Virus record (IMG/VR): IMGVR_UViG_3300047094_000987
Span: 1-60,202 of that record
From: a virus
DNA: 60,202 bases
Reading direction: 5' to 3' (one strand)
This document shows positions 1 to 60,202 of the stretch, piece by piece. The translations under genes were made by a program, and so were the position numbers. The notes below the pieces were generated by a model. The model was given only the letters and a program-made list of their open reading frames with translations, was not told the DNA's origin and searched no databases. Within the stretch, counting starts at the first letter, position 1. The number at the start of each line of letters is the position of its first letter.

Positions 1-134
1 AATAAAGCAAGAACCACCCAACCGACGCACATACTAATGATAGAAGCATTACGGTTGTGTCGTCGTATTGCTGCATCGATCATCTCCTGCACTTCTGTGC
101 GAGTTACATAATCATCATCAAATGGTTCCATCAT
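1..134 (-). CDS. Partial small membrane protein
   Basis: The reading frame begins with two adjacent ATG codons inside the ATGA overlap with the preceding gene and runs off the left edge of the window, so only about 44 residues are visible. The start is acidic (MMEPFDDDYVTRTEV), followed by a basic stretch and then a hydrophobic segment around SIISMCVGWVVLAL that looks like a transmembrane helix. No family is recognised. Overlapping starts suggest translational coupling to the 49-aa gene upstream. Confidence 0.6.
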   Translation of the reverse strand, partial: MMEPFDDDYVTRTEVQEMIDAAIRRHNRNASIISMCVGWVVLAL

Positions 135-280
135 TTCTCATCTCCAAGAAACTTTGCAAGAGGATCTCTGCGGGTTTTGACTATTTCGACTGCTCTCTTA
201 TAGAACATATTATCCATGTTCCCAGAGGCTTCAAAAGTCTCCTTGATCTTCACCCAATTATCGTAGGTGCGCTGATCCAT
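131..280 (-). CDS. Conserved-type small protein, 49 aa
   Basis: The frame opens with MDQRTYDNWVKIKETFEASG and ends in a charged tail before TGA, overlapping the next ATG by four bases. It is hydrophilic, with no membrane segment or recognisable catalytic motif. It is probably a small soluble accessory protein of the kind common in cyanophages; its function is not known. A possible sigma-70 promoter lies about 30-55 bases upstream. Confidence 0.65.
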   Translation of the reverse strand: MDQRTYDNWVKIKETFEASGNMDNMFYKRAVEIVKTRRDPLAKFLGDEK

Positions 281-306
281 AGGGTTTAGGTTGAATACTA
301 CTAGTT

Positions 307-334
307 ATGCTAGTGGGTATTTGTACTATGTCAA
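307..334 (-). promoter_or_regulatory. Possible sigma-70 promoter
   Basis: On the minus strand TTGACA (329-334) is followed after 16 bases by TAGCAT (307-312). The -35 is a perfect match but the -10 is weak. It would serve the two small genes at the left end. Confidence 0.4.
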
Positions 335-393
335 GTTTGTGTTGATACAAAAATATAGATTAAGAAAATCTAAAATTTTGTAATATTTGTAAC

Positions 394-479
394 GGAAGCG
401 ACTGGATTCGAACCAGTGGAGGTCTTACCCTCATTTGTTTTCAAGACAAACGCAATAAACCGGACTCTGCCACGCTTCC
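394..479 (-). tRNA. tRNA-Ser(TGA)
   Basis: The reverse complement folds as a cloverleaf with acceptor GGAAGCG/CGCTTCC, a canonical T-loop (GGTTCGAATCC), a long class II variable arm and anticodon loop CTTGAAA reading TGA. CCA is not encoded. Confidence 0.95.
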
Positions 480-490
480 AATAAAAGTCC

Positions 491-748
491 TCAACGGACT
501 TCAAAATCTAAACGTCTTACTTTACGTTGTCTTCTTGCCTCTTGGAAGGCAAGATCTTCGTTAGTAAGAACACCAGGTTTTGATTTATGACCATAAGAGT
601 TTAACATAATAACAGCAGATAAGTCAACTGCTGAAATCTTATCACCACGAATGGATGCCATATTAGAGCAACCACAAGACACAGTTTTCGTAGGATGCCC
701 CTCTAACTCCTTTCCACAGGAGCGGCATCTGATTCTTAAATTTTCCAT
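491..748 (-). CDS. Small zinc-ribbon-like protein, 85 aa
   Basis: The N-terminus has CRSCGKELEG followed by VSCGCSN, a CxxC...CxC arrangement suggesting one structural zinc site (residues about 8-28). The rest is a short alpha/beta-like stretch and a basic tail rich in Arg. A late-type promoter TATAAATA lies 37 bases upstream, so it is probably made late, perhaps as a small nucleic-acid-binding or virion-associated protein. No named family is recognised. It sits between two tRNA genes. Confidence 0.75.
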   Translation of the reverse strand: MENLRIRCRSCGKELEGHPTKTVSCGCSNMASIRGDKISAVDLSAVIMLNSYGHKSKPGVLTNEDLAFQEARRQRKVRRLDFEVR

Positions 749-784
749 TTGTATAATCAGTTATACTTCTTCAATTTTTTTAAA

Positions 785-792
785 TATTTATA
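785..792 (-). promoter_or_regulatory. Late promoter TATAAATA
   Basis: A perfect T4-type late promoter octamer on the minus strand, followed by TTTAAAAAA, 37 bases before the start of the 85-aa zinc-ribbon gene. It lies immediately next to the 3' end of tRNA-Val. Confidence 0.75.
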
Positions 793-793
793 A

Positions 794-865
794 TGGGCAA
801 TATCGGATTCGAACCAATGACCGTCTGCGTGTAAAGCAGCTGCGCTACCGCTGCGCCAATCGCCC
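794..865 (-). tRNA. tRNA-Val(TAC)
   Basis: Cloverleaf on the minus strand with acceptor GGGCGAT/ATTGCCC, T-arm GGTTCGAATCC and anticodon loop TTTACAC reading TAC. 72 nt, no encoded CCA. Confidence 0.94.
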
Positions 866-873
866 ATAAAAAG

Positions 874-1038
874 TCAAGATTGACTCATAAGATATTCAAC
901 TGTATTTGCTACATCATTCATAGCGTCACGGAGATTTTCCCTTTGCCCAGATTCTTGTTTGATAATTGGACGATGGTCATCTGTCAGAGTCCAACGCCAT
1001 TGATTCATTTCAATGCAGAACCAGAGATTAATTTTCAT
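874..1038 (-). CDS. Hypothetical protein, 54 aa
   Basis: The frame starts MKINLWFCIEMNQWRWTLTD and ends with MSQS. Its ATG overlaps the end of the upstream 52-aa gene, indicating coupling. The strand-rich, Trp-rich start suggests a small beta-sheet protein. No family recognised. Confidence 0.65.
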   Translation of the reverse strand: MKINLWFCIEMNQWRWTLTDDHRPIIKQESGQRENLRDAMNDVANTVEYLMSQS

Positions 1039-1186
1039 TCTTAAAGTACTCCAGTTCTATCCAACGAAGAAGTGTATTATATGCATAAATTGATGCTTCT
1101 GTACAATTATCTTCTTTTAGTTTATGAATATAGTATTCAAGCGCCTCAATGACCATTTGACGGTCTGTTTGGGAAATAAGAGACAT
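1028..1186 (-). CDS. Hypothetical protein, 52 aa
   Basis: A clear Shine-Dalgarno AGGAGG lies six bases from the ATG. The product begins MSLISQTDRQMVIEALEYYI and is mostly helical and charged. A sigma-70 promoter with perfect spacing lies just upstream inside the pstS terminator, so this and the following gene form a short early-type operon downstream of pstS. Function unknown. Confidence 0.75.
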   Translation of the reverse strand: MSLISQTDRQMVIEALEYYIHKLKEDNCTEASIYAYNTLLRWIELEYFKNEN

Positions 1187-1207
1187 AAACCTCCTAACTC
1201 GTTATCT

Positions 1208-1236
1208 ATAATACATTAAAAAGGGGGTTTTGTCAA
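1208..1236 (-). promoter_or_regulatory. Sigma-70 promoter inside pstS terminator
   Basis: Minus-strand TTGACA (1231-1236), 17-bp spacer, TATTAT (1208-1213). The -35 hexamer is formed by the loop and stem of the pstS terminator. Confidence 0.7.
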
Positions 1237-1242
1237 CCCCCC
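1218..1242 (-). terminator. Terminator after pstS
   Basis: Seven-base stem GGGGGTT/AACCCCC with a five-base loop, followed by a run of five T on the minus strand, directly downstream of the pstS stop codon. Confidence 0.8.
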
Positions 1243-1250
1243 TATGTATG

Positions 1251-2213
1251 TCAGTTACCGATGCGACCAACAGCAAGACGTGCTTTGTTCAGAACGCTAC
1301 CAGAAAGAGGAACATATCCAAGATCATCAGCAATAGATTGTGCCTTTGTGCTTAGAGCATAGTTAATAGCGGCACGAATATCATCTGCCTTTGCACCATT
1401 ACCTTTCTTATAAGCAAGAATCCAAGTCAAAGTAGAAATGGGATATGCATTTACACCAGCAGGATTGGGGTTCTCGCCAGCAAGGTTTGCATCCAGAGTA
1501 ATACCATTCAGAGCAGCAGAACCAGTTGCAGCAGAAGGTCCAACAAACTTACCTGCCTTGTTTTGAAGAACTGCTGCTTGGAGTTTGTTAGCACGAACAA
1601 ATCCAGTATTCACATAGCCAATCGCACCAGCAGTGTTCTTGATGGTTCCAGCAACACCTTCGTTACCTTTTGAACCAACACCAGTAGGCCACTTGACTGC
1701 CTTACCAACACCAGGAGCCCAACCACCGAATGCATCCAGAGAGTTGGTGAATGCAAAGGTAGTTCCAGATCCATCAGAACGATACACCACTTGAATAGGA
1801 CCAGCGGAGCAACCAAGTGCTTTCCAATCCTTAATGCGTCCAGAGAATACATCAACGGTTTGCTTCTGGGTCAGTTTTAGTTTGCATCCAGGTTTGTTAT
1901 AAGCGACAGCAATCGTTCCACCCACCATAGGGATTTGAACGACACCACGCTTCACCTTTGCTGCTTCCGATGCTTTGATCGGTTCATCAGACGCACCAAA
2001 ATCGACGGTCCCAGCGATGAACTGACGAACACCAGCACCAGAACCAACAGATTGGTAATTAACACGATTTCCAGTAGACGAAGCAAAATCCTGGAACCAT
2101 CGTTGATAAATTGGGGCGGGAAACGTAGCTCCAGCACCATTCAGAGCAGGTCCAGCAAGAGCAGCAGCAGGAGCAGCAACCAGACCAATAGCAATAAGAT
2201 TTTTGAGTTTCAT
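1251..2213 (-). CDS. pstS: Phosphate ABC transporter substrate-binding protein PstS
   Basis: The 320-aa product starts with a signal peptide (MKLKNLIAIGLVAAPAAALA) and continues with the PstS hallmark GAGATFPAPIYQRW and the phosphate-loop-like stretches VGSGAGVRQF and YRSDGSGTTFAF. It is a periplasmic high-affinity phosphate-binding protein that would work with the host Pst permease. Cyanophage pstS is an established auxiliary gene expressed under phosphate stress. The start at 2213 was chosen because the signal peptide begins there; an upstream in-frame ATG (2279) would add a tail that overlaps the promoter. A Pho-box-like direct repeat and a -10 lie upstream, and a terminator follows. Confidence 0.95.
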   Translation of the reverse strand: MKLKNLIAIGLVAAPAAALAGPALNGAGATFPAPIYQRWFQDFASSTGNRVNYQSVGSGAGVRQFIAGTVDFGASDEPIKASEAAKVKRGVVQIPMVGGTIAVAYNKPGCKLKLTQKQTVDVFSGRIKDWKALGCSAGPIQVVYRSDGSGTTFAFTNSLDAFGGWAPGVGKAVKWPTGVGSKGNEGVAGTIKNTAGAIGYVNTGFVRANKLQAAVLQNKAGKFVGPSAATGSAALNGITLDANLAGENPNPAGVNAYPISTLTWILAYKKGNGAKADDIRAAINYALSTKAQSIADDLGYVPLSGSVLNKARLAVGRIGN

Positions 2214-2249
2214 AAAAAGTTTTTTGGAAGTGAATTGACTTCGTAAGTA

Positions 2250-2294
2250 ATAATACTGGAAGAGAACCTTAAAGTCCACTAAGATTTGGTTAAG
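2250..2294 (-). promoter_or_regulatory. Putative Pho box and promoter of pstS
   Basis: On the minus strand three 8-bp units lie at an exact 11-bp period: CTTAACCA (2287-2294), CTTAGTGG (2276-2283) and TTAAGGTT (2265-2272). The first fits the cyanobacterial Pho-box consensus PyTTAAPyPy(T/A). A -10 element TATTAT (2250-2255) follows at a suitable distance. This suggests control by the host PhoB response regulator. Confidence 0.65.
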
Positions 2295-2307
2295 GTTCTG
2301 GTTTCAT

Positions 2308-2335
2308 AAAAAAGCACCCCTTTCTGGGGTGCTTT
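2308..2335 (-). terminator. Terminator after porin gene
   Basis: Ten-base perfect stem AAAGCACCCC/GGGGTGCTTT, five-base loop, followed by a T-run on the minus strand. It separates the porin gene from pstS. Confidence 0.9.
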
Positions 2336-2357
2336 CACTCAACTTATGAGTGGTTTA

Positions 2358-3851
2358 TCAGAAACGGAAGGTAGTTTGAATTACACCACCATAGTTGGAA
2401 GAGGTATCCGAAAGTGCCTGATTGTTCGAAACATAGAACACTGCAGGAGTAACAGTGATGTTGTCGCTCACACGATACTTATAGAACAGTTCCCACATAG
2501 TTGCTTCCTTAGTAAGTCCTTCTGCATTACCAGGCTGACCGATAGCAAAACCAGCAGAATTACCCTTAGCAAGTACATCAGACCACTGGAGACCAGCGTA
2601 CCAAGTTTGCGAATCGGTAGCGCCATTAGGAGTTGCTTCACCTTCGGCATTCAGACTTACAGTATTCCAACCATAACCACCACTCACAGAAGGAATGATG
2701 CCAGACTTGGAAGGTTGCCAGTAAGCACTCAGAGCATAACCATTAGAGGTTTGACCAGGAGCAAGAGCACCAGAAGAACCCAGAACACCATTGAAGGTGC
2801 GAACACGAGTGCCTTCAGTACCATAACGATAACCGAATGCAACACCATAATTAGGAGCACGGTAACCAATCTGAGCAAGAGTGTTCAGAGCACCTTTTTC
2901 GTTAAACTCACCTTTGGTGGAATCAGAACCACCTTGTGCAACATAGTTCAGACCAGCAACAAAACCTTTCTTACCTTGCACCCATTGAGCACCAAAACCA
3001 GAACCAGTTGCCTTGTTGTAGACACCAGGAGCACCAGCAAGTTGGAAGAAGTCCAGAACATCCGACTTATAAGCAGAAGGAATCCAGGTCATCTCAGTGT
3101 TACGAACCAGAGCACCAGCAGTCAGAGTTACACCCTTAGCAAGAGCAGGGAAACTATAATACAGACGATCCAGTTTAACTACATCAGCAGTGCTCTCTGC
3201 CTTATCCAGTTTGAACAGTGAAGAACTGGAACCAAAGGGTTGAGAAGAGAAATTACCAGAACGCAGACGAGTGCGAAGAAGATCCTTTCCAGTGAAAGAA
3301 GTATCAAGATTGATACGAAGATCGTAATTGAAAGCAGTATTGCCTACATTGGTACTGGCATCCTTACCAGGAACCCAAGCATTATCAACACCACCAAGAA
3401 CGAAAGATGCTTCACCTTTCAGTTTGGTAGTGGTGGAGAATTGAGTTGCTTCCAGAGCACCCACTTTTGCTTCCAGTTTATCTACACGACCACGAATTAC
3501 TGCAAGTTCATCAGCAAACTCCTTTGCAAGACGTTGAAGTTCATCAGTAACTTCGGTTACACGGTCAAGGCAAGCATTCAGAAGTGCTGCTGCCTCAAAT
3601 CGGGTCATTGCCTTACCACCACCATAGGTGCCGTTAGGATAACCAGCAACGCAACCATAACGCTCTACAAGGTTGCTGAGTGCCTGATATGCCCAATCCG
3701 AAGGTTGAACATCAGACAGTTGTGAGACACTTGTAACCTGCTCAGAAGAGTATTGGTTGACTGCTGCCATATTCAGATCTGCGGCATTCGCAGCAACAGG
3801 AGCAACCATTCCCAGAGCAACAGGTGCAAGCATCAGTTGTTTGAGTTTCAT
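2358..3851 (-). CDS. SLH-domain OprB-type outer membrane porin (SomA-like)
   Basis: The 497-aa product has a signal peptide (MKLKQLMLAPVALGM...AANA), an SLH-like domain at about 30-95 (VQPSDWAYQALSNLVERYGC, YPNGTYGGGKAMTRFEAAALLN), a short coiled coil (DELAVIRGRVDKLEAKVGAL) and a long beta-strand-rich barrel ending in aromatic phenylalanine (QTTFRF), the usual C-terminal signature of outer membrane proteins. This is the architecture of cyanobacterial SomA/OprB porins, where SLH binds the cell wall. It shares its first residues MKLK and upstream TTTTTATGAAACTCAAA with pstS. It probably changes outer-membrane permeability of the infected cell. A sigma-70 promoter precedes it. Confidence 0.85.
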   Translation of the reverse strand: MKLKQLMLAPVALGMVAPVAANAADLNMAAVNQYSSEQVTSVSQLSDVQPSDWAYQALSNLVERYGCVAGYPNGTYGGGKAMTRFEAAALLNACLDRVTEVTDELQRLAKEFADELAVIRGRVDKLEAKVGALEATQFSTTTKLKGEASFVLGGVDNAWVPGKDASTNVGNTAFNYDLRINLDTSFTGKDLLRTRLRSGNFSSQPFGSSSSLFKLDKAESTADVVKLDRLYYSFPALAKGVTLTAGALVRNTEMTWIPSAYKSDVLDFFQLAGAPGVYNKATGSGFGAQWVQGKKGFVAGLNYVAQGGSDSTKGEFNEKGALNTLAQIGYRAPNYGVAFGYRYGTEGTRVRTFNGVLGSSGALAPGQTSNGYALSAYWQPSKSGIIPSVSGGYGWNTVSLNAEGEATPNGATDSQTWYAGLQWSDVLAKGNSAGFAIGQPGNAEGLTKEATMWELFYKYRVSDNITVTPAVFYVSNNQALSDTSSNYGGVIQTTFRF

Positions 3852-3922
3852 AAAAAATTTGTTTTTAGTACTAAACGACATAGTGAAAATCGTGCAAGTA
3901 GTTGCGGCACGATTGATCACGG

Positions 3923-3956
3923 TATTTATCTTAACATTTTCTTTGGGATCAGTCAA
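3923..3956 (-). promoter_or_regulatory. Sigma-70 promoter of porin, overlapping late motif
   Basis: TTGACT (3951-3956), 17-bp spacer, TAAGAT (3928-3933) on the minus strand. The -10 is merged with GATAAATA (3923-3930), a late-promoter-like octamer, so early and late expression may both start here. Confidence 0.7.
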
Positions 3957-3973
3957 GCTTTTTGGTTTTATAA

Positions 3974-4044
3974 GCGGAGTATCGGATTCGAACCGACGAC
4001 ATCTAACTTGGAAGGATAGCGTTCTACCACTGAACTAACTCCGC
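3974..4044 (-). tRNA. tRNA-Gly(TCC)
   Basis: Acceptor GCGGAGT/ACTCCGC, T-arm GGTTCGAATCC, anticodon loop CTTCCAA reading TCC, 71 nt on the minus strand. Confidence 0.94.
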
Positions 4045-4048
4045 AATG

Positions 4049-4119
4049 TGAGAGTGGAAGGTTTCGCATCCTTCTACTGTATCCCTTGTCGGGGTGCCTT
4101 ACTTTTGGCTTCACTCTCA
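4049..4119 (-). ncRNA. tRNA-like element 1 (degenerate tRNA or small stable RNA)
   Basis: A 71-nt segment in the tRNA cluster whose ends pair over eight bases (TGAGAGTG/CACTCTCA). On the minus strand it has a D-arm-like GCC...GGC stem resembling tRNA-Gln and a T-arm-like GAAGG/CCTTC stem with loop containing TGCGAAA, close to the canonical TTCGAAA. The anticodon arm is not canonical: C-rich CCC/GGG with a short loop and no U33. It ends four bases before tRNA-Gly. It may be a decayed tRNA or a separate structured RNA. Confidence 0.5.
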
Positions 4120-4145
4120 GCACTTCACTTCACACGGACTTGTAA

Positions 4146-4174
4146 AGTATAAGACATAATGAATATTATGTCAA
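4146..4174 (-). promoter_or_regulatory. Sigma-70 promoter inside tRNA cluster
   Basis: TTGACA (4169-4174), 17-bp spacer, TATACT (4146-4151) on the minus strand. It starts at the last base of tRNA-Thr and would drive tRNA-like element 1 and tRNA-Gly. Confidence 0.7.
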
Positions 4175-4245
4175 GCCCCCGACAAGATTTGAACTTGCGA
4201 CATCGGCTTTACAAAAGCCGCGCTCTACCACTGAGCTACAAGGGC
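4174..4245 (-). tRNA. tRNA-Thr(TGT)
   Basis: Acceptor GCCCTTG/CGGGGGC (two G-T pairs), T-loop AGTTCAAATCT, anticodon loop TTTGTAA reading TGT, 72 nt. Confidence 0.93.
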
Positions 4246-4318
4246 AACTAGCGGGGGTGATCAAATCCCCGACCTAAGTAAACTTAGGATTTAGAGGAAG
4301 TCCCAGACATTTCTAGTT
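4246..4318 (-). ncRNA. tRNA-like element 2
   Basis: A 73-nt segment that exactly fills the space before tRNA-Thr. On the minus strand the ends pair (AACTAG/CTAGTT), the middle forms a strong hairpin CCTAAG/CTTAGG in the anticodon-arm position, and the 3' half forms CGGGG/CCCCG around TTTGATC, one base from the canonical T-loop TTCGATC. No good D-arm is seen and the loop gives no sensible anticodon. It is either a decayed tRNA or a stable RNA like the T4 species C and D. Confidence 0.45.
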
Positions 4319-4325
4319 CTCCCTA

Positions 4326-4397
4326 CTCCACAACCTGGATTCGAACCAGGGACCAAATGATTAACAGTCATCTGCGCTACCGCTGCGCCATTGTGGA
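4326..4397 (-). tRNA. tRNA-Asn(GTT)
   Basis: Acceptor TCCACAA/TTGTGGA, T-arm GGTTCGAATCC, anticodon loop CTGTTAA reading GTT, 72 nt on the minus strand. Confidence 0.94.
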
Positions 4398-4425
4398 TTA
4401 TAAATTTGGAGAATAAATCTCCAAC

Positions 4426-4498
4426 GGACCAGGTAGGATTCGAACCTACGGCTAACCGCTTAGAAGGCGGATACTCTTGTCCACTGAGTTACTGGTCC
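4426..4498 (-). tRNA. tRNA-Arg(TCT)
   Basis: Acceptor GGACCAG/CTGGTCC, T-arm GGTTCGAATCC, anticodon loop CTTCTAA reading TCT, 73 nt. It is the first gene after the perfect promoter at 4516-4544. Confidence 0.94.
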
Positions 4499-4515
4499 AA
4501 TTGAATCACTTGTTT

Positions 4516-4544
4516 ATTATAGATGGGAGGAGGGCATCTGTCAA
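4516..4544 (-). promoter_or_regulatory. Consensus sigma-70 promoter of tRNA cluster
   Basis: Perfect TTGACA (4539-4544), 17-bp spacer, perfect TATAAT (4516-4521), reading into tRNA-Arg, tRNA-Asn, tRNA-like element 2 and tRNA-Thr. Confidence 0.85.
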
Positions 4545-4567
4545 GCCCCCCTCACCTATTCAGTTTG

Positions 4568-5200
4568 TCAAACTTCTACCGTGATCAGTCGGTTAGCATA
4601 TTCATGAGCATAAGATGTACGAGCACCATGAATGCCCCAACCAATCCAACTGTACGCATAGTTCATGTAGCGATCGATAGACTTACCAGGAGTTTTCATT
4701 CGGTCTTCGATTCGTTTCCATTGAACTTCATTCGTCAGATAACGAAGTTGCGTTGGAAGTGTTGATGGAGAACCACCAAACTTCTTAGCAAAATCACCCA
4801 ATCCATAATAACGATCGGCAGATGTCCATTGGATCAGTCCATAACCACGACCGCAGTGATGGTACTGAGTCCTGCTACCACCTTCACAAATATTAGGCAC
4901 GAACATAGATTCCTGCTTAATATTGCCCATGATAGTAGCAAGGGCGTTTCTGTCTTTAATTCCTTGATCTTGGAAATAATCCAAGGCAAGTTGTTCATGT
5001 TCTGAACACCCTTTACAAATTAGCCTTTTCTCTTTTGGCTTTTCGGGAGCAACCTCTCGGATCGCTGTCGTAGTTTCAAACTCCTTAACAACAGAAAATG
5101 GCGCTGGTGGTGCCGTCAAAGGAGGAAATACAGGCAGTGTTGCCATATTGGTTGTAACCGATGCCAGAAGGGGCAGGGCTACAGTAAAGATGTTTTGCAT
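4568..5200 (-). CDS. Phage tail lysozyme-like protein with signal peptide
   Basis: The 210-aa product begins with an apparent signal sequence (MQNIFTVALPLLASV), a proline-rich linker and a C-terminal domain (about 80-205) of the phage lysozyme 2 type: DYFQDQGIKDRNALATIMGN, then IKQESMFVP with the likely catalytic Glu, and GYGLIQWTSADRY. It should cleave peptidoglycan. The export signal is unusual for a virion lysozyme and suggests action in the periplasm. The ATG at 5200 was chosen over an upstream ATG at 5269 because it starts the hydrophobic signal. A sigma-70 promoter lies upstream. Confidence 0.85.
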   Translation of the reverse strand: MQNIFTVALPLLASVTTNMATLPVFPPLTAPPAPFSVVKEFETTTAIREVAPEKPKEKRLICKGCSEHEQLALDYFQDQGIKDRNALATIMGNIKQESMFVPNICEGGSRTQYHHCGRGYGLIQWTSADRYYGLGDFAKKFGGSPSTLPTQLRYLTNEVQWKRIEDRMKTPGKSIDRYMNYAYSWIGWGIHGARTSYAHEYANRLITVEV

Positions 5201-5323
5201 TAAAATTAATTGAACTCTACATCCGTATAGAAGGGGGGTACACCACCTCTCTCGAAGGGCACCTTCCACGGCTCTAATGTCACATCACAGACTCATAATA
5301 AAATCCCTGATATGGGATTTTCC

Positions 5324-5352
5324 ATATTAAGTTTTTATTTAGGATTTGTCAA
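5324..5352 (-). promoter_or_regulatory. Sigma-70 promoter of lysozyme-like gene
   Basis: TTGACA (5347-5352), 17-bp spacer, TAATAT (5324-5329) on the minus strand. The predicted start of transcription falls in an eight-base inverted repeat AAAATCCC/GGGATTTT (about 5300-5321). The 5201-5411 gap holds only this and the divergent start. Confidence 0.7.
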
Positions 5353-5411
5353 GTAGACCACTTCTAAAAATGGTTGTGCTAAATACTTGTAGTGTTTATT
5401 ACTCAAGAAAA

Positions 5412-5876
5412 ATGAAGAAAGTTCTTTTAGTCCTTTCTACATTATTCTTAGTTAATCCTGCTGGTGCTGCTGAAATTACATCAAAAATTACTGATTCCGT
5501 TCAACTTGGTGTTCAGGGTGCAGCGATTCAAACCGAAAGAGTAGGTGCTTCCTATTCTGTTTCAGGTACAAATATTGACGTTACTACTCTTGGTGGAGTT
5601 GGTGGCGCAGGTTCATATGGCATTGATACAAACGGTCAAGCATTTACTTTCTCAGAAACTCAACGCGCTGCTGATACAGCAGTCACCACTCAGTCGGTCT
5701 CTGGTGGAGTTATTGCTTCTCCCAACCTTTATGGGAATTCTACTACTCAGTTAGCAGGAGATAAAGGTTCTCTTGCAGGTTCTCTAAGTGGAACTGGCGT
5801 TCCTAGCGTAACTGCTGGTGGTCCTGGTACAACTGCAACAGCACAAAGAACAATCGAATTAAGTGTATTCAAATGA
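5412..5876 (+). CDS. Exported protein A, 154 aa
   Basis: Signal peptide MKKVLLVLSTLFLVNPAGAA is followed by a Gly/Thr/Ser-rich beta-type protein. It shares the motif SYSVSGTNID...FTFSETQ with the next gene (SYTVTGTNIN...FQFSETT), so the two are paralogs. First gene of a tight four-gene plus-strand operon (four-base overlap with the next). The ATG at 5412 starts the signal peptide; an upstream in-frame ATG at 5346 is less likely. Function unknown; it should act outside the cytoplasm. Confidence 0.8.
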   Translation: MKKVLLVLSTLFLVNPAGAAEITSKITDSVQLGVQGAAIQTERVGASYSVSGTNIDVTTLGGVGGAGSYGIDTNGQAFTFSETQRAADTAVTTQSVSGGVIASPNLYGNSTTQLAGDKGSLAGSLSGTGVPSVTAGGPGTTATAQRTIELSVFK

Positions 5877-6238
5877 GATACATAACTCCCGTTCTGCTTT
5901 TAGCAGCGGGAGTCATTTGTACTCCTGCATATGCTGAAAGTGTTGTACCTAATTTTACCAGAGGAACAATCACAGCAGAAACTAAGACACGCACAGAAAT
6001 CGTTGAGACGATTAAACAAATAGAATATACCACTGGGACATCTTATACAGTCACAGGCACGAATATCAATATTCCTGGTACTCCTACGCCTGGTGCTAAT
6101 TATAGCGTTATGACTCAAGGTGCTCCGTTCCAGTTCAGTGAAACAACACTTGGGCCTGGGGTGGCTAAGGAAACATGGATAGAAAGAACCACTACACAAG
6201 ATTCAACAACAAACTCAGTATCAGTCTTTACGCAATAG
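5873..6238 (+). CDS. Exported protein B, 121 aa
   Basis: Signal peptide MRYITPVLLLAAGVICTPAYA then a short charged helix (TKTRTEIVETIKQIEY) and the beta-rich motif SYTVTGTNINI shared with exported protein A. The ATGA overlap with protein A and the 64-base overlap with the next gene indicate coupled translation. Probably a small secreted or periplasmic structural subunit; no family is named with confidence. Confidence 0.8.
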   Translation: MRYITPVLLLAAGVICTPAYAESVVPNFTRGTITAETKTRTEIVETIKQIEYTTGTSYTVTGTNINIPGTPTPGANYSVMTQGAPFQFSETTLGPGVAKETWIERTTTQDSTTNSVSVFTQ

Positions 6239-6789
6239 CAACTATACTATTATTAACACTTGCAGGTTCGAGTAGAAGTAAAGCACAACAAGCTCCATCC
6301 AATACAAATATAGCAGGACCTTCGGCATCTGCCACTGGTAATGTTACAAACCAGGCAGTTCAGGTGTTACAAGGTCCTTACGCCATGAATACTTTCGGTA
6401 GTGGAGTTAGTTGTCAAGGTCCAACAATGAGTCTCTCTCCTTTCATTTTAGGAAGTCTAAATGGGGGAGCAGATCCATCACAATATCAATCTCATAGTGG
6501 AAATGCTGGATTTTCAATGGGATTTAACTTCCCACTTGATGGAAGTCTTACTGAGATCTGTAAATCAAGAGCTAAAGTAGAAATTGCAAGACAACAAGCA
6601 GAAGCAGATAAAGCAAGACTTGATTTTGAACTTGTAAGATTATTAAAATGTGGTGAAGCGATTAAAAATGGAATTAGTTTCCATCCAGAAAGTCCATATT
6701 TTAAAATTTGTGCTGATGTTGTTGTGAAGTATCCACGAGTACAGGATGTCGTCAATGGAAATACAACCAATCAAATCAGTAAAAATTGA
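6175..6789 (+). CDS. Exported or membrane-anchored protein C, 204 aa
   Basis: A basic N-terminus followed by a hydrophobic segment (LSISLYAIATILLLTLAG) acts as a signal or anchor. The middle is Gly/Ser/Asn-rich, and residues about 125-165 form a charged helix (AKVEIARQQAEADKARLDFE) likely to be a coiled coil. Four cysteines (SCQGP, EICKS, LKCGE, KICAD) suggest disulfides outside the cytoplasm. It overlaps both neighbours, so the four genes are probably made together as one assembly. Confidence 0.75.
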   Translation: MDRKNHYTRFNNKLSISLYAIATILLLTLAGSSRSKAQQAPSNTNIAGPSASATGNVTNQAVQVLQGPYAMNTFGSGVSCQGPTMSLSPFILGSLNGGADPSQYQSHSGNAGFSMGFNFPLDGSLTEICKSRAKVEIARQQAEADKARLDFELVRLLKCGEAIKNGISFHPESPYFKICADVVVKYPRVQDVVNGNTTNQISKN

Positions 6790-7576
6790 TTCTCCACGAA
6801 TCATACCTACAATAGAACCTCCTGTTACTCAAACTACACAACAACCACTTATTCGTGGATTGGAAGTACCAGTTATTAATATTACAAATCCATCAATCAA
6901 TTATCCAGTCATCAATGTTCCAACACAAGAAGAATTTGATGCTGCCGTAAAAGCAGAAAAACAAAAACAAGAACAAGAACAACAAGAAAAAAGTAGAGGT
7001 TTTCCAGATCCTACTCCCCCTCCTGAACTTCCACAGATTGCTCAAACCCCTCCTACTCAAACACCCATTGCTGAAATACCAGCAGACAAACCAACAACAA
7101 CACCAACAACTTTTAGTGTTTATGGAGTCGATATTAATTTACCTGACCCTTCTCTTGTTGCTACGGCTGGTGCTGTCGCAGTAGTAACGACTGCTGCTAC
7201 AATAGCATCAACAACTGTTCTGAATGCTTTGAAGAATGCAGCAGAACCAATCATCAAAGAAGCAACAAAGAATAAGTTTAAGATTAAAATCAAACAAGTA
7301 AAGCCAGTACTACATTATGTCCTAGCAGAAGGTGGACATGTAGATGTTTTTGAATACTCTGCCGAAGGAACTCGTTTAATAGAACAAGTAACTAATGTAG
7401 AGCAATATATTCGTGACCAAGTTGAAATCAATGCTCTCTATGAGATTGATAATAAAATCATTATTGACGATGTAATCAAAGATAAGTTCACAAAAGAAGG
7501 CAAAGAAAGATTTAAACCTCTCTTTGCCCCTGCTAAAAAAATTGCTAAAAAATTATCTGCCAGATTATCTTTCTGA
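6755..7576 (+). CDS. Membrane protein D with proline-rich region, 273 aa
   Basis: Residues 1-130 are proline-rich and low complexity, with a KQKQEQEQQEK charged run. A hydrophobic Ala/Val/Thr segment (LVATAGAVAVVTTAATIAST) near 140-165 is a probable membrane helix. The C-terminal 100 residues are a soluble alpha/beta region. The ATG at 6755 has an AGGA eight bases upstream, better than the ATG at 6746. Last gene of the exported operon; its end overlaps a convergent small gene by 12 bases. Confidence 0.7.
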   Translation: MEIQPIKSVKIDSPRIIPTIEPPVTQTTQQPLIRGLEVPVINITNPSINYPVINVPTQEEFDAAVKAEKQKQEQEQQEKSRGFPDPTPPPELPQIAQTPPTQTPIAEIPADKPTTTPTTFSVYGVDINLPDPSLVATAGAVAVVTTAATIASTTVLNALKNAAEPIIKEATKNKFKIKIKQVKPVLHYVLAEGGHVDVFEYSAEGTRLIEQVTNVEQYIRDQVEINALYEIDNKIIIDDVIKDKFTKEGKERFKPLFAPAKKIAKKLSARLSF

Positions 7577-7702
7577 TGTAAATTGTGTGATAATCCATCC
7601 AATCACTAGAACTGGTAACTGGACTAAAACGTTATAAAGAATTTCTAGAAAAATATTATTCTTCTCTTTTTTACGTTTATCCTTTGCTGGTGCCGTGGTC
7701 AT
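7565..7702 (-). CDS. Small single-helix membrane protein, 45 aa
   Basis: MTTAPAKDKRKKEKNN is a basic cytoplasmic-type N-terminus followed by a hydrophobic helix (ILYNVLVQLPVLVIGWIITQF). It is the last gene of a long minus-strand series of small membrane proteins and overlaps the end of the convergent operon. Function unknown, possibly lysis-related. Confidence 0.6.
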   Translation of the reverse strand: MTTAPAKDKRKKEKNNIFLEILYNVLVQLPVLVIGWIITQFTSER

Positions 7703-7910
7703 TTTGTAACACCTTAAACAAATCTTTACTATTTAACAAACTAGTATCAAATTGTAAAGATTTTTTGCGCCCTCTTCGTGCTGGTCTCCTAACAAAACGA
7801 ATAACTTCTGGCGGTTGTTTTTTAGGAATAGGTCTTCTATTTTCAAGTATTATTCCATCGTGAGTTAGGAGTCTTGCTAAAATTAAAAAATGTAAAGATA
7901 TTCTTTTCAT
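7677..7910 (-). CDS. Basic protein, 77 aa
   Basis: A hydrophobic start (MKRISLHFLILARLL) precedes a strongly basic, Arg-rich middle (FVRRPARRGRKK). It overlaps the gene upstream by four bases and the one downstream by 26. The hydrophobic-then-basic layout resembles small membrane-associated phage proteins, but no family is recognised. Confidence 0.65.
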   Translation of the reverse strand: MKRISLHFLILARLLTHDGIILENRRPIPKKQPPEVIRFVRRPARRGRKKSLQFDTSLLNSKDLFKVLQNDHGTSKG

Positions 7911-8104
7911 TTTTTCTTCAACTTAAAGGCAGCATCACCAAGAAAAGAACCAACAGCAAGAACAAGTACTTTTGCATATGCATCTCTACTTGTACTTTCA
8001 AGTTCTACTTGACCTTCTGTACGAATCGCAACAGATTCCACAGCAGAAATCATTAGGGCACTCCAAATAATTAAGAATAGTCTTACAATATTAAAGTAAA
8101 TCAC
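7907..8104 (-). CDS. Small membrane protein, 65 aa
   Basis: N-terminal hydrophobic helix (IVRLFLIIWSALMISAV) and a weaker second one (VLVLAVGSFLGDAAF), ending in a KLKKK tail. It overlaps both neighbours by four bases. It lies in a cluster with other small membrane proteins and lysis enzymes. Confidence 0.7.
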   Translation of the reverse strand: MIYFNIVRLFLIIWSALMISAVESVAIRTEGQVELESTSRDAYAKVLVLAVGSFLGDAAFKLKKK

Positions 8105-8514
8105 TTCTTACGCTTTGCATCAAGTTCGGCAAAGTTCTTCTTCTTTGTACCACCATCATAATTCCAAGCATATCCTTCGGAAATCATCTGATCATTGAGT
8201 GAAGTTGGTTCATCATTGATAAACAGATGACCAATGATTCTTCCATACTTTTCTGTGGAGTCAGGAAGTTCCGTCTTGATTAGAATGTTTTTGGCACCTT
8301 CGCAACGATGCTTCAACCATTCTTTTGATTCGAGTCCGTATTTTTTTTCGTTCGCATCTGCTGTGCGACTTTCTGGGGTATCGACACCAGCAAGACGAAT
8401 TCTCTTAGTAAGGGAGATATCAAAACCCAAATCAATATCAGCGTCAATAGTGTCACCATCTACAACCTTATGAATTTGACGTATTCTGTAGATATAGGGA
8501 TCTTTATTGTCCAT
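8101..8514 (-). CDS. Staphylococcal nuclease-like (SNase/TNase) protein
   Basis: The 137-aa product has the SNase core: VVDGDTIDADIDLGF (calcium-binding Asp), RIRLAGVDTPESRT with the catalytic Arg and Glu, and a later EKYGRIIGHLF with the second Arg. These nucleases cut DNA and RNA using calcium. No signal peptide is visible. It could degrade host nucleic acid or act at lysis. It starts at the stop of the gene upstream. Confidence 0.88.
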   Translation of the reverse strand: MDNKDPYIYRIRQIHKVVDGDTIDADIDLGFDISLTKRIRLAGVDTPESRTADANEKKYGLESKEWLKHRCEGAKNILIKTELPDSTEKYGRIIGHLFINDEPTSLNDQMISEGYAWNYDGGTKKKNFAELDAKRKK

Positions 8515-8726
8515 TAGAAAGGAAACTTAATACTCCCAGTATTTAGTTTGGGGATAGGTAGTTTCTCAAATGCTTTGGTGACTTGCTTCTCTACAACAGC
8601 ACCAACAAATGCTTCTGGATTATCTAGAATTTTTTGTGCTTTCTGGTAAGTGATATAAGCACCCACGCCAATAGCAGCACTAATGCCTAGACTTGTGATT
8701 GATAGAATTAGACTCAGATGTTTCAT
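8514..8726 (-). CDS. Small anchored protein, 70 aa
   Basis: One N-terminal membrane helix (LILSITSLGISAAIGVGAYI) followed by an amphipathic region (FVGAVVEKQVTKAFEKLP). Its first part overlaps the 3' end of the 50-aa gene by 47 bases in another frame. Function unknown. Confidence 0.7.
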   Translation of the reverse strand: MKHLSLILSITSLGISAAIGVGAYITYQKAQKILDNPEAFVGAVVEKQVTKAFEKLPIPKLNTGSIKFPF

Positions 8727-8832
8727 CTTTCATCTCCTCAGATGCTAACTTTAATATGTAGTAAATGATGTATGCAGTAAAAGTAAGTCCACAAGATAAT
8801 ATTATAAAAACACCCCAAGGAAATTCGTCCAT
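8680..8832 (-). CDS. Small membrane protein, 50 aa, overlapping the next gene
   Basis: MDEFPWGVFIILSCGLTFTA continues into a helix (YIIYYILKLA) and a charged tail. The Shine-Dalgarno of the next gene (GAGGAG) lies within this coding frame. The out-of-frame overlap of 47 bases is the kind seen in lysis cassettes, but identity is unknown. Confidence 0.65.
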   Translation of the reverse strand: MDEFPWGVFIILSCGLTFTAYIIYYILKLASEEMKDETSESNSINHKSRH

Positions 8833-8833
8833 A

Positions 8834-9025
8834 TTACCATCCTTCCTCTTTATGTATCCAAACTTTCAGATCTTTTACATATTTTCTTAATATTTCTGCT
8901 TGTGATAAGTGCCAGTCATCTCCTGTTTTAATATATGCCTTGACGTGTTCATCAACAGCATCAAGGCATTTTTTAATTACAGGATTCCAAGGTTGCCGAA
9001 TTGGAGTATTCCATTCACGTGGCAT
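8834..9025 (-). CDS. Conserved-type small protein, 63 aa
   Basis: Soluble, helical, tryptophan-containing protein starting MPREWNTPIRQPWNPVIKK. It ends one base before the next gene. It resembles other short cyanophage proteins of unknown function. Confidence 0.7.
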   Translation of the reverse strand: MPREWNTPIRQPWNPVIKKCLDAVDEHVKAYIKTGDDWHLSQAEILRKYVKDLKVWIHKEEGW

Positions 9026-9034
9026 AAAACCTCA

Positions 9035-9148
9035 TTACTTTTTCTTACCACCGTTCTTCGCTTTCTTAGCAGTAGCATTTCCCTGGTTCTGCTTGGATTG
9101 TTTTCCACCAGCAGAACCTTTCTTACCTTTGTTTGGTGACTTAGACAT
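9035..9148 (-). CDS. Lys/Gly-rich basic peptide, 37 aa
   Basis: MSKSPNKGKKGSAGGKQ and a tail of KKK give a highly basic, disordered peptide with no hydrophobic or acidic residues, compatible with nucleic-acid or envelope binding. The ATG shares its A with the stop of the upstream gene. Too short for a family call. Confidence 0.6.
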   Translation of the reverse strand: MSKSPNKGKKGSAGGKQSKQNQGNATAKKAKNGGKKK

Positions 9149-9486
9149 TATGCTCCTGGAGTACGTGGTTGAACTTGACCCTCTTCAAGAGCTTCAACTC
9201 TTTCTTCAAGAGATGGAGCTGCTGCTTCGGGAGCAGGTGGTTCTGGTGGAGTTTCTACAAACTCTTCCCTTTTAGGTTCTGCTTTTTTTTCATCTTCTTC
9301 ATCTCCACCTTTCTTCATAGTATTAATTCCAAAGGTTGCGGCAGAGGCAGTAAAAACAGTCGCAATAAAAGTGGGGTCCATCTTGGATAGAGCCCCAGCA
9401 TAACTAGCGGTAAGAAGAGCAGCAGACCATCCAAGGATGGCAATACGAATCACTTGCCCCAAAGCATTCTCCTTTTTCTTGTCCAT
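9148..9486 (-). CDS. Two-helix membrane protein, holin candidate, 112 aa
   Basis: After a charged start (MDKKKENALGQ) come two hydrophobic segments (IRIAILGWSAALLTASYAGAL and TFIATVFTASAATFGINTM) separated by a short loop, then a long acidic, proline-rich, probably coiled C-terminus. Size, topology and location beside lysozyme and peptidase genes fit a holin. The start at 9486 was chosen because earlier in-frame ATGs fall inside the neighbouring gene. Confidence 0.65.
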   Translation of the reverse strand: MDKKKENALGQVIRIAILGWSAALLTASYAGALSKMDPTFIATVFTASAATFGINTMKKGGDEEDEKKAEPKREEFVETPPEPPAPEAAAPSLEERVEALEEGQVQPRTPGA

Positions 9487-9523
9487 CAGTGTCCGTGTGA
9501 TGAAGTCTGTAATATTTAGGATT

Positions 9524-11695
9524 TTAGAACTTAAATTTAACCTTTGCAGATACTGCTGTGTTAGAAACCCCATCATTAATTTGATGAATTCCTTCAATAA
9601 TTATCATTTCCTTATAATCAACAGAAGCATTTGCCTCGATCATTCCGCTGGTTTCATAAGAACCACCGACAGTTATGCCGAATAAATCCTTCTTCTTACC
9701 ACCAAAACGATGCGAAATATTTAGACCAACCTCACCAGAATGTGAAGTTTTGTTTATAGTATCTACGGTTCTTCTTGATTGAATAGAACCAGTTTCAGTA
9801 AAACCATCTCTCTGGTAATTACCAACGGTATATCCAACAAATGAAGTTATGTTCTTATTGAGATGCCAGAATAATCTGTTATTTACAAACCATTCTTTTC
9901 CTTGTGTTGAACTTTCATTATTAAAGATACCCTGAACATTTCTTGATACATTATATTTGTTCTGAGAGAAACCAGCATTAGTTAAGAGTGAGAATGTATT
10001 TCCACGGAACATATTAAAGAAACCATAATGACCCTTAACAAGACTAGAAGTACTATCAACACCACCTAAATCAATATTCACATTATTATACTGACCACCA
10101 ATAGTCCAAGTTGGTTTGATATCAATTTCTAATCCACCACCAATAATCAACGACTTACCAGTGTATCCATAGTCACCATAAGACCAAGCATAATAATTGT
10201 TGCTGAATACTCTTACTTTATCTGTGGTTGGTTGAGATGGTTCGTGAATGAAAAGATTTTGTAATCCACCACCAATCTTATCTAAAACTTCGTGCTGATC
10301 AATACGTCCAGAAAGAACATCGTGAGTATTGTTTGTATCAACAGAAAGAAGTAATGAACTTATAACAGTTCCATCACTATAAGTATCTTGCTGTAATAAA
10401 GGAGTTTGACTTGTAGTTGCAAAATCTCTTCTAATCTTTTGAACTCCATCTTTTTCAGATGCTGTATGAGTAACCTCAGTAGTAACAACAACTGGAAGTC
10501 CTGGTGCAGGAACAGTTACAGAGTTTAATAATGTTGGAGATTCTGGTTCAGGAGTGGGTTCTGGTGTGGGATCAGGTGTGGGCTCAGGAGTAGGTTCTGG
10601 TGTGGGCTCAGGTGTAGGTTCAGGAGTAGGTTCTGGTGTGGGTTCAGGAGTAGGTTCTGGTGTGGGCTCTGGGGTAGGTTCAGGAGTTGGAGTTGGATCA
10701 GGGGTTGGTTCTGGTGTGGGCTCTGGGGTAGGTTCTGGTTCAGGTGTTGGAGTGGGTTCTGGTTCTGGTGTAGGTTCAGGAGTTGGGGTTGGTGCTACTT
10801 CATCAACAGATGGTGCATCTGGATTGTTTGGAGCAACAGGTGTAAATGCTTGACCATTCTGTGTTGTAGTTCCAGGCTGACTATCAACTAAGAGAACTGG
10901 TGATAATGCAGTGTCTCCGAGGTTGAATACTGCAAATCCTAAGAGATAATCTCCATCAGCACCTACTTGATATGTTGAATACTGCCATCCAGTAGAACCA
11001 TAAGTTCCAGTTGAATAGTCACCAGTTCCAGGATTAGTAAACCCAAGCAGTGCATAGTTTTGAAGTTGATTATTAACTGTTACTGTTGGAGATGAACCTG
11101 TTCCTTGATAAACAAGTGATGTAATAGAACCATCATTGAAAGGAACATAATCAGTTCCAATGTAGTTCCAAGACATTGTATAAACTGTTCCAGTTTGCAA
11201 AGTCACTGACTTTGTAATCCAAGCAGCATCAGTTGGATTTGGATTTCCTAATCCAGATGCTTGTTGTTGTTGGATGAGAAGATCTTTGATTGCTTGGTTT
11301 TCTGCCGCAGTTAATCCAAGTGCTTCTGTTGCTTGGTTAAATGTTGCTTGACCATTTGGTTGCAATGCAGCACCAGCATCTCCATAAGGAGCAAACTCCC
11401 AAGTTGTTGGTGTTACTGCGGGTGCGTGGTATGGGTTAGGAGAACCATCTTGGAGAGTTGGACTTCCTACTGCTCCGTGAGAGGGTGCATTGAAGATTAC
11501 TGGATTATCGACAACACTAACACCAGTTCCCTGCCCAGTGATTGTGCTGTCTAATGTTCCTGTTTGATTTCCAGTATTCCAACCTGAGGTATTTCCAGAC
11601 TCAAAATCTGTACCAGAAATAGTATCTGCAAATGCAGTTGGTGCTCCCATTAAAAGAGCAGACGCTAAAACAAGCGCCTTCTTAGCGTAAGACAT
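9524..11695 (-). CDS. Autotransporter-like outer membrane protein with PEPT repeats, 723 aa
   Basis: Signal peptide [20 protein letters not shown] (to FA-D), then a beta-rich extracellular-type region (about 25-290), a long PTPEPTPEP repeat linker (about 300-385), and a C-terminal region of about 300 residues whose strands are amphipathic and end in KVKFKF, as in outer membrane beta-barrels and type V autotransporters. It should insert in the host outer membrane and present the N-terminal domain outside. The start has a good GAGG ribosome site and a structured 140-base leader. A virion adhesin is an alternative, but the signal peptide argues against it. Confidence 0.75.
10550..10790 (-). repeat. 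Tandem repeats encoding PEPT linker
   Basis: Imperfect 12- and 18-base units (GGTTCTGGTGTG, GGCTCAGGAGTA variants on the plus strand) repeated about twenty times, coding the PTPEPTPEP linker. Repeat number probably varies between relatives. Confidence 0.9.
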
Positions 11696-11835
11696 AAAAA
11701 GTCCTCTATGACTCAGTGTGTACTAAACGAAACAAACCGAAGTTTTGTTTAAAAGTAAAGTATTCACCAAGTCCAGAGGACTCGGGGTATGTAGATTCAG
11801 ACCAGTTAAGATCAGGAATCAGTATTGATTTTAAC

Positions 11836-11843
11836 TATTTATC
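11836..11843 (-). promoter_or_regulatory. Late promoter GATAAATA before autotransporter-like gene
   Basis: Late-type octamer overlapping the stop of the lysozyme gene. The 140-base leader after it (11696-11835) contains a hairpin with UUCG loop (AAACAAAACTTCGGTTTGTTT without its flanks) and a second AGTCC/GGACT stem. Confidence 0.55.
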
Positions 11844-12510
11844 CTTTTTTCCATGCTTCACCTTCTGCCTTTCTTCTACGAGCAAGACCTGCTTCTACAT
11901 TTGAACCAGGATTGCGATAGAGATAAAGAGCATCGGGAACTAAGTCCCATTCTTTATTCTTTAGGCGTTTAGTAATAGTATTAAAGTTATCACCACCGTA
12001 GAAACCAGCGCCGAGATTATAAGCAAAGCTGAGCAGAGCGCCTCTTTTTCCATCTGACATTTCATTCCAATGAGGGATCTTACGAAGTGAAGGAAGAAAC
12101 TGATTCTTACACTGACTGATCAGTAATTCATCTGCTTCTGCCTGAGTAATGGTATCGCCCATATGAAATGGCGATCCATCCTTCTTACGAGTAGAACCCC
12201 AACCAATTGTGATTGGAAGTCCACCAGTCAGAGGATCTGGATATGCTTTAAGGTGGCATCCTTCAAACTCTTTGATGAGTTTTAGACCCATCATAGGCAT
12301 ATCGTCACCACCAGATACAGAAGCGGCAGCAGATGGTGCTGATGCTGGTGCCGCATTACCCTTTTTTCCGCGATAAATTTCTGCCCAATCAACATTATCT
12401 TCAAGATACTTAACTGGTAAATTATCTTCCAACCACTGAACTGCTTTTACATGATTAGGGTTTTTCTCGTCGTAAAATTTAAAAAAGTTGTGTAGATCAA
12501 TTCTTGCCAT
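11839..12510 (-). CDS. T4-type lysozyme (GH24 endolysin) with N-terminal module
   Basis: Residues 1-45 form a module (LHNFFKFYDEKNPNHVKAVQ...WLEDNLP) also present on the next peptidase gene. After an Ala/Ser linker comes a GH24 lysozyme domain: LIKEFEGCHLKAYPDPLTGG and ITIGWGST supply the catalytic Glu, Asp and Thr triad. The 223-aa enzyme cuts peptidoglycan glycan strands at lysis or entry. It begins inside the 3' end of a 45-aa gene. Confidence 0.92.
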   Translation of the reverse strand: MARIDLHNFFKFYDEKNPNHVKAVQWLEDNLPVKYLEDNVDWAEIYRGKKGNAAPASAPSAAASVSGGDDMPMMGLKLIKEFEGCHLKAYPDPLTGGLPITIGWGSTRKKDGSPFHMGDTITQAEADELLISQCKNQFLPSLRKIPHWNEMSDGKRGALLSFAYNLGAGFYGGDNFNTITKRLKNKEWDLVPDALYLYRNPGSNVEAGLARRRKAEGEAWKKG

Positions 12511-12634
12511 TGTTACCTCCGAAATACCTTTGATAAAGATCGTTTGCTTCCTTGTGTTTACCGTTATTAGTCAGATCCTTAATTACTTTAAGTATCTTTC
12601 TCTTAAAATTAATCGAAGATTCTTCCCCATCCAT
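12497..12634 (-). CDS. Small basic protein, 45 aa
   Basis: A strong AGGAGG lies five bases before this ATG (12634). The product MDGEESSINFKRKILKVIKD is a single amphipathic helix with a GGNNGKN tail. It is placed between the two cell-wall enzyme genes and overlaps both. Function unknown, perhaps a regulator of lysis. Confidence 0.65.
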   Translation of the reverse strand: MDGEESSINFKRKILKVIKDLTNNGKHKEANDLYQRYFGGNNGKN

Positions 12635-13280
12635 CATTGCCTCCTGGGCACCACCGGTGCTTGAGAACTGCTTTGGTGTAAATGGTCTTCTTACCATTCG
12701 TTACAGGACCAGTATAGTTATCGTTGAGAGAACCATATGGATCGTTGATGTAATATCCTTTGCCATCTGGTGTCTTACCAATGACTACACACATGTGCCC
12801 ACCAGTAGGAGCAGATAGAGAACCACGATGGAGAATACCAATAACAACAGGTTTACCTCTATCAAGGCTCTTATCAATATCAGCAAAAGAAAGATTGTAA
12901 CTAAAGTGTGACTTAATACCATAACCTGCGAGAACTTTTGTCTGTACCGCATGGTCAGTCGTATCGCCAATCGCAAATACTTTCTTGACATATTCATCAT
13001 CACCTTTAATGCTTCCTGGTTTGAGGAAAGCAAGACACATAGCACACGATGAACTATTGCAAGTTCTGTGTGCATCTCTATAATTATCTACTTGATTGAA
13101 GTAGGGAACTGCAAGAACTTCTGGAGTTGGTGGTTTAGTTCTATACATTCCAATCCAATCAGTCTCAGCATCATCTAAGAATTCAGCAGGAAGGTTATCT
13201 TCTAACCATTGAACTGCTGCTACGTGATTTGAATTGTTTTCGTCGTAATACTTGAAAAAGTTGTGAAGGTCAAGTGTCAT
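12609..13280 (-). CDS. C39-like cysteine peptidase with shared N-terminal module
   Basis: Residues 1-45 (LHNFFKYYDENNSNHVAAVQ...WLEDNLP) match the lysozyme N-terminus. The rest resembles peptidase C39-like family 2: VPYFNQVDNY, CNSSSCAM with a likely nucleophile Cys, GGHMCVVIGK with His and INDPYG with Asp/Asn. It would cut peptides, probably peptidoglycan cross-links. The paired modules suggest both enzymes are docked to the same site, either the virion or the wall. Confidence 0.8.
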   Translation of the reverse strand: MTLDLHNFFKYYDENNSNHVAAVQWLEDNLPAEFLDDAETDWIGMYRTKPPTPEVLAVPYFNQVDNYRDAHRTCNSSSCAMCLAFLKPGSIKGDDEYVKKVFAIGDTTDHAVQTKVLAGYGIKSHFSYNLSFADIDKSLDRGKPVVIGILHRGSLSAPTGGHMCVVIGKTPDGKGYYINDPYGSLNDNYTGPVTNGKKTIYTKAVLKHRWCPGGNDGWGRIFD

Positions 13281-13458
13281 CTTCCTCTCCTATGTATTCT
13301 AATGAGAAAATATCATGCTCTACAATTTCAGGATCCAACCACTCACAAAATTCGGTTTGGATCGCACGGGCATCTTCAATATTTTTCTCACAGAGAGTAT
13401 GAATACGGTCAACTGCCCAATCATGCGTCTCTCGAAGAGTCTGTTCCAAAGTTACCAT
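13270..13458 (-). CDS. Small acidic protein, 62 aa
   Basis: MVTLEQTLRETHDWAVDRIH begins an acidic helical protein ending GEEDDT. It overlaps the genes on both sides (11 and 38 bases). No family recognised. Confidence 0.65.
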   Translation of the reverse strand: MVTLEQTLRETHDWAVDRIHTLCEKNIEDARAIQTEFCEWLDPEIVEHDIFSLEYIGEEDDT

Positions 13459-13870
13459 AATCTTTTCGCATATAGCGGCCTAGAATATTGCTATTGTAGT
13501 ACGCAGGCGATCCGTCGTCAAGAGATTCTTTCAACACATTATTTAGAAAAAGTTGTTTTGTTTCTTCATAATTACAATCACCCTTTGTCTTATGAAGACT
13601 TATAATTTCTCTATTGAAAAACTCTTTACCATACTTTTTTATATCTTCTTTGAGTTCTGGACAAGATCCGTAGTACTTCTTCCAATCAGATTCTTGTTTA
13701 ACTCTTCTAGATTTACCTTTTGGTGTGCGGTAAGACCAAAAATACTTCCTACCCCAATATTTACGATTATTCTTATTACAAGATATAAGATATACAAAAC
13801 CAAAATTATCTTGAATATCAGAAGACTCAAAAATTTCCCCATTGAATCTCCAAGGGTTTTCATAACTCAT
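13421..13870 (-). CDS. GIY-YIG-like nuclease fold protein, 149 aa
   Basis: GFVYLISCNKNNRKYWGRKYF near residues 25-45 resembles the VY...YxGR core of GIY-YIG nucleases, followed by DWKKYYGSC and KKYGKEFFNREI, features of Seg-like homing endonucleases. An insertion of a charged loop (SRRVKQESDW) is unusual. Two candidate promoters lie upstream: a late GATAAATA at 24 bases and a sigma-70 cassette. It could be a homing endonuclease or a derived structural gene. Confidence 0.55.
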   Translation of the reverse strand: MSYENPWRFNGEIFESSDIQDNFGFVYLISCNKNNRKYWGRKYFWSYRTPKGKSRRVKQESDWKKYYGSCPELKEDIKKYGKEFFNREIISLHKTKGDCNYEETKQLFLNNVLKESLDDGSPAYYNSNILGRYMRKDYGNFGTDSSRDA

Positions 13871-13893
13871 ACTATAAGATCTTTATGAGCTAT

Positions 13894-13901
13894 TATTTAT
13901 C
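13894..13901 (-). promoter_or_regulatory. Late promoter GATAAATA
   Basis: Late-type octamer 24 bases before the GIY-YIG-like gene, inside the divergent promoter region 13871-13981. Confidence 0.55.
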
Positions 13902-13948
13902 TTCAACGGGAACAAAGCGATTCTACTTATGTTTTGAGTGTTTGTCAA
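13899..13948 (-). promoter_or_regulatory. Early promoter cassette, copy 1
   Basis: TTGACA (13943-13948), 17-bp spacer, TAGAAT (13920-13925), then conserved TTTGTTCCCGTTGAAGAT. From 13899 to 13930, 30 of 32 bases match copy 2 at 59483-59514 in inverted orientation. It reads toward the GIY-YIG-like gene and the lysis block. Confidence 0.75.
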
Positions 13949-13954
13949 GGGGTT

Positions 13955-13962
13955 GATAAATA
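13955..13962 (+). promoter_or_regulatory. Late promoter GATAAATA of tail-fibre block
   Basis: Plus-strand octamer 19 bases before the ATG at 13982, showing that the true start is MAVYVNN rather than the longer TTG frame that would begin upstream of this promoter. Confidence 0.7.
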
Positions 13963-13981
13963 TTCAATAAAGAGTTATAAT

Positions 13982-14926
13982 ATGGCGGTATACGTCAATA
14001 ATATTACTATCAATACGGGGGAGTATTTTTCAAGGGACTTCTATTTGGATAATGTTGATGGAACTCCTTTGAATCTTGTTGGATATGCAGCGTCTTCTTA
14101 TATCCGCAAGCACCCAGAAAGTTTGACTCCAACCGCAAAGTTTAATGTTGGATTCATTGATAGAGCAAACGGAAGAATAAGAGTATCGTTAGCGTCAACG
14201 GTAACGGCAGAGATTAAACCAGGAAGATATGTTTATGATGTTTTATTCACAGATACTGAAAATAAGAAGAATATAGTTATAGAGGGTAATGTATTAGCAA
14301 CGGAGGATATTTCTACTGGTTGCATAAAAACTGTTTATGATAAAAAATGGGGGGCAATAACTAATGCACCTGGCAGTGGTGGAGATCAGGGAAGAAGAAA
14401 TAATGTACTTGAAGATGCTACAATTAATACAATAGGAAATTATGGAGTTGTTATCTTTGGATATCATTCCGCTTGTGGAAGTATACCAAATACTGTAGCA
14501 ACTGTTCAGCAAAATATTGATGCTATTCATCAATACCTTATAAATGGGGGTGTTGTTTGGTTTAGGGGAGAACATACATCCTGCGGAAATCAAACCCAGT
14601 CAAATCAAGTTCTTGAACTATTAGGAACTGTTATGAGATTAACAAATCCTGGTTCAAATGAAGCTTATAGTGCCACAACTCTCATAAAAGCAACTTCAAG
14701 TACATTAATGCCGGAAATGACCAGTGGTGCTTCAAACTATGTTGAATTAAATGGTGCTTATGGTCTTTATAAATTTGGTAGTGGATATACTGCTGCTTAT
14801 GAGAAAATAGGAAATGGTGTAATATTTGTTCAATCGGATGTTGATGGAAGTTGGGAATCTCCGTCAGATGATTTGTATATAGGACTTAGAGATTTAGTTG
14901 TATCTGGATATTATTCATATACATAA
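13982..14926 (+). CDS. Tail/baseplate module protein 1 with distinct C-terminal domain
   Basis: Residues 1-110 (MAVYVNNITINTGEYFSRDF ... KPGRYVYDVLF) form a module repeated in two other genes of this block. The C-terminal 190 residues differ: GVVIFGYHSACG, QYLINGGVVWFRGEHTSCG and later strands look like a Rossmann or class I amidotransferase-like fold, possibly used as a binding domain. The shared N-terminus is probably the attachment point to the baseplate and the C-terminus the receptor-facing part (inference). Confidence 0.75.
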   Translation: MAVYVNNITINTGEYFSRDFYLDNVDGTPLNLVGYAASSYIRKHPESLTPTAKFNVGFIDRANGRIRVSLASTVTAEIKPGRYVYDVLFTDTENKKNIVIEGNVLATEDISTGCIKTVYDKKWGAITNAPGSGGDQGRRNNVLEDATINTIGNYGVVIFGYHSACGSIPNTVATVQQNIDAIHQYLINGGVVWFRGEHTSCGNQTQSNQVLELLGTVMRLTNPGSNEAYSATTLIKATSSTLMPEMTSGASNYVELNGAYGLYKFGSGYTAAYEKIGNGVIFVQSDVDGSWESPSDDLYIGLRDLVVSGYYSYT

Positions 14927-14932
14927 TAAATA
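14925..14932 (+). promoter_or_regulatory. Late promoter AATAAATA, near-leaderless
   Basis: AATAAATA is followed by CTTAAAAAACG and then ATG 11 bases after the octamer, giving an expected 5' leader of only a few bases. It overlaps the stop codon of the gene upstream. Confidence 0.65.
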
Positions 14933-14943
14933 CTTAAAAAACG

Positions 14944-15534
14944 ATGTCCGTATATGTAAATAACCTTACCATTAATATCGGAACAGATTTTGTGCAGACT
15001 TATGATCTGTATCAAAGTGGTGGAAAGGTTATTGATCTTACTGGATACAGTGCAGCATCGAGTCTCAGAAAGCATAGAGACAGTGGAACTGCTGTAAGTT
15101 TTACTGTTGGTTTTACTGACCGTAAAAATGGAAAAATAAAAATATCTATTCCGAGTTGGACAACAGCACGTCTTAAACCTGGGAGATATGTTTATGATAT
15201 TTTGATGACAAAACCAAATGGTGATAAAGGAATTATTGTTGAAGGAACAATCAATGCACGTGCTGGTATTTCAACTGGTTGCTCATTCTCAACACCAACA
15301 AGTGCTCAAAGACTTTGTATTGCAGTGATCGACGAAAATAGCAATACTTCTGCGTCTGGAATGGGGACTTTATGGGGACAGTTTAGATCTTCATACCCCA
15401 ACAGGACTTTTTATCTTTTACAACCAACAACAGTTGGATTTGGAAATAGTGTAAATAATGATAATTACATTCTTCTCGCCTGTCCTGATAATTTCTTGAA
15501 TGAAACAACTGTAAACGTCTCACCACTAATCTAA
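14944..15534 (+). CDS. Tail/baseplate module protein 2, 196 aa
   Basis: The N-terminal 110 residues (MSVYVNNLTINIGTDFVQTY ... KPGRYVYDILM) repeat the module of the previous gene. The remaining 85 residues are unrelated: a beta-rich stretch with FYLLQPTTVGFG. It ends one base before the next gene. No Shine-Dalgarno is seen before the ATG; translation may rely on the short A-rich leader. Confidence 0.75.
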   Translation: MSVYVNNLTINIGTDFVQTYDLYQSGGKVIDLTGYSAASSLRKHRDSGTAVSFTVGFTDRKNGKIKISIPSWTTARLKPGRYVYDILMTKPNGDKGIIVEGTINARAGISTGCSFSTPTSAQRLCIAVIDENSNTSASGMGTLWGQFRSSYPNRTFYLLQPTTVGFGNSVNNDNYILLACPDNFLNETTVNVSPLI

Positions 15535-15535
15535 G

Positions 15536-17005
15536 ATGTCACAAACAGGTTTTCCAAATGGTGGTATATTACCAGATGATACAGAAACACACACATATTC
15601 AAATCTAATTTTGACAGAAGGAGAAATACAAAGTATTGGTGATGAAATTAGAAAATATGTATTTGAACCAGGTGTGGTAGATCCGACAGTTCAAATTACA
15701 CTATCAAATCAAGCAGAGGGTATAGTAACAGCAGTATTGGGACTTGCACAATATTATCATCAACAAATATCATATCAAGGTGTAGATGGATATGGATCTG
15801 TGAATAATCCTGTAAGTCCAGTTATGAGTGAATCTACTAATACAATATTTGCACAATCATTGGGATCTGATCCAGATCCACAAAGTTTATATAACTCATA
15901 TCAAAATCGTGCTACTGGGCCAAGAGAATTAGTAGGAGTTCAAAACTTTTTCTTTAATCTTGGTCTTGGACCTGAAGCATTTAGTTGGGATGCTAATGGA
16001 AATTTAAATATTAATGACACTTATGTTTTTACTGGACTCAATGACTTTGGTGTTTCTCCTCCCGAAAGTTTGAAGGCGAGAGCTTCTTCTGGTGATGTGG
16101 GAGCGATCTTACAAACTATTCCATATGTTATTGGTGGAATGGTTGGTGTTGTACTTGGCGGTGTTATATTTGGAGGTCAAGCAGTCATAAGAAGCACCGC
16201 AGATGGTATTATAGGAATTATTGCAAATGTATTTTTTAATGGATTGAGACCAAATGCGGATCCAACTCAAGGATTTGATTGGAGTCTTTGGAGAGATGAA
16301 AATGGAAATCCATATACTGATAATCAACTTGGTTCCATAGAACCAATGGCAATCAGAAAAAGATTTACCCCTCAGGAACTTTATGATTCAAATCCAGAAT
16401 TATTCTGGAATGCTGTGAAGAGAGGTCTTATACCATTTGAAGCCTTGCTAAATATGCCCGATTTTATATGTAATTCTATTGAAGTTGGAACTGGTCCAAC
16501 TTTCTTCCTACCAAATTATGGTTCAGTTTCAGGAAATGTTGGATCAAACTGGACTTACGGTGGTGGAGGAAATTATCCAAGACCTTTTACAAGTTTTTCA
16601 CAAAGAATAGTAGAAGCAACTTACTCTCTTGGTCCATTTGCAAAATTTGGTCCTATATCTGGAAGAGTAGTGATTCTAGGTACAGTTTGTAATGTTGGTT
16701 CTAATTATTCTGCACAAGTTGGATTTATAAGGCAAGCTTGGTCTGGTGCAGATATTGGAAATTCTCAGTATACTGCTAATAATGAATTATTCAAAAATGA
16801 TTGGTGGAATCAAGCAGTTAAGACTAAACATAATTTAAGATATGGTCATCTACCTGGGCACCCAATTTTACCTATTGAAGTAGCTACTGCTTCGTATACT
16901 ACTGGTGCTCCAGAAAAGTATGATCCAGACTTACCAGCACCAGAAGATTATACTCTTCTTCTCGGAACAGTACTTGCCGTAGCAGCGTTAGGAGCAATAA
17001 TATAA
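15536..17005 (+). CDS. Structural protein, 489 aa
   Basis: Acidic N-terminus (MSQTGFPNGGILPDDTETHT) with LTEGEIQSIGDEIRKYVFEP, and a strongly hydrophobic Gly-rich segment near 200-235 (IGGMVGVVLGGVIFGG). The C-terminus also ends hydrophobic (LGTVLAVAALGAII). The layout suggests a tail or baseplate protein able to contact membrane, and its position between adhesin genes supports a virion role. No family named. It overlaps the next ATG by one base. Confidence 0.75.
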   Translation: MSQTGFPNGGILPDDTETHTYSNLILTEGEIQSIGDEIRKYVFEPGVVDPTVQITLSNQAEGIVTAVLGLAQYYHQQISYQGVDGYGSVNNPVSPVMSESTNTIFAQSLGSDPDPQSLYNSYQNRATGPRELVGVQNFFFNLGLGPEAFSWDANGNLNINDTYVFTGLNDFGVSPPESLKARASSGDVGAILQTIPYVIGGMVGVVLGGVIFGGQAVIRSTADGIIGIIANVFFNGLRPNADPTQGFDWSLWRDENGNPYTDNQLGSIEPMAIRKRFTPQELYDSNPELFWNAVKRGLIPFEALLNMPDFICNSIEVGTGPTFFLPNYGSVSGNVGSNWTYGGGGNYPRPFTSFSQRIVEATYSLGPFAKFGPISGRVVILGTVCNVGSNYSAQVGFIRQAWSGADIGNSQYTANNELFKNDWWNQAVKTKHNLRYGHLPGHPILPIEVATASYTTGAPEKYDPDLPAPEDYTLLLGTVLAVAALGAII

Positions 17006-18753
17006 TGCCAAATCCAACTAGTAGTAATAGATTATCTTTTAAAACGTATTTAAGAGCGAATAAACAAAAATTCACTAGTGGAATACAGACTTGTATTCTA
17101 GGTGATATTCAAGATGCTATTTTAACAATCAATTCTGGAGTTGATACATCTCAGGTAACAAGAGTTATTTTATTTGATGATGGTGAAAGAGTTGGTCTAT
17201 CAACTGTTTTAAAAGAAAAACAACTTTTTTATGTGCCTGCACTTCCAGATGATTCAATTATTATTGGAGTTGGGACTGATGGAGAGGGTATAGGAAAATC
17301 TTATAGAGGTTACAAACTTACCTTTGTCGGTGATGGGCAAGGTATTCAATATGGAAATAAAGTATATGGATTAAATTCCACCATTGGACTTGGGACCGAT
17401 GCATCTTTAACAGTTCTTGGTCTTGGTGGTGGATTATTTTTACCAGGAGATCCACCAACATATACAATAACTCCTTCATCGACAAATGTGTATGAAGGAA
17501 ATACGGTATCTTTCGCAGTTACAACGACAAATGTTGGGGCAGGAACTACCTTATTCTATTCCATTGTTGGATCTGCATCTAGTACAGATTTCCTTGATAA
17601 CAGTTTAACGGGTTCCTTTGCGGTTCAAAGTGTATCTGGTGGAGTTGGATATGCAAATTTCACAAAAACAATAGCAAGTGATTCATCGTATAATGAAGGA
17701 ATTGAAGCATTTGAAGTTAATATTTTAACAGGATCTTCTGGAAGTGGTGGTAGTGTTGTAGGAACATCAAGTACAATATTCATCACTAATCTAGGACAAC
17801 CTACATACACTCTCACTGCTTCAACGACAACTGTTAATGAAGGTGGTTCGGTCAATTTTACTGTCAATACAGTCAACGTTGGGGATGGAACTACACTTTA
17901 CTACAGCACTGGCGGCAGTATGGAAGCCGCAGACTTTTCCAATAATTCACTTACTGGTTCTTTTAGTATCGTAGGCACCGGTGCAACAACTGGAATTGCA
18001 ACAGTCACAAGAACTATATCAAATGATATTAATACAGAAGATACAGAATCTTTTACATTTGTTGTAAGAACTGGATCAACCTCTGGACCAGTTGTAGCAA
18101 CTAGTCAATCTATTAATGTCATTGATGTTGTTCCAACTTACAGTGTTGTACCATCAACAACTTCTGTTAATGAAGGATCAACAGTAACATTTACAGTTAC
18201 AACAAGCGGTGTTCCAAATTCCACAATACTGTATTGGACAATACTTCCAATTAGTGGAACACTATCAGCATCAGATTTTACCGATGCTACAATAAGTGGA
18301 TCATTTACAGTTAATAGTAATACGGGAACTATTACAAGAACACTTGCAGGAGATAGATCTACAGAAAGCTTAGAGTCATTCCAGATTGAAATTAGAAGAT
18401 CTTCAACAACTGGAACTGTTATAGCAACTTCCGAAACAGTTTATATTAACGATACCTCTCTTAATATTGGGCAAAATGCAAATGGTCTTACATTTGGTCC
18501 AGTTCAAGTCAATAGAGATGGTGGAAATACTGCTCTTGCATCTGATTGGTATACTATATGTGGAATAGATAATCTTCCAGAAGGATCTAAGATTGCATTG
18601 TTTATTGATAATTCTGGTAGCATGACAACAGCAACTATCCAGGCATCGTACAATCTTTTAGTATCAAAACTTGCAGCAAAAAATATAACAATTATTGCAG
18701 TAGAAAATGAAAATGAAGACTGGATCACACCGTTCCTAACAGATCTAAGTTAG
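17005..18753 (+). CDS. Adhesin with three Calx-beta repeats and a C-terminal VWA-like domain
   Basis: Residues about 1-145 are an N-terminal head. Three Calx-beta-like repeats follow from about 150, 265 and 370, each with the pattern TxxVxEGxTVxFxVxT and a later DxxxExxExFxVxI. From about 510 the chain has KIALFIDNSGSMT, the DxSxS metal site of VWA domains, but it stops after about 70 residues, so the VWA fold is short. The protein probably forms a tail-fibre-like adhesin binding calcium and a host surface ligand. Confidence 0.85.
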   Translation: MPNPTSSNRLSFKTYLRANKQKFTSGIQTCILGDIQDAILTINSGVDTSQVTRVILFDDGERVGLSTVLKEKQLFYVPALPDDSIIIGVGTDGEGIGKSYRGYKLTFVGDGQGIQYGNKVYGLNSTIGLGTDASLTVLGLGGGLFLPGDPPTYTITPSSTNVYEGNTVSFAVTTTNVGAGTTLFYSIVGSASSTDFLDNSLTGSFAVQSVSGGVGYANFTKTIASDSSYNEGIEAFEVNILTGSSGSGGSVVGTSSTIFITNLGQPTYTLTASTTTVNEGGSVNFTVNTVNVGDGTTLYYSTGGSMEAADFSNNSLTGSFSIVGTGATTGIATVTRTISNDINTEDTESFTFVVRTGSTSGPVVATSQSINVIDVVPTYSVVPSTTSVNEGSTVTFTVTTSGVPNSTILYWTILPISGTLSASDFTDATISGSFTVNSNTGTITRTLAGDRSTESLESFQIEIRRSSTTGTVIATSETVYINDTSLNIGQNANGLTFGPVQVNRDGGNTALASDWYTICGIDNLPEGSKIALFIDNSGSMTTATIQASYNLLVSKLAAKNITIIAVENENEDWITPFLTDLS

Positions 18754-18754
18754 A

Positions 18755-18762
18755 AATAAATA
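18755..18762 (+). promoter_or_regulatory. Late promoter AATAAATA, near-leaderless
   Basis: Same arrangement as at 14925: AATAAATA, TTTAAAAAACG, ATG. The match spans the promoter and the start codon. Confidence 0.65.
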
Positions 18763-18773
18763 TTTAAAAAACG

Positions 18774-19118
18774 ATGGCAATAACTTATACTGCAAATTTA
18801 GTCATCTATACCGGAACTGATTTTGATCAGACTTTTGTTTTGGAGGATGATAAAACAAATTCAGTAATGAATCTAACTGGGTATAGTGGTTGCTCCCAAC
18901 TAAAAAGATATGAATCCTCCTCAAAAGCAGGGGATTTTACTGTAACTTTTTCAAATGACAGAACAACTGGAAGAGTAACTCTTTCTTTAAGTTCTGCAGA
19001 GAGTGCTGCTATTAAACCAGGAAAATATTTTTACGATCTACTACTAAACAGTCCAACTGGAACTACAACAAGAGTTGTAGAAGGTACTGCATTAGTTAAG
19101 AAATCAGTTACTAGGTAA
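18774..19118 (+). CDS. Stand-alone tail/baseplate module protein, 114 aa
   Basis: MAITYTANLVIYTGTDFDQT ... KPGKYFYDLLL is the same module as the N-termini of the genes at 13982 and 14944 but with no C-terminal domain. It may be a minor subunit capping attachment sites, or the remnant of a fibre gene that lost its receptor-binding part. A bidirectional terminator follows. Confidence 0.75.
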   Translation: MAITYTANLVIYTGTDFDQTFVLEDDKTNSVMNLTGYSGCSQLKRYESSSKAGDFTVTFSNDRTTGRVTLSLSSAESAAIKPGKYFYDLLLNSPTGTTTRVVEGTALVKKSVTR

Positions 19119-19122
19119 TAAA

Positions 19123-19144
19123 AAAGAGGGTCGAAACCCTCTTT
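19123..19144. terminator. Bidirectional terminator between convergent genes
   Basis: Nine-base perfect stem AAAGAGGGT/ACCCTCTTT with loop CGAA, A-run on the left and T-run on the right, between the plus-strand tail block and the minus-strand virion block. Confidence 0.9.
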
Positions 19145-19147
19145 GAA

Positions 19148-20860
19148 TCACTTGTTTCTTTCTTCTGCTTCTTTTCGCATTGTTTGAAGTTCTTTCACCT
19201 GAGCAGCAAGACTTTCTCTCTTTTTAGGTGCCTCTGGTTTAAGATCCGGAGTTGGTGACTTTGCAGCAACTTTATTTGATTTGGCAACATCAACCGCGGC
19301 CTTTACACCTGCCTCACCACCACCTGCTGCCTTAGCGGCGGCAAGTTCTGCTGAGGTTGGAGTTCTTCTTTCATAAGAAGTTCCAGTAGAAGTTACATTC
19401 TTAGACTGAATGGTTGGTGGTTGAGGTTTTGGTTTTGGTGCAGTAGCAATTGGTTTTGCGGCAGGTCTTGTGCTAGGTCTTGTGCTAGGTCTTGGGGTAG
19501 CAGGAGAAGCACTAGGTTGTGTAAAGGTTTTTGTATTTTTACGAGCGCCTGCAAATTCATCACCAGATGGTTGATTTACACCATACTTTCTATCAAATGC
19601 AGCATCGGCAGCAGCATCTCTTTTTGCCTTATCTTTCATTGCACGATTTGCAAGATCATCAATTTGCAGCTGCTCACGACCACGAACAGTTACATATCTG
19701 TCAATGTTCTGTCTTCTAAAAGCATCAGAACCTGGTGCATATCTCTGCCAAGTTTCTGGTTTGCCTGGTTCCATAGTTCCAACAATACCACCTCTTGGTG
19801 CAATCACACCAGTTGCTCTTGTTTGATCTTTTGCTGTTGGATTATAAGTTCTACCAGTGTTAGGGTTATATGATCCACCAGCACCAGTTGCAGTTGATTT
19901 TGCTTTTTCTACTGCTTTTTCATTCTTAGTCATAAAAAGACCAGCTGGATCCCACCAAGCACGCTCTTGAATAACAATATTCTGAATGTGTTCGGCATCC
20001 ATTTGCATCATTACATAATGTGCTTCTGAAAGAGTATCAGCGTGACCCTCAGAAAGAAGATAATCTAGAACAATATCATATGCTTCTTTTTGAGTTTTCT
20101 TTGGAAGTGGATTTTTTGAAAGAGTTTCGGCAGTCTTATTCATTGTAGCATCTTTACTTGCAGTAACTGGTGGAACTTGTGGTTTTGGAGTTGCAGCAAT
20201 TGCTGCATTAGGGTTCTGAGAAAGTGATTGTTGCCCAGATCCAAGATTCTTAACTGCTGGTGCCTGAACACTAGGAGTGAGAGAAAGACCACCTCTCATA
20301 TCTTTCATAAGAGGATTATCAGTCTGAGCGGTTCCACGAATTCTTTCTCTCTCAGCAGCGGCGGCCGCAAGTTTTGGATTTGATTTTCTCCAAATCTCCA
20401 TACCCATATCCCTTACCTTCGCCATCTCAGCGGGGTCTCCGCTCTTTCTAGCATCAGCAGCAGCCTTCATATACGCCGCTACTGGTGATGGTTTAGGTGC
20501 CGTAGGAGCGGGTGCAGGGGTTGTTCCAGAGGGTCCAGAGGGTCTAGCAGGGGCAGGTGCAGGTGCTGCTGGTGGTGTGCTAGAGGGTCTTGGGGGTGGT
20601 GCTGCTGGGGGTTTAGACCCCCCATCAATTTTTGATAATCTATCTTTTTCGGCAGATCTTATTTTCTCTGCCTCCTTTTTAAAGAAGGCAGATTTGTTTG
20701 CTTGTGGTATTCCGCCAGGAACTTCCTTTTCTGGTCTCCAAGATCCTGGAATAGGTTTACCAGTTTTTGGATCAATAAGAACCGCTCCAAGTTTTCCACC
20801 TTTGCGGGATACAACTACCTTTCCAGTATAAGTTGCTTCGTTTACGTTTTCGGATTTCAT
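19148..20860 (-). CDS. Disordered Pro/Ala-rich virion-type protein, 570 aa
   Basis: Most of the chain is low-complexity Pro/Ala/Lys. A folded segment near 260-300 (AYDIVLDYLLSEGHADTLSE) carries the EGxADT motif seen in several other genes here. Long disordered, basic, late-expressed proteins of this kind fit internal head or packaging-associated proteins (inference). The ATG at 20860 lies in a TGATG junction with the gene upstream and is preferred over an ATG 15 bases earlier. Confidence 0.7.
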   Translation of the reverse strand: MKSENVNEATYTGKVVVSRKGGKLGAVLIDPKTGKPIPGSWRPEKEVPGGIPQANKSAFFKKEAEKIRSAEKDRLSKIDGGSKPPAAPPPRPSSTPPAAPAPAPARPSGPSGTTPAPAPTAPKPSPVAAYMKAAADARKSGDPAEMAKVRDMGMEIWRKSNPKLAAAAAERERIRGTAQTDNPLMKDMRGGLSLTPSVQAPAVKNLGSGQQSLSQNPNAAIAATPKPQVPPVTASKDATMNKTAETLSKNPLPKKTQKEAYDIVLDYLLSEGHADTLSEAHYVMMQMDAEHIQNIVIQERAWWDPAGLFMTKNEKAVEKAKSTATGAGGSYNPNTGRTYNPTAKDQTRATGVIAPRGGIVGTMEPGKPETWQRYAPGSDAFRRQNIDRYVTVRGREQLQIDDLANRAMKDKAKRDAAADAAFDRKYGVNQPSGDEFAGARKNTKTFTQPSASPATPRPSTRPSTRPAAKPIATAPKPKPQPPTIQSKNVTSTGTSYERRTPTSAELAAAKAAGGGEAGVKAAVDVAKSNKVAAKSPTPDLKPEAPKKRESLAAQVKELQTMRKEAEERNK

Positions 20861-21405
20861 CAGGGAGTGCTCCAAGTTGTAGTTCCGTTTGAATTTCTTC
20901 TCCTGTCATCCGCAGCAGGAACTGCTTGACCTTGAGCAGCCTTAATTGCTCTTCCTGCGGCATCTATTGGACCACCACCAGTTGGTTTAGTTGCGCCTTG
21001 ATAAGCACCCTTAACTGCTCCACCAACTGTTCCAGTAGCAATATTCAAAGTTCTTTCTGGTTGAACAACCGCAGCACCGGTAGCTAGAGTTTGACCTGTT
21101 CTTATTACTCTTCCTACTCGCGTTGTTGGTTTTGTACCAATACCTGTTACTTGTTTGATAACTGGTTTAATTACGCCCCAAGCACTTTTAACAGCAGACG
21201 TTAGTTTTCCTTCTTTAATAGTAGTTTCAGATATAACTTCACCTTCTAGCAAACCTTCTTCAATGAGGGCATTGCAAATTTCAATTGCTAAGATATCACA
21301 AAAATCTTCTTCTGATATATTTTCAATGCTTTCCTGTCCATCTTGGTAAATTCCTTCATACAAAGATTGAATATCCAGCACTTGTTTTGACGATAAGTTA
21401 CCCAT
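20860..21405 (-). CDS. Modular virion-type protein, 181 aa
   Basis: The N-terminus SSKQVLDIQSLYEGIYQ is like the KQVxxLMEAYASVY start of two genes near 53 kb. FCDILAIEICNALIEEGLLEG resembles the EGxADT region. The rest is Gly/Thr-rich with a hydrophobic Gly-zipper-like segment (NIATGTVGGAVKGAYQG). A late promoter lies 26 bases upstream. Confidence 0.7.
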   Translation of the reverse strand: MGNLSSKQVLDIQSLYEGIYQDGQESIENISEEDFCDILAIEICNALIEEGLLEGEVISETTIKEGKLTSAVKSAWGVIKPVIKQVTGIGTKPTTRVGRVIRTGQTLATGAAVVQPERTLNIATGTVGGAVKGAYQGATKPTGGGPIDAAGRAIKAAQGQAVPAADDRRRNSNGTTTWSTP

Positions 21406-21430
21406 TTTTTTAAAAATTTTTTCTTAAAAA

Positions 21431-21438
21431 TATTTATA
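21431..21438 (-). promoter_or_regulatory. Late promoter TATAAATA
   Basis: Perfect octamer 26 bases before the 181-aa gene, followed by an A/T-only leader that lacks a Shine-Dalgarno. Confidence 0.8.
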
Positions 21439-21450
21439 AAAAAAGAAGAA

Positions 21451-21624
21451 CTAAAAAACAAACCGCAAAATAAGTCCAATTAGAATTCCGAGAATAAAAT
21501 AACGTTCTAATAATAGTTTTTTAAATGTACGGATAATGCCATTACAAATATAAACAATATCAGAACAAAATTCTTTTGCTTCCTTTTTCAAAAGACAATT
21601 TGTTTTCTTAACAAAAGTTTTCAT
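21451..21624 (-). CDS. Small tail-anchored membrane protein, 57 aa
   Basis: MKTFVKKTNCLLKKEAKEF is a basic start with two Cys, and the end (ERYFILGILIGLILRFVF) is a membrane helix. It lies between two late-promoter genes. An in-frame ATG at 21663 is possible but falls in an inverted repeat (TGTGG/CCACA). Function unknown. Confidence 0.6.
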   Translation of the reverse strand: MKTFVKKTNCLLKKEAKEFCSDIVYICNGIIRTFKKLLLERYFILGILIGLILRFVF

Positions 21625-21678
21625 AATAAAAATGTGGTATGGTATCCCACACCATCCTAGCATACACTTACAAAAATT

Positions 21679-23718
21679 TCATCTATTCAATGGTCTGATT
21701 TGAGCAGGTTTTCCAGAAACGTCGGTTCTTCCTGATGGAACTAACTGATTTAATCTTGCTTGCTGTGCCTGCCTTCTTTGTTGGGCCAATTTAACAGCAG
21801 CAGGTGCTAGTACTTCTGTACCTAATGTATACCCAACAGCCGCAGGTCCTGCAACACGCCCAAGACCAACTCCGGAAGTTGCAATATCAACTGCTTTTCT
21901 TACAATCGGATTATTTCCACTTGCCTTTTTAATAACTTCACCTCCAATCTCGGCACCAGCAGATTTAGCAAATTTTCCAGAAATCGTCTTTATATTAAAT
22001 TCATCTAATTGGTATTCTTCTTTTTGTTGTGATCTCTGCCAATCACCATAAGTTTTTCCAGCAGATTTTACGAAATCAGTAAATCCCTTTCTTACATTTG
22101 CAGGTACTTGTGCTCTGATTTCTTGTGGAACTGCCTTTCTAATATTAGTGAGAACACCCTGAGTCGTTACCTTTTTCTTAGGATCACCAGTAATTACATC
22201 ATATGCTCTTGATCCAAGTTGTGATCCTATGGTTATTCCAGCAGTTGCACCAACAGCAGAACCAATTGGTCCAGCAACAGATCCAAGTGTTCCTCCAACT
22301 ACACCACCAAGACCACTTCCAATCGCTCTTGCAGCACCAGCACCTATTGATCTTCTTTCACTACTACCCATTGCCTTAGCAATATCATAACCTTTCTTCG
22401 CTTCTATTCCAGTCTGAACAGCACTAAGAACTTTTCCAGCAGTGCCAAGACCTTTCATCATCTTTGCTCTTTCTGATGCTCTTTCTGCTGCAATATCAGA
22501 TCTAATTTGCTTAGATGCTTTAATTACGGTATCAGCAAGTTTTTGAGATTGTGTAGTTCTAGTAGCAGATAACGGTTTAATTTTTGGTGCAGCAGGACTT
22601 GGAATTTTTAATGCTGTTGATTTCTGTACCTTTACTGGTGTTGGTTTTAAATTAGTCTTTGCCTGCACAACAGGTTTAGGTGGTGCTGGTATAGAAAGTG
22701 GTTTTGTTTTTACAACGCCTTGACCAGTAATCTTTGGAGTTTTAGGAGTAACATCGGCAACTTTTACTGGTTCAATTTTAGCGCCAACCATTTGCCCAGC
22801 TTTTGGTTTTCCAAGAACACCAGTTCTTCCAGGTCCTTTTTGTGGTCGAATTGTTTTTGATTCTCCTGGACGATTAGATACTAATGGACCAGCAGGTTCT
22901 GTACCAAGTTTTAAACCTGGTAATGTTTTTGCTTTTGGTTCTGCAACTTTTGTTCCAGGAACTTCTGTTGCCTTAACATCTAAAACAGAAGTCCTTGGTG
23001 ATACCGAAGTCTTTGATCTAGTTGGAGTTGAGAATGATACTGCTTTTTTAGTTCCACCAAGTTCAGTCTTAGGTGGTGATGGAGGTTTCTGAGACGCTCT
23101 ATATGATGCCTGCTTCTTAGAAACGTCTGCCTGACTTACTGGTTTTGGTTTTGGTGGTGTTGTTGCAGTTTCAGATGGTTTCCAAGGATCTGGTGTTGCA
23201 GCAACTGGACTTGCAAAAGGCGTTGCTGATTTTCCCTTCATCATATTTGCAATGATCTCATCAGTAGAAGTTCCAAGTTCTTTTGATGACTGATTAATGA
23301 AATCTCTAAATGCTCTTTCTCTATGACCTCTTGAAGGACCAGCTGGTGGAACAAGTTTTCTCATTCCACGATCAAAAGTTTTTTGACCAGCACCAGCACC
23401 ACCTGGCATATCCCAAGGATTTGGTCCAAGTAATTTACTTGCTCTTTCTTGTCTTCTTTGAGTTACAAAAGATGGTACATTTCTAGTATCCAATCCACCA
23501 GATCTTGCGCCTGCAAATCTCTTTGCCGCTTCAATTTCACCCTTTACTTGAGTAACTGTTTTAGGTGATTTTTGAACCTGTGCTCTACGACCTGGTTCAT
23601 TTGGTCCAGGTCTTTTTGTATACATTGGTTCACCTTGTGCGTCAAAACGACTTGGTGTGCCAAATGCCTTACGAGGTTCCTCTACAATATTATATGCAAA
23701 ATTCTGAAACGACTTCAT
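21679..23718 (-). CDS. Long basic disordered virion-type protein, 679 aa
   Basis: The start MKSFQNFAYNIVEEPRKAFG resembles the capsid-targeting sequence of T4 internal proteins (MKxxxxFxxE). The chain is Lys/Pro/Thr-rich and repetitive (PKTPKITGQGVVKTKPLS), with a Gly-zipper segment near 465-510 (IGSGLGGVVGGTLGSVAGPI) and another near the end. The glycine-rich helices could insert in membrane during genome entry. A late promoter fused to the nrdB-side terminator precedes it. Confidence 0.7.
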   Translation of the reverse strand: MKSFQNFAYNIVEEPRKAFGTPSRFDAQGEPMYTKRPGPNEPGRRAQVQKSPKTVTQVKGEIEAAKRFAGARSGGLDTRNVPSFVTQRRQERASKLLGPNPWDMPGGAGAGQKTFDRGMRKLVPPAGPSRGHRERAFRDFINQSSKELGTSTDEIIANMMKGKSATPFASPVAATPDPWKPSETATTPPKPKPVSQADVSKKQASYRASQKPPSPPKTELGGTKKAVSFSTPTRSKTSVSPRTSVLDVKATEVPGTKVAEPKAKTLPGLKLGTEPAGPLVSNRPGESKTIRPQKGPGRTGVLGKPKAGQMVGAKIEPVKVADVTPKTPKITGQGVVKTKPLSIPAPPKPVVQAKTNLKPTPVKVQKSTALKIPSPAAPKIKPLSATRTTQSQKLADTVIKASKQIRSDIAAERASERAKMMKGLGTAGKVLSAVQTGIEAKKGYDIAKAMGSSERRSIGAGAARAIGSGLGGVVGGTLGSVAGPIGSAVGATAGITIGSQLGSRAYDVITGDPKKKVTTQGVLTNIRKAVPQEIRAQVPANVRKGFTDFVKSAGKTYGDWQRSQQKEEYQLDEFNIKTISGKFAKSAGAEIGGEVIKKASGNNPIVRKAVDIATSGVGLGRVAGPAAVGYTLGTEVLAPAAVKLAQQRRQAQQARLNQLVPSGRTDVSGKPAQIRPLNR

Positions 23719-23741
23719 CGCCTACCGACTACCTTTTTAGA

Positions 23742-23749
23742 TATTTATA
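23742..23749 (-). promoter_or_regulatory. Late promoter TATAAATA, extended form
   Basis: TATAAATATCTAAAAA on the minus strand, 24 bases before the 679-aa gene; its first T belongs to the U-tract of the terminator at 23757-23777. Confidence 0.85.
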
Positions 23750-23777
23750 AAAAAAAGGGGGATCCGAAGATCCCCCC
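23750..23777 (-). terminator. Terminator after nrdB block
   Basis: Eight-base stem GGGGGATC/GATCCCCC with loop CGAA, followed by an eight-base T-run that runs directly into the late promoter. Confidence 0.9.
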
Positions 23778-23784
23778 TATAAAT

Positions 23785-23946
23785 TTAATACACATCGTTA
23801 CTTTTAGAATCTTTCCAAACATAAGAGTAATCGTAATCACCAAATAAAAAAAGATCTGCTTCAGCAGCATCTTTATAGGCACTAATAATTTCTTGTTCTA
23901 CCCATTCATCATAATTGGAATCCTGAGAAAGTATCTTTGGTAACAT
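23785..23946 (-). CDS. Small acidic protein, 53 aa, overlapping nrdB end
   Basis: MLPKILSQDSNYDEWVEQEI and an aspartate/tyrosine-rich end (LFGDYDYSYVW). It overlaps the 3' end of nrdB by 38 bases in another frame. Coupled translation is likely. Function unknown. Confidence 0.55.
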   Translation of the reverse strand: MLPKILSQDSNYDEWVEQEIISAYKDAAEADLFLFGDYDYSYVWKDSKSNDVY

Positions 23947-25051
23947 CTTGCTTGATTCCCCCGACAATATAAGATTCGACTTCTGTTTCTTGTGGTGCAA
24001 CTTGAAGACCCTTAGAACTAATCCAATGCTCAGTCCAAGGAAGTGGATTATTCTTTGCAGAAATATCATAAAGTGGTTTAAGTCCAATTGCCTTCATTCT
24101 ACGGTTCGCAATCCATTCAACATACTGCTGTAACAGTTTGTCATTGAGTCCAATCATCGATCCATCCTTGAACAGATACTCTGCCCAAAGTTTTTCTTGA
24201 TTGACAGCGTTTTCAAAGGTCTTATAAACCCACTGCTCTTCTTCTTTACAAATACGTGCCATATCAGGATCATCACCCTCTTTCCACTTATTAAGAATAT
24301 TCTGAGTGATGACTAAATGCTGATTTTCATCCCTAGCAATTAATGAGATAATCTTTGCACTTCCTTCCATAAGTTTGAGTTCGCCAAACGCAAAACTGCA
24401 AGCGAAACTGACGTAAAAGCGAATACCTTCAAGAATATTAACGTTTGCAACTGCTCTGAAAAGTTTTCTTTTGAGTTCATACCTTGCCTCTTGTGCGTAT
24501 GGTACTTGTTCTAATGCATGAATCCATTCATTAGTTGAACCATAATGCTGAGCACTATTGATGAAATCATTATATGCCTCAGTGACACTAACAGCACGTT
24601 CTACAATACGATCATCACTAAGAATAGTATCAAAAACCTCAGAAGGATCTGAATAAACATTCTTGATGATGTAAGTATATGATCGGGAGTGGATCATCTC
24701 CATAAACTCCCACACCTTCATACATGCTTCTAGTTCAGGGAGAGAGCAGTAAGGCGCGAACGCCATACCAGGTCCACGTCCCTGAACAGAATCCAACATT
24801 ACCTGATACTTCAGGTTACTGGTAAAAATGTGCTTCTGCTCAGAGCGAAGCATATGATAATCACCCCTATCTTTTTGAAGAGAAACTTCTTCAGGTCTCC
24901 AGAAATAACCCAGTTGTTGTGTTGTTAGTTTATCGAAGATTGGGTATTTGTAAGAATCATATCTTTGAATTCCTAGTGGTTGACCAAAAAACATAGGTTG
25001 CTTTTTAGTATCTACTTCCTGAGGATTGAAAACGGTCATTGATTCGACCAT
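23909..25051 (-). CDS. nrdB: Ribonucleotide reductase beta subunit (class Ia)
   Basis: The 380-aa product has the diiron ligands of NrdB: ELEACMKVWEFMEMIHSRSY (Glu...Glu..His) and ISLIARDENQHLVI (Glu..His). It makes the tyrosyl radical for NrdA and reduces host ribonucleotides to dNTPs for phage replication. A GGAGG eight bases from the ATG at 25051 fixes the start. nrdA lies 1 kb upstream, separated by a homing endonuclease and a small gene. Confidence 0.95.
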   Translation of the reverse strand: MVESMTVFNPQEVDTKKQPMFFGQPLGIQRYDSYKYPIFDKLTTQQLGYFWRPEEVSLQKDRGDYHMLRSEQKHIFTSNLKYQVMLDSVQGRGPGMAFAPYCSLPELEACMKVWEFMEMIHSRSYTYIIKNVYSDPSEVFDTILSDDRIVERAVSVTEAYNDFINSAQHYGSTNEWIHALEQVPYAQEARYELKRKLFRAVANVNILEGIRFYVSFACSFAFGELKLMEGSAKIISLIARDENQHLVITQNILNKWKEGDDPDMARICKEEEQWVYKTFENAVNQEKLWAEYLFKDGSMIGLNDKLLQQYVEWIANRRMKAIGLKPLYDISAKNNPLPWTEHWISSKGLQVAPQETEVESYIVGGIKQDVTKDTFSGFQL

Positions 25052-25141
25052 TAGTTTTTCCTCCAAACCTGTTTTAAATCTTACAAGACTCACAATCTTC
25101 CTCCTCCGTTTAAATTAACTTTTGGAAAAATTCTACACATT

Positions 25142-25339
25142 CTATTTACCTCCAAAAAATATTTGGGTTTCATAATACATTTCTTCTTCATAAGCAACAT
25201 AATCACTTTGAAGATAGTTAAAGAACTCTCCGTCTTCACTTCTCATAGTATAGCACCATTCATCAAAGATTTCTCCAATCCACCACCAACCAACTTGGAG
25301 TTTCTCAAAGAAGTTCATAGGTCTATTATATTTTAACAT
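25142..25339 (-). CDS. Small aromatic-rich protein, 65 aa
   Basis: MLKYNRPMNFFEKLQVGWWW continues in an acidic, Trp/Tyr-rich chain ending FGGK. The start has AGGTGGAG just before it, within the end of the homing endonuclease gene. It lies between nrdA and nrdB and may work with the reductase, but no family is recognised. Confidence 0.6.
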   Translation of the reverse strand: MLKYNRPMNFFEKLQVGWWWIGEIFDEWCYTMRSEDGEFFNYLQSDYVAYEEEMYYETQIFFGGK

Positions 25340-26009
25340 AACTCCACCTATATCCTTTACAGTGATTGAATTTTCCTTCACAGGTATATTTAATGTTAGA
25401 AGGATTTGTTTCTACAAATTTAGCAGCATCACTAATAGATTGAAACTCTCTTAAAAAGTTTCCTTCAATATCATACTGGAATACTTTGGTTCTTTTTATG
25501 TTTGGATTGTTTTTTAGTGTTTGAGAAGTTTTAGATTTACTTTCTTCTTTATGTGATTTTCCAGCAAATCCACAAGGAGATGGTTGTCCCTTTCTCATTT
25601 TACTCCACTTTTCTTTTTGTTCTTCGGTATGTGTTTGATTGTAGAATGAATTTTTATGTCCCACAAACTTTCCTTTTCTTTTTAAAGATAAAAGTTTTCT
25701 TGTATCTTTCGTATGAGAATATCCAAGAATTCCTCCATCACCACCAAGAGTTTGATTATATTTTGGTTTTAATTTAGAAATCCAAAACATTTCTCTAAAA
25801 CCTAAATTATCTTCACATTTTTCAATTTCTTCAATAATAAAATTGTCTTTTCCATACTTTCTAATTGCCCGATGAAGATATGTTGTTGAACTTCTTTTAG
25901 TGGCATCATAGCAGTGACTATAAAATCTTTTTTTCAAAGAGTTCATTGTCTTTCCAACATAAGTTTTATTATTGATTTTATTGGTTATTAGATAAATGCG
26001 TCCAGACAT
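25326..26009 (-). CDS. GIY-YIG homing endonuclease with NUMOD motifs
   Basis: GRIYLITNKINNKTYVGKT (residues 3-21) is the GIY-YIG core and AIRKYGKDNFIIEEI follows as in the family. NUMOD3-like repeats (HKNSFYNQTHTEEQKEKW, near 118) and a NUMOD1-like helix-turn-helix at the end (FQSISDAAKFVETNPSNIK) form the DNA-binding part. A free-standing mobile gene lying between nrdA and nrdB, a known hot spot for such elements. Its late promoter is embedded in a hairpin. Confidence 0.92.
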   Translation of the reverse strand: MSGRIYLITNKINNKTYVGKTMNSLKKRFYSHCYDATKRSSTTYLHRAIRKYGKDNFIIEEIEKCEDNLGFREMFWISKLKPKYNQTLGGDGGILGYSHTKDTRKLLSLKRKGKFVGHKNSFYNQTHTEEQKEKWSKMRKGQPSPCGFAGKSHKEESKSKTSQTLKNNPNIKRTKVFQYDIEGNFLREFQSISDAAKFVETNPSNIKYTCEGKFNHCKGYRWSYVKI

Positions 26010-26019
26010 AGATATTATT

Positions 26020-26051
26020 AAAACCTATTACTATTTATAATAATAGGTTTT
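26020..26051 (-). promoter_or_regulatory. Hairpin with late promoter in its loop
   Basis: An 11-bp perfect stem AAAACCTATTA/TAATAGGTTTT with a ten-base loop that contains TATAAATA (26032-26039, minus strand). It may end nrdA transcripts and start the late transcript of the endonuclease. The AGG in the stem would be masked in transcripts coming from nrdA. Confidence 0.75.
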
Positions 26052-26061
26052 TATAGTTTTG

Positions 26062-28362
26062 TCAAATGGTGCAACTATCGCACGAAGATTCATCACTCTC
26101 CAAAATATCATTAAGAAGTGATTGAAGGTCTTGTTTTGGTTCTTCAATTACCTCATCAGTTTTGTGGTCATAAGTATTTTGATAGTATGCTGTTTTCCAT
26201 CCCATCTTCCAGCACATAAGAAGGTCCTGCGCCATTACTGAAGTAGGAACTTCATTATCGGGATAATTTTCTGGATTATATGACCAGTTTCCAGAAATCG
26301 CTTGATCGAAGAATTTTTGCATAACAGCAACAATATGAATGTAACCACGATTGCTAGGCATATCCCAAAGAAGCGTATAATTGTTCTTAAGAGTTTGATA
26401 CTGTGGGACAATTTGCTTAAGTGGTCCTTTCTTCGATTTCTTAACGGACAAGTATCCCCTAGGAGGTTCGATGCCATTGGTGGCATTTGACACAACGGAA
26501 CTGCTCTCCGATGGCATCTGTGCGGACAGAGTGCTGTTCCTGACTCCATATAGTTTAACTTGTGCTCTAAGACCTTCCCAATCATATTTTAACTCGTTGG
26601 GGACGATTTCGTCAACGTCCTTCTTGTATGTATCAATTGGGAGAATTCCCTGCCCATACTTGGTTCTGTGACTATACTCACAGGCACCCTTTTCTTTTGC
26701 AAGGTTTACAGTTGCTTGAATCAGATAATACTGGAACGCTTCAGTGAGATCGTGTACCAGTTTCCAGGCACCAGGATCATCATAATGCTCGCCGTGCTTG
26801 GCGAGATAGTGTGCTAAACCAATATAACCCACCCCAAGAGAACGTCGTGCCCTAGTGGCGATTTCTGCTGCCTTGACGGGGTATCCCTGAAAATCAATAA
26901 GTTCATCAAGGGAGCGAACGGCAAGATCACAAAGAACTTCAAGATCGTCATTACTCTTGATTTTACCCACATTAATGGCACTAAGAATACAAAGAGCAAT
27001 TTCTCCATCAATATCATCAATGTGTTGAAGTGGTTTAGTGGGAAGAGTAATTTCTTGACACAGATTACTCATCTCAACTTTATCAATAAAAGATGAGTGA
27101 GAGTTACAGTGATCAATATTCATAATGTAAATACGACCAGTTTCTGCACGTTCTTTGAGCAAATCTAGAAATAATTCTTGAGCTCCGATAGTCTTTCTTG
27201 GAATAGACTGATCTCGTTCGTAACGTACATATAAATCGTCAAAAGAATCAGTTCCAAAAGCATCATACAGACCAGGAACTGAGTGGGGCGAGAAGAGGGA
27301 AATCTCTTCGTTGCGGATGAATCGTTCATAGAACAGTTTAGAGATTTGAATAGAGTAATCTAACTTACGAACACGATTATCTTCAGTTCCTTTATTATTT
27401 TTCAATACTAGAATATCTTCTATTTCTTGGTGCCAGATTGGGAAGTGTACTGTCGCGGATCCACCTCGTATGCCATTTTGCGTGCAACATCTGACAGTTG
27501 CTTCAAACTTCTTGAGAAATGGTACAACACCCGTGTGTTGAACTTCTCCCCCTCTGATTTTACTGTTGATGCCACGGATGCGACCAGCGTTGATGCCGAT
27601 CCCCGCCCTCTGTGCAACGTATCTGCCAATAGCCATATCGCTAGTAAAGATACTATCGAGGGTGTCATCAACATCAACAAGGACGCAGCTAGCATATTGT
27701 CTAAGTGGTGTTCGCACTCCCGCCATGATAGGTGTTGGGATGTTGATTTTGTGCTTGGAGATTGCATCGTAGTACTTCCTCACGTACTCTAAACGTGTTT
27801 CTTTTGGATACTTTGAAAAAATAGTCGCAGCAATCATCAAGTACATAAATTGTGGCGTTTCATAAAGTTCGCCAGTACTTCTGTCTTGTACAAGATACTT
27901 GTCTACTACTTGTCTAAGTCCAGCATACGTGAACAAGTAGTCACGACTATGATCGATAAACGACTCAAGTTTATCAAATTCTTCATCGGTATATAAATCA
28001 AGGATTTCGGAGTCATAAACACCCCTACCAACGGCACGAAGAACATGTTGCTTTACTGTTGGACATTCGTGCATACGACCATACAGTTGCTTGCGTAGAG
28101 CAAACAAAAGCAGACGAGCAGCGACGAATTGATAGTTAGGGTGATCTAAATCGATCAAGTCAGAAGCAGAACGAATTAGAATCTCCTGAATTTCTGCTGT
28201 TGTAATACCATCATAGAACTGAATACCAGACTGCATTTCAACTTGACTTGCAGAAACTCCAGCAAGATCTTTACACGCTTCTTCCACCATAACGTGGAGC
28301 TTATTCAAATCAAGAAGTTCAGTTTTACCGTCTCTCTTGATAACTTTGGTGCCGTTACTCAT
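26062..28362 (-). CDS. nrdA: Ribonucleotide reductase alpha subunit (class Ia)
   Basis: The 766-aa product has an N-terminal ATP-cone (VIKRDGKTELLDLNKL), the catalytic barrel with YASCVLVDVDDTLD and CTQNGIRGGSATVHFP, SNLCQEITLP with the active-site Cys, and a C-terminal CDSC pair for redox relay. The family reduces ribonucleoside diphosphates. It begins in an ATGA overlap with the primase gene. Full length, no frameshift. Confidence 0.97.
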   Translation of the reverse strand: MSNGTKVIKRDGKTELLDLNKLHVMVEEACKDLAGVSASQVEMQSGIQFYDGITTAEIQEILIRSASDLIDLDHPNYQFVAARLLLFALRKQLYGRMHECPTVKQHVLRAVGRGVYDSEILDLYTDEEFDKLESFIDHSRDYLFTYAGLRQVVDKYLVQDRSTGELYETPQFMYLMIAATIFSKYPKETRLEYVRKYYDAISKHKINIPTPIMAGVRTPLRQYASCVLVDVDDTLDSIFTSDMAIGRYVAQRAGIGINAGRIRGINSKIRGGEVQHTGVVPFLKKFEATVRCCTQNGIRGGSATVHFPIWHQEIEDILVLKNNKGTEDNRVRKLDYSIQISKLFYERFIRNEEISLFSPHSVPGLYDAFGTDSFDDLYVRYERDQSIPRKTIGAQELFLDLLKERAETGRIYIMNIDHCNSHSSFIDKVEMSNLCQEITLPTKPLQHIDDIDGEIALCILSAINVGKIKSNDDLEVLCDLAVRSLDELIDFQGYPVKAAEIATRARRSLGVGYIGLAHYLAKHGEHYDDPGAWKLVHDLTEAFQYYLIQATVNLAKEKGACEYSHRTKYGQGILPIDTYKKDVDEIVPNELKYDWEGLRAQVKLYGVRNSTLSAQMPSESSSVVSNATNGIEPPRGYLSVKKSKKGPLKQIVPQYQTLKNNYTLLWDMPSNRGYIHIVAVMQKFFDQAISGNWSYNPENYPDNEVPTSVMAQDLLMCWKMGWKTAYYQNTYDHKTDEVIEEPKQDLQSLLNDILESDESSCDSCTI

Positions 28363-29330
28363 ATTTTTTTCCAGTTGTTAAACTTAATTTTTGCTTCTAA
28401 ACCCGAGTAGGTATTTAATTTTAACACATCCATAATGTTGTGTCCAGCAAGGACCATATCATTGATGTCTTTCTCTACGATTCCTGTTGGCCAGATGACG
28501 ACCTTTTCCCCTCTTGATACACATTTGGCAATACGATTGACAATTTCTCTATTGCGAGGTTCATTATCGTAAACAAAAACAATACTGCTTCCTTCAAGAC
28601 AACGAACATCACCGTCACTACCACACAAAGCCACACTATTGTTGACGAAAGTGCTATCAAAGGGTCCTTCAACCACGTAGATCGGTAGTCTTTCATTGAC
28701 TGTATTAAGTCCATAAATTTTCGGTGCCTCCTCATCAAGCATCACAGTGATATATTTAACAGAGTTTGGACCTAGTGCTCTTCCCTGAAAACCAATAAGA
28801 TTATCGGATTTATCATACATTGGTATAACTATGCGACTTTCATCCCTACCAATAGTGTCGAAAGTTTCTTTTTGAGAGTTAGTCCACTCTTTAAATTTGT
28901 TAGCAAAGTAAAACTTTTCTGGATCAAGTTTTCTCTTCTCCAAGTATTCTTTTGCAACTGGATTAGTAGATGCTTTTGGTAAATCCAGTGATTTTTTAAA
29001 TACTGGTTTTTTAAAATCAAACTTTGGTTCTTCAACAACAAAGTTTCTACCAGTATGCCCTTCTTTAAACTTTTCAAGTGTGTATTGCTTATGAAGTGTA
29101 AGGTCAATCTCTTTTAGAAAGTTATTAAAGGACGAACTAGCGCCACAGTTGTGGCACTTAAAGTTGGTATTGTTCTTCACTGCGTAAATATATCCGCGTG
29201 CCTTGTTTTTATTACGTTGGGAATCCCCACAGATAGGACAGCGGAAGTTGTAGAGATCCGCTTTGACCCTCTTAAATTTTTGTAGGCGTGATGAAACTAA
29301 TCCAATATACTTGGAATCAACCAAATCCAT
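28359..29330 (-). CDS. 61: DNA primase (T4 gp61-type)
   Basis: N-terminal zinc finger CPICGDSQ...CHNCGAS (residues about 31-62) and a TOPRIM-type domain (YVVEGPFDSTFVNNSVALCG, about 215-235). It should make RNA primers on the lagging strand with the gp41 helicase encoded further along. 323 aa, close to the usual length. It is followed directly by nrdA. Confidence 0.92.
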   Translation of the reverse strand: MDLVDSKYIGLVSSRLQKFKRVKADLYNFRCPICGDSQRNKNKARGYIYAVKNNTNFKCHNCGASSSFNNFLKEIDLTLHKQYTLEKFKEGHTGRNFVVEEPKFDFKKPVFKKSLDLPKASTNPVAKEYLEKRKLDPEKFYFANKFKEWTNSQKETFDTIGRDESRIVIPMYDKSDNLIGFQGRALGPNSVKYITVMLDEEAPKIYGLNTVNERLPIYVVEGPFDSTFVNNSVALCGSDGDVRCLEGSSIVFVYDNEPRNREIVNRIAKCVSRGEKVVIWPTGIVEKDINDMVLAGHNIMDVLKLNTYSGLEAKIKFNNWKKI

Positions 29331-29342
29331 TATGAAAGGATA

Positions 29343-29699
29343 TTACTTCGTTCGTTCTATTGTAGCAGGGGCAGGGGCAGGAGTCAATAGTCTGGGAACA
29401 AATGCATTTATGATTCCAATCAGAGCAACTATTACAGCAATAACTCCACCAGCTTGCCACCTAAATTTATATAATCCATCAACCTTTAATTCAATATCAT
29501 CAACTTTTTTACAAATATCTTCATCTACTTTTGCTTGAACACTTATTCTTTCATCATGAACGGCAAGCATTTTACAAATATTCTGATTTGTCTCACTTAG
29601 AGTTTGAATAGCAGTATCAACTTTATCGATAATCTGCTCATGTGCTTTAAATCTTTCTTGAAGCACGGCTAGTTGAACCTCAGAATTATTGCCGAACAT
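29343..29699 (-). CDS. Coiled-coil protein with C-terminal membrane helix, 118 aa
   Basis: Heptad-rich helix from about 8 to 75 (ERFKAHEQIIDKVDTAIQTL) followed by a membrane helix (FRWQAGGVIAVIVALIGIIN) and a Pro/Ala tail. The layout is that of XhlA/holin-accessory proteins, so a lysis role is possible. A Shine-Dalgarno AAGGAAG precedes the ATG. Confidence 0.75.
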   Translation of the reverse strand: MFGNNSEVQLAVLQERFKAHEQIIDKVDTAIQTLSETNQNICKMLAVHDERISVQAKVDEDICKKVDDIELKVDGLYKFRWQAGGVIAVIVALIGIINAFVPRLLTPAPAPATIERTK

Positions 29700-29700
29700 T

Positions 29701-29904
29701 TTAGGACTTCCTTTTCTTTTTACGATTTTGTCTTACAAGACCTCTAAAAAAGATATTCCAACCTCTTGCATTTTTTTTCCTTAAATCAACTGGGGGATCA
29801 TCACCTGCCTCTACTGTTCCAGCAATCTGCCCAGCACCAAGACTCATTCCACCGTTTTCCTCTTTAAGAGTACGAACAATATCAATAACTCTTTCGATAT
29901 CCAT
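29701..29904 (-). CDS. Small conserved-type protein, 67 aa
   Basis: MDIERVIDIVRTLKEENGGM then GAGQIAGTVEAGDDPPVDLR and a very basic tail (RQNRKKKRKS). The start at 29904 shares bases with the stop of the previous gene (TAATG). A basic tail suggests nucleic-acid or membrane contact. Function unknown. Confidence 0.7.
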   Translation of the reverse strand: MDIERVIDIVRTLKEENGGMSLGAGQIAGTVEAGDDPPVDLRKKNARGWNIFFRGLVRQNRKKKRKS

Positions 29905-30275
29905 TAGATTGTTTGCAGTTGTTTTAAACAATTATCATCTAAATCAATTTCATTAATTCTAGTTCTCGGATATTCTGGAATACGATTCAGAAAAACCAAA
30001 AAACTTTTAATTGCTGGCCAAAGATCTTGTTCTAGATGATAAAAAAGAAGAGGAACTGTCGCATCATCAAATACATTAAACAAGATGATAAGATGATTCA
30101 ATATTAAATGAACCTTCAACTCACCAGTATTTTTATATCTTTTCAGCAATCTTTTAATATAACGAATACGTTTAAGATCTGCCTCAAAATCATCTCTGGT
30201 GACTGCCTGAGGATTATTGTAGAATTTTATAGCAAAGAGTAAATAATTACTCTCATTCAACTCGTCAAATCTCAT
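29904..30275 (-). CDS. Helical protein of unknown function, 123 aa
   Basis: MRFDELNESNYLLFAIKFYN starts an all-helical protein with RRIRYIKRLLKRYKNTGELK-like basic segment and a hydrophobic core (LKVHLILNHLIILFNVF). This pattern is familiar from a small protein conserved in T4-like phages, but no function is assigned. Confidence 0.75.
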   Translation of the reverse strand: MRFDELNESNYLLFAIKFYNNPQAVTRDDFEADLKRIRYIKRLLKRYKNTGELKVHLILNHLIILFNVFDDATVPLLFYHLEQDLWPAIKSFLVFLNRIPEYPRTRINEIDLDDNCLKQLQTI

Positions 30276-30284
30276 ACCATATTA

Positions 30285-30845
30285 TCAGGCGTCTGGGAAT
30301 CTGGTGTCATCAACGGCGTCACCAGTTATCATACTTCCAGCAACTAACGTTTCAGACTTAACTCTGAAGTTACCGTGCATATCAGTATATGTAGTAACTC
30401 CAACCCAACCAGCGTGAGCAACTTTATAAGCACCTGCCTTTCCACCAACTGTGGTTACACCAGCAACTGTCGTCTCAGCCGTATCTACACCAAAGACTGA
30501 AGAATATCTGTTTGATTTTGCATCAGGTGCTTTATAAACAGAATCTTCAATTGAATAGATAGGTCTTTGTGTAATGAAATAAGATGCTGCTGTGATGATT
30601 CCAGTTGTTGGGTGTGGAATCAAATATTGAGTTGTTGCGATCGATGCAATAGTGTTGCTTGTTACAGATGAGATAACTGCGTGACCATAGGTTGCGCCAG
30701 CACCAACTACAATAACATCACCTTCACTTACAGTAAATCCAGTAGTAGCAAAAGTAGTTCCAGTACCAGTGATAACTTCTGTTGAAAGGTTGATTTGAAC
30801 GGTTCCAGCCTGTCCAACTAAATCTTTATTGCCCCAAAGAGACAT
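30285..30845 (-). CDS. Virion structural protein, 186 aa
   Basis: MSLWGNKDLVGQAGTVQINL is followed by Thr/Val/Gly-rich beta-strands throughout and an end FPDA. It lacks charged disordered parts, unlike its neighbours. A perfect late promoter fused to a terminator sits 32 bases upstream. A strand-rich, late-expressed small protein fits a head or tail decoration protein (inference). Confidence 0.75.
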   Translation of the reverse strand: MSLWGNKDLVGQAGTVQINLSTEVITGTGTTFATTGFTVSEGDVIVVGAGATYGHAVISSVTSNTIASIATTQYLIPHPTTGIITAASYFITQRPIYSIEDSVYKAPDAKSNRYSSVFGVDTAETTVAGVTTVGGKAGAYKVAHAGWVGVTTYTDMHGNFRVKSETLVAGSMITGDAVDDTRFPDA

Positions 30846-30876
30846 GTTTCCTTACCCTATAATTCTTTTATATTGA

Positions 30877-30884
30877 TATTTATA
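30877..30884 (-). promoter_or_regulatory. Late promoter TATAAATA
   Basis: Perfect octamer 32 bases before the 186-aa structural gene, read directly out of the T-run of the preceding terminator. Confidence 0.85.
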
Positions 30885-30916
30885 AAAAAAGGAGACCTTT
30901 ACTTTTGGTCTCCTTT
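30885..30916 (-). terminator. Terminator overlapping end of a small gene
   Basis: Stem AAAGGAGACC/GGTCTCCTTT followed by a seven-base T-run. The stop codon of the 54-aa gene is in its loop. Confidence 0.85.
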
Positions 30917-31063
30917 ACGTAAAACTAATCTTAGAAAATTTGTTGTTAAATCAAGTAATCCATTTTCCTCAAATCTTTTTGTTTTTGCTAACCACTCGGA
31001 AGCAGTTAGTAATAGACCAAGAACAATGGTTACTCCCCAGTTAGTTACAAAGCAAGTAATCAT
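30899..31063 (-). CDS. Small membrane protein, 54 aa
   Basis: MITCFVTNWGVTIVLGLLLT is a membrane helix, followed by a charged amphipathic end. The ATGA start overlaps the 57-aa gene. The stop codon lies in the terminator loop. Confidence 0.65.
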   Translation of the reverse strand: MITCFVTNWGVTIVLGLLLTASEWLAKTKRFEENGLLDLTTNFLRLVLRKGDQK

Positions 31064-31233
31064 GCTTGTGGTGTAAAGAGTTTCTCTTTAACCAATTCAA
31101 GAACCACATCATCAATACTATTATCAGTGGATTTTACATACTTAGTTAAAAGTTCAACAACAAGATTTTTAACTGCTGGGTGTGTCGCAATCTGAATCAG
31201 AAGTGGTTTTACCACTGCTACTACTGCGCCCAT
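31060..31233 (-). CDS. Small protein, 57 aa
   Basis: MGAVVAVVKPLLIQIATHPA continues as amphipathic helices ending LFTPQA. It overlaps the next gene by four bases. Placed 31 bases downstream of a late-type GATAAATA. Function unknown. Confidence 0.65.
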   Translation of the reverse strand: MGAVVAVVKPLLIQIATHPAVKNLVVELLTKYVKSTDNSIDDVVLELVKEKLFTPQA

Positions 31234-31263
31234 AATGGCCTCCGTGCGAAGAGTGTCCTGGCT

Positions 31264-31271
31264 TATTTATC
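31264..31271 (-). promoter_or_regulatory. Late promoter GATAAATA
   Basis: Late-type octamer overlapping the stop codon of the 663-aa gene and 31 bases before the 57-aa gene. Confidence 0.6.
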
Positions 31272-33261
31272 AATCTGCTGGTTTAGCTTGTGATCCAGGT
31301 CCAGGATTTTCTGGTTTTGGTTTACGAGTTCCCCTATACTTATTATACCCACCACGATATCCTACTGCTTTATTATGAGCACGAACATCTGGTCTCCAAT
31401 CCTCTTCACCTGGTTCATCATCTCTTTCAGAAATTACATTACCTGTTGGTTCAAAACCAGCATTTTGAAGGGGGGGAAGTTTTGCACCAGTTGCCTTTGG
31501 TTCTTGGCCCTTTGGATAAACTCTCTTACCTTTTTCACCAGGAAGAATTGGACCTGCCTCAACATTCTCATTAGCAACCATTACGATTGGATTCTTAGCA
31601 CCCATCGCCCTCAACTTATTCTTGATCAAGTTAATCTTTGCATAATCGCCACGAGTGTCCTTCTTCTTTTCGTCTTCGGATGAGCACTGCTCTTCATTAA
31701 CCTTAGTCTGATTTTTGACTGTTCTGTGTTTTACTTGTCCTGGCATACCATCACGACTTAATGCATACTTTTTCTCATCTGCTCTCTGAGACTCTTTAGA
31801 TGGAAAATATCCAGATTCTTCAATCTTTTCAGGAAGACCCTTGTGCTTTGTCTTAGCAAATTTCTTTGCTTCTTTCTTGGTCATACCTTTTGCTGCTGCT
31901 TCAACCTCAGGTGATGCCTCACCTTTTTTCATCTCACCCTTTTTACGGGCATAAACCATTCCCATAAAACGCTGTTGTGCTTTACTCATTGCTTTTTCAG
32001 AAATCAGTTCACCTTCAAGTTCAGTATGTGCATAAACTGCTTTTGGTCCAGTTGAAATAGTTTGAGTTCCATCTTCTGGAGAAATTTTAACAACACCAGA
32101 AGAATAATTGTCAACTTTGGTTGGATTTATTTTCTTACCTTGACCTTCTGTACTATCAGTTCCTTCAGCCCACAGATAATCTTCTTTTTTTACATCTTCA
32201 CCAGGTTCATACCATTTACCATCACCATCACTATCTTGCCAGCGTGGTTCGGATGTTTTTTTATGCTTCTTAGATTTTTTAGATTCGACTAATTTACCCT
32301 CTGGTTCAAAATGAGCAACTTGTGTAGTTTTTTTAGTGTCCTTTTTAACAGATGGAAATCCTTTAACTCCATATGGTCTCATCTTCAAAAGATTTAGATT
32401 AATCGCATCCATATTTTGTTTGATATCATCAGCATCACCATGAACTCCTTGACGCTGATCACGAACAACTCTTCTTGCTCTATCACCAATTTCACTCTCA
32501 TCAATCATCTGCCCATCCATTTCATAAGAAGAAGAAACTGTCTTTCTCTTCTCAATGGCAGCACCAATTGCAGCACGACGCTTCATAATGTACTTGTCAT
32601 TTGGATCATTATGCTTACCATCATTGTCTGGATCACTATCTTCCTTGCCAACTGGATCTAGTTTTGGTTTTTTACCACCAGGGCGTCCACCACCGGTAGC
32701 ACGTGCAGTTTCTTCACCTCTCTTTTTTTCTCCCTCTCTTGGTTCACCATACTCGGTGAGTTCAACTTTCAGACCTTTTGATCTAAGTTGAGTGATTTTT
32801 TCACGAGTTCCATATCTGACATAAGAGTTTCCAGTCTTAGGATCTGTAACTCTAATCTTATATTTCTTGTCGTCTAGTCCGTGCAGTTCCTCTAAGTAAT
32901 CTGGAACAATTTCTTCAACACCCTCAACAAAAACCTTAAACATTGCATTTGCAATATTAATTGCAGCAGCATCTTCCATCATAGGAATAAAATCTTCCGC
33001 AACAGCGGCTTTCTTAGAAACCATTTGTCTTGCTCTTGCCTTTACAGCAGGAATTGCAGTTGATTTAGCAATTCTTCCAAGAACCATTCTTTCTTGCGAT
33101 GCAGGATCCGCTCTTTTACCTGCTAACATTTTTTTAACTTCATAACGAGAATCATAAACAAGCTGTCTTGCCTTCTTTTCAATGCCAGCAGCAGCATCTG
33201 CACCAGGTTTTGCTTCACCACCTTTTCTGGATGGAAGTTCCTCAAAAATATTGTTACTCAT
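31270..33261 (-). CDS. DUF3008-containing charged virion-type protein, 663 aa
   Basis: A DUF3008-like domain near 430-490 (AMSKAQQRFMGMVYARKKGE...KFAKTKHKGLPEKI) lies in a long, highly charged disordered chain. Two Asp-rich loops (DSDPDNDGKHNDPNDK and WQDSDGDGKWYEPGED) resemble calcium-binding EF-hand or dockerin loops. The segment RDQRQGVHGDADDIK...PYGVKGFPS is shared with the gene at 52174. Several L/IxE sites (ELISE, KIEES, VISER) might be cut by the head protease. Likely an internal or head-associated protein (inference). Confidence 0.75.
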   Translation of the reverse strand: MSNNIFEELPSRKGGEAKPGADAAAGIEKKARQLVYDSRYEVKKMLAGKRADPASQERMVLGRIAKSTAIPAVKARARQMVSKKAAVAEDFIPMMEDAAAINIANAMFKVFVEGVEEIVPDYLEELHGLDDKKYKIRVTDPKTGNSYVRYGTREKITQLRSKGLKVELTEYGEPREGEKKRGEETARATGGGRPGGKKPKLDPVGKEDSDPDNDGKHNDPNDKYIMKRRAAIGAAIEKRKTVSSSYEMDGQMIDESEIGDRARRVVRDQRQGVHGDADDIKQNMDAINLNLLKMRPYGVKGFPSVKKDTKKTTQVAHFEPEGKLVESKKSKKHKKTSEPRWQDSDGDGKWYEPGEDVKKEDYLWAEGTDSTEGQGKKINPTKVDNYSSGVVKISPEDGTQTISTGPKAVYAHTELEGELISEKAMSKAQQRFMGMVYARKKGEMKKGEASPEVEAAAKGMTKKEAKKFAKTKHKGLPEKIEESGYFPSKESQRADEKKYALSRDGMPGQVKHRTVKNQTKVNEEQCSSEDEKKKDTRGDYAKINLIKNKLRAMGAKNPIVMVANENVEAGPILPGEKGKRVYPKGQEPKATGAKLPPLQNAGFEPTGNVISERDDEPGEEDWRPDVRAHNKAVGYRGGYNKYRGTRKPKPENPGPGSQAKPAD

Positions 33262-33275
33262 TGGGGAAAGATTGA

Positions 33276-34505
33276 TTACTTACTTTTTCTATACTTATTT
33301 ATGAATTGTCTTCCCCAAGTACGTCCAGGAACCATCGTCTCAACATATTCACGATATGCATCAGTTCCAACAAGTCTTTGATCAGCAGGAACACCACTTC
33401 TATTTGTAAGTTTTGCTTCCATCACATCCTTAATCCAAGACTTAAACATAATATGGTCTTCTGTGACACAGATCAAGTAATTAGTTCCACGACGTATAAT
33501 GCGTCCAATAAGACCAGTATTTAGATTCTCAACCAACTGCCCAATCTTAAAGATTGCTTCTCTAACATAGTTTTCGCGCAAAGTACCCTGATCAAACTTA
33601 GGTGCAATCTCCCAAACTTCTGCAACCTGATCTTGAATGCCCATTGCAGCACGAACAGTATCAAAAACTGCTCTTGCATCTTTTGGTCTCATATCTGGTG
33701 GCATTCCTAAACGAAATGTTTTGAAATCACCTTCAGCAGCAGCAAGACGCATTCTGGATGCAGAAAGACCTTCAACACCATCAGAGTCTGGATCTCGGTC
33801 ACCAGCAGAAACTACCTCAATATTATCAAAGGCATAAAGATTTCCATTGTAATTATTGGCAAGTTTGTTAAATTCATTCACTCTATCGGCACCACCAACG
33901 ATTCTCACATTCGTATATCCATCATTATGTGCTTTTTTAAGAACATCAAAAATAGTTCTGGTGTTGGCATCATTTACAATTCTCTCACTATGCTGAGGGA
34001 ACATTGATCTCATCAATGCAACTTTTGTATCAGCATCAAGGGGATTCTTTTTCTTATCTTGTGTACGAGAAGGAATAATCATATAGTCACTACCTTCTTG
34101 CTCTGCCGATGCAGCAGCAGTATCCATCAGTTGAAGATGTCCCAGATGTGGAGGATTGAAACGACCAAATGCAATCGTTAATGTTCCTTTTGTCTTTTCA
34201 ACAGGAAGGAAATTTACAGGTGGTGCTTCCTGAGCAACTGGTTGAGGAGCAGGTGCTTGCTGTTGTTGTAATACGGGATCTACAAAATTTGGATCTGAGA
34301 TATTCTTTTCAGTCTCTGTCTGAGCAGGATCTTTACCAATTCCTTGACGCTTATTATAAAACTTCAACCTACCTTTTTCAGTCTTTGCGACAAACTCTCC
34401 CGTTTTTCTATCATACCATCCGCCGTGCCCATCACCTTGCAACCCAAGTCTTGCTGCCTGTTGGGAAGCAGTTGTTTCTGTTAAAAATTGGAAAAAACTT
34501 TTCAT
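33276..34505 (-). CDS. Nucleotidyltransferase with capsid-targeting-like N-terminus, 409 aa
   Basis: Residues 1-10 MKSFFQFLTE match the pattern of T4 capsid-targeting sequences (MKxxxxFxxE). A basic linker follows. From about 110 the cytidylyltransferase fold is clear: FGRFNPPHLGHLQLMD has the HxGH motif and GLSASRMRLA the late SxxxR motif. The C-terminal 140 residues are a separate domain (IIRRGTNYLICVTED). The family joins a nucleotide to small substrates such as NMN, pantetheine phosphate or choline phosphate. Packaging in the virion is inferred. Confidence 0.82.
   Translation of the reverse strand: MKSFFQFLTETTASQQAARLGLQGDGHGGWYDRKTGEFVAKTEKGRLKFYNKRQGIGKDPAQTETEKNISDPNFVDPVLQQQQAPAPQPVAQEAPPVNFLPVEKTKGTLTIAFGRFNPPHLGHLQLMDTAAASAEQEGSDYMIIPSRTQDKKKNPLDADTKVALMRSMFPQHSERIVNDANTRTIFDVLKKAHNDGYTNVRIVGGADRVNEFNKLANNYNGNLYAFDNIEVVSAGDRDPDSDGVEGLSASRMRLAAAEGDFKTFRLGMPPDMRPKDARAVFDTVRAAMGIQDQVAEVWEIAPKFDQGTLRENYVREAIFKIGQLVENLNTGLIGRIIRRGTNYLICVTEDHIMFKSWIKDVMEAKLTNRSGVPADQRLVGTDAYREYVETMVPGRTWGRQFINKYRKSK
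33296..33303 (-). promoter_or_regulatory. Late promoter CATAAATA before 663-aa gene
   Basis: Late-type octamer 34 bases before the 663-aa gene, lying inside the end of the nucleotidyltransferase gene. Confidence 0.65.
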
Positions 34506-34720
34506 TACTTATATTTCTTATTGAGTTCAATAGTTATTGCTTTTTCGTTTGCAATAATATAATTTAAAAAATTTTGTCTGACCTTTATATATTTATCCTT
34601 ATCCTGCTTTTTCTTTTTTAAATCAATATCTTTTTGCATTTTTTTAAATACAAATAATACAAAGTCTTTAAACTCTTTACCTTTAAACTCTTTGATAAAA
34701 CCTTGAATATTTTTATCCAT
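34505..34720 (-). CDS. Lysine-rich helical protein, 71 aa
   Basis: MDKNIQGFIKEFKGKEFKDF continues as a Lys-rich amphipathic helix with nearly a third Lys, including a KKKKQDKDKY run. It directly precedes the nucleotidyltransferase, sharing one base. The codons spell an internal GATAAATA at 34590-34597 that may serve as the downstream gene's late promoter. Confidence 0.65.
   Translation of the reverse strand: MDKNIQGFIKEFKGKEFKDFVLFVFKKMQKDIDLKKKKQDKDKYIKVRQNFLNYIIANEKAITIELNKKYK
34590..34597 (-). promoter_or_regulatory. Possible late promoter GATAAATA within a gene
   Basis: Late-type octamer 85 bases upstream of the nucleotidyltransferase start, inside the 71-aa coding frame. Confidence 0.45.
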
Positions 34721-35977
34721 TTAACTTACCTGAAAACCAATTCTATCGTCTGTTCTTGTCGCATAGTTAGATGTTCTTAAATAAAGGTTTCTTACCAAAG
34801 ATGTCCCACCACCAGCAGAAGCGGTAAATGTTGGTCTTCCAGTTGTCCTGTTCAAATCCAGTTTAGCATAGATTACTCTAGATTTGTTCAAAAAAACTTC
34901 AAATATTTCTTTCAAGACCCTATTTTGTGTTCCACTCTTTGACCAACTTTCAATAGATTGTTCGCATTGATATCTAATTTCACCATAGGTAACATTTTTT
35001 ATATTTGATTTACTTTTTTTAGAAGGAATATGTATATTCACAAAATTCTGCCAAATAGAAGGATCAGATATCTTTTTATTTGATTGTGGTCCACTTGTAT
35101 AATTTGCGTTTATATCAGCAATACAAGCATCAGTTATCTCATTGTTACTTTGAATAATTCTCCAAGTGTAAAAAGGACCGTGTACGGTGGACTTTCTACC
35201 CCTCTCATCTGCCAGTGATTGAAGAACTCTATACTCAGTCGTTGAAGTTAAATTATATTCTGTAATATAAGGAATAACGAATTGAGGTTTAACCTGGTTA
35301 GAAACACCTCTTGCAGACTTAGCAGATATCAAATATTCATCATTACCAACTATTAATTTATAATCATATAGCGTTCCACTCTCAGGAGCTATATAAATCG
35401 ATGCTCCACCCAAACCAGCAGTATTTACTATTCCACTCAATATACCATCTCTGTTTCTAGCACAAGATAGTGCCCCAATCACTTCTCCAAAAGAATTTTG
35501 CAATGGACCCCAAGGAAAATTATCCATTTTTATACCATTATAATTACCATAACCTTGATAGGCATAATCTAATAATTCATAAAGATAATCAAATAATTCA
35601 CCAGGAATATCATTCCTAGAATTTAATGCGGAAATTATACTATTATAATAGTCAACACTTGAAAAAAATGTTTGATTTGCTAATCCGAAACTCGATGGGG
35701 TCAATCTTATTGCCTGCGCCTGAAAAGAATTTGGTTTAACAAAATAATCAACATTTCCATAATAAACAATACCATCGGCAGTTCTGAATGCTGCTCTTAA
35801 ATGATTTTCAGTTAGTGAATCAATATAAGTTACCTCTGTTCCTGGTGATAAAGCACCTGCTGCTTGAAAAGAACCAGAATCGTTCTTAGTAAACACACTA
35901 ACAGTCTTTTTTACAGTAGTTTGGTGATCACTTCCTTGCCAGTTTCTCTGGAAGTTTAATATACCAGAACTTGCCAT
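34721..35977 (-). CDS. Unknown late-type protein, 418 aa
   Basis: MASSGILNFQRNWQGSDHQT starts a protein with a small beta domain (about 1-80), a helical region (YNSIISALNSRNDIPGELFD) and the conserved-looking stretch YKLIVGNDEYLISAKSARGV, which resembles the core strand of PD-(D/E)xK nucleases only weakly. The ATG at 35977 was chosen since earlier starts fall in tRNA-Leu. CTAAATAT 13 bases before the ATG region may be a weak late promoter. Structural protein or nuclease, unresolved. Confidence 0.65.
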   Translation of the reverse strand: MASSGILNFQRNWQGSDHQTTVKKTVSVFTKNDSGSFQAAGALSPGTEVTYIDSLTENHLRAAFRTADGIVYYGNVDYFVKPNSFQAQAIRLTPSSFGLANQTFFSSVDYYNSIISALNSRNDIPGELFDYLYELLDYAYQGYGNYNGIKMDNFPWGPLQNSFGEVIGALSCARNRDGILSGIVNTAGLGGASIYIAPESGTLYDYKLIVGNDEYLISAKSARGVSNQVKPQFVIPYITEYNLTSTTEYRVLQSLADERGRKSTVHGPFYTWRIIQSNNEITDACIADINANYTSGPQSNKKISDPSIWQNFVNIHIPSKKSKSNIKNVTYGEIRYQCEQSIESWSKSGTQNRVLKEIFEVFLNKSRVIYAKLDLNRTTGRPTFTASAGGGTSLVRNLYLRTSNYATRTDDRIGFQVS

Positions 35978-35992
35978 TTTTGAAATATTTAG

Positions 35993-36074
35993 TGCCCAAA
36001 AGAGGACTTGAACCTCCACAGAATACTCTACTGGAACCTAAACCCAGCGCGTCTACCAATTCCGCCATTTGGGC
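35993..36074 (-). tRNA. tRNA-Leu(TAG)
   Basis: Acceptor GCCCAAA/TTTGGGC, class II variable arm, T-loop GGTTCAAGTCC, anticodon loop TTTAGGT reading TAG, 82 nt. Confidence 0.94.
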
Positions 36075-36077
36075 AAG

Positions 36078-36150
36078 TGGAGAATAGCGGACTCGAACCG
36101 CTGACATCCTGCTTGCAAAGCAGGCGCTCTACCAACTGAGCTAATTCCCC
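36078..36150 (-). tRNA. tRNA-Ala(TGC)
   Basis: Acceptor GGGGAAT/ATTCTCC with one G-T pair, T-arm GGTTCGAGTCC, anticodon loop TTTGCAA reading TGC, 73 nt. Confidence 0.94.
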
Positions 36151-36174
36151 AAGAAACCCCGAAGGGTCATTTAT

Positions 36175-36360
36175 TTAGACTCCCAAAACAGAAGCAAGAT
36201 TATCATCAATATCTTGAATCACAGTTCGAATATCAGAAATACGAGGAGGAACACTTCCTTCATCATAGGTATATCCTACTTGCGATTCAAATAGAACTTG
36301 ACGAACTGCTGCTGCACAACGAGAATCCATTTTGATTGTTACTTTCTTTTCTTTACTCAT
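36175..36360 (-). CDS. Small protein, 61 aa
   Basis: MSKEKKVTIKMDSRCAAAVR begins a small alpha/beta protein ending LASVLGV. The ATGA start overlaps mazG. No family recognised; it may be a partner of MazG by position. Confidence 0.65.
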   Translation of the reverse strand: MSKEKKVTIKMDSRCAAAVRQVLFESQVGYTYDEGSVPPRISDIRTVIQDIDDNLASVLGV

Positions 36361-36773
36361 CGGTCGTCAGCAGAACGGTTTTCGGAGAAGTAAACATCAA
36401 AAGCACCCTCAGGATAACGCTTCAGAAGTTTTTGTACATTACGAGCAACCACATCATCAAGGGTCACATCAAGTGCCATACACGCCTGAGCAACATACCA
36501 CATAATATCACCCAGTTCAATAATCAGGTGCTCACGATTGTCTTCATTATAGGGTTTACCCTGGAAGATCATTTTTTTAACAATTTCCATAAACTCACCA
36601 CCTTCGGCATTGATACCAACAGAAGCGGTCAAAAGACGCTCAATATTTGCACCCTTTTCATCAAGAGCGACCAAACGGTCAGAAAGAGCAAGAAAGTCTT
36701 TGGATGCATCAGAAGTTACAGCATCCACAAACTCTGCATACTTATCAAAATCAACGTGCTTAATAGTTTCCAT
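36357..36773 (-). CDS. mazG: MazG-like nucleotide pyrophosphohydrolase
   Basis: 138 aa with the MazG fold: EGGEFMEIVKKMIFQ (two metal-binding Glu) and later HLIIELGDIMWYVAQ (ExxD). MazG enzymes hydrolyse nucleoside triphosphates to monophosphates; in cyanophages it is a common auxiliary gene proposed to alter host nucleotide or alarmone pools. The start lies in TAATG coupling to gp41. Confidence 0.9.
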   Translation of the reverse strand: METIKHVDFDKYAEFVDAVTSDASKDFLALSDRLVALDEKGANIERLLTASVGINAEGGEFMEIVKKMIFQGKPYNEDNREHLIIELGDIMWYVAQACMALDVTLDDVVARNVQKLLKRYPEGAFDVYFSENRSADDR

Positions 36774-38152
36774 TAAAATTTAAATCCTTCAAATGATTTT
36801 TTAGGTTTCTTGTCTTCATAATCATTATACTCTTCATCCTGCCCACTGTCAAGTATGTCTTTTTGAGCAGTTTGTTCACAATCATAAAGACGCATTTTGG
36901 CACGGTCAATGCCTACAATAAAACGCTTGTAAATAGTTGGATCATTATAGCGATTCTTCAATTGTTTCACCATAATTTGACCAAGTTGCTCTAATTCTTC
37001 CGTGCTGATAAGAGCAAACATAAGATCGGCAGTAGCAGGAAGACCAAAGGACTCAGAAGTATCAGTGAGTTCGACGTCAGAATTACCATAACCTGAGCGA
37101 GTAGTTTGAGTGGCAGATACAATAGGAACATTAAATTCTACAGCAAGACCCCTAAGTTCTTCTGCGATTGCTTTAATATAAGAATAAGAATTGACAGAAA
37201 GATTAGACTTATACCTACTAGAAGCACAAATATTCAGATAATCAATAAAAATAATATCTGGTTTGAATGATTTCTTCAAGGACAACTCGTTGAGAAGTGC
37301 CTTAAAGTGACCACTATGTGCAGAAGCAGTGGGATACTCTTTAATAATTAAAGTTCCCTGAGTTTTCTTCGAAATGTTTGTAACCTTAGTTTCAAACATC
37401 TGACGAGGAAGATCTACCAGTTGTTGAATCGGAACATTGAGAAGGTTTGCATCAATACGCTCAGCAATTTTCTCCTCTGCCATCTCCATTGTAATGTAAA
37501 GCACATTACGTCCGTCAAGCACACAGGCGCTAGCCATATGACACATGAAAAGAGACTTACCAACACCTGTCCCAGCAAGAGCGATGTTGAGAGTCTTATT
37601 AGGAAGACCACCTTTTGTAATCTTGTTAAAATACTCAATGTCAAAAGGAATGCGATTTTCTTTCCTGTGATAAGAGTCGTATCGTTCTTCATAATCTTGA
37701 AGATAATCGTGTCCAATATGGTTATCAAAAGATACTGCTAGTGCATTAGAAAGAATTGATGGAATTGCATCACGATTTTTCTTTTCATCTTCACCATCTG
37801 CAATATGAATTGATTCCATAAGTGCCAAATAAATGGCACGATCTCGGCACCACTTTTCGGTGGTATCAAGTAACCACTGAGAATCAACAGGAGAATCGTT
37901 TAAAGATTTTGTAATTTCACGAATATCTTTGATTTCTCCATCTGAAAGATCAGTTCTATTTTCTACTTCAATATTAAGTGCTTCAACCGTAATTGCAGAA
38001 CCATACTTAACAATGAAGTTTACTATTTCCTGAAAGACTACTTTTTCAGTTCTTTGCTCAAAATAATTAGGTTGTATAAAAGGAATTACCTTTCGTGAAT
38101 AATTTTCATTAAATACAAGATTTCTGAGAATAGTTGTCTCAATTCGTTCCAT
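36773..38152 (-). CDS. 41: Replicative DNA helicase gp41
   Basis: DnaB-family helicase: Walker A GTGVGKSLF near residue 190, the strand DIIFIDYLNI with Walker B, and SATQTTRSGYG as a sensor/H3-like motif. It unwinds DNA at the fork together with the gp61 primase. The ATG at 38152 overlaps the end of uvsX by 14 bases and was preferred over an ATG 30 bases earlier that lies in uvsX. 459 aa, as in T4. Confidence 0.96.
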   Translation of the reverse strand: MERIETTILRNLVFNENYSRKVIPFIQPNYFEQRTEKVVFQEIVNFIVKYGSAITVEALNIEVENRTDLSDGEIKDIREITKSLNDSPVDSQWLLDTTEKWCRDRAIYLALMESIHIADGEDEKKNRDAIPSILSNALAVSFDNHIGHDYLQDYEERYDSYHRKENRIPFDIEYFNKITKGGLPNKTLNIALAGTGVGKSLFMCHMASACVLDGRNVLYITMEMAEEKIAERIDANLLNVPIQQLVDLPRQMFETKVTNISKKTQGTLIIKEYPTASAHSGHFKALLNELSLKKSFKPDIIFIDYLNICASSRYKSNLSVNSYSYIKAIAEELRGLAVEFNVPIVSATQTTRSGYGNSDVELTDTSESFGLPATADLMFALISTEELEQLGQIMVKQLKNRYNDPTIYKRFIVGIDRAKMRLYDCEQTAQKDILDSGQDEEYNDYEDKKPKKSFEGFKF

Positions 38153-39146
38153 AAGAGAAATGTTGTTTCGCGACAGCATCAAGTTGCTGCATTACTTCTT
38201 CGGTAAAGTATTCATCGGGATTGGCAAGAATCTGTTTACCATAGATTTTCTTACCATCAATCTCATAGCGTCCTGCTACATTCTTCCAAAGTCCGCCAAT
38301 CTCACCGAGTTCAAGAAGACCATAGTAACGATCAAGACCACGCTCATCATAATAAAGGCGTACCTCAACATCCTTATTCTCCTTACTTAGACGCGACTTA
38401 GCAGTCTTTGCCTTGATAATATTTCCAACGACTTCTGTTCCATCCTTTTCCTTTTTCTTGGAAAGGTGAATAATCGTGGAAGCAGCATATTTAAGACCAC
38501 TACCACCACCCATTTCTTTTGTAGGAACATATGCGCCAATAACATCGTAGGTGTGATTGGTAACAATCATTGGAATATTTGCTTGCCCTAGTTTTAAAGT
38601 AAGCATACGAAAAGCACCCTTAATAAGTTGCGATTTAGTCATATCACGAACTTGTTTATCATTTAGTGCATCAGTAATTTCTTTCTCAGTAGAAAGCATA
38701 CCCAAAGAGTCTAGCACAAACATACAAGGTCTGCGTTCATCTACTGGTTTTTTCAAGTGAAGATCAACTGCTTTAAGTGCTTTACTACGAAATTCTTCAA
38801 CAGTAACTACTTCCACTCTGGCAAATCTATCAGTGTCAATACTGCGAGCAGTCAGCATAGATTTATTGATAGCAGCCTCAGTGTCAAAGTAGATACAGTA
38901 ACCATCGGGATAAGTATCAAGAAAGTTCTTAACCACGGCGAGAGAGAAAAAAGTCTTTCCAGTAGAAGACTCTCCAGCAATAGCAGTAATCTTATTCCCA
39001 GATACACCACCAAATATACTACCTGAAACCAGTGCATTAAAAATATATGAACCTGTATCAACATACCTTTCAGTTTCATCAATTTCTGAGGCGATCTGTG
39101 CGTAATCACCACCAATTTCTTTTACAATATCTTTAAGAAAATCCAT
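38139..39146 (-). CDS. uvsX: RecA-like recombinase UvsX
   Basis: 335 aa with Walker A GESSTGKTFF, Walker B MFVLDSLGML, and the loop region MGGGSGLKYAAST. It forms filaments on single-stranded DNA and catalyses strand exchange in phage recombination-dependent replication. It starts directly after the 54-aa gene (TAATG). Confidence 0.96.
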   Translation of the reverse strand: MDFLKDIVKEIGGDYAQIASEIDETERYVDTGSYIFNALVSGSIFGGVSGNKITAIAGESSTGKTFFSLAVVKNFLDTYPDGYCIYFDTEAAINKSMLTARSIDTDRFARVEVVTVEEFRSKALKAVDLHLKKPVDERRPCMFVLDSLGMLSTEKEITDALNDKQVRDMTKSQLIKGAFRMLTLKLGQANIPMIVTNHTYDVIGAYVPTKEMGGGSGLKYAASTIIHLSKKKEKDGTEVVGNIIKAKTAKSRLSKENKDVEVRLYYDERGLDRYYGLLELGEIGGLWKNVAGRYEIDGKKIYGKQILANPDEYFTEEVMQQLDAVAKQHFSYGTN

Positions 39147-39310
39147 TATGCTACCATCCCGTATTGTTCACGAAGTATTTTTTTATAAGGTAAACCTTGT
39201 TCCCTAAGTTCTTTTACAAGTTTAAGTTTTTGGTAAAGTGCAACATCTCCACCAAGGTGCATAGCACTTACAATTGTGCTCAGTTCTTCATCGTTAATAG
39301 GCAAATCCAT
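39146..39310 (-). CDS. Small conserved-type protein, 54 aa
   Basis: MDLPINDEELSTIVSAMHLG is followed by KLKLVKELREQGLPYKKIL. The charged helix resembles short DNA-binding or accessory subunits. It lies between the oxygenase gene and uvsX. Function unknown. Confidence 0.7.
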   Translation of the reverse strand: MDLPINDEELSTIVSAMHLGGDVALYQKLKLVKELREQGLPYKKILREQYGMVA

Positions 39311-39324
39311 TTTAGTAATCCATA

Positions 39325-39864
39325 TTAAAGTTTTTTGATATTCATTGATAAAATAATTCTCAATTTATTAGATTTATTAGGCAAAACATAATGATTTAAA
39401 AATGAAGGAAAAAATATAATTGTGCCCTCATCTAAATTTTTTGGATAATATTCGTTTATTTCTCCAGTCATTATATTGTTAAATGGTAAAATAAATCTTG
39501 TTGGCATATGTTCATTTTTATCATATTCAATGAAACATACAGAACTATATCCAATAGGTCCATGATTATGTGGAGAATGAAAACATCCTTTTACATATTT
39601 TTGAAACCAGCAACTTATTGAAACTCTCTCTCCTATTTTAGATTCTGAATAAAATTTTTCTAAATCTTCTTTCAGTACCTCAACTACACGTCCAACATAA
39701 TTAATTTTAGAAATTCCAAAATCAGTATAAACCAAAGATGTTGGATCTTTTGAAGTTAGAATATTTTCTACAGATGAATATATTTCAAGAAGATTATTTT
39801 TTTTATCCTTCCAATTTTCAATTTTGAATTGATAAAATGGTATATTGAGTTCCGAAATGATCAT
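39325..39864 (-). CDS. Putative 2OG-Fe(II) oxygenase
   Basis: 179 aa. The segment HSPHNHGPIGYSSVCFIEY and the C-terminal SFLNHYVLPNKSNKLRIILS match the H-x-H...R pattern of the small phage 2-oxoglutarate/iron(II) oxygenases (2OG-FeII_Oxy_5 type). Substrate unknown. Such genes are common in cyanophages. It sits between gp43 and uvsX. Confidence 0.8.
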   Translation of the reverse strand: MIISELNIPFYQFKIENWKDKKNNLLEIYSSVENILTSKDPTSLVYTDFGISKINYVGRVVEVLKEDLEKFYSESKIGERVSISCWFQKYVKGCFHSPHNHGPIGYSSVCFIEYDKNEHMPTRFILPFNNIMTGEINEYYPKNLDEGTIIFFPSFLNHYVLPNKSNKLRIILSMNIKKL

Positions 39865-39872
39865 TTCATATT

Positions 39873-42374
39873 TTAAGTAAAAAAGAGTTCAAGGTTTACA
39901 GTTTTTTCGACAGACCACCCAATTGCATCAAGAATAGATTTGAGTGGATCAATAAAACTCTTTTCAAATTGTAATTCATAGTCAATGTATTTGTCAAGAC
40001 CAAGTTCCTTAGGAAAATCTTGAATGAAAGAAATCACATTTTCTTGAATGATATTTGGTTTTTTCAAGAAAATGAATTTAATCTTTTCTCCATTAGCAAT
40101 TAAAGAATACTTATTAGTAAGTTTCTTGTCCTTTATATAATGATTGAATAATAGTGCTCCGCGAATATGAATTGGAGTCTTTTGGGCATAAATTGTAGAG
40201 GAAGAATGATATTTACGAACATCAGAAGCAGTTCTTGGAAATGCAATTTGTTCAGGGGGAAGTTTTCTAAATTCTTCGCGGCACTCATCAATAAAGTTAA
40301 TAACATCATCCTCAGTTCCACTCATCATCAATTTGAGTCCATCCTTAATCATCTTGCGACAAGGGGCAGGGGTAGATGATTTAACTGCTTCGATACCCAT
40401 CATTTTCAATTTAGGTTCTTCATAACGAACACCTTCACTGTCCCAGACGTTCAAAATGTATCGTTTCTTGGCAGTCCAGATTCCACGCTCAGCAATATTC
40501 TCACGCTTCATCTGCATCTTTTGATCATAAGCATTCACATACTCAGCCAGTTCTTGGTAGCAACTTTCAATATACTTTTCAAATTCCACCTGACAGACCT
40601 TATCAAGGAACGAAACAACGCTTTGAGCAGTTTTCTCTCTTCCCTTGTATACACTTTCAACCAAAGGACCCATATTAAGATAAATGGAGTCAGTATCAGA
40701 AGCAATGACATAATCAACCTCATCGGTTTTGAGAATTTTATTTAAATAGGCATTCATCTTGTTCTCAATCCAACGGATAGAAACCTGACCTGACAAGGTG
40801 ATTGCCTCTGCATTTGCTAGTTTGTAATATCGGAAATACTGATTACCAATGGCACCATAAGCAGAGTTAAGTTGAATCTTCCTTGCCATTTGGATGTTGT
40901 TACATCGAGCAATCTCTTTTTCCAACTCCTTGGTTTTTTTCTTCTCATACTCCTGTTTAGCAGCAAGCATCTTCTTCTTATAGACGGTACGATCTTTATA
41001 GATCTTCTCCATCAATTCTGGAAGAAAACCACGCACATCCTTACGGAACATTGCCCCATTTGCACAAACTGCATAATCCTTATACAATTCAAAATTGGTT
41101 TGTTGATTGAGAATTTTATCAACAGTTACATTTGGGTGCCTTTCATCCAAAAGAGTTTCTGGTGAAATATTGTACTGCATAATCAGGTGAGGATACAGTG
41201 AGTTAAGGTCAAAAGATACAACCCAATCATACTTTCCAGGAATGGGTTCTTTCACATAAGCACCAGCATACTTGGAATCCTTATCAGAACGTTCTTTGGG
41301 AGGAATCACAATGTTTCTCTTCTTGAGATAATTGTAGATGATCGTATCCCACATACGAACCTGGGAGAATACATCCTCATAGTTCGCTTTGGCGTCATAT
41401 GCCATAGTAAGAGCAAGTTCAATCAGTTTCATCTTGTCTTCCATTCGGTCAACAAGTTCCACGTCTTTGATGTTGTACTCTACAAACTTTTGCCAACCCT
41501 TTGTATAGAAGTCCTTAAAGGTATCAAACTCAGAGTGATCTAGTTTCTTTTGTCCAAGTTCAACTTCGGCAATATAATCAAGTCGATAAGATTCTTGTGC
41601 TTTATAAGTAAACTTCTTATAAAGATCAAGATAATCTAACTGGGAAATTCCACCAATATCATAACAAACGTGTTTCCTACCTGAGATATAAGTTTCATCT
41701 TCCGTAACTAGACCCCAGGGTGACAAACGTTTCATTAGTTTTTCACCAAGAACACGATCAATACGTCGAACAAGATAAGGAATATCGTACAGTTTACTAT
41801 TCCACCCAGTTACAACTTCTGGTGTATTAGATTCAATCATCCACCAGTTAATGAAATCATTCAATAAATCATATTCGGTAGAAAAAGACCTATATCTGAC
41901 ATTATTCTGAGTATTATTAAACTTTCCTAATCCCCAAGTATTAATTTGTTTGGTAGTATAATCTTGAATAGTAATCAGCAGTACTTCCTCTGCCGCAGAT
42001 TCTACATCAGGAAATCCATTTTCAGAAGCAACCTCAATATCAAGAGTTGTGAGTTTAATTTTGTTGATGTCAAACTTAAGTTCTTCTTCTGGATACATTT
42101 CAGAAATATACTGGTAAATGTATCCAGTATTTCCATAGATTTTAAAGTTTTCTACGCCCTCATATTTTTTAATAAACTCCCTACAATCACGAACAGATCC
42201 AGGTTGAACAGATTCAACATACTCTCCACCAAGAGTTTGATATTTAGTTTTTTTATTTGAAGGGACAAAAAGAGTCGGGTTAAACTTCTCACGAGTCATA
42301 AAATGTTGACCATTTTCATAACCACGAACGAGAAAGTTATCCCCGACCATTTGAACGTTTGTGTAGAATCGCAT
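39873..42374 (-). CDS. 43: Family B DNA polymerase gp43
   Basis: 833 aa. Proofreading exonuclease motif TLDIEVASENGF near 110, polymerase motif A FDLNSLYPHLIMQ near 395, motif B KIQLNSAYGAIGN and motif C IASDTDSIYLN near 560. It copies the phage genome with the gp45 clamp and gp44/62 loader. It starts at the stop of the Sm-like gene. A GIY-YIG or intron insertion is not seen; the frame is continuous. Confidence 0.98.
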   Translation of the reverse strand: MRFYTNVQMVGDNFLVRGYENGQHFMTREKFNPTLFVPSNKKTKYQTLGGEYVESVQPGSVRDCREFIKKYEGVENFKIYGNTGYIYQYISEMYPEEELKFDINKIKLTTLDIEVASENGFPDVESAAEEVLLITIQDYTTKQINTWGLGKFNNTQNNVRYRSFSTEYDLLNDFINWWMIESNTPEVVTGWNSKLYDIPYLVRRIDRVLGEKLMKRLSPWGLVTEDETYISGRKHVCYDIGGISQLDYLDLYKKFTYKAQESYRLDYIAEVELGQKKLDHSEFDTFKDFYTKGWQKFVEYNIKDVELVDRMEDKMKLIELALTMAYDAKANYEDVFSQVRMWDTIIYNYLKKRNIVIPPKERSDKDSKYAGAYVKEPIPGKYDWVVSFDLNSLYPHLIMQYNISPETLLDERHPNVTVDKILNQQTNFELYKDYAVCANGAMFRKDVRGFLPELMEKIYKDRTVYKKKMLAAKQEYEKKKTKELEKEIARCNNIQMARKIQLNSAYGAIGNQYFRYYKLANAEAITLSGQVSIRWIENKMNAYLNKILKTDEVDYVIASDTDSIYLNMGPLVESVYKGREKTAQSVVSFLDKVCQVEFEKYIESCYQELAEYVNAYDQKMQMKRENIAERGIWTAKKRYILNVWDSEGVRYEEPKLKMMGIEAVKSSTPAPCRKMIKDGLKLMMSGTEDDVINFIDECREEFRKLPPEQIAFPRTASDVRKYHSSSTIYAQKTPIHIRGALLFNHYIKDKKLTNKYSLIANGEKIKFIFLKKPNIIQENVISFIQDFPKELGLDKYIDYELQFEKSFIDPLKSILDAIGWSVEKTVNLELFFT

Positions 42375-42631
42375 TATGCAGTTAGTTCAAGATACTTTTC
42401 AATAACTTCTGGACTTGGATCAGCAATAGTCAGAATATCACTTGATCTTACCATATATTCTTTTTGATTTGATGATTGAACCCAGGGTTCCATTTTATTT
42501 AAATCATAAAATCGGTAGGGATTAATAAGTTTACAATCAGGTTCACCAATATCCGCCATTAATTCAACAATTTCTGTAATAAGAATGACATCAACACCGA
42601 TTAAAATACATTTTACAACTTTATCACTCAT
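42374..42631 (-). CDS. Small beta protein, Sm-like paralog 2, 85 aa
   Basis: MSDKVVKCILIGVDVILITE with later PWVQSSNQKEYMVRSSDILT and a tail DPSPEVIEKYLEL. The order of motifs (short beta strands, then PW, then a final Tyr-containing helix) matches the preceding gene and the one at 59521. The ATGAGTGA start overlaps the previous stop by eight bases. Confidence 0.7.
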   Translation of the reverse strand: MSDKVVKCILIGVDVILITEIVELMADIGEPDCKLINPYRFYDLNKMEPWVQSSNQKEYMVRSSDILTIADPSPEVIEKYLELTA

Positions 42632-42968
42632 TTTCTTCGTCCTCCTTTTCCTCAACTTGCAATGGAACTCCAGTCTTATTCAAATACATTTCCATAACAG
42701 TGTCAATGGGATCACAAATCGTAACCACATAATCTAAGGTAATTACAAATTTCTTATCCTTAGATAGAATCATCCAAGGTGTAAGAATAACATCAATCTC
42801 ATAATTTGATCTTCCACTATCACTTTCAGTTAAAACCGTTTTCTCTTTTGTTTCAACATAATGTGGATTTGACAAAAGATATCCTCTGACAACTTCATCA
42901 GAAACGACTTCTTTTGCATCGCTAATTATAGTCTCTCCTGTTTTCAGGAGCATCAATTTAATAGTCAT
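42624..42968 (-). CDS. Small beta protein, Sm-like paralog 1, 114 aa
   Basis: IKLMLLKTGETIISDAKEV, LSNPHYVETKE, LTPWMILSKDKKF and TICDPIDTVMEMYLNK follow the pattern seen in two other genes here. A K-L-x-x-G-E-x-I start and five short strands recall Sm/Hfq-like barrels (a fold guess). Its promoter is the TTGACT-N17-TATAAT at 42991. It begins the operon leading into gp43. Confidence 0.7.
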   Translation of the reverse strand: MTIKLMLLKTGETIISDAKEVVSDEVVRGYLLSNPHYVETKEKTVLTESDSGRSNYEIDVILTPWMILSKDKKFVITLDYVVTICDPIDTVMEMYLNKTGVPLQVEEKEDEENE

Positions 42969-42990
42969 TTGGTTTCACTATCCTTTTACT

Positions 42991-43019
42991 ATTATAGCAA
43001 GAAAAAAAGGGGGAGTCAA
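42991..43019 (-). promoter_or_regulatory. Sigma-70 promoter within hsp20 terminator
   Basis: TTGACT (43014-43019), 17-bp spacer, TATAAT (42991-42996) preceded by TGC (extended -10). The -35 lies in the terminator stem. Confidence 0.75.
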
Positions 43020-43043
43020 CCTGGATTTTGCCAGGTGCTCCCC
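43002..43043 (-). terminator. Terminator after hsp20
   Basis: Outer stem GGGGAG/CTCCCC with an inner ACCTGG/CCAGGT stem, followed by a seven-base T-run. Confidence 0.8.
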
Positions 43044-43066
43044 GCGCCGACGATATTCAATTCTAT

Positions 43067-43507
43067 TTAGAGATAGTCCTTACGGGCGTGATGTTCTGGC
43101 ACTACTTTCCCAAGTACGATCCGTAGAAGTCCGTCTTCAAATGTGACCTCGCGGACTTCTGTGTCGTCGGATAAAGTCCACGCTCGTTTAAAACTTCTTT
43201 GAGCCACTCCCTTGTGGATAAACGTCCTATCCGTTTCGGCATCTGCTTTTTGTCCTTCGACAAAAAGCTTTCCATATTCTGTGAAAACATTGACTTCTCC
43301 TTTCTTGAATCCTGCTAATGCGAGTTCCAGATGGGATTCGACATTATTTATTTGGACCAAATTATAAGGAGGATAATTTGTTGTAGTTTCATGAAGATTG
43401 AATAGACGATCAAAATATTCATCCATCCCAATGCTATTACGAGTAATCCTGTCCATCAAGGCAGGAAGATCGGACGCAGTAAACCGCGATGTTGCAAGGT
43501 TAGTCAT
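43067..43507 (-). CDS. hsp20: Small heat-shock protein Hsp20
   Basis: 146 aa alpha-crystallin-type chaperone: core strands YNLVQINNVESHLELALAGF, VNVFTEYGKLFVEGQK and the late VREVTFEDGLLRIVL with its I/L-x-I/V tail. It keeps unfolded proteins soluble, perhaps during virion assembly. The ATG at 43507 has AGGAG at a fitting distance. Common in cyanomyoviruses. Confidence 0.92.
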   Translation of the reverse strand: MTNLATSRFTASDLPALMDRITRNSIGMDEYFDRLFNLHETTTNYPPYNLVQINNVESHLELALAGFKKGEVNVFTEYGKLFVEGQKADAETDRTFIHKGVAQRSFKRAWTLSDDTEVREVTFEDGLLRIVLGKVVPEHHARKDYL

Positions 43508-43567
43508 TATAGTAGCTCCTTTAAAAGCGAGTTTGTGTTTTGTGGACCCTTTCGGCATCCGTATATA

Positions 43568-43576
43568 ATTATAACA
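43568..43576 (-). promoter_or_regulatory. Extended -10 promoter of hsp20
   Basis: TGTTATAAT on the minus strand, an extended -10 element directly after the regA terminator T-run; no good -35 is present. Confidence 0.55.
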
Positions 43577-43583
43577 GAAGCAT

Positions 43584-43609
43584 AAAAAAAGCGGGTGTTG
43601 TAACCCGCT
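43584..43609 (-). terminator. Terminator after regA
   Basis: Stem AGCGGGT/ACCCGCT with loop GTTGTA followed by a seven-base T-run. Confidence 0.85.
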
Positions 43610-43614
43610 CCTTA

Positions 43615-44055
43615 TCATTCGGTTTCTTCTACTCTCTTCTTTTTGGAACCAATATTGTATTTGGTTTCCAGAATCCAGTCACCCTTATCTTTATAAGCAA
43701 GAACTTTGATTTGGTTGAGTGGAGCAATATCTTGAATCTTGGTTACATCAACAATAGTGATGAGACCCCAGTCAGCAAGAAGTTGAGCAATGCGATTGCG
43801 ACGCTGAACATCATTCACGGTCAGGTTTGCATGTTTACCATCCAGAGCAAACAGTTCCTTAAAGTGAACGAGATAATATCTACCTTGCTTGTGTAGAATA
43901 TGGCAAGATTGATAAATTTTCTTTTCCTTTCGTGATGCGACTCCAATACGAGTCAAAGTTTCACGCACTTTCAAAAAGTCATCAGGTTCATTAAGAACCA
44001 CTTCAACCATTTGATCGGGCGACCACTTCACTTCAGGTTCTTGAACGACACTCAT
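43615..44055 (-). CDS. regA: Translational repressor RegA
   Basis: 146 aa. DDFLKVRETLTRIGVASRKE, KKIYQSCHILHKQGRYYLVH and LLADWGLITIVDV match T4 RegA closely. RegA binds the initiation regions of early phage mRNAs and blocks their translation. Order gp62-regA-gp43 as in T4, with hsp20 and two small genes inserted before gp43. It overlaps gp62 by four bases. Confidence 0.96.
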   Translation of the reverse strand: MSVVQEPEVKWSPDQMVEVVLNEPDDFLKVRETLTRIGVASRKEKKIYQSCHILHKQGRYYLVHFKELFALDGKHANLTVNDVQRRNRIAQLLADWGLITIVDVTKIQDIAPLNQIKVLAYKDKGDWILETKYNIGSKKKRVEETE

Positions 44056-44432
44056 TTTTTTCCTCCAGTTTCAAATTTCGATTTAATAAATGTTAGTTGT
44101 TCTTTTGTAAGAATCCTCAAAGCTTGTTTTGCCTTTTCATTACTATAACCATAATAACGTTTGACATAATCAAGGTCTTTGATTTTATCTTGACGGAGCC
44201 AGGGAGAAAATCTCTTCTTTTTCCTCAGACTATTTATAAAAAAGTCATACTGCATCTTCTTGGGAAGGAAATGATATCGATTCATTTCATTCGCAAACAT
44301 CACTGCATCAAGGTGTCCAGAAAAACAACGATTGATGATATAAGGAGGATATTCCTTTTCAAGTGAAGGGTCTTCTTCAATCAGGTTTTGCTTCGTTTGA
44401 TTGATCGAGTTTAACCAGTCCTTCAATTCCAT
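44052..44432 (-). CDS. 62: Clamp loader small subunit gp62
   Basis: 126 aa, short relative to T4 gp62 (187 aa). It begins MELKDWLNSINQTKQNLIEE and has YPPYIINRCFSGHLDAVMFA and FSPWLRQDKIKDLDYVKRYY, the recognisable core. It works with gp44 to load the gp45 clamp. It overlaps dam by ten bases. Confidence 0.93.
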   Translation of the reverse strand: MELKDWLNSINQTKQNLIEEDPSLEKEYPPYIINRCFSGHLDAVMFANEMNRYHFLPKKMQYDFFINSLRKKKRFSPWLRQDKIKDLDYVKRYYGYSNEKAKQALRILTKEQLTFIKSKFETGGKK

Positions 44433-45265
44433 AACAAATCTTTATTATAATTAAACAGTAAAAGTTCCTTTCTTTCTTTTTGCTCCCGCATATATTCACC
44501 AACAGAACGCATCGTATAAGTTAGATCAAACTCACCTGTCTTCCAGTTCTTAAAGCGATCTTTAACCAGTTGATCAGAATTATAACTTATTAGTTGATGC
44601 ATATAGCAAGCATCACAATCAGCAGCAAACTTATCGTGATCAAATCCTTTGTGCATTGATCCCTTGCGCCCATAGAGATTATCCTTAATATCATAAGGAG
44701 GATCGAGATACACAAAAGCACCCATATTTCCATCCAACAAATAGTCGTAGGAATAGTTAGTTATACGCCATTTGGAAATTAGTTTAGAATACTCAGGCAA
44801 CTTTTCAATCCCACGCATTGAAAAATTGGAGTTGGACGCCTGTTCTGAAAATGAAGAACTCTCTGTGAGACCACTGAAAGAACACTTATTGACAATATAG
44901 AAAGCCACAGCACGATCAATGCTAGGCAAACTTTGGTCATTGATTTGCTCCTTTGCTTTAAGAAAAAGTTCTCTTGCTAAAACGGGAGTATTGTTTGCGG
45001 TCTTTAAATCTACCAGTTTGTCTTTAATATCAGTACCAAACATCTGGAGTTGCTGCCAGAAGTTTACAAGAGGTTCATATAAGTCATTTACCCAAATATC
45101 TAGGTTGGGATACTTCTTTGTGATATAAATTGCAACACTTCCTCCACCAAGGAATGGTTCACGGAACTGTTCATAGTTACGAAGATCGGGAAAATATTGC
45201 CCCATTTTTTCACAAGCACGGGACTTACCTCCGGGGTAGCGCAATGGCGTTTTAAGAGATTTCAT
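44423..45265 (-). CDS. dam: DNA adenine methylase (Dam, D12 class)
   Basis: 280 aa. SAM-binding motif LRYPGGKSRACEKM and FREPFLGGGSVA, catalytic VYLDPPYDIKDN. D12-class enzymes methylate the N6 of adenine, usually in GATC. Start ATG at 45265 lies two bases after the stop of the nuclease-like gene. It follows directly in the same operon, so modification and nuclease are co-expressed. Confidence 0.92.
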   Translation of the reverse strand: MKSLKTPLRYPGGKSRACEKMGQYFPDLRNYEQFREPFLGGGSVAIYITKKYPNLDIWVNDLYEPLVNFWQQLQMFGTDIKDKLVDLKTANNTPVLARELFLKAKEQINDQSLPSIDRAVAFYIVNKCSFSGLTESSSFSEQASNSNFSMRGIEKLPEYSKLISKWRITNYSYDYLLDGNMGAFVYLDPPYDIKDNLYGRKGSMHKGFDHDKFAADCDACYMHQLISYNSDQLVKDRFKNWKTGEFDLTYTMRSVGEYMREQKERKELLLFNYNKDLLWN

Positions 45266-45266
45266 A

Positions 45267-45836
45267 CTACCACTCATCAGATTCATCCTCCCACTTATAA
45301 AGTTCATCAACAATTTCGTGATACAGTTCTTTTACTTGGTTTTTAGGAGCAAGAGAAACATTTTTAGCAATATACTCAACATCTCTTTTATCAACAACAA
45401 TCTTCAATCCAGATTTTTTAAGGTTTTTTTTAGGATCAAAATTTTTCAAAGCATCCTCAAAGGATACGATACCAATGTGCCTTTGAGTCTGATCGATTAA
45501 AATCATTTCATCAAACTTTTTTTCAGGAAAATTATTATTCACATTTCCTTGAAAATTTTTAAGAGTTATTTTAACAGTATTAAAAGTTCTATCAGTCTGA
45601 AATAAATGATCCGCACCCTTTGCTTCTAAACGCCAAATTTCTCCATTTACTTTGGTAGTAAAATCATGACCTAAAGTATCATCCAATCCAACATAGGTCA
45701 AATTTTTACTAGTCTTTTCAATTGCCTTTTCAATCATAATGGCGCGACTAAATTTTTGCCCACCAAACCGAAGACGGCGAGTGTACTCAACCACACCCAT
45801 AACCATTTCAAAATCAAATTTAATTTCAGTTTTCAT
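45267..45836 (-). CDS. PD-(D/E)xK nuclease-like protein, candidate restriction enzyme
   Basis: 189 aa. TLGHDFTTKVNGEIWRLEAK near 54-75 fits a PD-(D/E)xK core (Asp...ExK), followed by a TVKITLKNF strand. It lies next to the Dam gene, so it may be a restriction-type enzyme or a nuclease for host DNA against which Dam protects phage DNA. It could also be a repair or resolvase nuclease. Family not named from sequence. Confidence 0.65.
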   Translation of the reverse strand: MKTEIKFDFEMVMGVVEYTRRLRFGGQKFSRAIMIEKAIEKTSKNLTYVGLDDTLGHDFTTKVNGEIWRLEAKGADHLFQTDRTFNTVKITLKNFQGNVNNNFPEKKFDEMILIDQTQRHIGIVSFEDALKNFDPKKNLKKSGLKIVVDKRDVEYIAKNVSLAPKNQVKELYHEIVDELYKWEDESDEW

Positions 45837-46032
45837 AATCAGGTTTGTTATACTTCAAATACTCAAAAAAAGTTAGTTTCATTTCTTTCTGTGTCATACC
45901 ACAATGCTTTGCGGCAGCAGGAAGAGTCATTTTTGCACGAAAGAGACCTTCATTTGCCTCTCGTACATTTTCAGGAGTTGTCTTAACTGGATGTTCTACC
46001 AGAGATGCCTTATTGATTTTATAAGGATTCAT
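45826..46032 (-). CDS. Small helix-turn-helix-like protein, 68 aa
   Basis: LPAAAKHCGMTQKEMKLTFF resembles a helix-turn-helix (Ala-Ala-x-x-x-Gly-Met-Thr). A possible DNA-binding regulator, encoded between gp44 and the nuclease gene, overlapping both. Function unknown. Confidence 0.65.
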   Translation of the reverse strand: MNPYKINKASLVEHPVKTTPENVREANEGLFRAKMTLPAAAKHCGMTQKEMKLTFFEYLKYNKPDYEN

Positions 46033-46973
46033 TTAAATTCACACTCCACCATCATTTCAGTCAATGCAGCTAAGAGATTAATTTCTTGGTCAGCCACGAA
46101 CGCACATTGGTATTGATACTTAGCAATAACAAGAACGGCAGCAGGGATAGATGAGGGAACAAGGTGATCAAAAGCGGCGTCATAAACCCTGCGAAGAAGG
46201 TGAGAAGCGTCGTTGTCCAAGTTGGAGACCACCCACTTTCGGACTTCAGAAAAGTTTTTATCCTTGAGAGATTTAACAAGTTCATTTACAGATACGTCAG
46301 AGAAAGATGCGAGAATTCCCGAATCAATTTTACCACCAGTAGAATACCTCTGGATTTCGTTTAGAACACGTCGAAAATCGGGAAAATGCTTGGATACGAG
46401 TTCCGCAACGACTTTTTGATCATACTCAATCTTTTCCTGATCGAGGATAAATTGTAACCTTTGAAAGAAATTCCCTGCAAGTTGTACTCGCTGCTTTCCT
46501 TTGATTGTGAAGTCGATGACTGCACATCGGGAGTGAAGAGGTTCAATAATTTTGTTTTTGTAGTTGCAGGTGAAGATGAATCGGCAGTTGTTATAAAATG
46601 CCTCAATATTCGCCCGTAGTAGGAGTTGTACGTCGTTCCCTGTGTTATCAGCCTCATCGATGATGATGACTTTGTGTTTAGAAGATCCAGTAAGTGAGAC
46701 GGTCGAAGCGAAGTTCTTCGCTTGGTTCCGTACAGTATCCAGGAAACGCCCTTCGTCGGATCCGTTGATAACATAATAGTCTGCTCCCAACTCATTACAC
46801 AATGCTTTTGCAATGGTAGTTTTACCAATACCAGGAGGTCCTGCGAGAAGAAGATTCGGAATCTCACCCTTCTCCACAAACTCCTTAAATGTTTTTTTAG
46901 TTTCATCAGGAAGAATACAATCCTCAATTACTTGAGGACGATATCGTTCCACGAAGAGGAAATCACTGCTCAT
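46029..46973 (-). CDS. 44: Clamp loader large subunit gp44
   Basis: 314 aa AAA+ ATPase with Walker A AGPPGIGKTTIAK, Walker B VIIIDEADN and the SRC motif LHSRCAVIDF. Four gp44 and one gp62 form the loader for the gp45 clamp. Start chosen at 46973, two bases after the previous stop. Confidence 0.97.
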   Translation of the reverse strand: MSSDFLFVERYRPQVIEDCILPDETKKTFKEFVEKGEIPNLLLAGPPGIGKTTIAKALCNELGADYYVINGSDEGRFLDTVRNQAKNFASTVSLTGSSKHKVIIIDEADNTGNDVQLLLRANIEAFYNNCRFIFTCNYKNKIIEPLHSRCAVIDFTIKGKQRVQLAGNFFQRLQFILDQEKIEYDQKVVAELVSKHFPDFRRVLNEIQRYSTGGKIDSGILASFSDVSVNELVKSLKDKNFSEVRKWVVSNLDNDASHLLRRVYDAAFDHLVPSSIPAAVLVIAKYQYQCAFVADQEINLLAALTEMMVECEFK

Positions 46974-46975
46974 AA

Positions 46976-47491
46976 TCAAATCCAATCAGGTTTTCTTTCA
47001 GGCATACGAAGGTAATTATCGGCAACCCAAGGTTTGGATGCGATATATTTCTTGTATGCTTCAAATGTATCAATAGTGTTGTCAAACTTCCACTCCTCAG
47101 GCATAGCACGAGCAAATGGAGTCACTTCTGTAATCTTACCCTTAGGAAACAAATAATATGCATCCACTAGGGTTTTATAACAGGAGTGAGTTTTATTATA
47201 CCGCAAACAGTATTCATCTGACAAGTTCAACCCCCACTTAATTAACCAGTAGGCATTATGGATACTCTCCAATGCCCACTTAGTACAGGGATGATTGCGG
47301 AATGCTCCTTTCTCGGTCCTGTAAGGGGTTCCATCTGCCTTAGGAAGAGTACCATACCCGTATCCCCACTTGTCTGATGCCACAATAGAAAGCATTTGGC
47401 AACATTCTAAGGGCATTTTGACGATGTGCTTATCGGGGAGGCAAATAGCACTCTCAGCAGGCCAAGGAGAAGTAACAAAAATGTTCATCAA
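46976..47491 (-). CDS. Conserved phage-type protein of unknown function, 171 aa
   Basis: MNIFVTSPWPAESAICLPDK with HIVKMPLECCQMLSIV and NHPCTKWALESIHNAYWLIK forms a helical, Cys/His/Trp-rich protein. The pattern recalls a protein common in phages, but no function is assigned with confidence. It lies between gp45 and gp44 and so may join the replisome or repair. Confidence 0.7.
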   Translation of the reverse strand: MMNIFVTSPWPAESAICLPDKHIVKMPLECCQMLSIVASDKWGYGYGTLPKADGTPYRTEKGAFRNHPCTKWALESIHNAYWLIKWGLNLSDEYCLRYNKTHSCYKTLVDAYYLFPKGKITEVTPFARAMPEEWKFDNTIDTFEAYKKYIASKPWVADNYLRMPERKPDWI

Positions 47492-48153
47492 CCAAATGTA
47501 GAATCAGGTTCCAGAGCAATATAATAGGTCAGATTGTACTTGGTATTCGTGAACTGTGACAAAAGTTTAGAAGAGACCACCACGTCGTAAGCACCAGGGA
47601 TGATCTTGATATTTTCAACCTTAAAGTTGAAGGTAAACTCTTCATCAGTTTCACCAACAACGATGGCATATTCGTTAGAAGTATCGTTCTTCTTATCACG
47701 AACCACCAATTTGATCACACCATTCTCACCAACAGCAGAAAGGTCAGGAAGTTGATAAACTGCTGCTGCCTTCACCAGTTTTTCCAAAGAAGTGCTATCC
47801 AGTTGAAAACACACATCCGTTGAAGGAAGTTGAATGTCCTTATCAGGAGGAGAGATAATTACATTAGGATCAGCAAAGAAATACTTCACACGACGCTTAC
47901 CTTCTTTGATACTAAGATAAGAATCCTCAGTAAAATCAAGATCAGGATCCTGGTGGAGTCCAAGACCATTCAGAAATTGATTGAGATCGTAGATTGCAAA
48001 ACTACGAGGAAACTCCTCAGTAATATCTGCTTCGGCAAGAATGTTCTTAGCAACAGAGATAGTGCGGAGTTTGTTTCCCTGCTTCACAAGAATAGAATTG
48101 TTGATACCAGCAAAATTCTTGAGAATGGTCAGGGTATTGTCAGAAAGTTTCAT
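47488..48153 (-). CDS. 45: Sliding clamp gp45
   Basis: MKLSDNTLTILKNFAGINNS aligns with the T4 gp45 start, and FAIYDLNQFLNGLGL and ITEEF-type strands follow. The trimeric ring tethers gp43 to DNA and also activates late transcription with gp55. The ATG at 48153 matches T4; an ATG 21 bases upstream (48174), right after the previous stop, is an alternative start giving a duplicate MKLK prefix. Confidence 0.95.
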   Translation of the reverse strand: MKLSDNTLTILKNFAGINNSILVKQGNKLRTISVAKNILAEADITEEFPRSFAIYDLNQFLNGLGLHQDPDLDFTEDSYLSIKEGKRRVKYFFADPNVIISPPDKDIQLPSTDVCFQLDSTSLEKLVKAAAVYQLPDLSAVGENGVIKLVVRDKKNDTSNEYAIVVGETDEEFTFNFKVENIKIIPGAYDVVVSSKLLSQFTNTKYNLTYYIALEPDSTFG

Positions 48154-48176
48154 AGTTTTATCTTTAAGTTTCATAA

Positions 48177-48695
48177 TCAGCGGAATTCGGAAAGACCATT
48201 GTCTTTACGAGAGTAATGACCATCAAAGTGAAGCAGAAGCATAGCATAATGAATCACTTTGAGAAGATCTCGCTTATTGCGACCATCTTTATCACCATAA
48301 CGACTGCCATATTTCAGGATATTTGCCTGACAGAAACCAGCAGCAAGTTTTTTAGCTGCCATCAGATCAATTGTTTGAATGTCATCATACCCTTGCTCAT
48401 CTCCACAGTAGTGTCCATGATAAGTGCTTGTCACATAGTCTTCCACATCTTTGAGGATTTTATCCTCATTGTATTTCCAAAGATGGTTTTTAGTTTCACT
48501 CATATTAAGATTAAAAGTAATAGTATCAGGAGAAGAATTTCCAAAATAAGTGAATGGAACAGATTGTGCAGCATACACAAAATCCTCTGCTCCATTAAAG
48601 GAGATAGTATCAGTTCCTTCCCCACCAAAGATTACGGTGTCTTTCCAAGAAGTGGGCAAAGAACTTTCGTAAGTGCTCTCAAAGTTTTCTGACAT
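48177..48695 (-). CDS. DUF3310-like protein with added N-terminal domain, 172 aa
   Basis: The C-terminal 95 residues (TYHGHYCGDEQGYDDIQTID...FCQANILKYGSRYGDK..DLLKVIHYAMLLL) fit the DUF3310 pattern of phage proteins linked to nucleotide metabolism. Residues 1-64 (IFGGEGTDTISFNG) are a different strand-rich piece. An internal MSETKNHLW start may give a short form. Function unknown. Confidence 0.72.
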   Translation of the reverse strand: MSENFESTYESSLPTSWKDTVIFGGEGTDTISFNGAEDFVYAAQSVPFTYFGNSSPDTITFNLNMSETKNHLWKYNEDKILKDVEDYVTSTYHGHYCGDEQGYDDIQTIDLMAAKKLAAGFCQANILKYGSRYGDKDGRNKRDLLKVIHYAMLLLHFDGHYSRKDNGLSEFR

Positions 48696-48715
48696 TTTAA
48701 ATCATAGTAAAGGTT

Positions 48716-48742
48716 AAAAAGAGGAGGCACATTGACCTCCTC
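48716..48742 (-). terminator. Terminator after cobS-like gene
   Basis: Seven-base stem GAGGAGG/CCTCCTC followed by a five-base T-run. Confidence 0.8.
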
Positions 48743-48750
48743 ACATTCTA

Positions 48751-49854
48751 TCAGGATTGTTGCTCCTGGTCAACAGGAAGTTGGAAATCAGCATCCACCT
48801 TATCATAAAGTTCAATGAATGCCTGCTTAGTTTCATCATCAAATCGTGCAGTGCAAACATCAATTGCTTTTGCTTTGTTACCAAAGATGCTATAAGCACG
48901 GATAATGTGAACCAGGCGGCGGGTGCTGATGATTTCCTCAATACCACCATCGTAGAAAGTCTTACGAATGATGTCTGCCCAATCTACCAGACGCTTGCAG
49001 AAATCACGATCCTCCAATCCAAGATCCAGAGCGATGCCTTCCAGGATCTTTTGCTCAGTAGCAGGAGCGGGATAGGACTGCTCAAAGGTCACAGGGAAAC
49101 GCTCGAGGAATGCCTCATTGAGAACGTTGGTGCCGATGAAGCGACCATCATCAGAACCCTTACCCTTGGTGTTGGCAGTGGCAAACACGTTGAATCCAGC
49201 AGCGGGTTTTACCCAGCGACCAATCTTTTTCAGAAAGACACCTTTACCTTCAAGGATAGATTGGAGGCACAGAATCTTGTTGCTAGCAAGGTCGATTTCA
49301 TCAAGAAGCAGAATTGCACCTCGCTCCAGTGCCTCAATCACAGGACCATTGTGCCAAGCAGTATTTCCATCAACAAGACGGAAACCACCGATCAAATCAT
49401 CTTCATCTGTTTCGATGGTAATGTTAACACGAATCAGTTCTCGTTTAAGTTGAGCACACGCTTGCTCAACGCTGAACGTTTTACCATTACCCGAAAGACC
49501 CGTAATAAACGTCGGATAAAAAAGAAGGGACTGGATAATCTTTTTAATATCAGCAAAGTTACCAAACTTGACGAAGGTATCATCTTTTTCAGGAATGAGA
49601 TTTTGTTCCACAGCAGGGAGAGCAGCGGGAGCTTGATATGCTTGCTCCATTTTATTTACAACAGTCGGAGTCACTTCCAGATTCCAACGACCACGACCAA
49701 CCTTGTAGTTCTCCAAATGGCGACAAACAGTTTGATAGTTAAGACTGCGAGAAGCACAAAAACCGCGAAGGTCGCCAGTGGTGATTTCAGAACCATAAAG
49801 TTCTTTGATGGATTCAATGAGTTGGTTGTCGTTCACGGAAGATTTGCGAGGCAT
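48751..49854 (-). CDS. cobS: CobS-like MoxR-type AAA+ ATPase
   Basis: 367 aa. N-terminal ~75 residues contain a small DNA-binding-like helical domain (DLRGFCASRSLNYQTVCRHL). AAA+ core: Walker A TGLSGNGKTFSVEQA, Walker B AILLLDEIDLAS and ATANTKGKG with sensor 1. CobS with CobT inserts cobalt in cobalamin synthesis, and cyanophages often carry a cobS-like gene. Here the next gene is a zincin-VWA protein, which fits a MoxR-VWA chaperone pair as well as the cobaltochelatase reading. Confidence 0.88.
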   Translation of the reverse strand: MPRKSSVNDNQLIESIKELYGSEITTGDLRGFCASRSLNYQTVCRHLENYKVGRGRWNLEVTPTVVNKMEQAYQAPAALPAVEQNLIPEKDDTFVKFGNFADIKKIIQSLLFYPTFITGLSGNGKTFSVEQACAQLKRELIRVNITIETDEDDLIGGFRLVDGNTAWHNGPVIEALERGAILLLDEIDLASNKILCLQSILEGKGVFLKKIGRWVKPAAGFNVFATANTKGKGSDDGRFIGTNVLNEAFLERFPVTFEQSYPAPATEQKILEGIALDLGLEDRDFCKRLVDWADIIRKTFYDGGIEEIISTRRLVHIIRAYSIFGNKAKAIDVCTARFDDETKQAFIELYDKVDADFQLPVDQEQQS

Positions 49855-49886
49855 AATGTAGTTAGGTGGTTTGTTTCAACAAAGTA

Positions 49887-49922
49887 ATTATACAAGCAAA
49901 AAGGGGGCAACCAAGTGCCCCC
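49887..49922 (-). promoter_or_regulatory. Terminator (49898-49922) fused to -10 TATAAT (49887-49892)
   Basis: Stem GGGGGCA/TGCCCCC and a T-run, then TTGTATAAT: the end of the VWA gene and the probable start of the cobS-like transcript share one short segment. Confidence 0.65.
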
Positions 49923-49943
49923 TGTGACAGTTTTTAAAGTGGA

Positions 49944-52094
49944 TCAGGCAACCAGTTCAACAAACTCACCAAGAATACGCTTGTTCATTTTTTTAGTCTT
50001 CAAACTCTTAACAAAAGCAGATTTGATTTGTGCTTTTGTGGCATCATCTGCAACCTCAAACTCAGATTCCTGCGAAAGAGTTGCAGCAGAAAGTCCAAAA
50101 TAAGAATGATAACCAGACTTTTTAATCGTGAATGCCTTTTCTTTCTTCCAGGCAGTCATTACTTTTTCATATTCTGGTCCAAAGTATCCATAGTAACGAC
50201 GAATAAAAGATCCAGCATCACGCGATTCAAGTACACGAATACCAATGAAATTGATATCAACAAACTTATCTCTCAGATTTTGAAGAAGAATATCAGTAAA
50301 TTCGTGATACTCACAATCACAAGAATAAGTTATTCCTGTTTTACGATCACGAATAAAGGCATTAGGACCAATATGAGAAGTTCCCATATAAGGATCTTCT
50401 TCCCATCGGCGTTGAACTTCACGATGATATTTGAGAAGACAACCTTCACCATCTGTCAGAATTACACACTGAACTTTTTGAAGTTTATTTTCTTTCTGGA
50501 ATTTGGGAAGAATTTGATGCAGAGCAATCAAAGATTCGTTCAAAGGAGTTCCAGAAAGACTCATACCCAGAGGAGCAGCATAATAGCAGTGAGAATTATA
50601 ACGGAAAGAAACAGCAAGACGAAAAATATTCTTCATCTGCTCATCCAAAGTTTTACCATTCACCTTACTGGTAAGAAGGTTCATCATAGAAAACCACTCG
50701 CCAACTTGAATGAGTCCATCTTTCTTTTTATAGGAAAGTTCACGAATAGTTGCTTTACCATTATCATCGTATTTCACCAAAGGATAATCAGTCGTAAAAG
50801 CATAAACTTCGAAAGGAATATTTACTTTCTTGCAGAACCACACAAGATTAAAAAGTTGCTTGACAGTATCCATCATCACATCCTGCATAGATCCAGACCA
50901 ATCAAGAATGAATACCAGACCGTGATTCTTACCATCGGCAAGAGTGGTTACTTTCTTGAAAATATCTTCATTATATTTGTAGGTATGAAGTTTTGAACAA
51001 TCCAACACACCAGTGCGTGAAGTTGTGGCACGAGCATAGGAATCTGCCGCCTTACGACATTCAAACTCTTTTACCAAATAATTAACTTCCTTTTGAGCAG
51101 ACCGTTTAAATTCTACAAATTTCTTATCAACTTCACCAAAAATTCCTTCATAGGTATACTCACGTTCTTTAATAAAACCATCCCAAGATTCTTTACACTT
51201 ATCGTGAATCTCCTTATTAGGAACAATTACTTTATTCAGATCAAGTTGAGGAAGTTCAAGATAGACATTCTCATAACCATCATTATTAACAAGATCTTTC
51301 AATGCCTCTTCCAAAGAATCCATTGTTTTGACTTCTGGTTCTTCATTCTTTTCACCACCTTCACTAGAATTAGTTGATTTTTTTTCCTGCTCAGTTTCGC
51401 TGGTAACAGGTGATTGTGAAGTATCAGTTTCAGATTGATCATTCTCACCTTCTTGCTGATCAATAAAATCCGAAACAGGATGCTGTGTAGCACCACTATC
51501 TTGAGATTCCAAATTATCAATCTTAGTTTTAGTTTCTTCCTGTTGCTTTTGCTTACAATACTTATACAGTGCTTTTGCGGCAATCAGAACATCACCAAAA
51601 GTCTCACTATCAGCAATCAAATTGATAATCTCAGTCTCTTCACCGCGCTCAATCGGAATATCAATATAGTTTCCGATCTTGAACCACAGGTTTGCACGAT
51701 CGGCAAGATTATAAGTTTCTAGATTGTCATCACCAATCTGAAAGAAATCATCGTCAGCAAGTTCTTTGTAACCGTTGAAGAAAGTCTTGGCGAGACCAGC
51801 GTAACGGCGCTTCATCAGTTTCTCAATGCGAGCATCCTCAACCACATTCACAAACTGTGGCGGAATCTTGTGCTCCTTCAACCAATCCTCATCAGGCGTA
51901 TAGAGAGCGTGTCCGACCTCGTGACCCACCAAAAGGTCATAGACGGTGTTGCTTGCCTTTTCCCACATCGGCAGAGTCAACACACGAGTATGAACGTTGA
52001 AGCAGGCAGTCTCCACCTTCTTGTGCTCAACCACAAGGTCTTCGGTGGCAAGAAGTTTGGCAAGTTGGGACTTGATTTCGTGGCGGACAGTCAT
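49944..52094 (-). CDS. Zincin-VWA protein (CobT-like), partner of AAA+ ATPase
   Basis: 716 aa. Near residue 55, VGHEVGHALYTPDEDW is a HExxH zinc protease motif, and NVVEDARIEKLM could supply the third ligand. A long acidic low-complexity linker (about 205-270) follows. From about 395, LVFILDWSGSMQDVM is a VWA DxSxS metal site. CobT-type VWA proteins pair with CobS. A fused protease suggests a remodelling or proteolytic complex instead. Encoded just before the cobS-like gene. Confidence 0.85.
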   Translation of the reverse strand: MTVRHEIKSQLAKLLATEDLVVEHKKVETACFNVHTRVLTLPMWEKASNTVYDLLVGHEVGHALYTPDEDWLKEHKIPPQFVNVVEDARIEKLMKRRYAGLAKTFFNGYKELADDDFFQIGDDNLETYNLADRANLWFKIGNYIDIPIERGEETEIINLIADSETFGDVLIAAKALYKYCKQKQQEETKTKIDNLESQDSGATQHPVSDFIDQQEGENDQSETDTSQSPVTSETEQEKKSTNSSEGGEKNEEPEVKTMDSLEEALKDLVNNDGYENVYLELPQLDLNKVIVPNKEIHDKCKESWDGFIKEREYTYEGIFGEVDKKFVEFKRSAQKEVNYLVKEFECRKAADSYARATTSRTGVLDCSKLHTYKYNEDIFKKVTTLADGKNHGLVFILDWSGSMQDVMMDTVKQLFNLVWFCKKVNIPFEVYAFTTDYPLVKYDDNGKATIRELSYKKKDGLIQVGEWFSMMNLLTSKVNGKTLDEQMKNIFRLAVSFRYNSHCYYAAPLGMSLSGTPLNESLIALHQILPKFQKENKLQKVQCVILTDGEGCLLKYHREVQRRWEEDPYMGTSHIGPNAFIRDRKTGITYSCDCEYHEFTDILLQNLRDKFVDINFIGIRVLESRDAGSFIRRYYGYFGPEYEKVMTAWKKEKAFTIKKSGYHSYFGLSAATLSQESEFEVADDATKAQIKSAFVKSLKTKKMNKRILGEFVELVA

Positions 52095-52116
52095 AGGTTT
52101 GATTTCTTATGGAACC

Positions 52117-52149
52117 ATCATACAAAAAAAGAGGGTGGTGAAACCCTCT
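52117..52149 (-). terminator. Terminator (52124-52149) with adjoining -10 TATGAT
   Basis: Stem AGAGGGT/ACCCTCT and a seven-base T-run after the 263-aa gene, followed directly by TATGAT (52117-52122), a possible -10 for the zincin-VWA gene. Confidence 0.7.
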
Positions 52150-52173
52150 TATGTGCCAGTTTGAAAAGTGGAC

Positions 52174-52965
52174 TCAGACTCCTTTTACACCAGCGGCATT
52201 AGGAAATCCATTTGGATAAGGCTTTAGTTTATCCAAAGACTTTCTAGTTTTATTGAGGTCATCTGCCATACCATAAGAACCTCTTCTTTGATCATCAACA
52301 GCAGATGCAGTTCTTTGTGCAATAGCACTCTGCTCAACAATACTTTGCTTCCACTCTTCACTCATATTTGCCATAATAGCAAGTGCTGCCTTATTGGTGT
52401 CAGCATAACCTTCGGCAACTAGGTGCTCAAGAATGTAATCAAAGAGATCGGCACTCTCTTTCATTTCCTTTTCTTCTTTTTCTTTTTCTTTTCCTTCTTT
52501 CTCAGTTACCTTTTCACCAGGTTCTTCTTTACCCTTAGAATGCTTACCTTCTTTGTGCTTTCCACCTTCATCAGTTTCTTCCTTCATTGCCTTTTCTTCT
52601 TTTCTCTTACCAAAGGTATGATGAACTAAACTGTCCAACTTTTTATGGAATTTTGTTTCAGAAGAACCACTTATTCCACCATTCTTTGCTTCTTTTACAT
52701 CTTCCTTCTCTTCTTTTTCTTCTTTCTCTTTTTTAGCAAGCTTTAAATCATTCGGCGCATACTTCATTGTCTTACCGTCTTCACGCTTTACGGTATAGTA
52801 CTTTTCATCATCTTCACCATCAGGTTTGTCAAGTTTAATAACTTCACCTTCCATTCCACTTGCTTTGCAAATAACTTCATCACCAACTTTAAAGTGGGAT
52901 TCTGAAATATTTGCATAGACAGAAGCATATGCTTCCATCAGACCTTTAACTTGTTTTGCTTCCAT
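52174..52965 (-). CDS. Modular virion-type protein with KOW-like and EGYADT modules, 263 aa
   Basis: Start MEAKQVKGLMEAYASVYANI is shared with the next gene. FKVGDEVICKASGMEGEVIK (about 26-45) is a KOW/SH3-like barrel. Next comes a Lys/Glu run, then LFDYILEHLVAEGYADTNKA and MANMSEEWKQSIVEQ, and an end DQRRGSYGMADDLNK...YPNGFPN shared with the gene at 31270. Late promoter at 52982. Likely a packaged internal head protein (inference). Confidence 0.75.
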   Translation of the reverse strand: MEAKQVKGLMEAYASVYANISESHFKVGDEVICKASGMEGEVIKLDKPDGEDDEKYYTVKREDGKTMKYAPNDLKLAKKEKEEKEEKEDVKEAKNGGISGSSETKFHKKLDSLVHHTFGKRKEEKAMKEETDEGGKHKEGKHSKGKEEPGEKVTEKEGKEKEKEEKEMKESADLFDYILEHLVAEGYADTNKAALAIMANMSEEWKQSIVEQSAIAQRTASAVDDQRRGSYGMADDLNKTRKSLDKLKPYPNGFPNAAGVKGV

Positions 52966-52981
52966 TTTACGAATAGTTTTT

Positions 52982-52993
52982 TATTTATTTATT
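52982..52993 (-). promoter_or_regulatory. Late promoter, two overlapping AATAAATA
   Basis: AATAAATAAATA on the minus strand gives two overlapping octamers 17-21 bases before the 263-aa gene, reading out of the terminator at 52994-53017. Confidence 0.75.
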
Positions 52994-53017
52994 AAAAAAG
53001 GAGGTCGTAAGACCTCC
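52994..53017 (-). terminator. Terminator after 214-aa gene
   Basis: Stem GGAGGTC/GACCTCC, loop GTAA, followed by six T that run directly into the late promoter. Confidence 0.9.
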
Positions 53018-53039
53018 AAGTGGTTTTATAAGAAATTAA

Positions 53040-53684
53040 TCACCAAAGTGGTTCATCTCTCATAGGTGCTCCCTGAGGTTTTCTTTGGGGAGCTGGTTTT
53101 CTTACAGGTGCATCAGAAGAACCTGGTCCCCAAAGTGGACCATCTTTATAAGGCTTACCATCACCAGGTCTGGTGCTATAACCACCACCAGACTGTGGCA
53201 TATTCTTTTTAAGAAGTTCTGCACCTCTTTGAAGTAAAGTACCAGCAACTCTACTAGCAGCACCACCGATAGTACCAGTTGGACTATTTGGAGCAGATCC
53301 GCGAGCAATAGACTCAACGATACTTTGCTTCCAATCTTCACTCATATTTGCCATAATAACAAGTGCTGCTTCTTCGGTATCAGCAAAACCTTCACCCATC
53401 AGATGACCTTTTACAAGATCAAATAGATCTACATCTTCTTGCTTATTAGATTTAATTTTTGATTCTTGCTCTGCCTTAGTTGTAGTGCCACGTCCCTTTC
53501 CAACAGGAGCAATAACTGCCCCAACAGCTTTACCAACAGGATTAGTCTTCATAAACTCAGAAGCTTTTTTAAGTCCCGATTCTACTGCACCTTGAAGATC
53601 TTCTGAAAGGACTTCTTGTTCTTCCGATTGTGTATAAACGGAAGCATATGCCTCCATCAAATCTCTAACTTGTTTTGCTTCCAT
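53040..53684 (-). CDS. Modular virion-type protein, 214 aa
   Basis: MEAKQVRDLMEAYASVYTQS repeats the start of the gene at 52174, and LFDLVKGHLMGEGFADTEEA with MANMSEDWKQSIVES repeats its second module. The C-terminus is Gly/Pro-rich and ends EPLW. These two are clear paralogs with unlike middles. Start chosen at 53684 since it begins the shared motif. Late promoter 20 bases upstream. Confidence 0.75.
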   Translation of the reverse strand: MEAKQVRDLMEAYASVYTQSEEQEVLSEDLQGAVESGLKKASEFMKTNPVGKAVGAVIAPVGKGRGTTTKAEQESKIKSNKQEDVDLFDLVKGHLMGEGFADTEEAALVIMANMSEDWKQSIVESIARGSAPNSPTGTIGGAASRVAGTLLQRGAELLKKNMPQSGGGYSTRPGDGKPYKDGPLWGPGSSDAPVRKPAPQRKPQGAPMRDEPLW

Positions 53685-53703
53685 TTTATGAATACTTTTT
53701 AAA

Positions 53704-53711
53704 TATTTATA
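53704..53711 (-). promoter_or_regulatory. Late promoter TATAAATA, extended form
   Basis: TATAAATATTTAAAAA on the minus strand, 20 bases before the 214-aa gene, just inside the intergenic side of the 660-aa gene's stop. Confidence 0.85.
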
Positions 53712-53713
53712 GT

Positions 53714-55696
53714 TCATTCAACTTTATAAGATTTACCTTTCCAAGTAAACGTAGATCCCATACCACCTTTTTGTTTTGCAGATTTATAAGCTCTATCAAA
53801 AGATTGTGCCTCAGTCCCAACTTTTCCTGGACCAACAATTTTTGGACCAACCTTTTCTCTTTGAGCAAATCTCTGAGAAGGTCCTATTCTTGTTGAAGGA
53901 TCATAATAAGTTTCACCTTTTTTAACATCTTTTGCAGTTGTTGGTAACTTAGGTGAAGATTTAAGAGTTGCATCTGCGGTATTATATGCCTGAATACCTG
54001 CGGCAAAAGCACCCAATCTTCCACCAGGAATAGAGAATCCTTGCTTTCTATTTCCAAAAGTGTTAGATCCTGGTCCCTGAGGAAGTTTTAATTTTGTACT
54101 TGGTTTTGCTGGTTTGGGTGCTACCTTATCTACATTGCCAATTGGTTTAGGTGCGGGTTTTGATGCTGGTTTAGTGCTTGGTAGTTCTCCCATCAAACCA
54201 CCTTTCATCATTTTGTTTAATCTTTGGACATCTTGGAACTGCTGTGATCTTACAGAAGTTGCAGGTTTTGCCGCAGTTTGAGGTGATGGTTTTGCTGCTG
54301 GAAGCAAACCACGAACATTTGTCTGTGATGGTTTTAATTGTGCTTGTGGTTTAACTGCTTGCTGAACTCTATTCCATAAGTTTCTAGCACCAGAGGCAGT
54401 ATCAGTTGCCTGCTTCCAAGGATCTGGCAGAACATTTCTAACTCCCTGTGGAAGTAGTCCACGGACGTTAGTTCCAGGTAATGCTCTTGTTGTTGTGGTT
54501 GGAGTAGAAGGTTTTTGAACTTTTACTAATGCACCAGGTTTGGCAGTGGGAGTTATAGCGCCACCAGGTGTTCCTTTGACCAATGCACCTCCACGTGTTC
54601 CACTTGGAAGAGCAGCACGAGTTTGAGATCCAGATAATGCTCTTGGTGTTGGAGAACCAGTCAAAGCTTTTGGAGTTGTTGAAGTTCTTGCAGTAGTCGT
54701 AGATGGTTTTGCAGAACTTCTAGGTGTTGATGGTTGTTTCCAAGGATCTGGTGCTATATTTGCACCTTTTGGTGCAGTTCTAACAGGTTTGGTAGAAGTT
54801 CTAACAACTGGCGTTGGTGAAGATGTTACTGTTGGAGTTGGTTTTGCAGCACTTACCGATGATGGGGTAGAACCAGTTGCAATAGAAGTTCCAAGAATAT
54901 CGGATATTCCTGCTCTCAAAATATTCTTAGCAACTTGACCAGGACCAACACCTGGTTTGCCAATACCAGTTCTTTGCTGAACTGCTTTAACAAAATCCCC
55001 AAGACCAGCCTCATTCACAAGTTGAACCATTATTTGATTACACTCTTGCTCAGAGTATCCTTCATCTAAAAGAATTTGTAGAACTTGATCATAAGTATCT
55101 CTCTGTTCGGGAAGCCCCATTTCCTGCCAATTTTTATTATTTGTCTTTGCCCATTCTTTTGCTGCTGCCTTTTCTTCTGGGCTCATTTTAGTCCAAGCAT
55201 TTCTAATTTGCCCCTTAGCAAGTGGATTATTACGATTATCCCAAGCTCTCTGATAATCTGCACTCCTATCAGGAACAGGTGATTTGATGACAGTTTTGTT
55301 TTGAATTGGAGGAGGAACTGGTCCACCCTTAAATGTTGGTCCAGGACCCATTGTTGTACCAAAATCTCCTGGTTTAACTGTCGTTGCAGGTTTAGGGGTA
55401 GGAGCAGTTGTACTAGTAGGTGTTGGTGCAGTTGGTTTTGGTGTAGAAGTAGGTTCTGGCGTACCGCTCATCATTCTCTGAACTCTTTCCTGTCCAGCAA
55501 TGCCTGCTTGCAACTTATCAGCACCAAGCATTCTTTTAGTTCTATCACTCATCAATGCTTGTGCTTCTTTTGAAGGACCTGCCATCGTTGCTTGTGCAGA
55601 TGCCTTACGAAGTTTATCTAATTCTGCCTGATCGGTTAAAGCCTCATAGATTGAATTATAAGCTTCTTGTAAATTTTTATATTCTTTACTATTCAT
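53714..55696 (-). CDS. Long disordered virion-type protein, 660 aa
   Basis: MNSKEYKNLQEAYNSIYEAL is a variant of the LMEAYASVY start. TYDQVLQILLDEGYSEQECN near 205-225 is a variant of the EGYADT module. The rest is Pro/Thr/Ala/Lys-rich and repetitive (TTARTSTTPKALTGSP). A short folded end (GGMGSTFTWKGKSYKVE) closes the protein. Likely an internal or head-associated late protein (inference). Confidence 0.72.
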   Translation of the reverse strand: MNSKEYKNLQEAYNSIYEALTDQAELDKLRKASAQATMAGPSKEAQALMSDRTKRMLGADKLQAGIAGQERVQRMMSGTPEPTSTPKPTAPTPTSTTAPTPKPATTVKPGDFGTTMGPGPTFKGGPVPPPIQNKTVIKSPVPDRSADYQRAWDNRNNPLAKGQIRNAWTKMSPEEKAAAKEWAKTNNKNWQEMGLPEQRDTYDQVLQILLDEGYSEQECNQIMVQLVNEAGLGDFVKAVQQRTGIGKPGVGPGQVAKNILRAGISDILGTSIATGSTPSSVSAAKPTPTVTSSPTPVVRTSTKPVRTAPKGANIAPDPWKQPSTPRSSAKPSTTTARTSTTPKALTGSPTPRALSGSQTRAALPSGTRGGALVKGTPGGAITPTAKPGALVKVQKPSTPTTTTRALPGTNVRGLLPQGVRNVLPDPWKQATDTASGARNLWNRVQQAVKPQAQLKPSQTNVRGLLPAAKPSPQTAAKPATSVRSQQFQDVQRLNKMMKGGLMGELPSTKPASKPAPKPIGNVDKVAPKPAKPSTKLKLPQGPGSNTFGNRKQGFSIPGGRLGAFAAGIQAYNTADATLKSSPKLPTTAKDVKKGETYYDPSTRIGPSQRFAQREKVGPKIVGPGKVGTEAQSFDRAYKSAKQKGGMGSTFTWKGKSYKVE

Positions 55697-55713
55697 CTCT
55701 AAAAGACACTTTT

Positions 55714-55860
55714 TTAGATATTTATTAAAAAAGAAGCGTCCCCTTGTTGGAGACGCTTCTTGAGTGCTTGGCGGCGTGCTTTTGCTTGTCGGAGTGCTTG
55801 CGGTTTTAATTTCCGCTTCTGTTCCTTCTTAGAGTGATGATAGCGGTTGGGGACTTGCAT
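55714..55860 (-). CDS. Small basic protein encoded through a terminator, 48 aa
   Basis: MQVPNRYHHSKKEQKRKLKP continues Arg/Lys/Gln-rich and ends LINI*, with its last ~18 codons spelled by the terminator hairpin and the late promoter. It begins in TAATG overlap with gp46. The dense use of the same bases suggests selection on both levels. Function unknown, perhaps DNA-binding. Confidence 0.6.
   Translation of the reverse strand: MQVPNRYHHSKKEQKRKLKPQALRQAKARRQALKKRLQQGDASFLINI
55719..55726 (-). promoter_or_regulatory. Late promoter AATAAATA, extended form
   Basis: AATAAATATCTAAAAA on the minus strand, 23 bases before the 660-aa gene; lies inside the coding end of the 48-aa gene. Confidence 0.75.
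55727..55761 (-). terminator. Terminator after gp46 operon
   Basis: Ten-base stem AAGAAGCGTC/GACGCTTCTT and a T-run, directly upstream of the late promoter. It lies within the 48-aa reading frame. Confidence 0.85.
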
Positions 55861-57587
55861 TAGTCTTGTGCTTGTGAGGACATCATACGGGAGAAACCCT
55901 TGACCTTTTCGAACCTTATGACACTTTCAAATTTGTCATGCAGGTCTGACTTATGAGAGATCACAAAGATATTAGCGTCTTTAATCACGTAACGAATAAT
56001 TTTCAGAAACTCATCAGTTCCAAATCCATCAAGTGAAGAATCAAAGACTTCATCCATAATCAGCAGATTAGTATTAACGGAATTTTTGACTCGTGCTACT
56101 TCTCTCCAAGTAAAGAGAAGAGCAAGGTCGATTCTCATTTTTTCACCCTCACTGAAAGAACTGTAAGAAAAGTCTTCGTGAATGGGTGATTTTACAGTTT
56201 CATTGAATTCTTCATCCAGATGGAAGTTAATATAAAAATCCATCATTTGAAGATAACGATTCACCTGCTGATTTATGAACGGAAGATACTTCTTAATTAT
56301 CTTCGTTTTAACGCCATCATCCTTGAGTAAGGAGTAGGCAAAATCGTAATAAACGATTTCTTCTTTTTTCTTTGAGAGGTCTTCGAATGTTTTTTGGAGA
56401 TTTTCTTTAAATTCCTCTAATTTCTCATGCTCAGTATTTCTGTTTGCAAGGTTTTGGGCAATTGTTTGAATTTCATTTTCAAGATCTCGGATTTGTCTCT
56501 GGTTGATTGAAATCCGAGTATTGTTTTGAGAAATCTCATGGTTGAGTTTCGTAATCTCCTTGGAAAGAACTGTGAATTGACGCTCTCTATCCTGTTCTAA
56601 ATTTATAGTCTCCTCGAGTTCTTGAAAACCTTTCTGGAGTTCCTTTGCTTTATTTTGAGCGTCTGTAATTCTATTTAACCGAAACTCTTCTTCAATGTTC
56701 TGAGTGCAAGTAGGGCATACCGTATTTTCTGTGAAAAACTTATGCTCTTTGGTAATAACACTTACTTTTTGAGATAGTTTACCTTTTAGATTGTTCAGTT
56801 TCACTAACTTATCTCCAGCACCAGTTAGAGTTTCCTGCTTCTGAACTAAAAGATCAATATCATCTTGAATACTTTCATTATCTTTTAAACAATTACCAAC
56901 TTCAGAATCTAACTTGATAATCTTTTCTTTGTTGATATTAATATTGGCATTACCACGATTCTCTAACTCTTCGATGAAGTCCTGTTGCATCTTCATCTTA
57001 TCTTTGATATTTTCTTTTTTCAAATCCAAAGACTTAACCTGTTCTTTCTTCTCCCGAAGTTTATCCTTTACAATATTATTCATTGCAGAGAATACACGAA
57101 TATCTAAAAGATCCTCAATCACCTCACGCCGATTAGCAGTAGTCAACTGCATAAAGGGAACAAAAGTACTGCTACCTAGAATTACAATTTGAGTAAAAGA
57201 CTTATAATTTAGTTTTAAAATACTCTCTTCTAGAATTCTTTGCATTGCACGATCATCTGCCTCACGATGCATTGGAGTTCCATTCACAACAATATCAAAC
57301 ACAGAAGGTTTGATACCACGTCGAACAAGGTATTCTCTAGTGTTGATCGTAAACTCAACTTCTACAACACATTCTCTTTCATTGGTTGTGTTGACCAGTT
57401 GAGGTTTATTAATCTTTCGGAAAGGTTTATTGAACAAAACAAAAGTCAACGCATCAAGAATGGTTGACTTCCCTGCTCCGTTTGTACCAATAATAAGATT
57501 TGTATGATTGCTCTGAAAATTAACTTCCGTAAAACTGTTTCCAGTAGAAAGAAAATTACGCCAACGGATCTTTTGAAAGGTTATCAT
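55860..57587 (-). CDS. 46: Recombination endonuclease subunit gp46 (Rad50/SbcC-like)
   Basis: 575 aa SMC-like ATPase: Walker A IGTNGAGKSTILDA, long coiled coil with a zinc hook CPTCTQNIEE in the middle, signature EGEKMRIDLALLFTW and Walker B LLIMDEVFDSS near the end. With gp47 it resects double-strand ends for recombination-dependent replication and helps degrade host DNA. Confidence 0.97.
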   Translation of the reverse strand: MITFQKIRWRNFLSTGNSFTEVNFQSNHTNLIIGTNGAGKSTILDALTFVLFNKPFRKINKPQLVNTTNERECVVEVEFTINTREYLVRRGIKPSVFDIVVNGTPMHREADDRAMQRILEESILKLNYKSFTQIVILGSSTFVPFMQLTTANRREVIEDLLDIRVFSAMNNIVKDKLREKKEQVKSLDLKKENIKDKMKMQQDFIEELENRGNANININKEKIIKLDSEVGNCLKDNESIQDDIDLLVQKQETLTGAGDKLVKLNNLKGKLSQKVSVITKEHKFFTENTVCPTCTQNIEEEFRLNRITDAQNKAKELQKGFQELEETINLEQDRERQFTVLSKEITKLNHEISQNNTRISINQRQIRDLENEIQTIAQNLANRNTEHEKLEEFKENLQKTFEDLSKKKEEIVYYDFAYSLLKDDGVKTKIIKKYLPFINQQVNRYLQMMDFYINFHLDEEFNETVKSPIHEDFSYSSFSEGEKMRIDLALLFTWREVARVKNSVNTNLLIMDEVFDSSLDGFGTDEFLKIIRYVIKDANIFVISHKSDLHDKFESVIRFEKVKGFSRMMSSQAQD

Positions 57588-57843
57588 TCAATTTCGGGGG
57601 AATAACAATATCGTTTGGTGTAACGACGGCATACTTATAATTATACCGCTTACAGGTCATTATTGCAAGTGTATCATCGACTTCTACAACATCCATTTCA
57701 GTATCTTCTTGCTCTTCAAGCATCAAAGCATAACGAACCGCATCATCTTCTTCTTCAAAGAGGAAAAGAACTTTTTCCCCATATCGGTTTTGAACAGCGT
57801 ATGCTCCGTCTTCTTTTTGATCTTTAAGAGTGAGAAGAAACAT
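57556..57843 (-). CDS. DUF3110-like protein, 95 aa
   Basis: KVLFLFEEEDDAVRYALMLE and EMDVVEVDDTLA match DUF3110, a short domain widespread in cyanobacteria. Sits between gp46 and gp47, a cyanophage-specific insertion. It overlaps gp46 by 32 bases. Function unknown. Confidence 0.8.
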   Translation of the reverse strand: MFLLTLKDQKEDGAYAVQNRYGEKVLFLFEEEDDAVRYALMLEEQEDTEMDVVEVDDTLAIMTCKRYNYKYAVVTPNDIVIPPKLNDNLSKDPLA

Positions 57844-58883
57844 TACTCAACCTCGCAAGCCTGTGAGTATATTTTTTGTAGAATTCCTTTGATAATTGAT
57901 TTATCACAATCAATTTCAGATTCGTCAATATATCTATTCAAAATAGAAATTGTGTTTTCAGTTTCCTCAACTTCGAAATCTTCATCTATGTGAATTTCAA
58001 AGTTCTCTACAATTTTGAGTTCTTGAATTCCAGAAGAATAAAGTTTATCAATGAACTTCTCAAAATTCTTTTGATCGCTCTTCTTTTTAACAATTACCTT
58101 TACAATTTTACTCTGATATTCACGAGCATCGAATAGTTTATAGTTTGTATCTTCATAATAAACGTTGTAGAAGAGTTTGAATGGATTATTAACTGGTTCA
58201 AACTCTAAGGTATCAGTATCAAAAATATGAAATCCTCTGGTATCATTCACATCATTCCAGAACATCTCATAAGGATTTCCTAGGTAGAAGATTTTTCCGT
58301 TATTCGATCGAGTGTGATAGTGTCCCGAGAAGACAAGTTCGAACTTGTCAAATAGTTCGCTTTCCATACCGTCTTCCATGACGTGTCCACGATGCGCTCT
58401 AAATCCATTGAGTTCAAGGTGCCCCATCGCACACTTGCAAGATACACTTTGAATAAGTTTGAAAGTAGTTTCCTCATTTTCTTGATTAATCCAGGGTATA
58501 AACAGAACTTTAAGTTTATCCAGTTTAACTTCGGTTGCTTCTGAATAGACTTTTACGTTTTCATATTGCTTTAACAATAAATCTACAGTATTGACCGAGT
58601 TAGTATTTTTATAGTAAGCAGTATGATTTCCAACAATGGTATGAACAGTAACGCCCATTTGTTGGAGACGATCATAATAATTTTCTTTTGCCCATTCAAG
58701 TGCCCATAAGTCAATTGATCTGCGATTATCAAAAGTATCGCCCATATCAATAACTGTCTTGATATTATTTTCCTCTAAGTAAGGAAAGAAAATTTCATCA
58801 TAGAATTTTTTGAAATAATCGTGAAGAAACTTAGAGGATTTACGGGCCCCGAAATGCTGATCTGTTATAATGGCAACCTTCAT
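57843..58883 (-). CDS. 47: Recombination endonuclease subunit gp47 (Mre11/SbcD-like)
   Basis: 346 aa metallophosphoesterase: IITDQHFGARKSS, VIDMGDTFDNRRS, VGNHTAYYKN, MGHLELNG and FSGHYHTRSNN are the five metal-binding motifs in order. Nuclease partner of gp46. Confidence 0.97.
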   Translation of the reverse strand: MKVAIITDQHFGARKSSKFLHDYFKKFYDEIFFPYLEENNIKTVIDMGDTFDNRRSIDLWALEWAKENYYDRLQQMGVTVHTIVGNHTAYYKNTNSVNTVDLLLKQYENVKVYSEATEVKLDKLKVLFIPWINQENEETTFKLIQSVSCKCAMGHLELNGFRAHRGHVMEDGMESELFDKFELVFSGHYHTRSNNGKIFYLGNPYEMFWNDVNDTRGFHIFDTDTLEFEPVNNPFKLFYNVYYEDTNYKLFDAREYQSKIVKVIVKKKSDQKNFEKFIDKLYSSGIQELKIVENFEIHIDEDFEVEETENTISILNRYIDESEIDCDKSIIKGILQKIYSQACEVE

Positions 58884-59407
58884 CGGTTAGTTTTGTAGGC
58901 AACGTTATCTTTGATTGTATTATAGTCCGAACTGCTTCCAGAAAGCAAGCTATCGTCAACCATCATAACCTCATCAAAACCAGTTCGTTCAATGATCTTG
59001 GTCTTGATTTCCAGTTGCTTCTTCTCCTTTTGAATACGACGGAGAAAAGCATAGTGAATAATTTGAGTAAAGTAAGCAAAGGGGTTTTTAGACTTCTCAG
59101 GATCAAAGTTGTGAATATATTGAACACAATTTTCAATACCATCAGAGATCATATCATCTCTAAACATATAATTCACAAAGTTTGGTTTGTATGAAAGATG
59201 TGTAGCGATTTTCAAGAAACACTCACCCAGATAATTAGAGATTGGTGGTTTACCTTCCCAGTGCTTTGCTCTTTCCTCTTTGGGTTGCTTTGTGAGATCT
59301 TTATCGTACTTCTTCAAGTATGATTTTTCAACTTTAGTTCTATAAACAATTAATGCTTCAAGTAACTCTTTGTTGTTTACATAATGTTCTGATTTCTTCT
59401 TGGACAT
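58880..59407 (-). CDS. 55: Late transcription sigma-like factor gp55
   Basis: 175 aa. The region RDDMISDGIENCVQYIHNFD and NPFAYFTQIIHYAFLRRIQK corresponds to sigma region 2 as in T4 gp55. It directs host RNA polymerase to NATAAATA late promoters, more than a dozen of which are seen in this window. A sigma-70 promoter lies upstream (59444-59471). Confidence 0.93.
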   Translation of the reverse strand: MSKKKSEHYVNNKELLEALIVYRTKVEKSYLKKYDKDLTKQPKEERAKHWEGKPPISNYLGECFLKIATHLSYKPNFVNYMFRDDMISDGIENCVQYIHNFDPEKSKNPFAYFTQIIHYAFLRRIQKEKKQLEIKTKIIERTGFDEVMMVDDSLLSGSSSDYNTIKDNVAYKTNR

Positions 59408-59443
59408 AACATCGGTCTTTGTAGATAAATTTTCGTTATGTAT

Positions 59444-59471
59444 ATTATACCATACTTTCAGGACTTGACAA
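59444..59471 (-). promoter_or_regulatory. Sigma-70 promoter of gp55-47-46 operon
   Basis: TTGTCA (59466-59471), 16-bp spacer, TATAAT (59444-59449) on the minus strand. Its -35 shares bases with the divergent plus-strand cassette. Confidence 0.7.
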
Positions 59472-59514
59472 CATACGAAATTATGAGTAGAATCCCTTTG
59501 TTCCCGTTGAAGAT
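59465..59514 (+). promoter_or_regulatory. Early promoter cassette, copy 2, directed antisense
   Basis: TTGACA (59465-59470), 17-bp spacer, TAGAAT (59488-59493), then TTTGTTCCCGTTGAAGAT. It reads rightward into the antisense of the 137-aa gene and uvsW. From 59483 to 59514 it matches copy 1 (13899-13930) at 30 of 32 bases. Confidence 0.7.
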
Positions 59515-59520
59515 GAGACT

Positions 59521-59934
59521 CTAGCTTTCTTTATTATCTTTAAGATCTTTACGAAAAATATTCTCTAAGTTCTTTCTAGCATCTTCAACAGAAGAGATAT
59601 ATCCCATCTTATTTGATATCTTTACCTTACCATCCAGTTCTATATCAACATCTTCTTCATTAAGATATCTCTCATAGAAGGTTATCATTTGACTTTCTTT
59701 AACTTCAGTCATAGTAACGATCTTATCGTATTTTATAATAAAGAAATCATCAGATGGTATTTCCATCCATGGTTTTACTTTTACGTATTGACCTATATGA
59801 TTATTAATAACTTTCATTATGACAGGATTTTGAAGAATTATGATAGGATCCCCATCATTCTCATCAACACATATTAGAGAAAATATTTCTTCACCTGTTA
59901 CTAATTTGATTGCTGCGTAAAACTCTTCTCCCAT
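59521..59934 (-). CDS. Small beta protein, Sm-like paralog 3, 137 aa
   Basis: YAAIKLVTGEEIFSLICVDE, LQNPVIMKVINN, VKPWMEIPSDDFFIIK and IVTMTEVKESQMITFYERYL follow the order seen in the genes at 42374 and 42624: a K-L-x-x-G-E-x-I start, NP, PWM and a closing Tyr helix. Probably a duplicated family of small barrel proteins (fold guess). Its 3' end faces the antisense promoter cassette. Confidence 0.72.
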   Translation of the reverse strand: MGEEFYAAIKLVTGEEIFSLICVDENDGDPIIILQNPVIMKVINNHIGQYVKVKPWMEIPSDDFFIIKYDKIVTMTEVKESQMITFYERYLNEEDVDIELDGKVKISNKMGYISSVEDARKNLENIFRKDLKDNKES

Positions 59935-60202
59935 TAGTTTTTAAGCGGTATGTTTACAATATCATAATTAAAGTTTTCTTCGTTATAAACTTTTATTCTT
60001 TCTATTAGATGATTAAGAGTATAATTTTTTCTTGATTTATAACTGATATCATCGGCAATGTCATATAGAGTTGCTTTTGATTTATTTTCACTTTTTCTTA
60101 GGACCCTTCCGATTGATTGGAGATTTCTGATTCTTGATTTACTAGGGGAAGCAAAGATGACATTATGTAGATTTCTAATGTTAATACCAGTAGAAAAAGT
60201 GC
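59934..60202 (-). CDS. uvsW: Partial UvsW helicase, C-terminal end
   Basis: Only the last ~88 residues are in the window. VIFASPSKSRIRNLQSIGRV and LRKSENKSKATLYDIADDIS match the end of the T4 UvsW helicase (motif VI QSxGRxxR). UvsW unwinds branched DNA and R-loops. The stop overlaps the next ATG by one base. Confidence 0.85.
   Translation of the reverse strand, partial: TFSTGINIRNLHNVIFASPSKSRIRNLQSIGRVLRKSENKSKATLYDIADDISYKSRKNYTLNHLIERIKVYNEENFNYDIVNIPLKN

Follow-up and report, generated by a model that had tools for sequence, protein, structure and literature searches.

The gene analysed here lies at positions 33276..34505 on the minus strand of a 60,202-nucleotide stretch of viral DNA (IMG/VR record IMGVR_UViG_3300047094_000987; the whole stretch is called the window below), the source of which is a marine T4-like cyanobacterial virus. 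This 60-kb record also carries uvsX, a gp41-type helicase gene, mazG, a primase gene and ribonucleotide reductase genes. The open reading frame (ORF) runs from an ATG at 34505 to 33276 and encodes a nucleotidyltransferase of 409 aa that opens with MKSFFQFLTETTASQQAARLGLQGDGHGGWYD, the N-terminus of which (MKSFFQFLTET) holds a putative capsid-targeting sequence (CTS). It is a member of the cyanomyovirus core family T4-GC190 (‘cytitidyltransferase’), an assignment for which both full-length homology and synteny (mazG ... nucleotidyltransferase ... primase-nrdA) were found, and it matches PHROG 395 (1.5e-102). Relatives are encoded by 530 phage records, mostly of cyanomyoviruses, and that of P-SSM2 is 67% identical to the window protein over its full length.

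Upstream of the gene lie mazG, gp41 and uvsX, and downstream lie the DNA primase gene and nrdA. Segments of one downstream neighbour (31270..33261, minus) match ORF92 (57% over 47 aa) and ORF93 (70% over 56 aa) of phage S-SCSM1, and a further one (30285..30845, minus) is 40% identical to S-SCSM1 ORF95; all three S-SCSM1 proteins are flagged as virion proteins. The upstream ORF at 34721-36019 (432 aa) was considered as a relative of the S-SCSM1 virion protein ORF90 and showed no similarity to it. Between this ORF and the nucleotidyltransferase gene is a conserved 71-aa ORF (34505..34720, minus; [DN]KYIKIR...YI.AN) with no family match, which was considered as a further internal protein and rejected, since only 5 of 58 relatives begin with a CTS-like sequence. 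A late-promoter-like ATAAATA (34590..34596, minus) is found 85 nt upstream of the start and overlaps codons of the 71-aa ORF. The heptamer occurs 20 times in the window against 16.7 expected, and its retention in 76 of 81 close relatives falls inside the codons for the conserved [DN]KY of that ORF. The evidence for a late promoter is thus weak, since the sequence is not enriched and coding can account for its conservation, and it was dropped as a strong argument. An earlier note on this DNA had placed the gene behind late-type signals among virion-type genes; the ATAAATA is indeed there with the limits just given, and the two downstream neighbours do match virion proteins, whereas mazG, gp41, uvsX, primase and nrdA make up the rest of the surroundings. 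Elsewhere in the window, a homing endonuclease gene (25326-26009, minus; PHROG 314, 1.2e-35) sits between nrdA and nrdB, and a phage OprB-type porin gene with an SLH domain (2358-3956, minus; Pfam 1.5e-12 and 1.1e-8) adjoins a gene for a PstS-like phosphate-binding protein (1251-2279, minus), the pair being cyanobacterial in type by appearance.

The protein is built from several distinct parts. The CTS (residues 1-10, MKSFFQFLTE; 34476..34505, minus) ends at a predicted prohead-protease cut between E10 and T11 (34476/34475). It is followed by a ‘DGHG’ module (residues 14-53, QQAARLGLQGDGHGGWYD..GEFVAKTEKGRLKFYNKR; 34347..34466, minus) with the consensus ..LGL.sDGHG.w.D..g..vAkT..G.L.f, which is also found behind the tag in the phrog_3561 protein of phage S-CREM2, and twice in a kinase of the same phage. 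A variable Q/P-rich linker (residues 54-105; 34191..34346, minus), with low model confidence over residues 51-98, leads into the HxGH nucleotidyltransferase domain (residues 106-290; 33636..34190, minus). Beyond this domain are a five-stranded SH3-like module (residues 318-364; 33414..33554, minus; phrog_4808), the fold of which is suggested by predicted strands, and a C-terminal tail (GTDAYREYVETMVPG...FINKYRK, residues 365-409; 33279..33413, minus). A separate C-terminal domain of 140 residues had been expected; the part beyond the catalytic domain exists, but comprises about 117 residues. The SH3-like module occurs as a stand-alone ORF in Syn1 and S-PM2 (L095:3040-3318 and L096:4788-5063), where it is annotated as ribonucleotide reductase, probably a misannotation.

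A close known counterpart of the tag is the capsid-targeting sequence of IPII and IPIII (Mullaney and Black 1996; review PMC9026906), internal proteins of T4 that both open with MKTYQEFIAEA in the T4 record. In T4, ten residues are enough for packaging, mutagenesis has assigned targeting mainly to residues 4 and 7 and processing to residues 8 and 10, and gp21 cleaves after the motif [LI]xE (PMC9026906). The window protein has a tag of about ten residues at its extreme N-terminus, with F4, F7 and LTE as the [LI]xE at positions 8-10, and when MKSFFQFLTE/T is set against T4 MKTYQEFIAE/A, residues 2, 4, 7, 8 and 10 are either identical or differ by a Y/F or I/L exchange. Across 37 aligned relatives of diverse origin M1, K2, F4 and F7 are invariant, E10 is present in at least 90%, and length variation starts immediately after E10. 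The tag was also surveyed in 161 relatives of the window and S-SZBM1 types, taken from two IMG/VR scans: 145 carry the strict motif and 12 more carry variants (e.g. MNFTQFLREA, MLTFHVFITEA), with no clean cut site in two that open MKFFHQFQES and two that open MKNFFQFVQN. The cut site is shifted or degenerate in 4 of 81 close relatives of the window protein. In the Syn1-like subgroup all 80 of 80 members are the bare catalytic domain without a tag, from which it follows that the role of the enzyme does not always need a CTS. The 60-kb window, being a fragment, has no gp21-type prohead protease or capsid genes within it; such a protease is encoded by S-SCSM1, S-SZBM1 and S-CREM2, and the presumed major capsid proteins of three relatives have the cut sites FLAE/A, ILTE/A and LLTE/A. 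On a Syn1-like contig with an untagged nucleotidyltransferase, a 121-aa protein (L148:3561-3923, plus) opens with MKTYTEFIAEA, a start that is nearly the same as that of T4 IPIII. A replacement CTS on the DUF6267 ligase-like neighbour in untagged Syn1-like phages was ruled out, the N-termini there reading M[AS]NxxQLKHLEHLED.

Members of the family that carry the tag have been detected in virions by mass spectrometry. Passages of the published proteomes report a ‘putative citidylyltransferase (T4-GC190)’ in purified S-SM1 virions (PMC3037559), ORF91 in S-SCSM1 virions (PMC9602691), S-SZBM1_140 with two peptides and an emPAI of 0.26 (PMC9146016), and S-CREM2 ORF154 with three peptides (PMC10665884). 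The first of these corresponds to SSM1_190, which is GC 190 in its record, begins MKKFSAFLNEA and is 39% identical to the window protein over its full length; S-SCSM1 ORF91, flagged in its record as a virion protein, begins MKSFLQFLKEA and is 50% identical, again at full length. The N-termini of the other two are MRFRQFIIEA (S-SZBM1_140) and MKNFSSFLTEA (ORF154). By contrast, the S-PM2 relative (S-PM2p139) has an unrelated N-terminus without a CTS, and in the passage concerned the S-SM1 protein is listed among nine that are absent from the S-PM2 virion detections; eight others were missed too, seven of them T4 structural homologues, which makes this weak evidence (PMC3037559). For S-CBWM1, virion presence is reported by way of a citation only. 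The copy number in virions looks low (emPAI 0.26; two to three peptides), and the authors of two virion proteome papers allow for carry-over of abundant proteins. Detection of tagged relatives in four phages, together with the constancy of the T4 targeting and cleavage positions and the confinement of the motif to ORF starts (see below), supports what the earlier note had proposed from the letters alone, namely that the N-terminus resembles T4 capsid-targeting sequences and that the nucleotidyltransferase is likely packaged. We hold packaging in the virion to be very highly probable and its direction by the CTS to be highly probable.

To see how often the tag arises by chance, all open frames of at least 60 codons in the window and in S-SZBM1, S-SCSM1 and S-CREM2 were searched for K.[FY]..F[LI].E. 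Among these roughly 448,000 residues there are six occurrences, in all six cases right behind a start codon and nowhere else. When all frames of S-CREM2 were searched, the strict motif picked out exactly four ORFs: an APH-like kinase (MKRFDAFLTE), a SAM hydrolase (MKDFDSFLEE; Pfam S-AdoMet_lyase 2.3e-19), a 78-aa protein (MKDLHSFLTE) and the nucleotidyltransferase. Each of the four appears in the published virion list, which holds 52 of 219 ORFs (hypergeometric P = 0.003), and 6 of 9 tagged ORFs are in the lists when the three phages are pooled (P = 0.002), both values treating CTS ORFs as independent. Missing from the virion lists are one small CTS ORF in S-SCSM1 and two in S-SZBM1. When IMG/VR was searched with a degenerate DNA pattern for MK[ST]F..F[ILM].EA, at least 120 stretches matched; the 80 loci taken from these hold 83 matches, of which 80 are ORFs of at least 60 aa and three run off the contig end. 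The 83 listed matches fall into 30 clusters, the largest of which is the nucleotidyltransferase (33/83, a share that depends on the order of listing and is no population estimate). The tag is also found on a GNAT, on a protein with an RlpA-like domain and on DUF6267, and marine SAM lyase relatives often begin MKTFQEFMVEC or MKTFKEFISEA. The S-CREM2 kinase, used as a query against viral contigs, returned no matches.

Several other loci touch on this repertoire. Small CTS-tagged proteins of uncertain function occur on viral contigs at L376:1208-1858, L372:519-1097, L373:590-1054 and L412:6502-8321; some resemble an ADP-ribosyltransferase, HAD or M78 peptidase by eye, and all are candidate injected effectors. 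DUF6267-type proteins with a ligase-like VKWDGAPA motif (L349:4695-5945, plus; L084:33477-34670, minus; L097:1556-2788, plus) are encoded on contigs that also carry the nucleotidyltransferase gene, and in S-SZBM1 the two genes are adjacent; the L349 protein has its own CTS, and phrog_455 spans DUF6267 and nucleotidyltransferase domains. In S-CREM2, gp12 (L101:7704-10313, minus), annotated as CRISPR Cas9, is the phrog_3561 protein with a CTS-like stretch and a DGHG module. The stretch reads LRFASFMAEA, is preceded by a CTG codon and stands at residue 17, which leaves an internal tag or a misassigned start as the two options. A Pfam search of this protein finds no domain, Cas9 included, and given also its CTS-like stretch and DGHG module the Cas9 label is doubtful.

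The catalytic domain was assigned to the HxGH nucleotidyltransferases by its nucleotide-binding and catalytic motif GRFNPPHLGH (residues 114-123; 34137..34166, minus) and by a match to Pfam CTP_transf_like over residues 111-212 (4.5e-11, passing the cutoff), in agreement with the initial call. Among 252 family domains, every one has both [HT]xGH (H in 130, T in 122) and S.[ST]..R, the latter seen here as SASRMR (residues 248-253; 33747..33764, minus) and shared with NMN/NaMN and pantetheine-phosphate adenylyltransferases (PPAT), whereas the RTxGIST signature of CTP-using enzymes of the CCT/TagD type is present in 0 of the 252. In a 55-member domain alignment GRFxPP..GH, K56, S143 and R148 never vary, whether the protein carries a tag or not. 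The full-length model (pTM 0.45) serves for domain layout only, and 55 relatives were used to fold the catalytic domain anew (residues 106-294, mean pLDDT 91.9). Its top PDB folds are the NaMN adenylyltransferase NadD (8aih, 1.3e-6), PPAT, human NMNAT and FAD synthetase, adenylyltransferases throughout, with query-normalised TM-scores of 0.50-0.65 and PPAT structures highest; no cytidylyltransferase is among the 50 best. The top PDB sequence matches are NMN adenylyltransferases. Across the 55 domains, TIGR01526 (NadR-type NMN adenylyltransferase) matches 55, TIGR00482 matches 43 and PPAT matches 26, and FAD synthetase profiles, like those of PPAT, match weakly; the equivalog cutoffs of NadD, NadM and NadR are unreached (TIGR00482 27.2 against 112 bits; TIGR01526 22.3 against 341 bits). 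By sequence and modelled fold the domain thus resembles NMN/NaMN and phosphopantetheine adenylyltransferases, which makes adenylyl transfer, rather than CTP chemistry, quite probable. The best guess for the substrate, going by sequence, would be NMN/NaMN, at just under an even chance.

Starting from what is directly observed, that is the ORF, the tag motif with its conservation, the catalytic motifs and, from the work of others, relatives in virions, we infer a location inside the head, cleavage, ejection, a substrate and a purpose, as follows. The CTS, through F4 and F7, would bind the scaffold core of the prohead, and the prohead protease gp21 would cut after L8-T9-E10. The mature enzyme would stay in the head with the DNA and enter the cyanobacterium at infection, where an adenylyltransferase of NMN/NaMN-PPAT type would, ahead of any phage gene expression, convert a mononucleotide and ATP to a dinucleotide cofactor, of which NAD(+) or NaAD is the likeliest. 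Taken whole, this account is likely. The detections in virions might instead reflect an ordinary auxiliary metabolic enzyme, expressed late inside the cell and carried along when particles are purified, its N-terminal motif serving another role; the carry-over raised in passages of two proteome papers, the few peptides seen and the bare untagged versions in Syn1-like cyanophages, RaK2 and Serratia phage BF are consistent with this. It is an unlikely reading, as four phages gave independent detections, the positions used for targeting and cleavage in T4 stay constant while the residues around them vary, and the motif alone selects four S-CREM2 ORFs that are all in the virion list.

Where the packaged enzyme acts on a different substrate, it might be PPAT-like (phosphopantetheine), FAD-type, or adenylylate a phage- or host-specific molecule or macromolecule. 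The PPAT structures with the top TM-scores (up to 0.65, query-normalised), the weak PPAT and FAD synthetase profile matches with no equivalog cutoff reached, and domain fusions in other phages (phrog_455, nucleotidyltransferase plus DUF6267) all point this way; against it, the NMN/NaMN adenylyltransferase profiles match more members than does PPAT. We regard such a substrate as a serious possibility, somewhat below an even chance. The GenBank name, the Pfam name CTP_transf_like and one paper, which in the passage concerned cites glycerol-3-phosphate cytidylyltransferase (PMC9146016), suggest a cytidylyltransferase that uses CTP to modify lipid or teichoic-acid head groups. This is very improbable: it lacks sequence or fold support, RTxGIST and cytidylyltransferase folds being missing as described and the glycerol-3-phosphate cytidylyltransferase profile reaching only E = 0.96. 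‘Cytidyltransferase’ is probably a misnomer, because RTxGIST is absent. Among the substrates offered in the earlier note, NAD and CoA precursors are accordingly the best fit by sequence and fold, and lipid head groups fall away.

Virion presence of the relatives and CTS-directed packaging in T4 are already known. The predicted NAD-type enzyme shares with T4 IPII/IPIII the ten-residue N-terminal tag (residues 2, 4, 7, 8 and 10), the [LI]xE/small-residue site and relatives found in virions. Unlike the small T4 internal proteins, it carries the tag on a 400-aa enzyme encoded by a cyanomyovirus core gene, with an extra DGHG module next, and its CTS cleavage is predicted from sequence. It belongs to the same family as the T4-GC190 proteins found in the virions of S-SM1, S-SCSM1, S-SZBM1 and S-CREM2; the passages on these describe no CTS, and the names given there (cytidyl- or NMN-adenylyltransferase) rest on annotation. 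With NadD, NadM and NadR it has in common HxGH, S.[ST]..R, a Rossmann-like fold and profile matches in all family members; in contrast to them it scores far under the equivalog cutoffs and has no Nudix or kinase partner domain, and its activity is predicted. Packaging of NAD-network enzymes has been proposed for phage NAD(+)-salvage and NAD-depletion counter-defence (NadM/NadR with NadV; PMC9503650), which likewise involves HIGH-superfamily adenylyltransferases in large myoviruses; unlike those systems, no NadV or Nudix partner is found in the annotated parts of the window. The CTS has already been suggested as an evolutionary device for loading various proteins (PMC9026906). By analogy with IPI, the anti-restriction protein of T4 (PMC9026906), the co-packaged SAM lyase may point to protection early in infection or to a conditioning of the host. 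A link between the CTS and this cyanophage enzyme, or a tag on unrelated enzymes, was not found in the literature searched, and capsid targeting together with cyanophages gave one incidental match, most preprints and subscription journals lying outside the search.

Cyanomyoviruses are abundant killers of ocean picocyanobacteria. We lean slightly towards the view that in marine T4-like phages the CTS is a general swappable delivery tag on unrelated enzymes, with the nucleotidyltransferase as an NAD-type cofactor enzyme delivered at entry. The proposed repertoire comprises the adenylyltransferase (commonest, and core), SAM lyase, protein kinase, GNAT, RlpA-like and DUF6267 proteins, some with the DGHG module next to the tag. 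Several groups have reported the enzyme in virions without a route of entry; a conserved T4-type tag would explain the packaging, would let it be tested with a single point mutation or peptide, and would give a sequence rule for other proteins injected with phage DNA. If the swappable-tag reading is true, a ten-residue search predicts injected effectors even in phages that have no other annotation. The conserved tag would also shift a ‘cytidyltransferase’, so far labelled a metabolic gene, to the entry effectors, with a bearing on how phages deal with host NAD and early defences.

Follow-up and report, generated by a model that had tools for sequence, protein, structure and literature searches.

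Between gp55, the gene for the late-transcription sigma factor, and the neighbouring Sm-like gene, a T4-like cyanophage carries a promoter that points away from gp55 and towards genes lying on the opposite strand. This raises the question of what a promoter facing the wrong way at this locus could be for. The DNA analysed, hereafter called the window, is a 60,202-base IMG/VR record, and comparison of its end region places it nearest to phages S-SRM01 and S-SKS1. T4-like cyanophages are without homologues of alt/modA/modB and of motA/asiA, and the sigma-70-type early promoters of cyanomyoviruses are read by the unmodified host polymerase (PMC2984593). In T4, UvsW is made from a late promoter and removes R-loops at origins (PMC3016281).

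The Antisense Promoter and its Divergent Neighbour

The plus strand of the gap contains TTGACA-N17-TAGAAT (59465-59493), matching the consensus at 11 of 12 positions, and the predicted start, a purine (G), is found at position 7 past the -10 hexamer, as in sigma-70-type promoters (Table 1). There is no sense gene downstream; the Sm-like gene and then uvsW lie on the opposite strand, which is a cis-antisense layout. The first-pass annotation had proposed that the promoter is aimed at these two genes, and that its -35 overlaps the -35 of the gp55 promoter running the other way. The former proposal is borne out by the match and by the conservation across cyanomyoviruses described below. The latter is confirmed as well; the antisense TTGACA and the gp55 TTGTCA, on opposite strands, have five of six bases in common, as expected of a bidirectional promoter.

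The same annotation had noted a 13-codon frame beyond the promoter. This frame does exist (59483-59524, plus strand), but its first base lies some 17 nt ahead of the predicted start G59500, and it is therefore absent from the promoter's transcript. A peptide made from it was accordingly rejected as a candidate; the frame is not conserved, and 47 of 94 relatives have no ATG there. A host origin of the cassette was also rejected, with zero exact matches to TAGAATCNCTTTGTTCCCGTTGA in 84,980 bacterial and archaeal genomes. Elsewhere in the window (10503-10805) there is an array of a 12-base repeat (GGTTCTGGTGTG-like), with 17 overlapping 105-nt copies, which is probably a repetitive coding segment.

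Table 1. Positions of the promoter elements, genes and cassette copies in the window.
Feature	Position	Strand	Remarks
Antisense promoter, -35 hexamer TTGACA	59465..59470	+	TTGACA in 94/94 distinct gp55-upstream regions
Antisense promoter, -10 hexamer TAGAAT	59488..59493	+	17-nt spacer; class form TA[G/C]A[A/C]T
Start-site region CCCTTTGTTCCC	59494..59505	+	Predicted start G59500
Conserved beginning of predicted transcript, GTTCCCGTTGAAGAT	59500..59514	+	
Leader element TAGCTTTCTTTA	59522..59533	+	Antisense to stop codon and last codons of Sm-like gene
Divergent gp55 promoter TTGTCA-N16-TATAAT	59444..59471	-	TTGTCA 59471-59466, TATAAT 59449-59444; extended -10 (TG ahead of -10); overlaps antisense -35
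gp55, late-transcription sigma factor	58880..59407	-	PHROG 234, E 3.5e-64
Sm-like gene ('methylamine utilization' in phage records)	59521..59934	-	PF16243, E 6e-11; PHROG 471; first gene opposed
uvsW, C-terminal part, cut by window end	59934..60200	-	Synteny with annotated phages; Helicase_C below cut-off
Other cassette copy, TTGACA-N17-TAGAAT-CGCTTTGTTCCCGTTGAAGAT	13899..13949	-	
SegE-like GIY-YIG endonuclease gene	13421..13870	-	PF19835, E 1.4e-51; other cassette copy oriented in sense
Predicted leader hairpin holding SegE-like start codon	13862..13893	-	-8.7 kcal/mol, z -2.3

Conservation Across Cyanophages

Regions upstream of gp55 were gathered by two scans of viral contigs and from five isolates, giving 94 distinct regions. 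Every one of them has the antisense TTGACA with a -10, scoring 11-12 of 12 at a spacer of 17 nt (18 in one), while 11 matches are reached by 1.1% of Markov-shuffled versions of the same regions. The exact TTGACA and the 17-nt spacing are found alongside spacer positions that are poorly conserved. Since the 94 loci were picked by similarity to the window's proteins, divergent isolates were also read directly. Of 19 isolates, which represent many genera, 18 have the antisense promoter; it was found in S-PM2, S-RIM2, S-MbCM6, ACG-2014a, S-RIM12, S-SSM4, Sf-CH3, DSL-LC02, C48C1 and ACG-2014f, and also in Syn9, S-CREM1 and S-CAM3. The sole exception among the 19 is P-TIM40, where it is absent from a 46-nt gap.

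Overlap between the antisense and gp55 -35 hexamers is seen in about 84 of the 94 regions. Other layouts are seen in divergent isolates, where the promoters stand back to back (S-PM2) or are crossed (S-RIM2, Syn9). The overlap is thus only the commonest layout, and the invariant feature is the antisense promoter and not the exact shared hexamer. Taken as sequence comparisons, these results support the view that the antisense promoter is kept by selection across cyanomyoviruses.

A Small Promoter Class

The cassette at gp55 belongs to a small promoter class, usually found in two to four copies per genome. Its members have in common TTGACA-N17-TA[G/C]A[A/C/G]T, a start at TTTGT or TCTGT, a dyad centred on the start and TT(G/A)AAGA; AGCT near +25 is frequent. 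They are in the minority: a scan of four complete genomes showed that the majority of TTGACA promoters end in TATAAT and have unrelated start sequences. The two cassettes of the window are 80% identical over 51 nt, and a 28-nt part reaching from the -10 to the leader differs at one position; allowing up to three mismatches, this 28-mer matches the window twice, whereas 100 shuffles gave no match.

Counted from its predicted start, the other copy in the window (13949-13899) sits 43 nt upstream of the SegE-like gene. The leader hairpin predicted for this gene is formed by AUAGCUCAU...AUGAGUUAU, with a stronger form in the relative L309, and it resembles the hairpins of T4-group homing endonucleases that shut off early translation (PMC2988022). 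A gene in S-SRM01 (179396-179827) that the records call 'NAD synthetase' (PHROG 447) belongs by family to the SegE-like GIY-YIG proteins (PF19835).

Further copies are found upstream of SegE-like genes and of a DEAD/DEAH-type helicase. S-SCSM1 has one upstream of nblA plus helicase, in S-RIM2 the class element is the short 5' UTR of cpeT, and in S-SRM01 a copy is antisense to a SegE-like gene. S-SRM01 and several contigs have a copy in the gap beside glutaredoxin; this second antisense member (S-SRM01 10890, minus strand; L334, L337, L382 and L387) faces the 3' end of the opposing neighbour as at gp55. In L003, L021, L029 and S-SRM01 (179336) the -35 lies within a hairpin that belongs to the upstream gene and looks like a terminator (e.g., GGGGGGTTGACAAACCCCCTTTTTT), so that terminator and promoter are fused.

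The helicase-side copies (L366 from 3481, L372 from 90, L419, and S-SKS1 169894, minus strand) are followed by a GC hairpin and a short U tract, e.g., ACCGTCC...GGACGGTTTTC, directly before the helicase's own second promoter TGCTATAAT. The hairpin of L372 was scored as an intrinsic terminator. The sequence suggests that the helicase-side unit is a terminated leader or a small RNA gene of about 80 nt.

The start sequence varies from genome to genome, and within genomes it is identical in 18 of 31 pairs, against 2.7 in shuffles (14 genomes; relatedness uncorrected). Any one of common descent, gene conversion and a factor that co-evolves with the sequence could account for this sharing. In most relatives the 3-5 nt flanking TTTGT/TCTGT are complementary, taking forms such as ACC/GGT, AACC/GGTT, CCC/GGG, CTGG/CCAG, ACTC/GAGT, ACAA/TTGT and a 2-bp AGG/CC; the window's own copies are unpaired at the dyad. 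The arms covary, both when combinations are counted (22 of 48 fully paired against 13.4, a value as high in one of 5000 right-arm shuffles) and over 69 distinct leaders (mean stem 3.78 against 3.19, as high in none of 1000 shuffles), relatedness being uncorrected in both cases. With a start at G the left arm is untranscribed, and an RNA hairpin therefore fails to explain the dyad.

Constraint on the Transcribed Side

The 3' ends of the Sm-like genes are under constraint. Synonymous identity in the last four codons (n = 66) is 1.7 times the codon-usage expectation, compared to 0.97-1.30 elsewhere, and 50 of 51 genes use AGC for the terminal serine, while AGC accounts for 19 of 513 Ser codons (3.7%) in the rest of the gene. 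The constrained end corresponds to about +20 to +35 of the predicted antisense RNA. Past the last ten or so codons the synonymous constraint drops, and visible selection spans only the first ~35-50 nt. AGCT is enriched in the leaders at gp55, and in the same leader interval at other members of the class, being found in 21 of 25 SegE copies against 1.0, and in 13 of 23 helicase copies against 1.9.

The simplest reading of these patterns is that a nucleic-acid element belonging to the class leader may be overlaid on the end of the Sm-like gene. The codon constraint could instead act on the sense mRNA, and at SegE the AGCT enrichment is possibly due to the start-codon hairpin. Alignment folding found no conserved RNA fold in the antisense leader; single-sequence energies are weakly below those of mononucleotide shuffles and no lower than further downstream. 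No conserved terminator was found downstream of the antisense promoter, and Rfam gave no family match across 58800-60202 at E values up to 1.

Proposed Mechanism and Alternative Explanations

The promoter, its class and the constraint on the first ~35-50 nt are supported by the comparisons above, and from these we infer that the promoter is transcribed, that this happens early, that it is repressive, and that a trans-acting factor reads the start/leader element. Host RNA polymerase would then fire the antisense promoter early in infection, initiating near G59500, and the RNA would run antisense through the 3' end of the Sm-like gene and, unless terminated, on into uvsW. Because of the overlapping -35 hexamers, the antisense and gp55 promoters would compete for polymerase, and a polymerase occupying the antisense promoter would exclude the gp55 promoter; mutual exclusion is plausible from the physical overlap. 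Polymerases leaving the antisense promoter would also collide with those descending the uvsW/Sm-like operon. The effect, exerted in cis, would be an early hold on uvsW/Sm-like expression and on read-through towards gp55, and gp55 would be tuned until the promoter class is shut off or outcompeted. The start and leader elements shared within the class suggest a common regulator.

Restraining uvsW early on would be logical, given that T4 UvsW is late and strips R-loops from origins. At uvsW itself, a scan of four isolates did not turn up the late-promoter motif expected of cyanophages, which does not bear out the T4 logic of keeping uvsW late. Two further observations speak against the model, namely that P-TIM40 manages without the promoter and that the window's own copy is without the dyad. 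The model as a whole, in which a real sigma-70-type promoter read by the host polymerase acts as a cis antisense brake on uvsW/Sm-like and competes with gp55, is put forward tentatively, at slightly under an even chance of being correct.

The element has counterparts in several known systems. CfrI is an expressed antisense RNA of about 225 nt in S-PM2, involving psbA and its endonuclease (Millard et al., 2010; PMC2984593, PMC5931967). As described in these sources, CfrI is similar in belonging to a T4-like cyanophage, in being antisense to a gene's 3' end and in its link to a homing endonuclease, but it lies at another locus, is not assigned there to a promoter class, and has demonstrated expression, while the gp55 element is predicted from sequence. 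With the sigma-70-type early promoters of cyanomyoviruses the class shares TTGACA-N17-TAnnnT and the presumed reading by host polymerase, but its -10 is mostly not TATAAT, it has a conserved start, dyad and leader, and it is aimed against genes. Bidirectional bacterial promoters likewise have core elements that overlap in two directions; here, in contrast, the -35 is as a rule common to both directions while the -10 hexamers are separate, and one locus is concerned across many phage genera. In T4 the same end, keeping UvsW out of early infection, is served by a late promoter (PMC3016281), whereas antisense control would serve it here.

Other explanations have to be considered. A rather unlikely one is that the product is a short trans-acting or leader-type RNA of ~40-80 nt, whose common 5' element is recognised by an antitermination complex or by an RNA-binding protein of the phage. 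Such an RNA would fit the recurrence of leader elements at unrelated loci, the strong GC hairpin followed by GGUUUUC that the helicase-side RNA meets (an intrinsic terminator in L372), the folding of the SegE start codon into a leader hairpin, and the confinement of visible constraint to about +35-50. It is less easily reconciled with the searches that gave no Rfam family, no consensus antisense-leader fold and no terminator at the gp55 copy, and the S-RIM2 element is merely the short 5' UTR of cpeT. It is also improbable that competition is all that matters, i.e., that the promoter sequesters polymerase at the shared -35 and sets gp55 output with the antisense RNA as a by-product. Bidirectional bacterial promoters made from shared elements are on record (PMC10268837), and the frequent overlap, together with the abutting or crossed promoters kept by other lineages, agrees with this. 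However, the antisense side keeps its own -10, start site and leader, which is unexpected for a by-product, and members of the class also occur at sites that show no divergent phage promoter.

The proximity to uvsW, which the element adjoins in nearly all genomes examined, could point to priming of a replication origin via R-loops, like the oriF/oriG transcripts of T4, where origins use promoter-made RNAs that are unwound by UvsW (PMC3016281). Four complete genomes show neither a GC-skew nor an AT-skew turn at the locus, but a turn could be masked by the strand bias of the gene order. The same promoter class also drives ordinary genes such as cpeT, and an origin function is given very little probability. 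A further possibility is that the SegE-like endonuclease, whose promoter bears the same cassette, uses the element as an operator or left it behind as a homing remnant. The window's other copy drives such a gene, uvsW is the target of SegE in T4, and I-TevI is a repressor of its own promoter (PMC2988022). But the antisense promoter is kept in four of five SegE-less isolates (S-PM2, Sf-CH3, DSL-LC02, and S-CAM3), so that homing control by SegE is unlikely to be the principal explanation and is given hardly any weight.

Implications for Cyanophage Gene Regulation

A literature search that did not take in the most relevant cyanophage transcriptome studies found no prior description of an antisense unit at the gp55 locus. 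The near-universal wrong-way promoter beside gp55 suggests, on the reading of an early antisense brake, that an antisense RNA has been overlooked in the early-to-late switch. A possible but doubtful extension is an undescribed early regulon of cyanomyoviruses, usually with two to four promoters per genome, in which a co-evolving factor would read a phage-specific, structure-like start element. Its near-universal antisense member would set the timing of the late switch, both through opposition to uvsW/Sm-like and through competition with gp55. The antisense prediction can be checked in existing RNA-seq data from model phages. With an antisense promoter that is near-universal beside the gene for the late sigma factor, and a small regulon that has the same start element, studies of early/late timing gain a concrete target; if the prediction is true, a conserved antisense unit would be added to phages with few known antisense RNAs.
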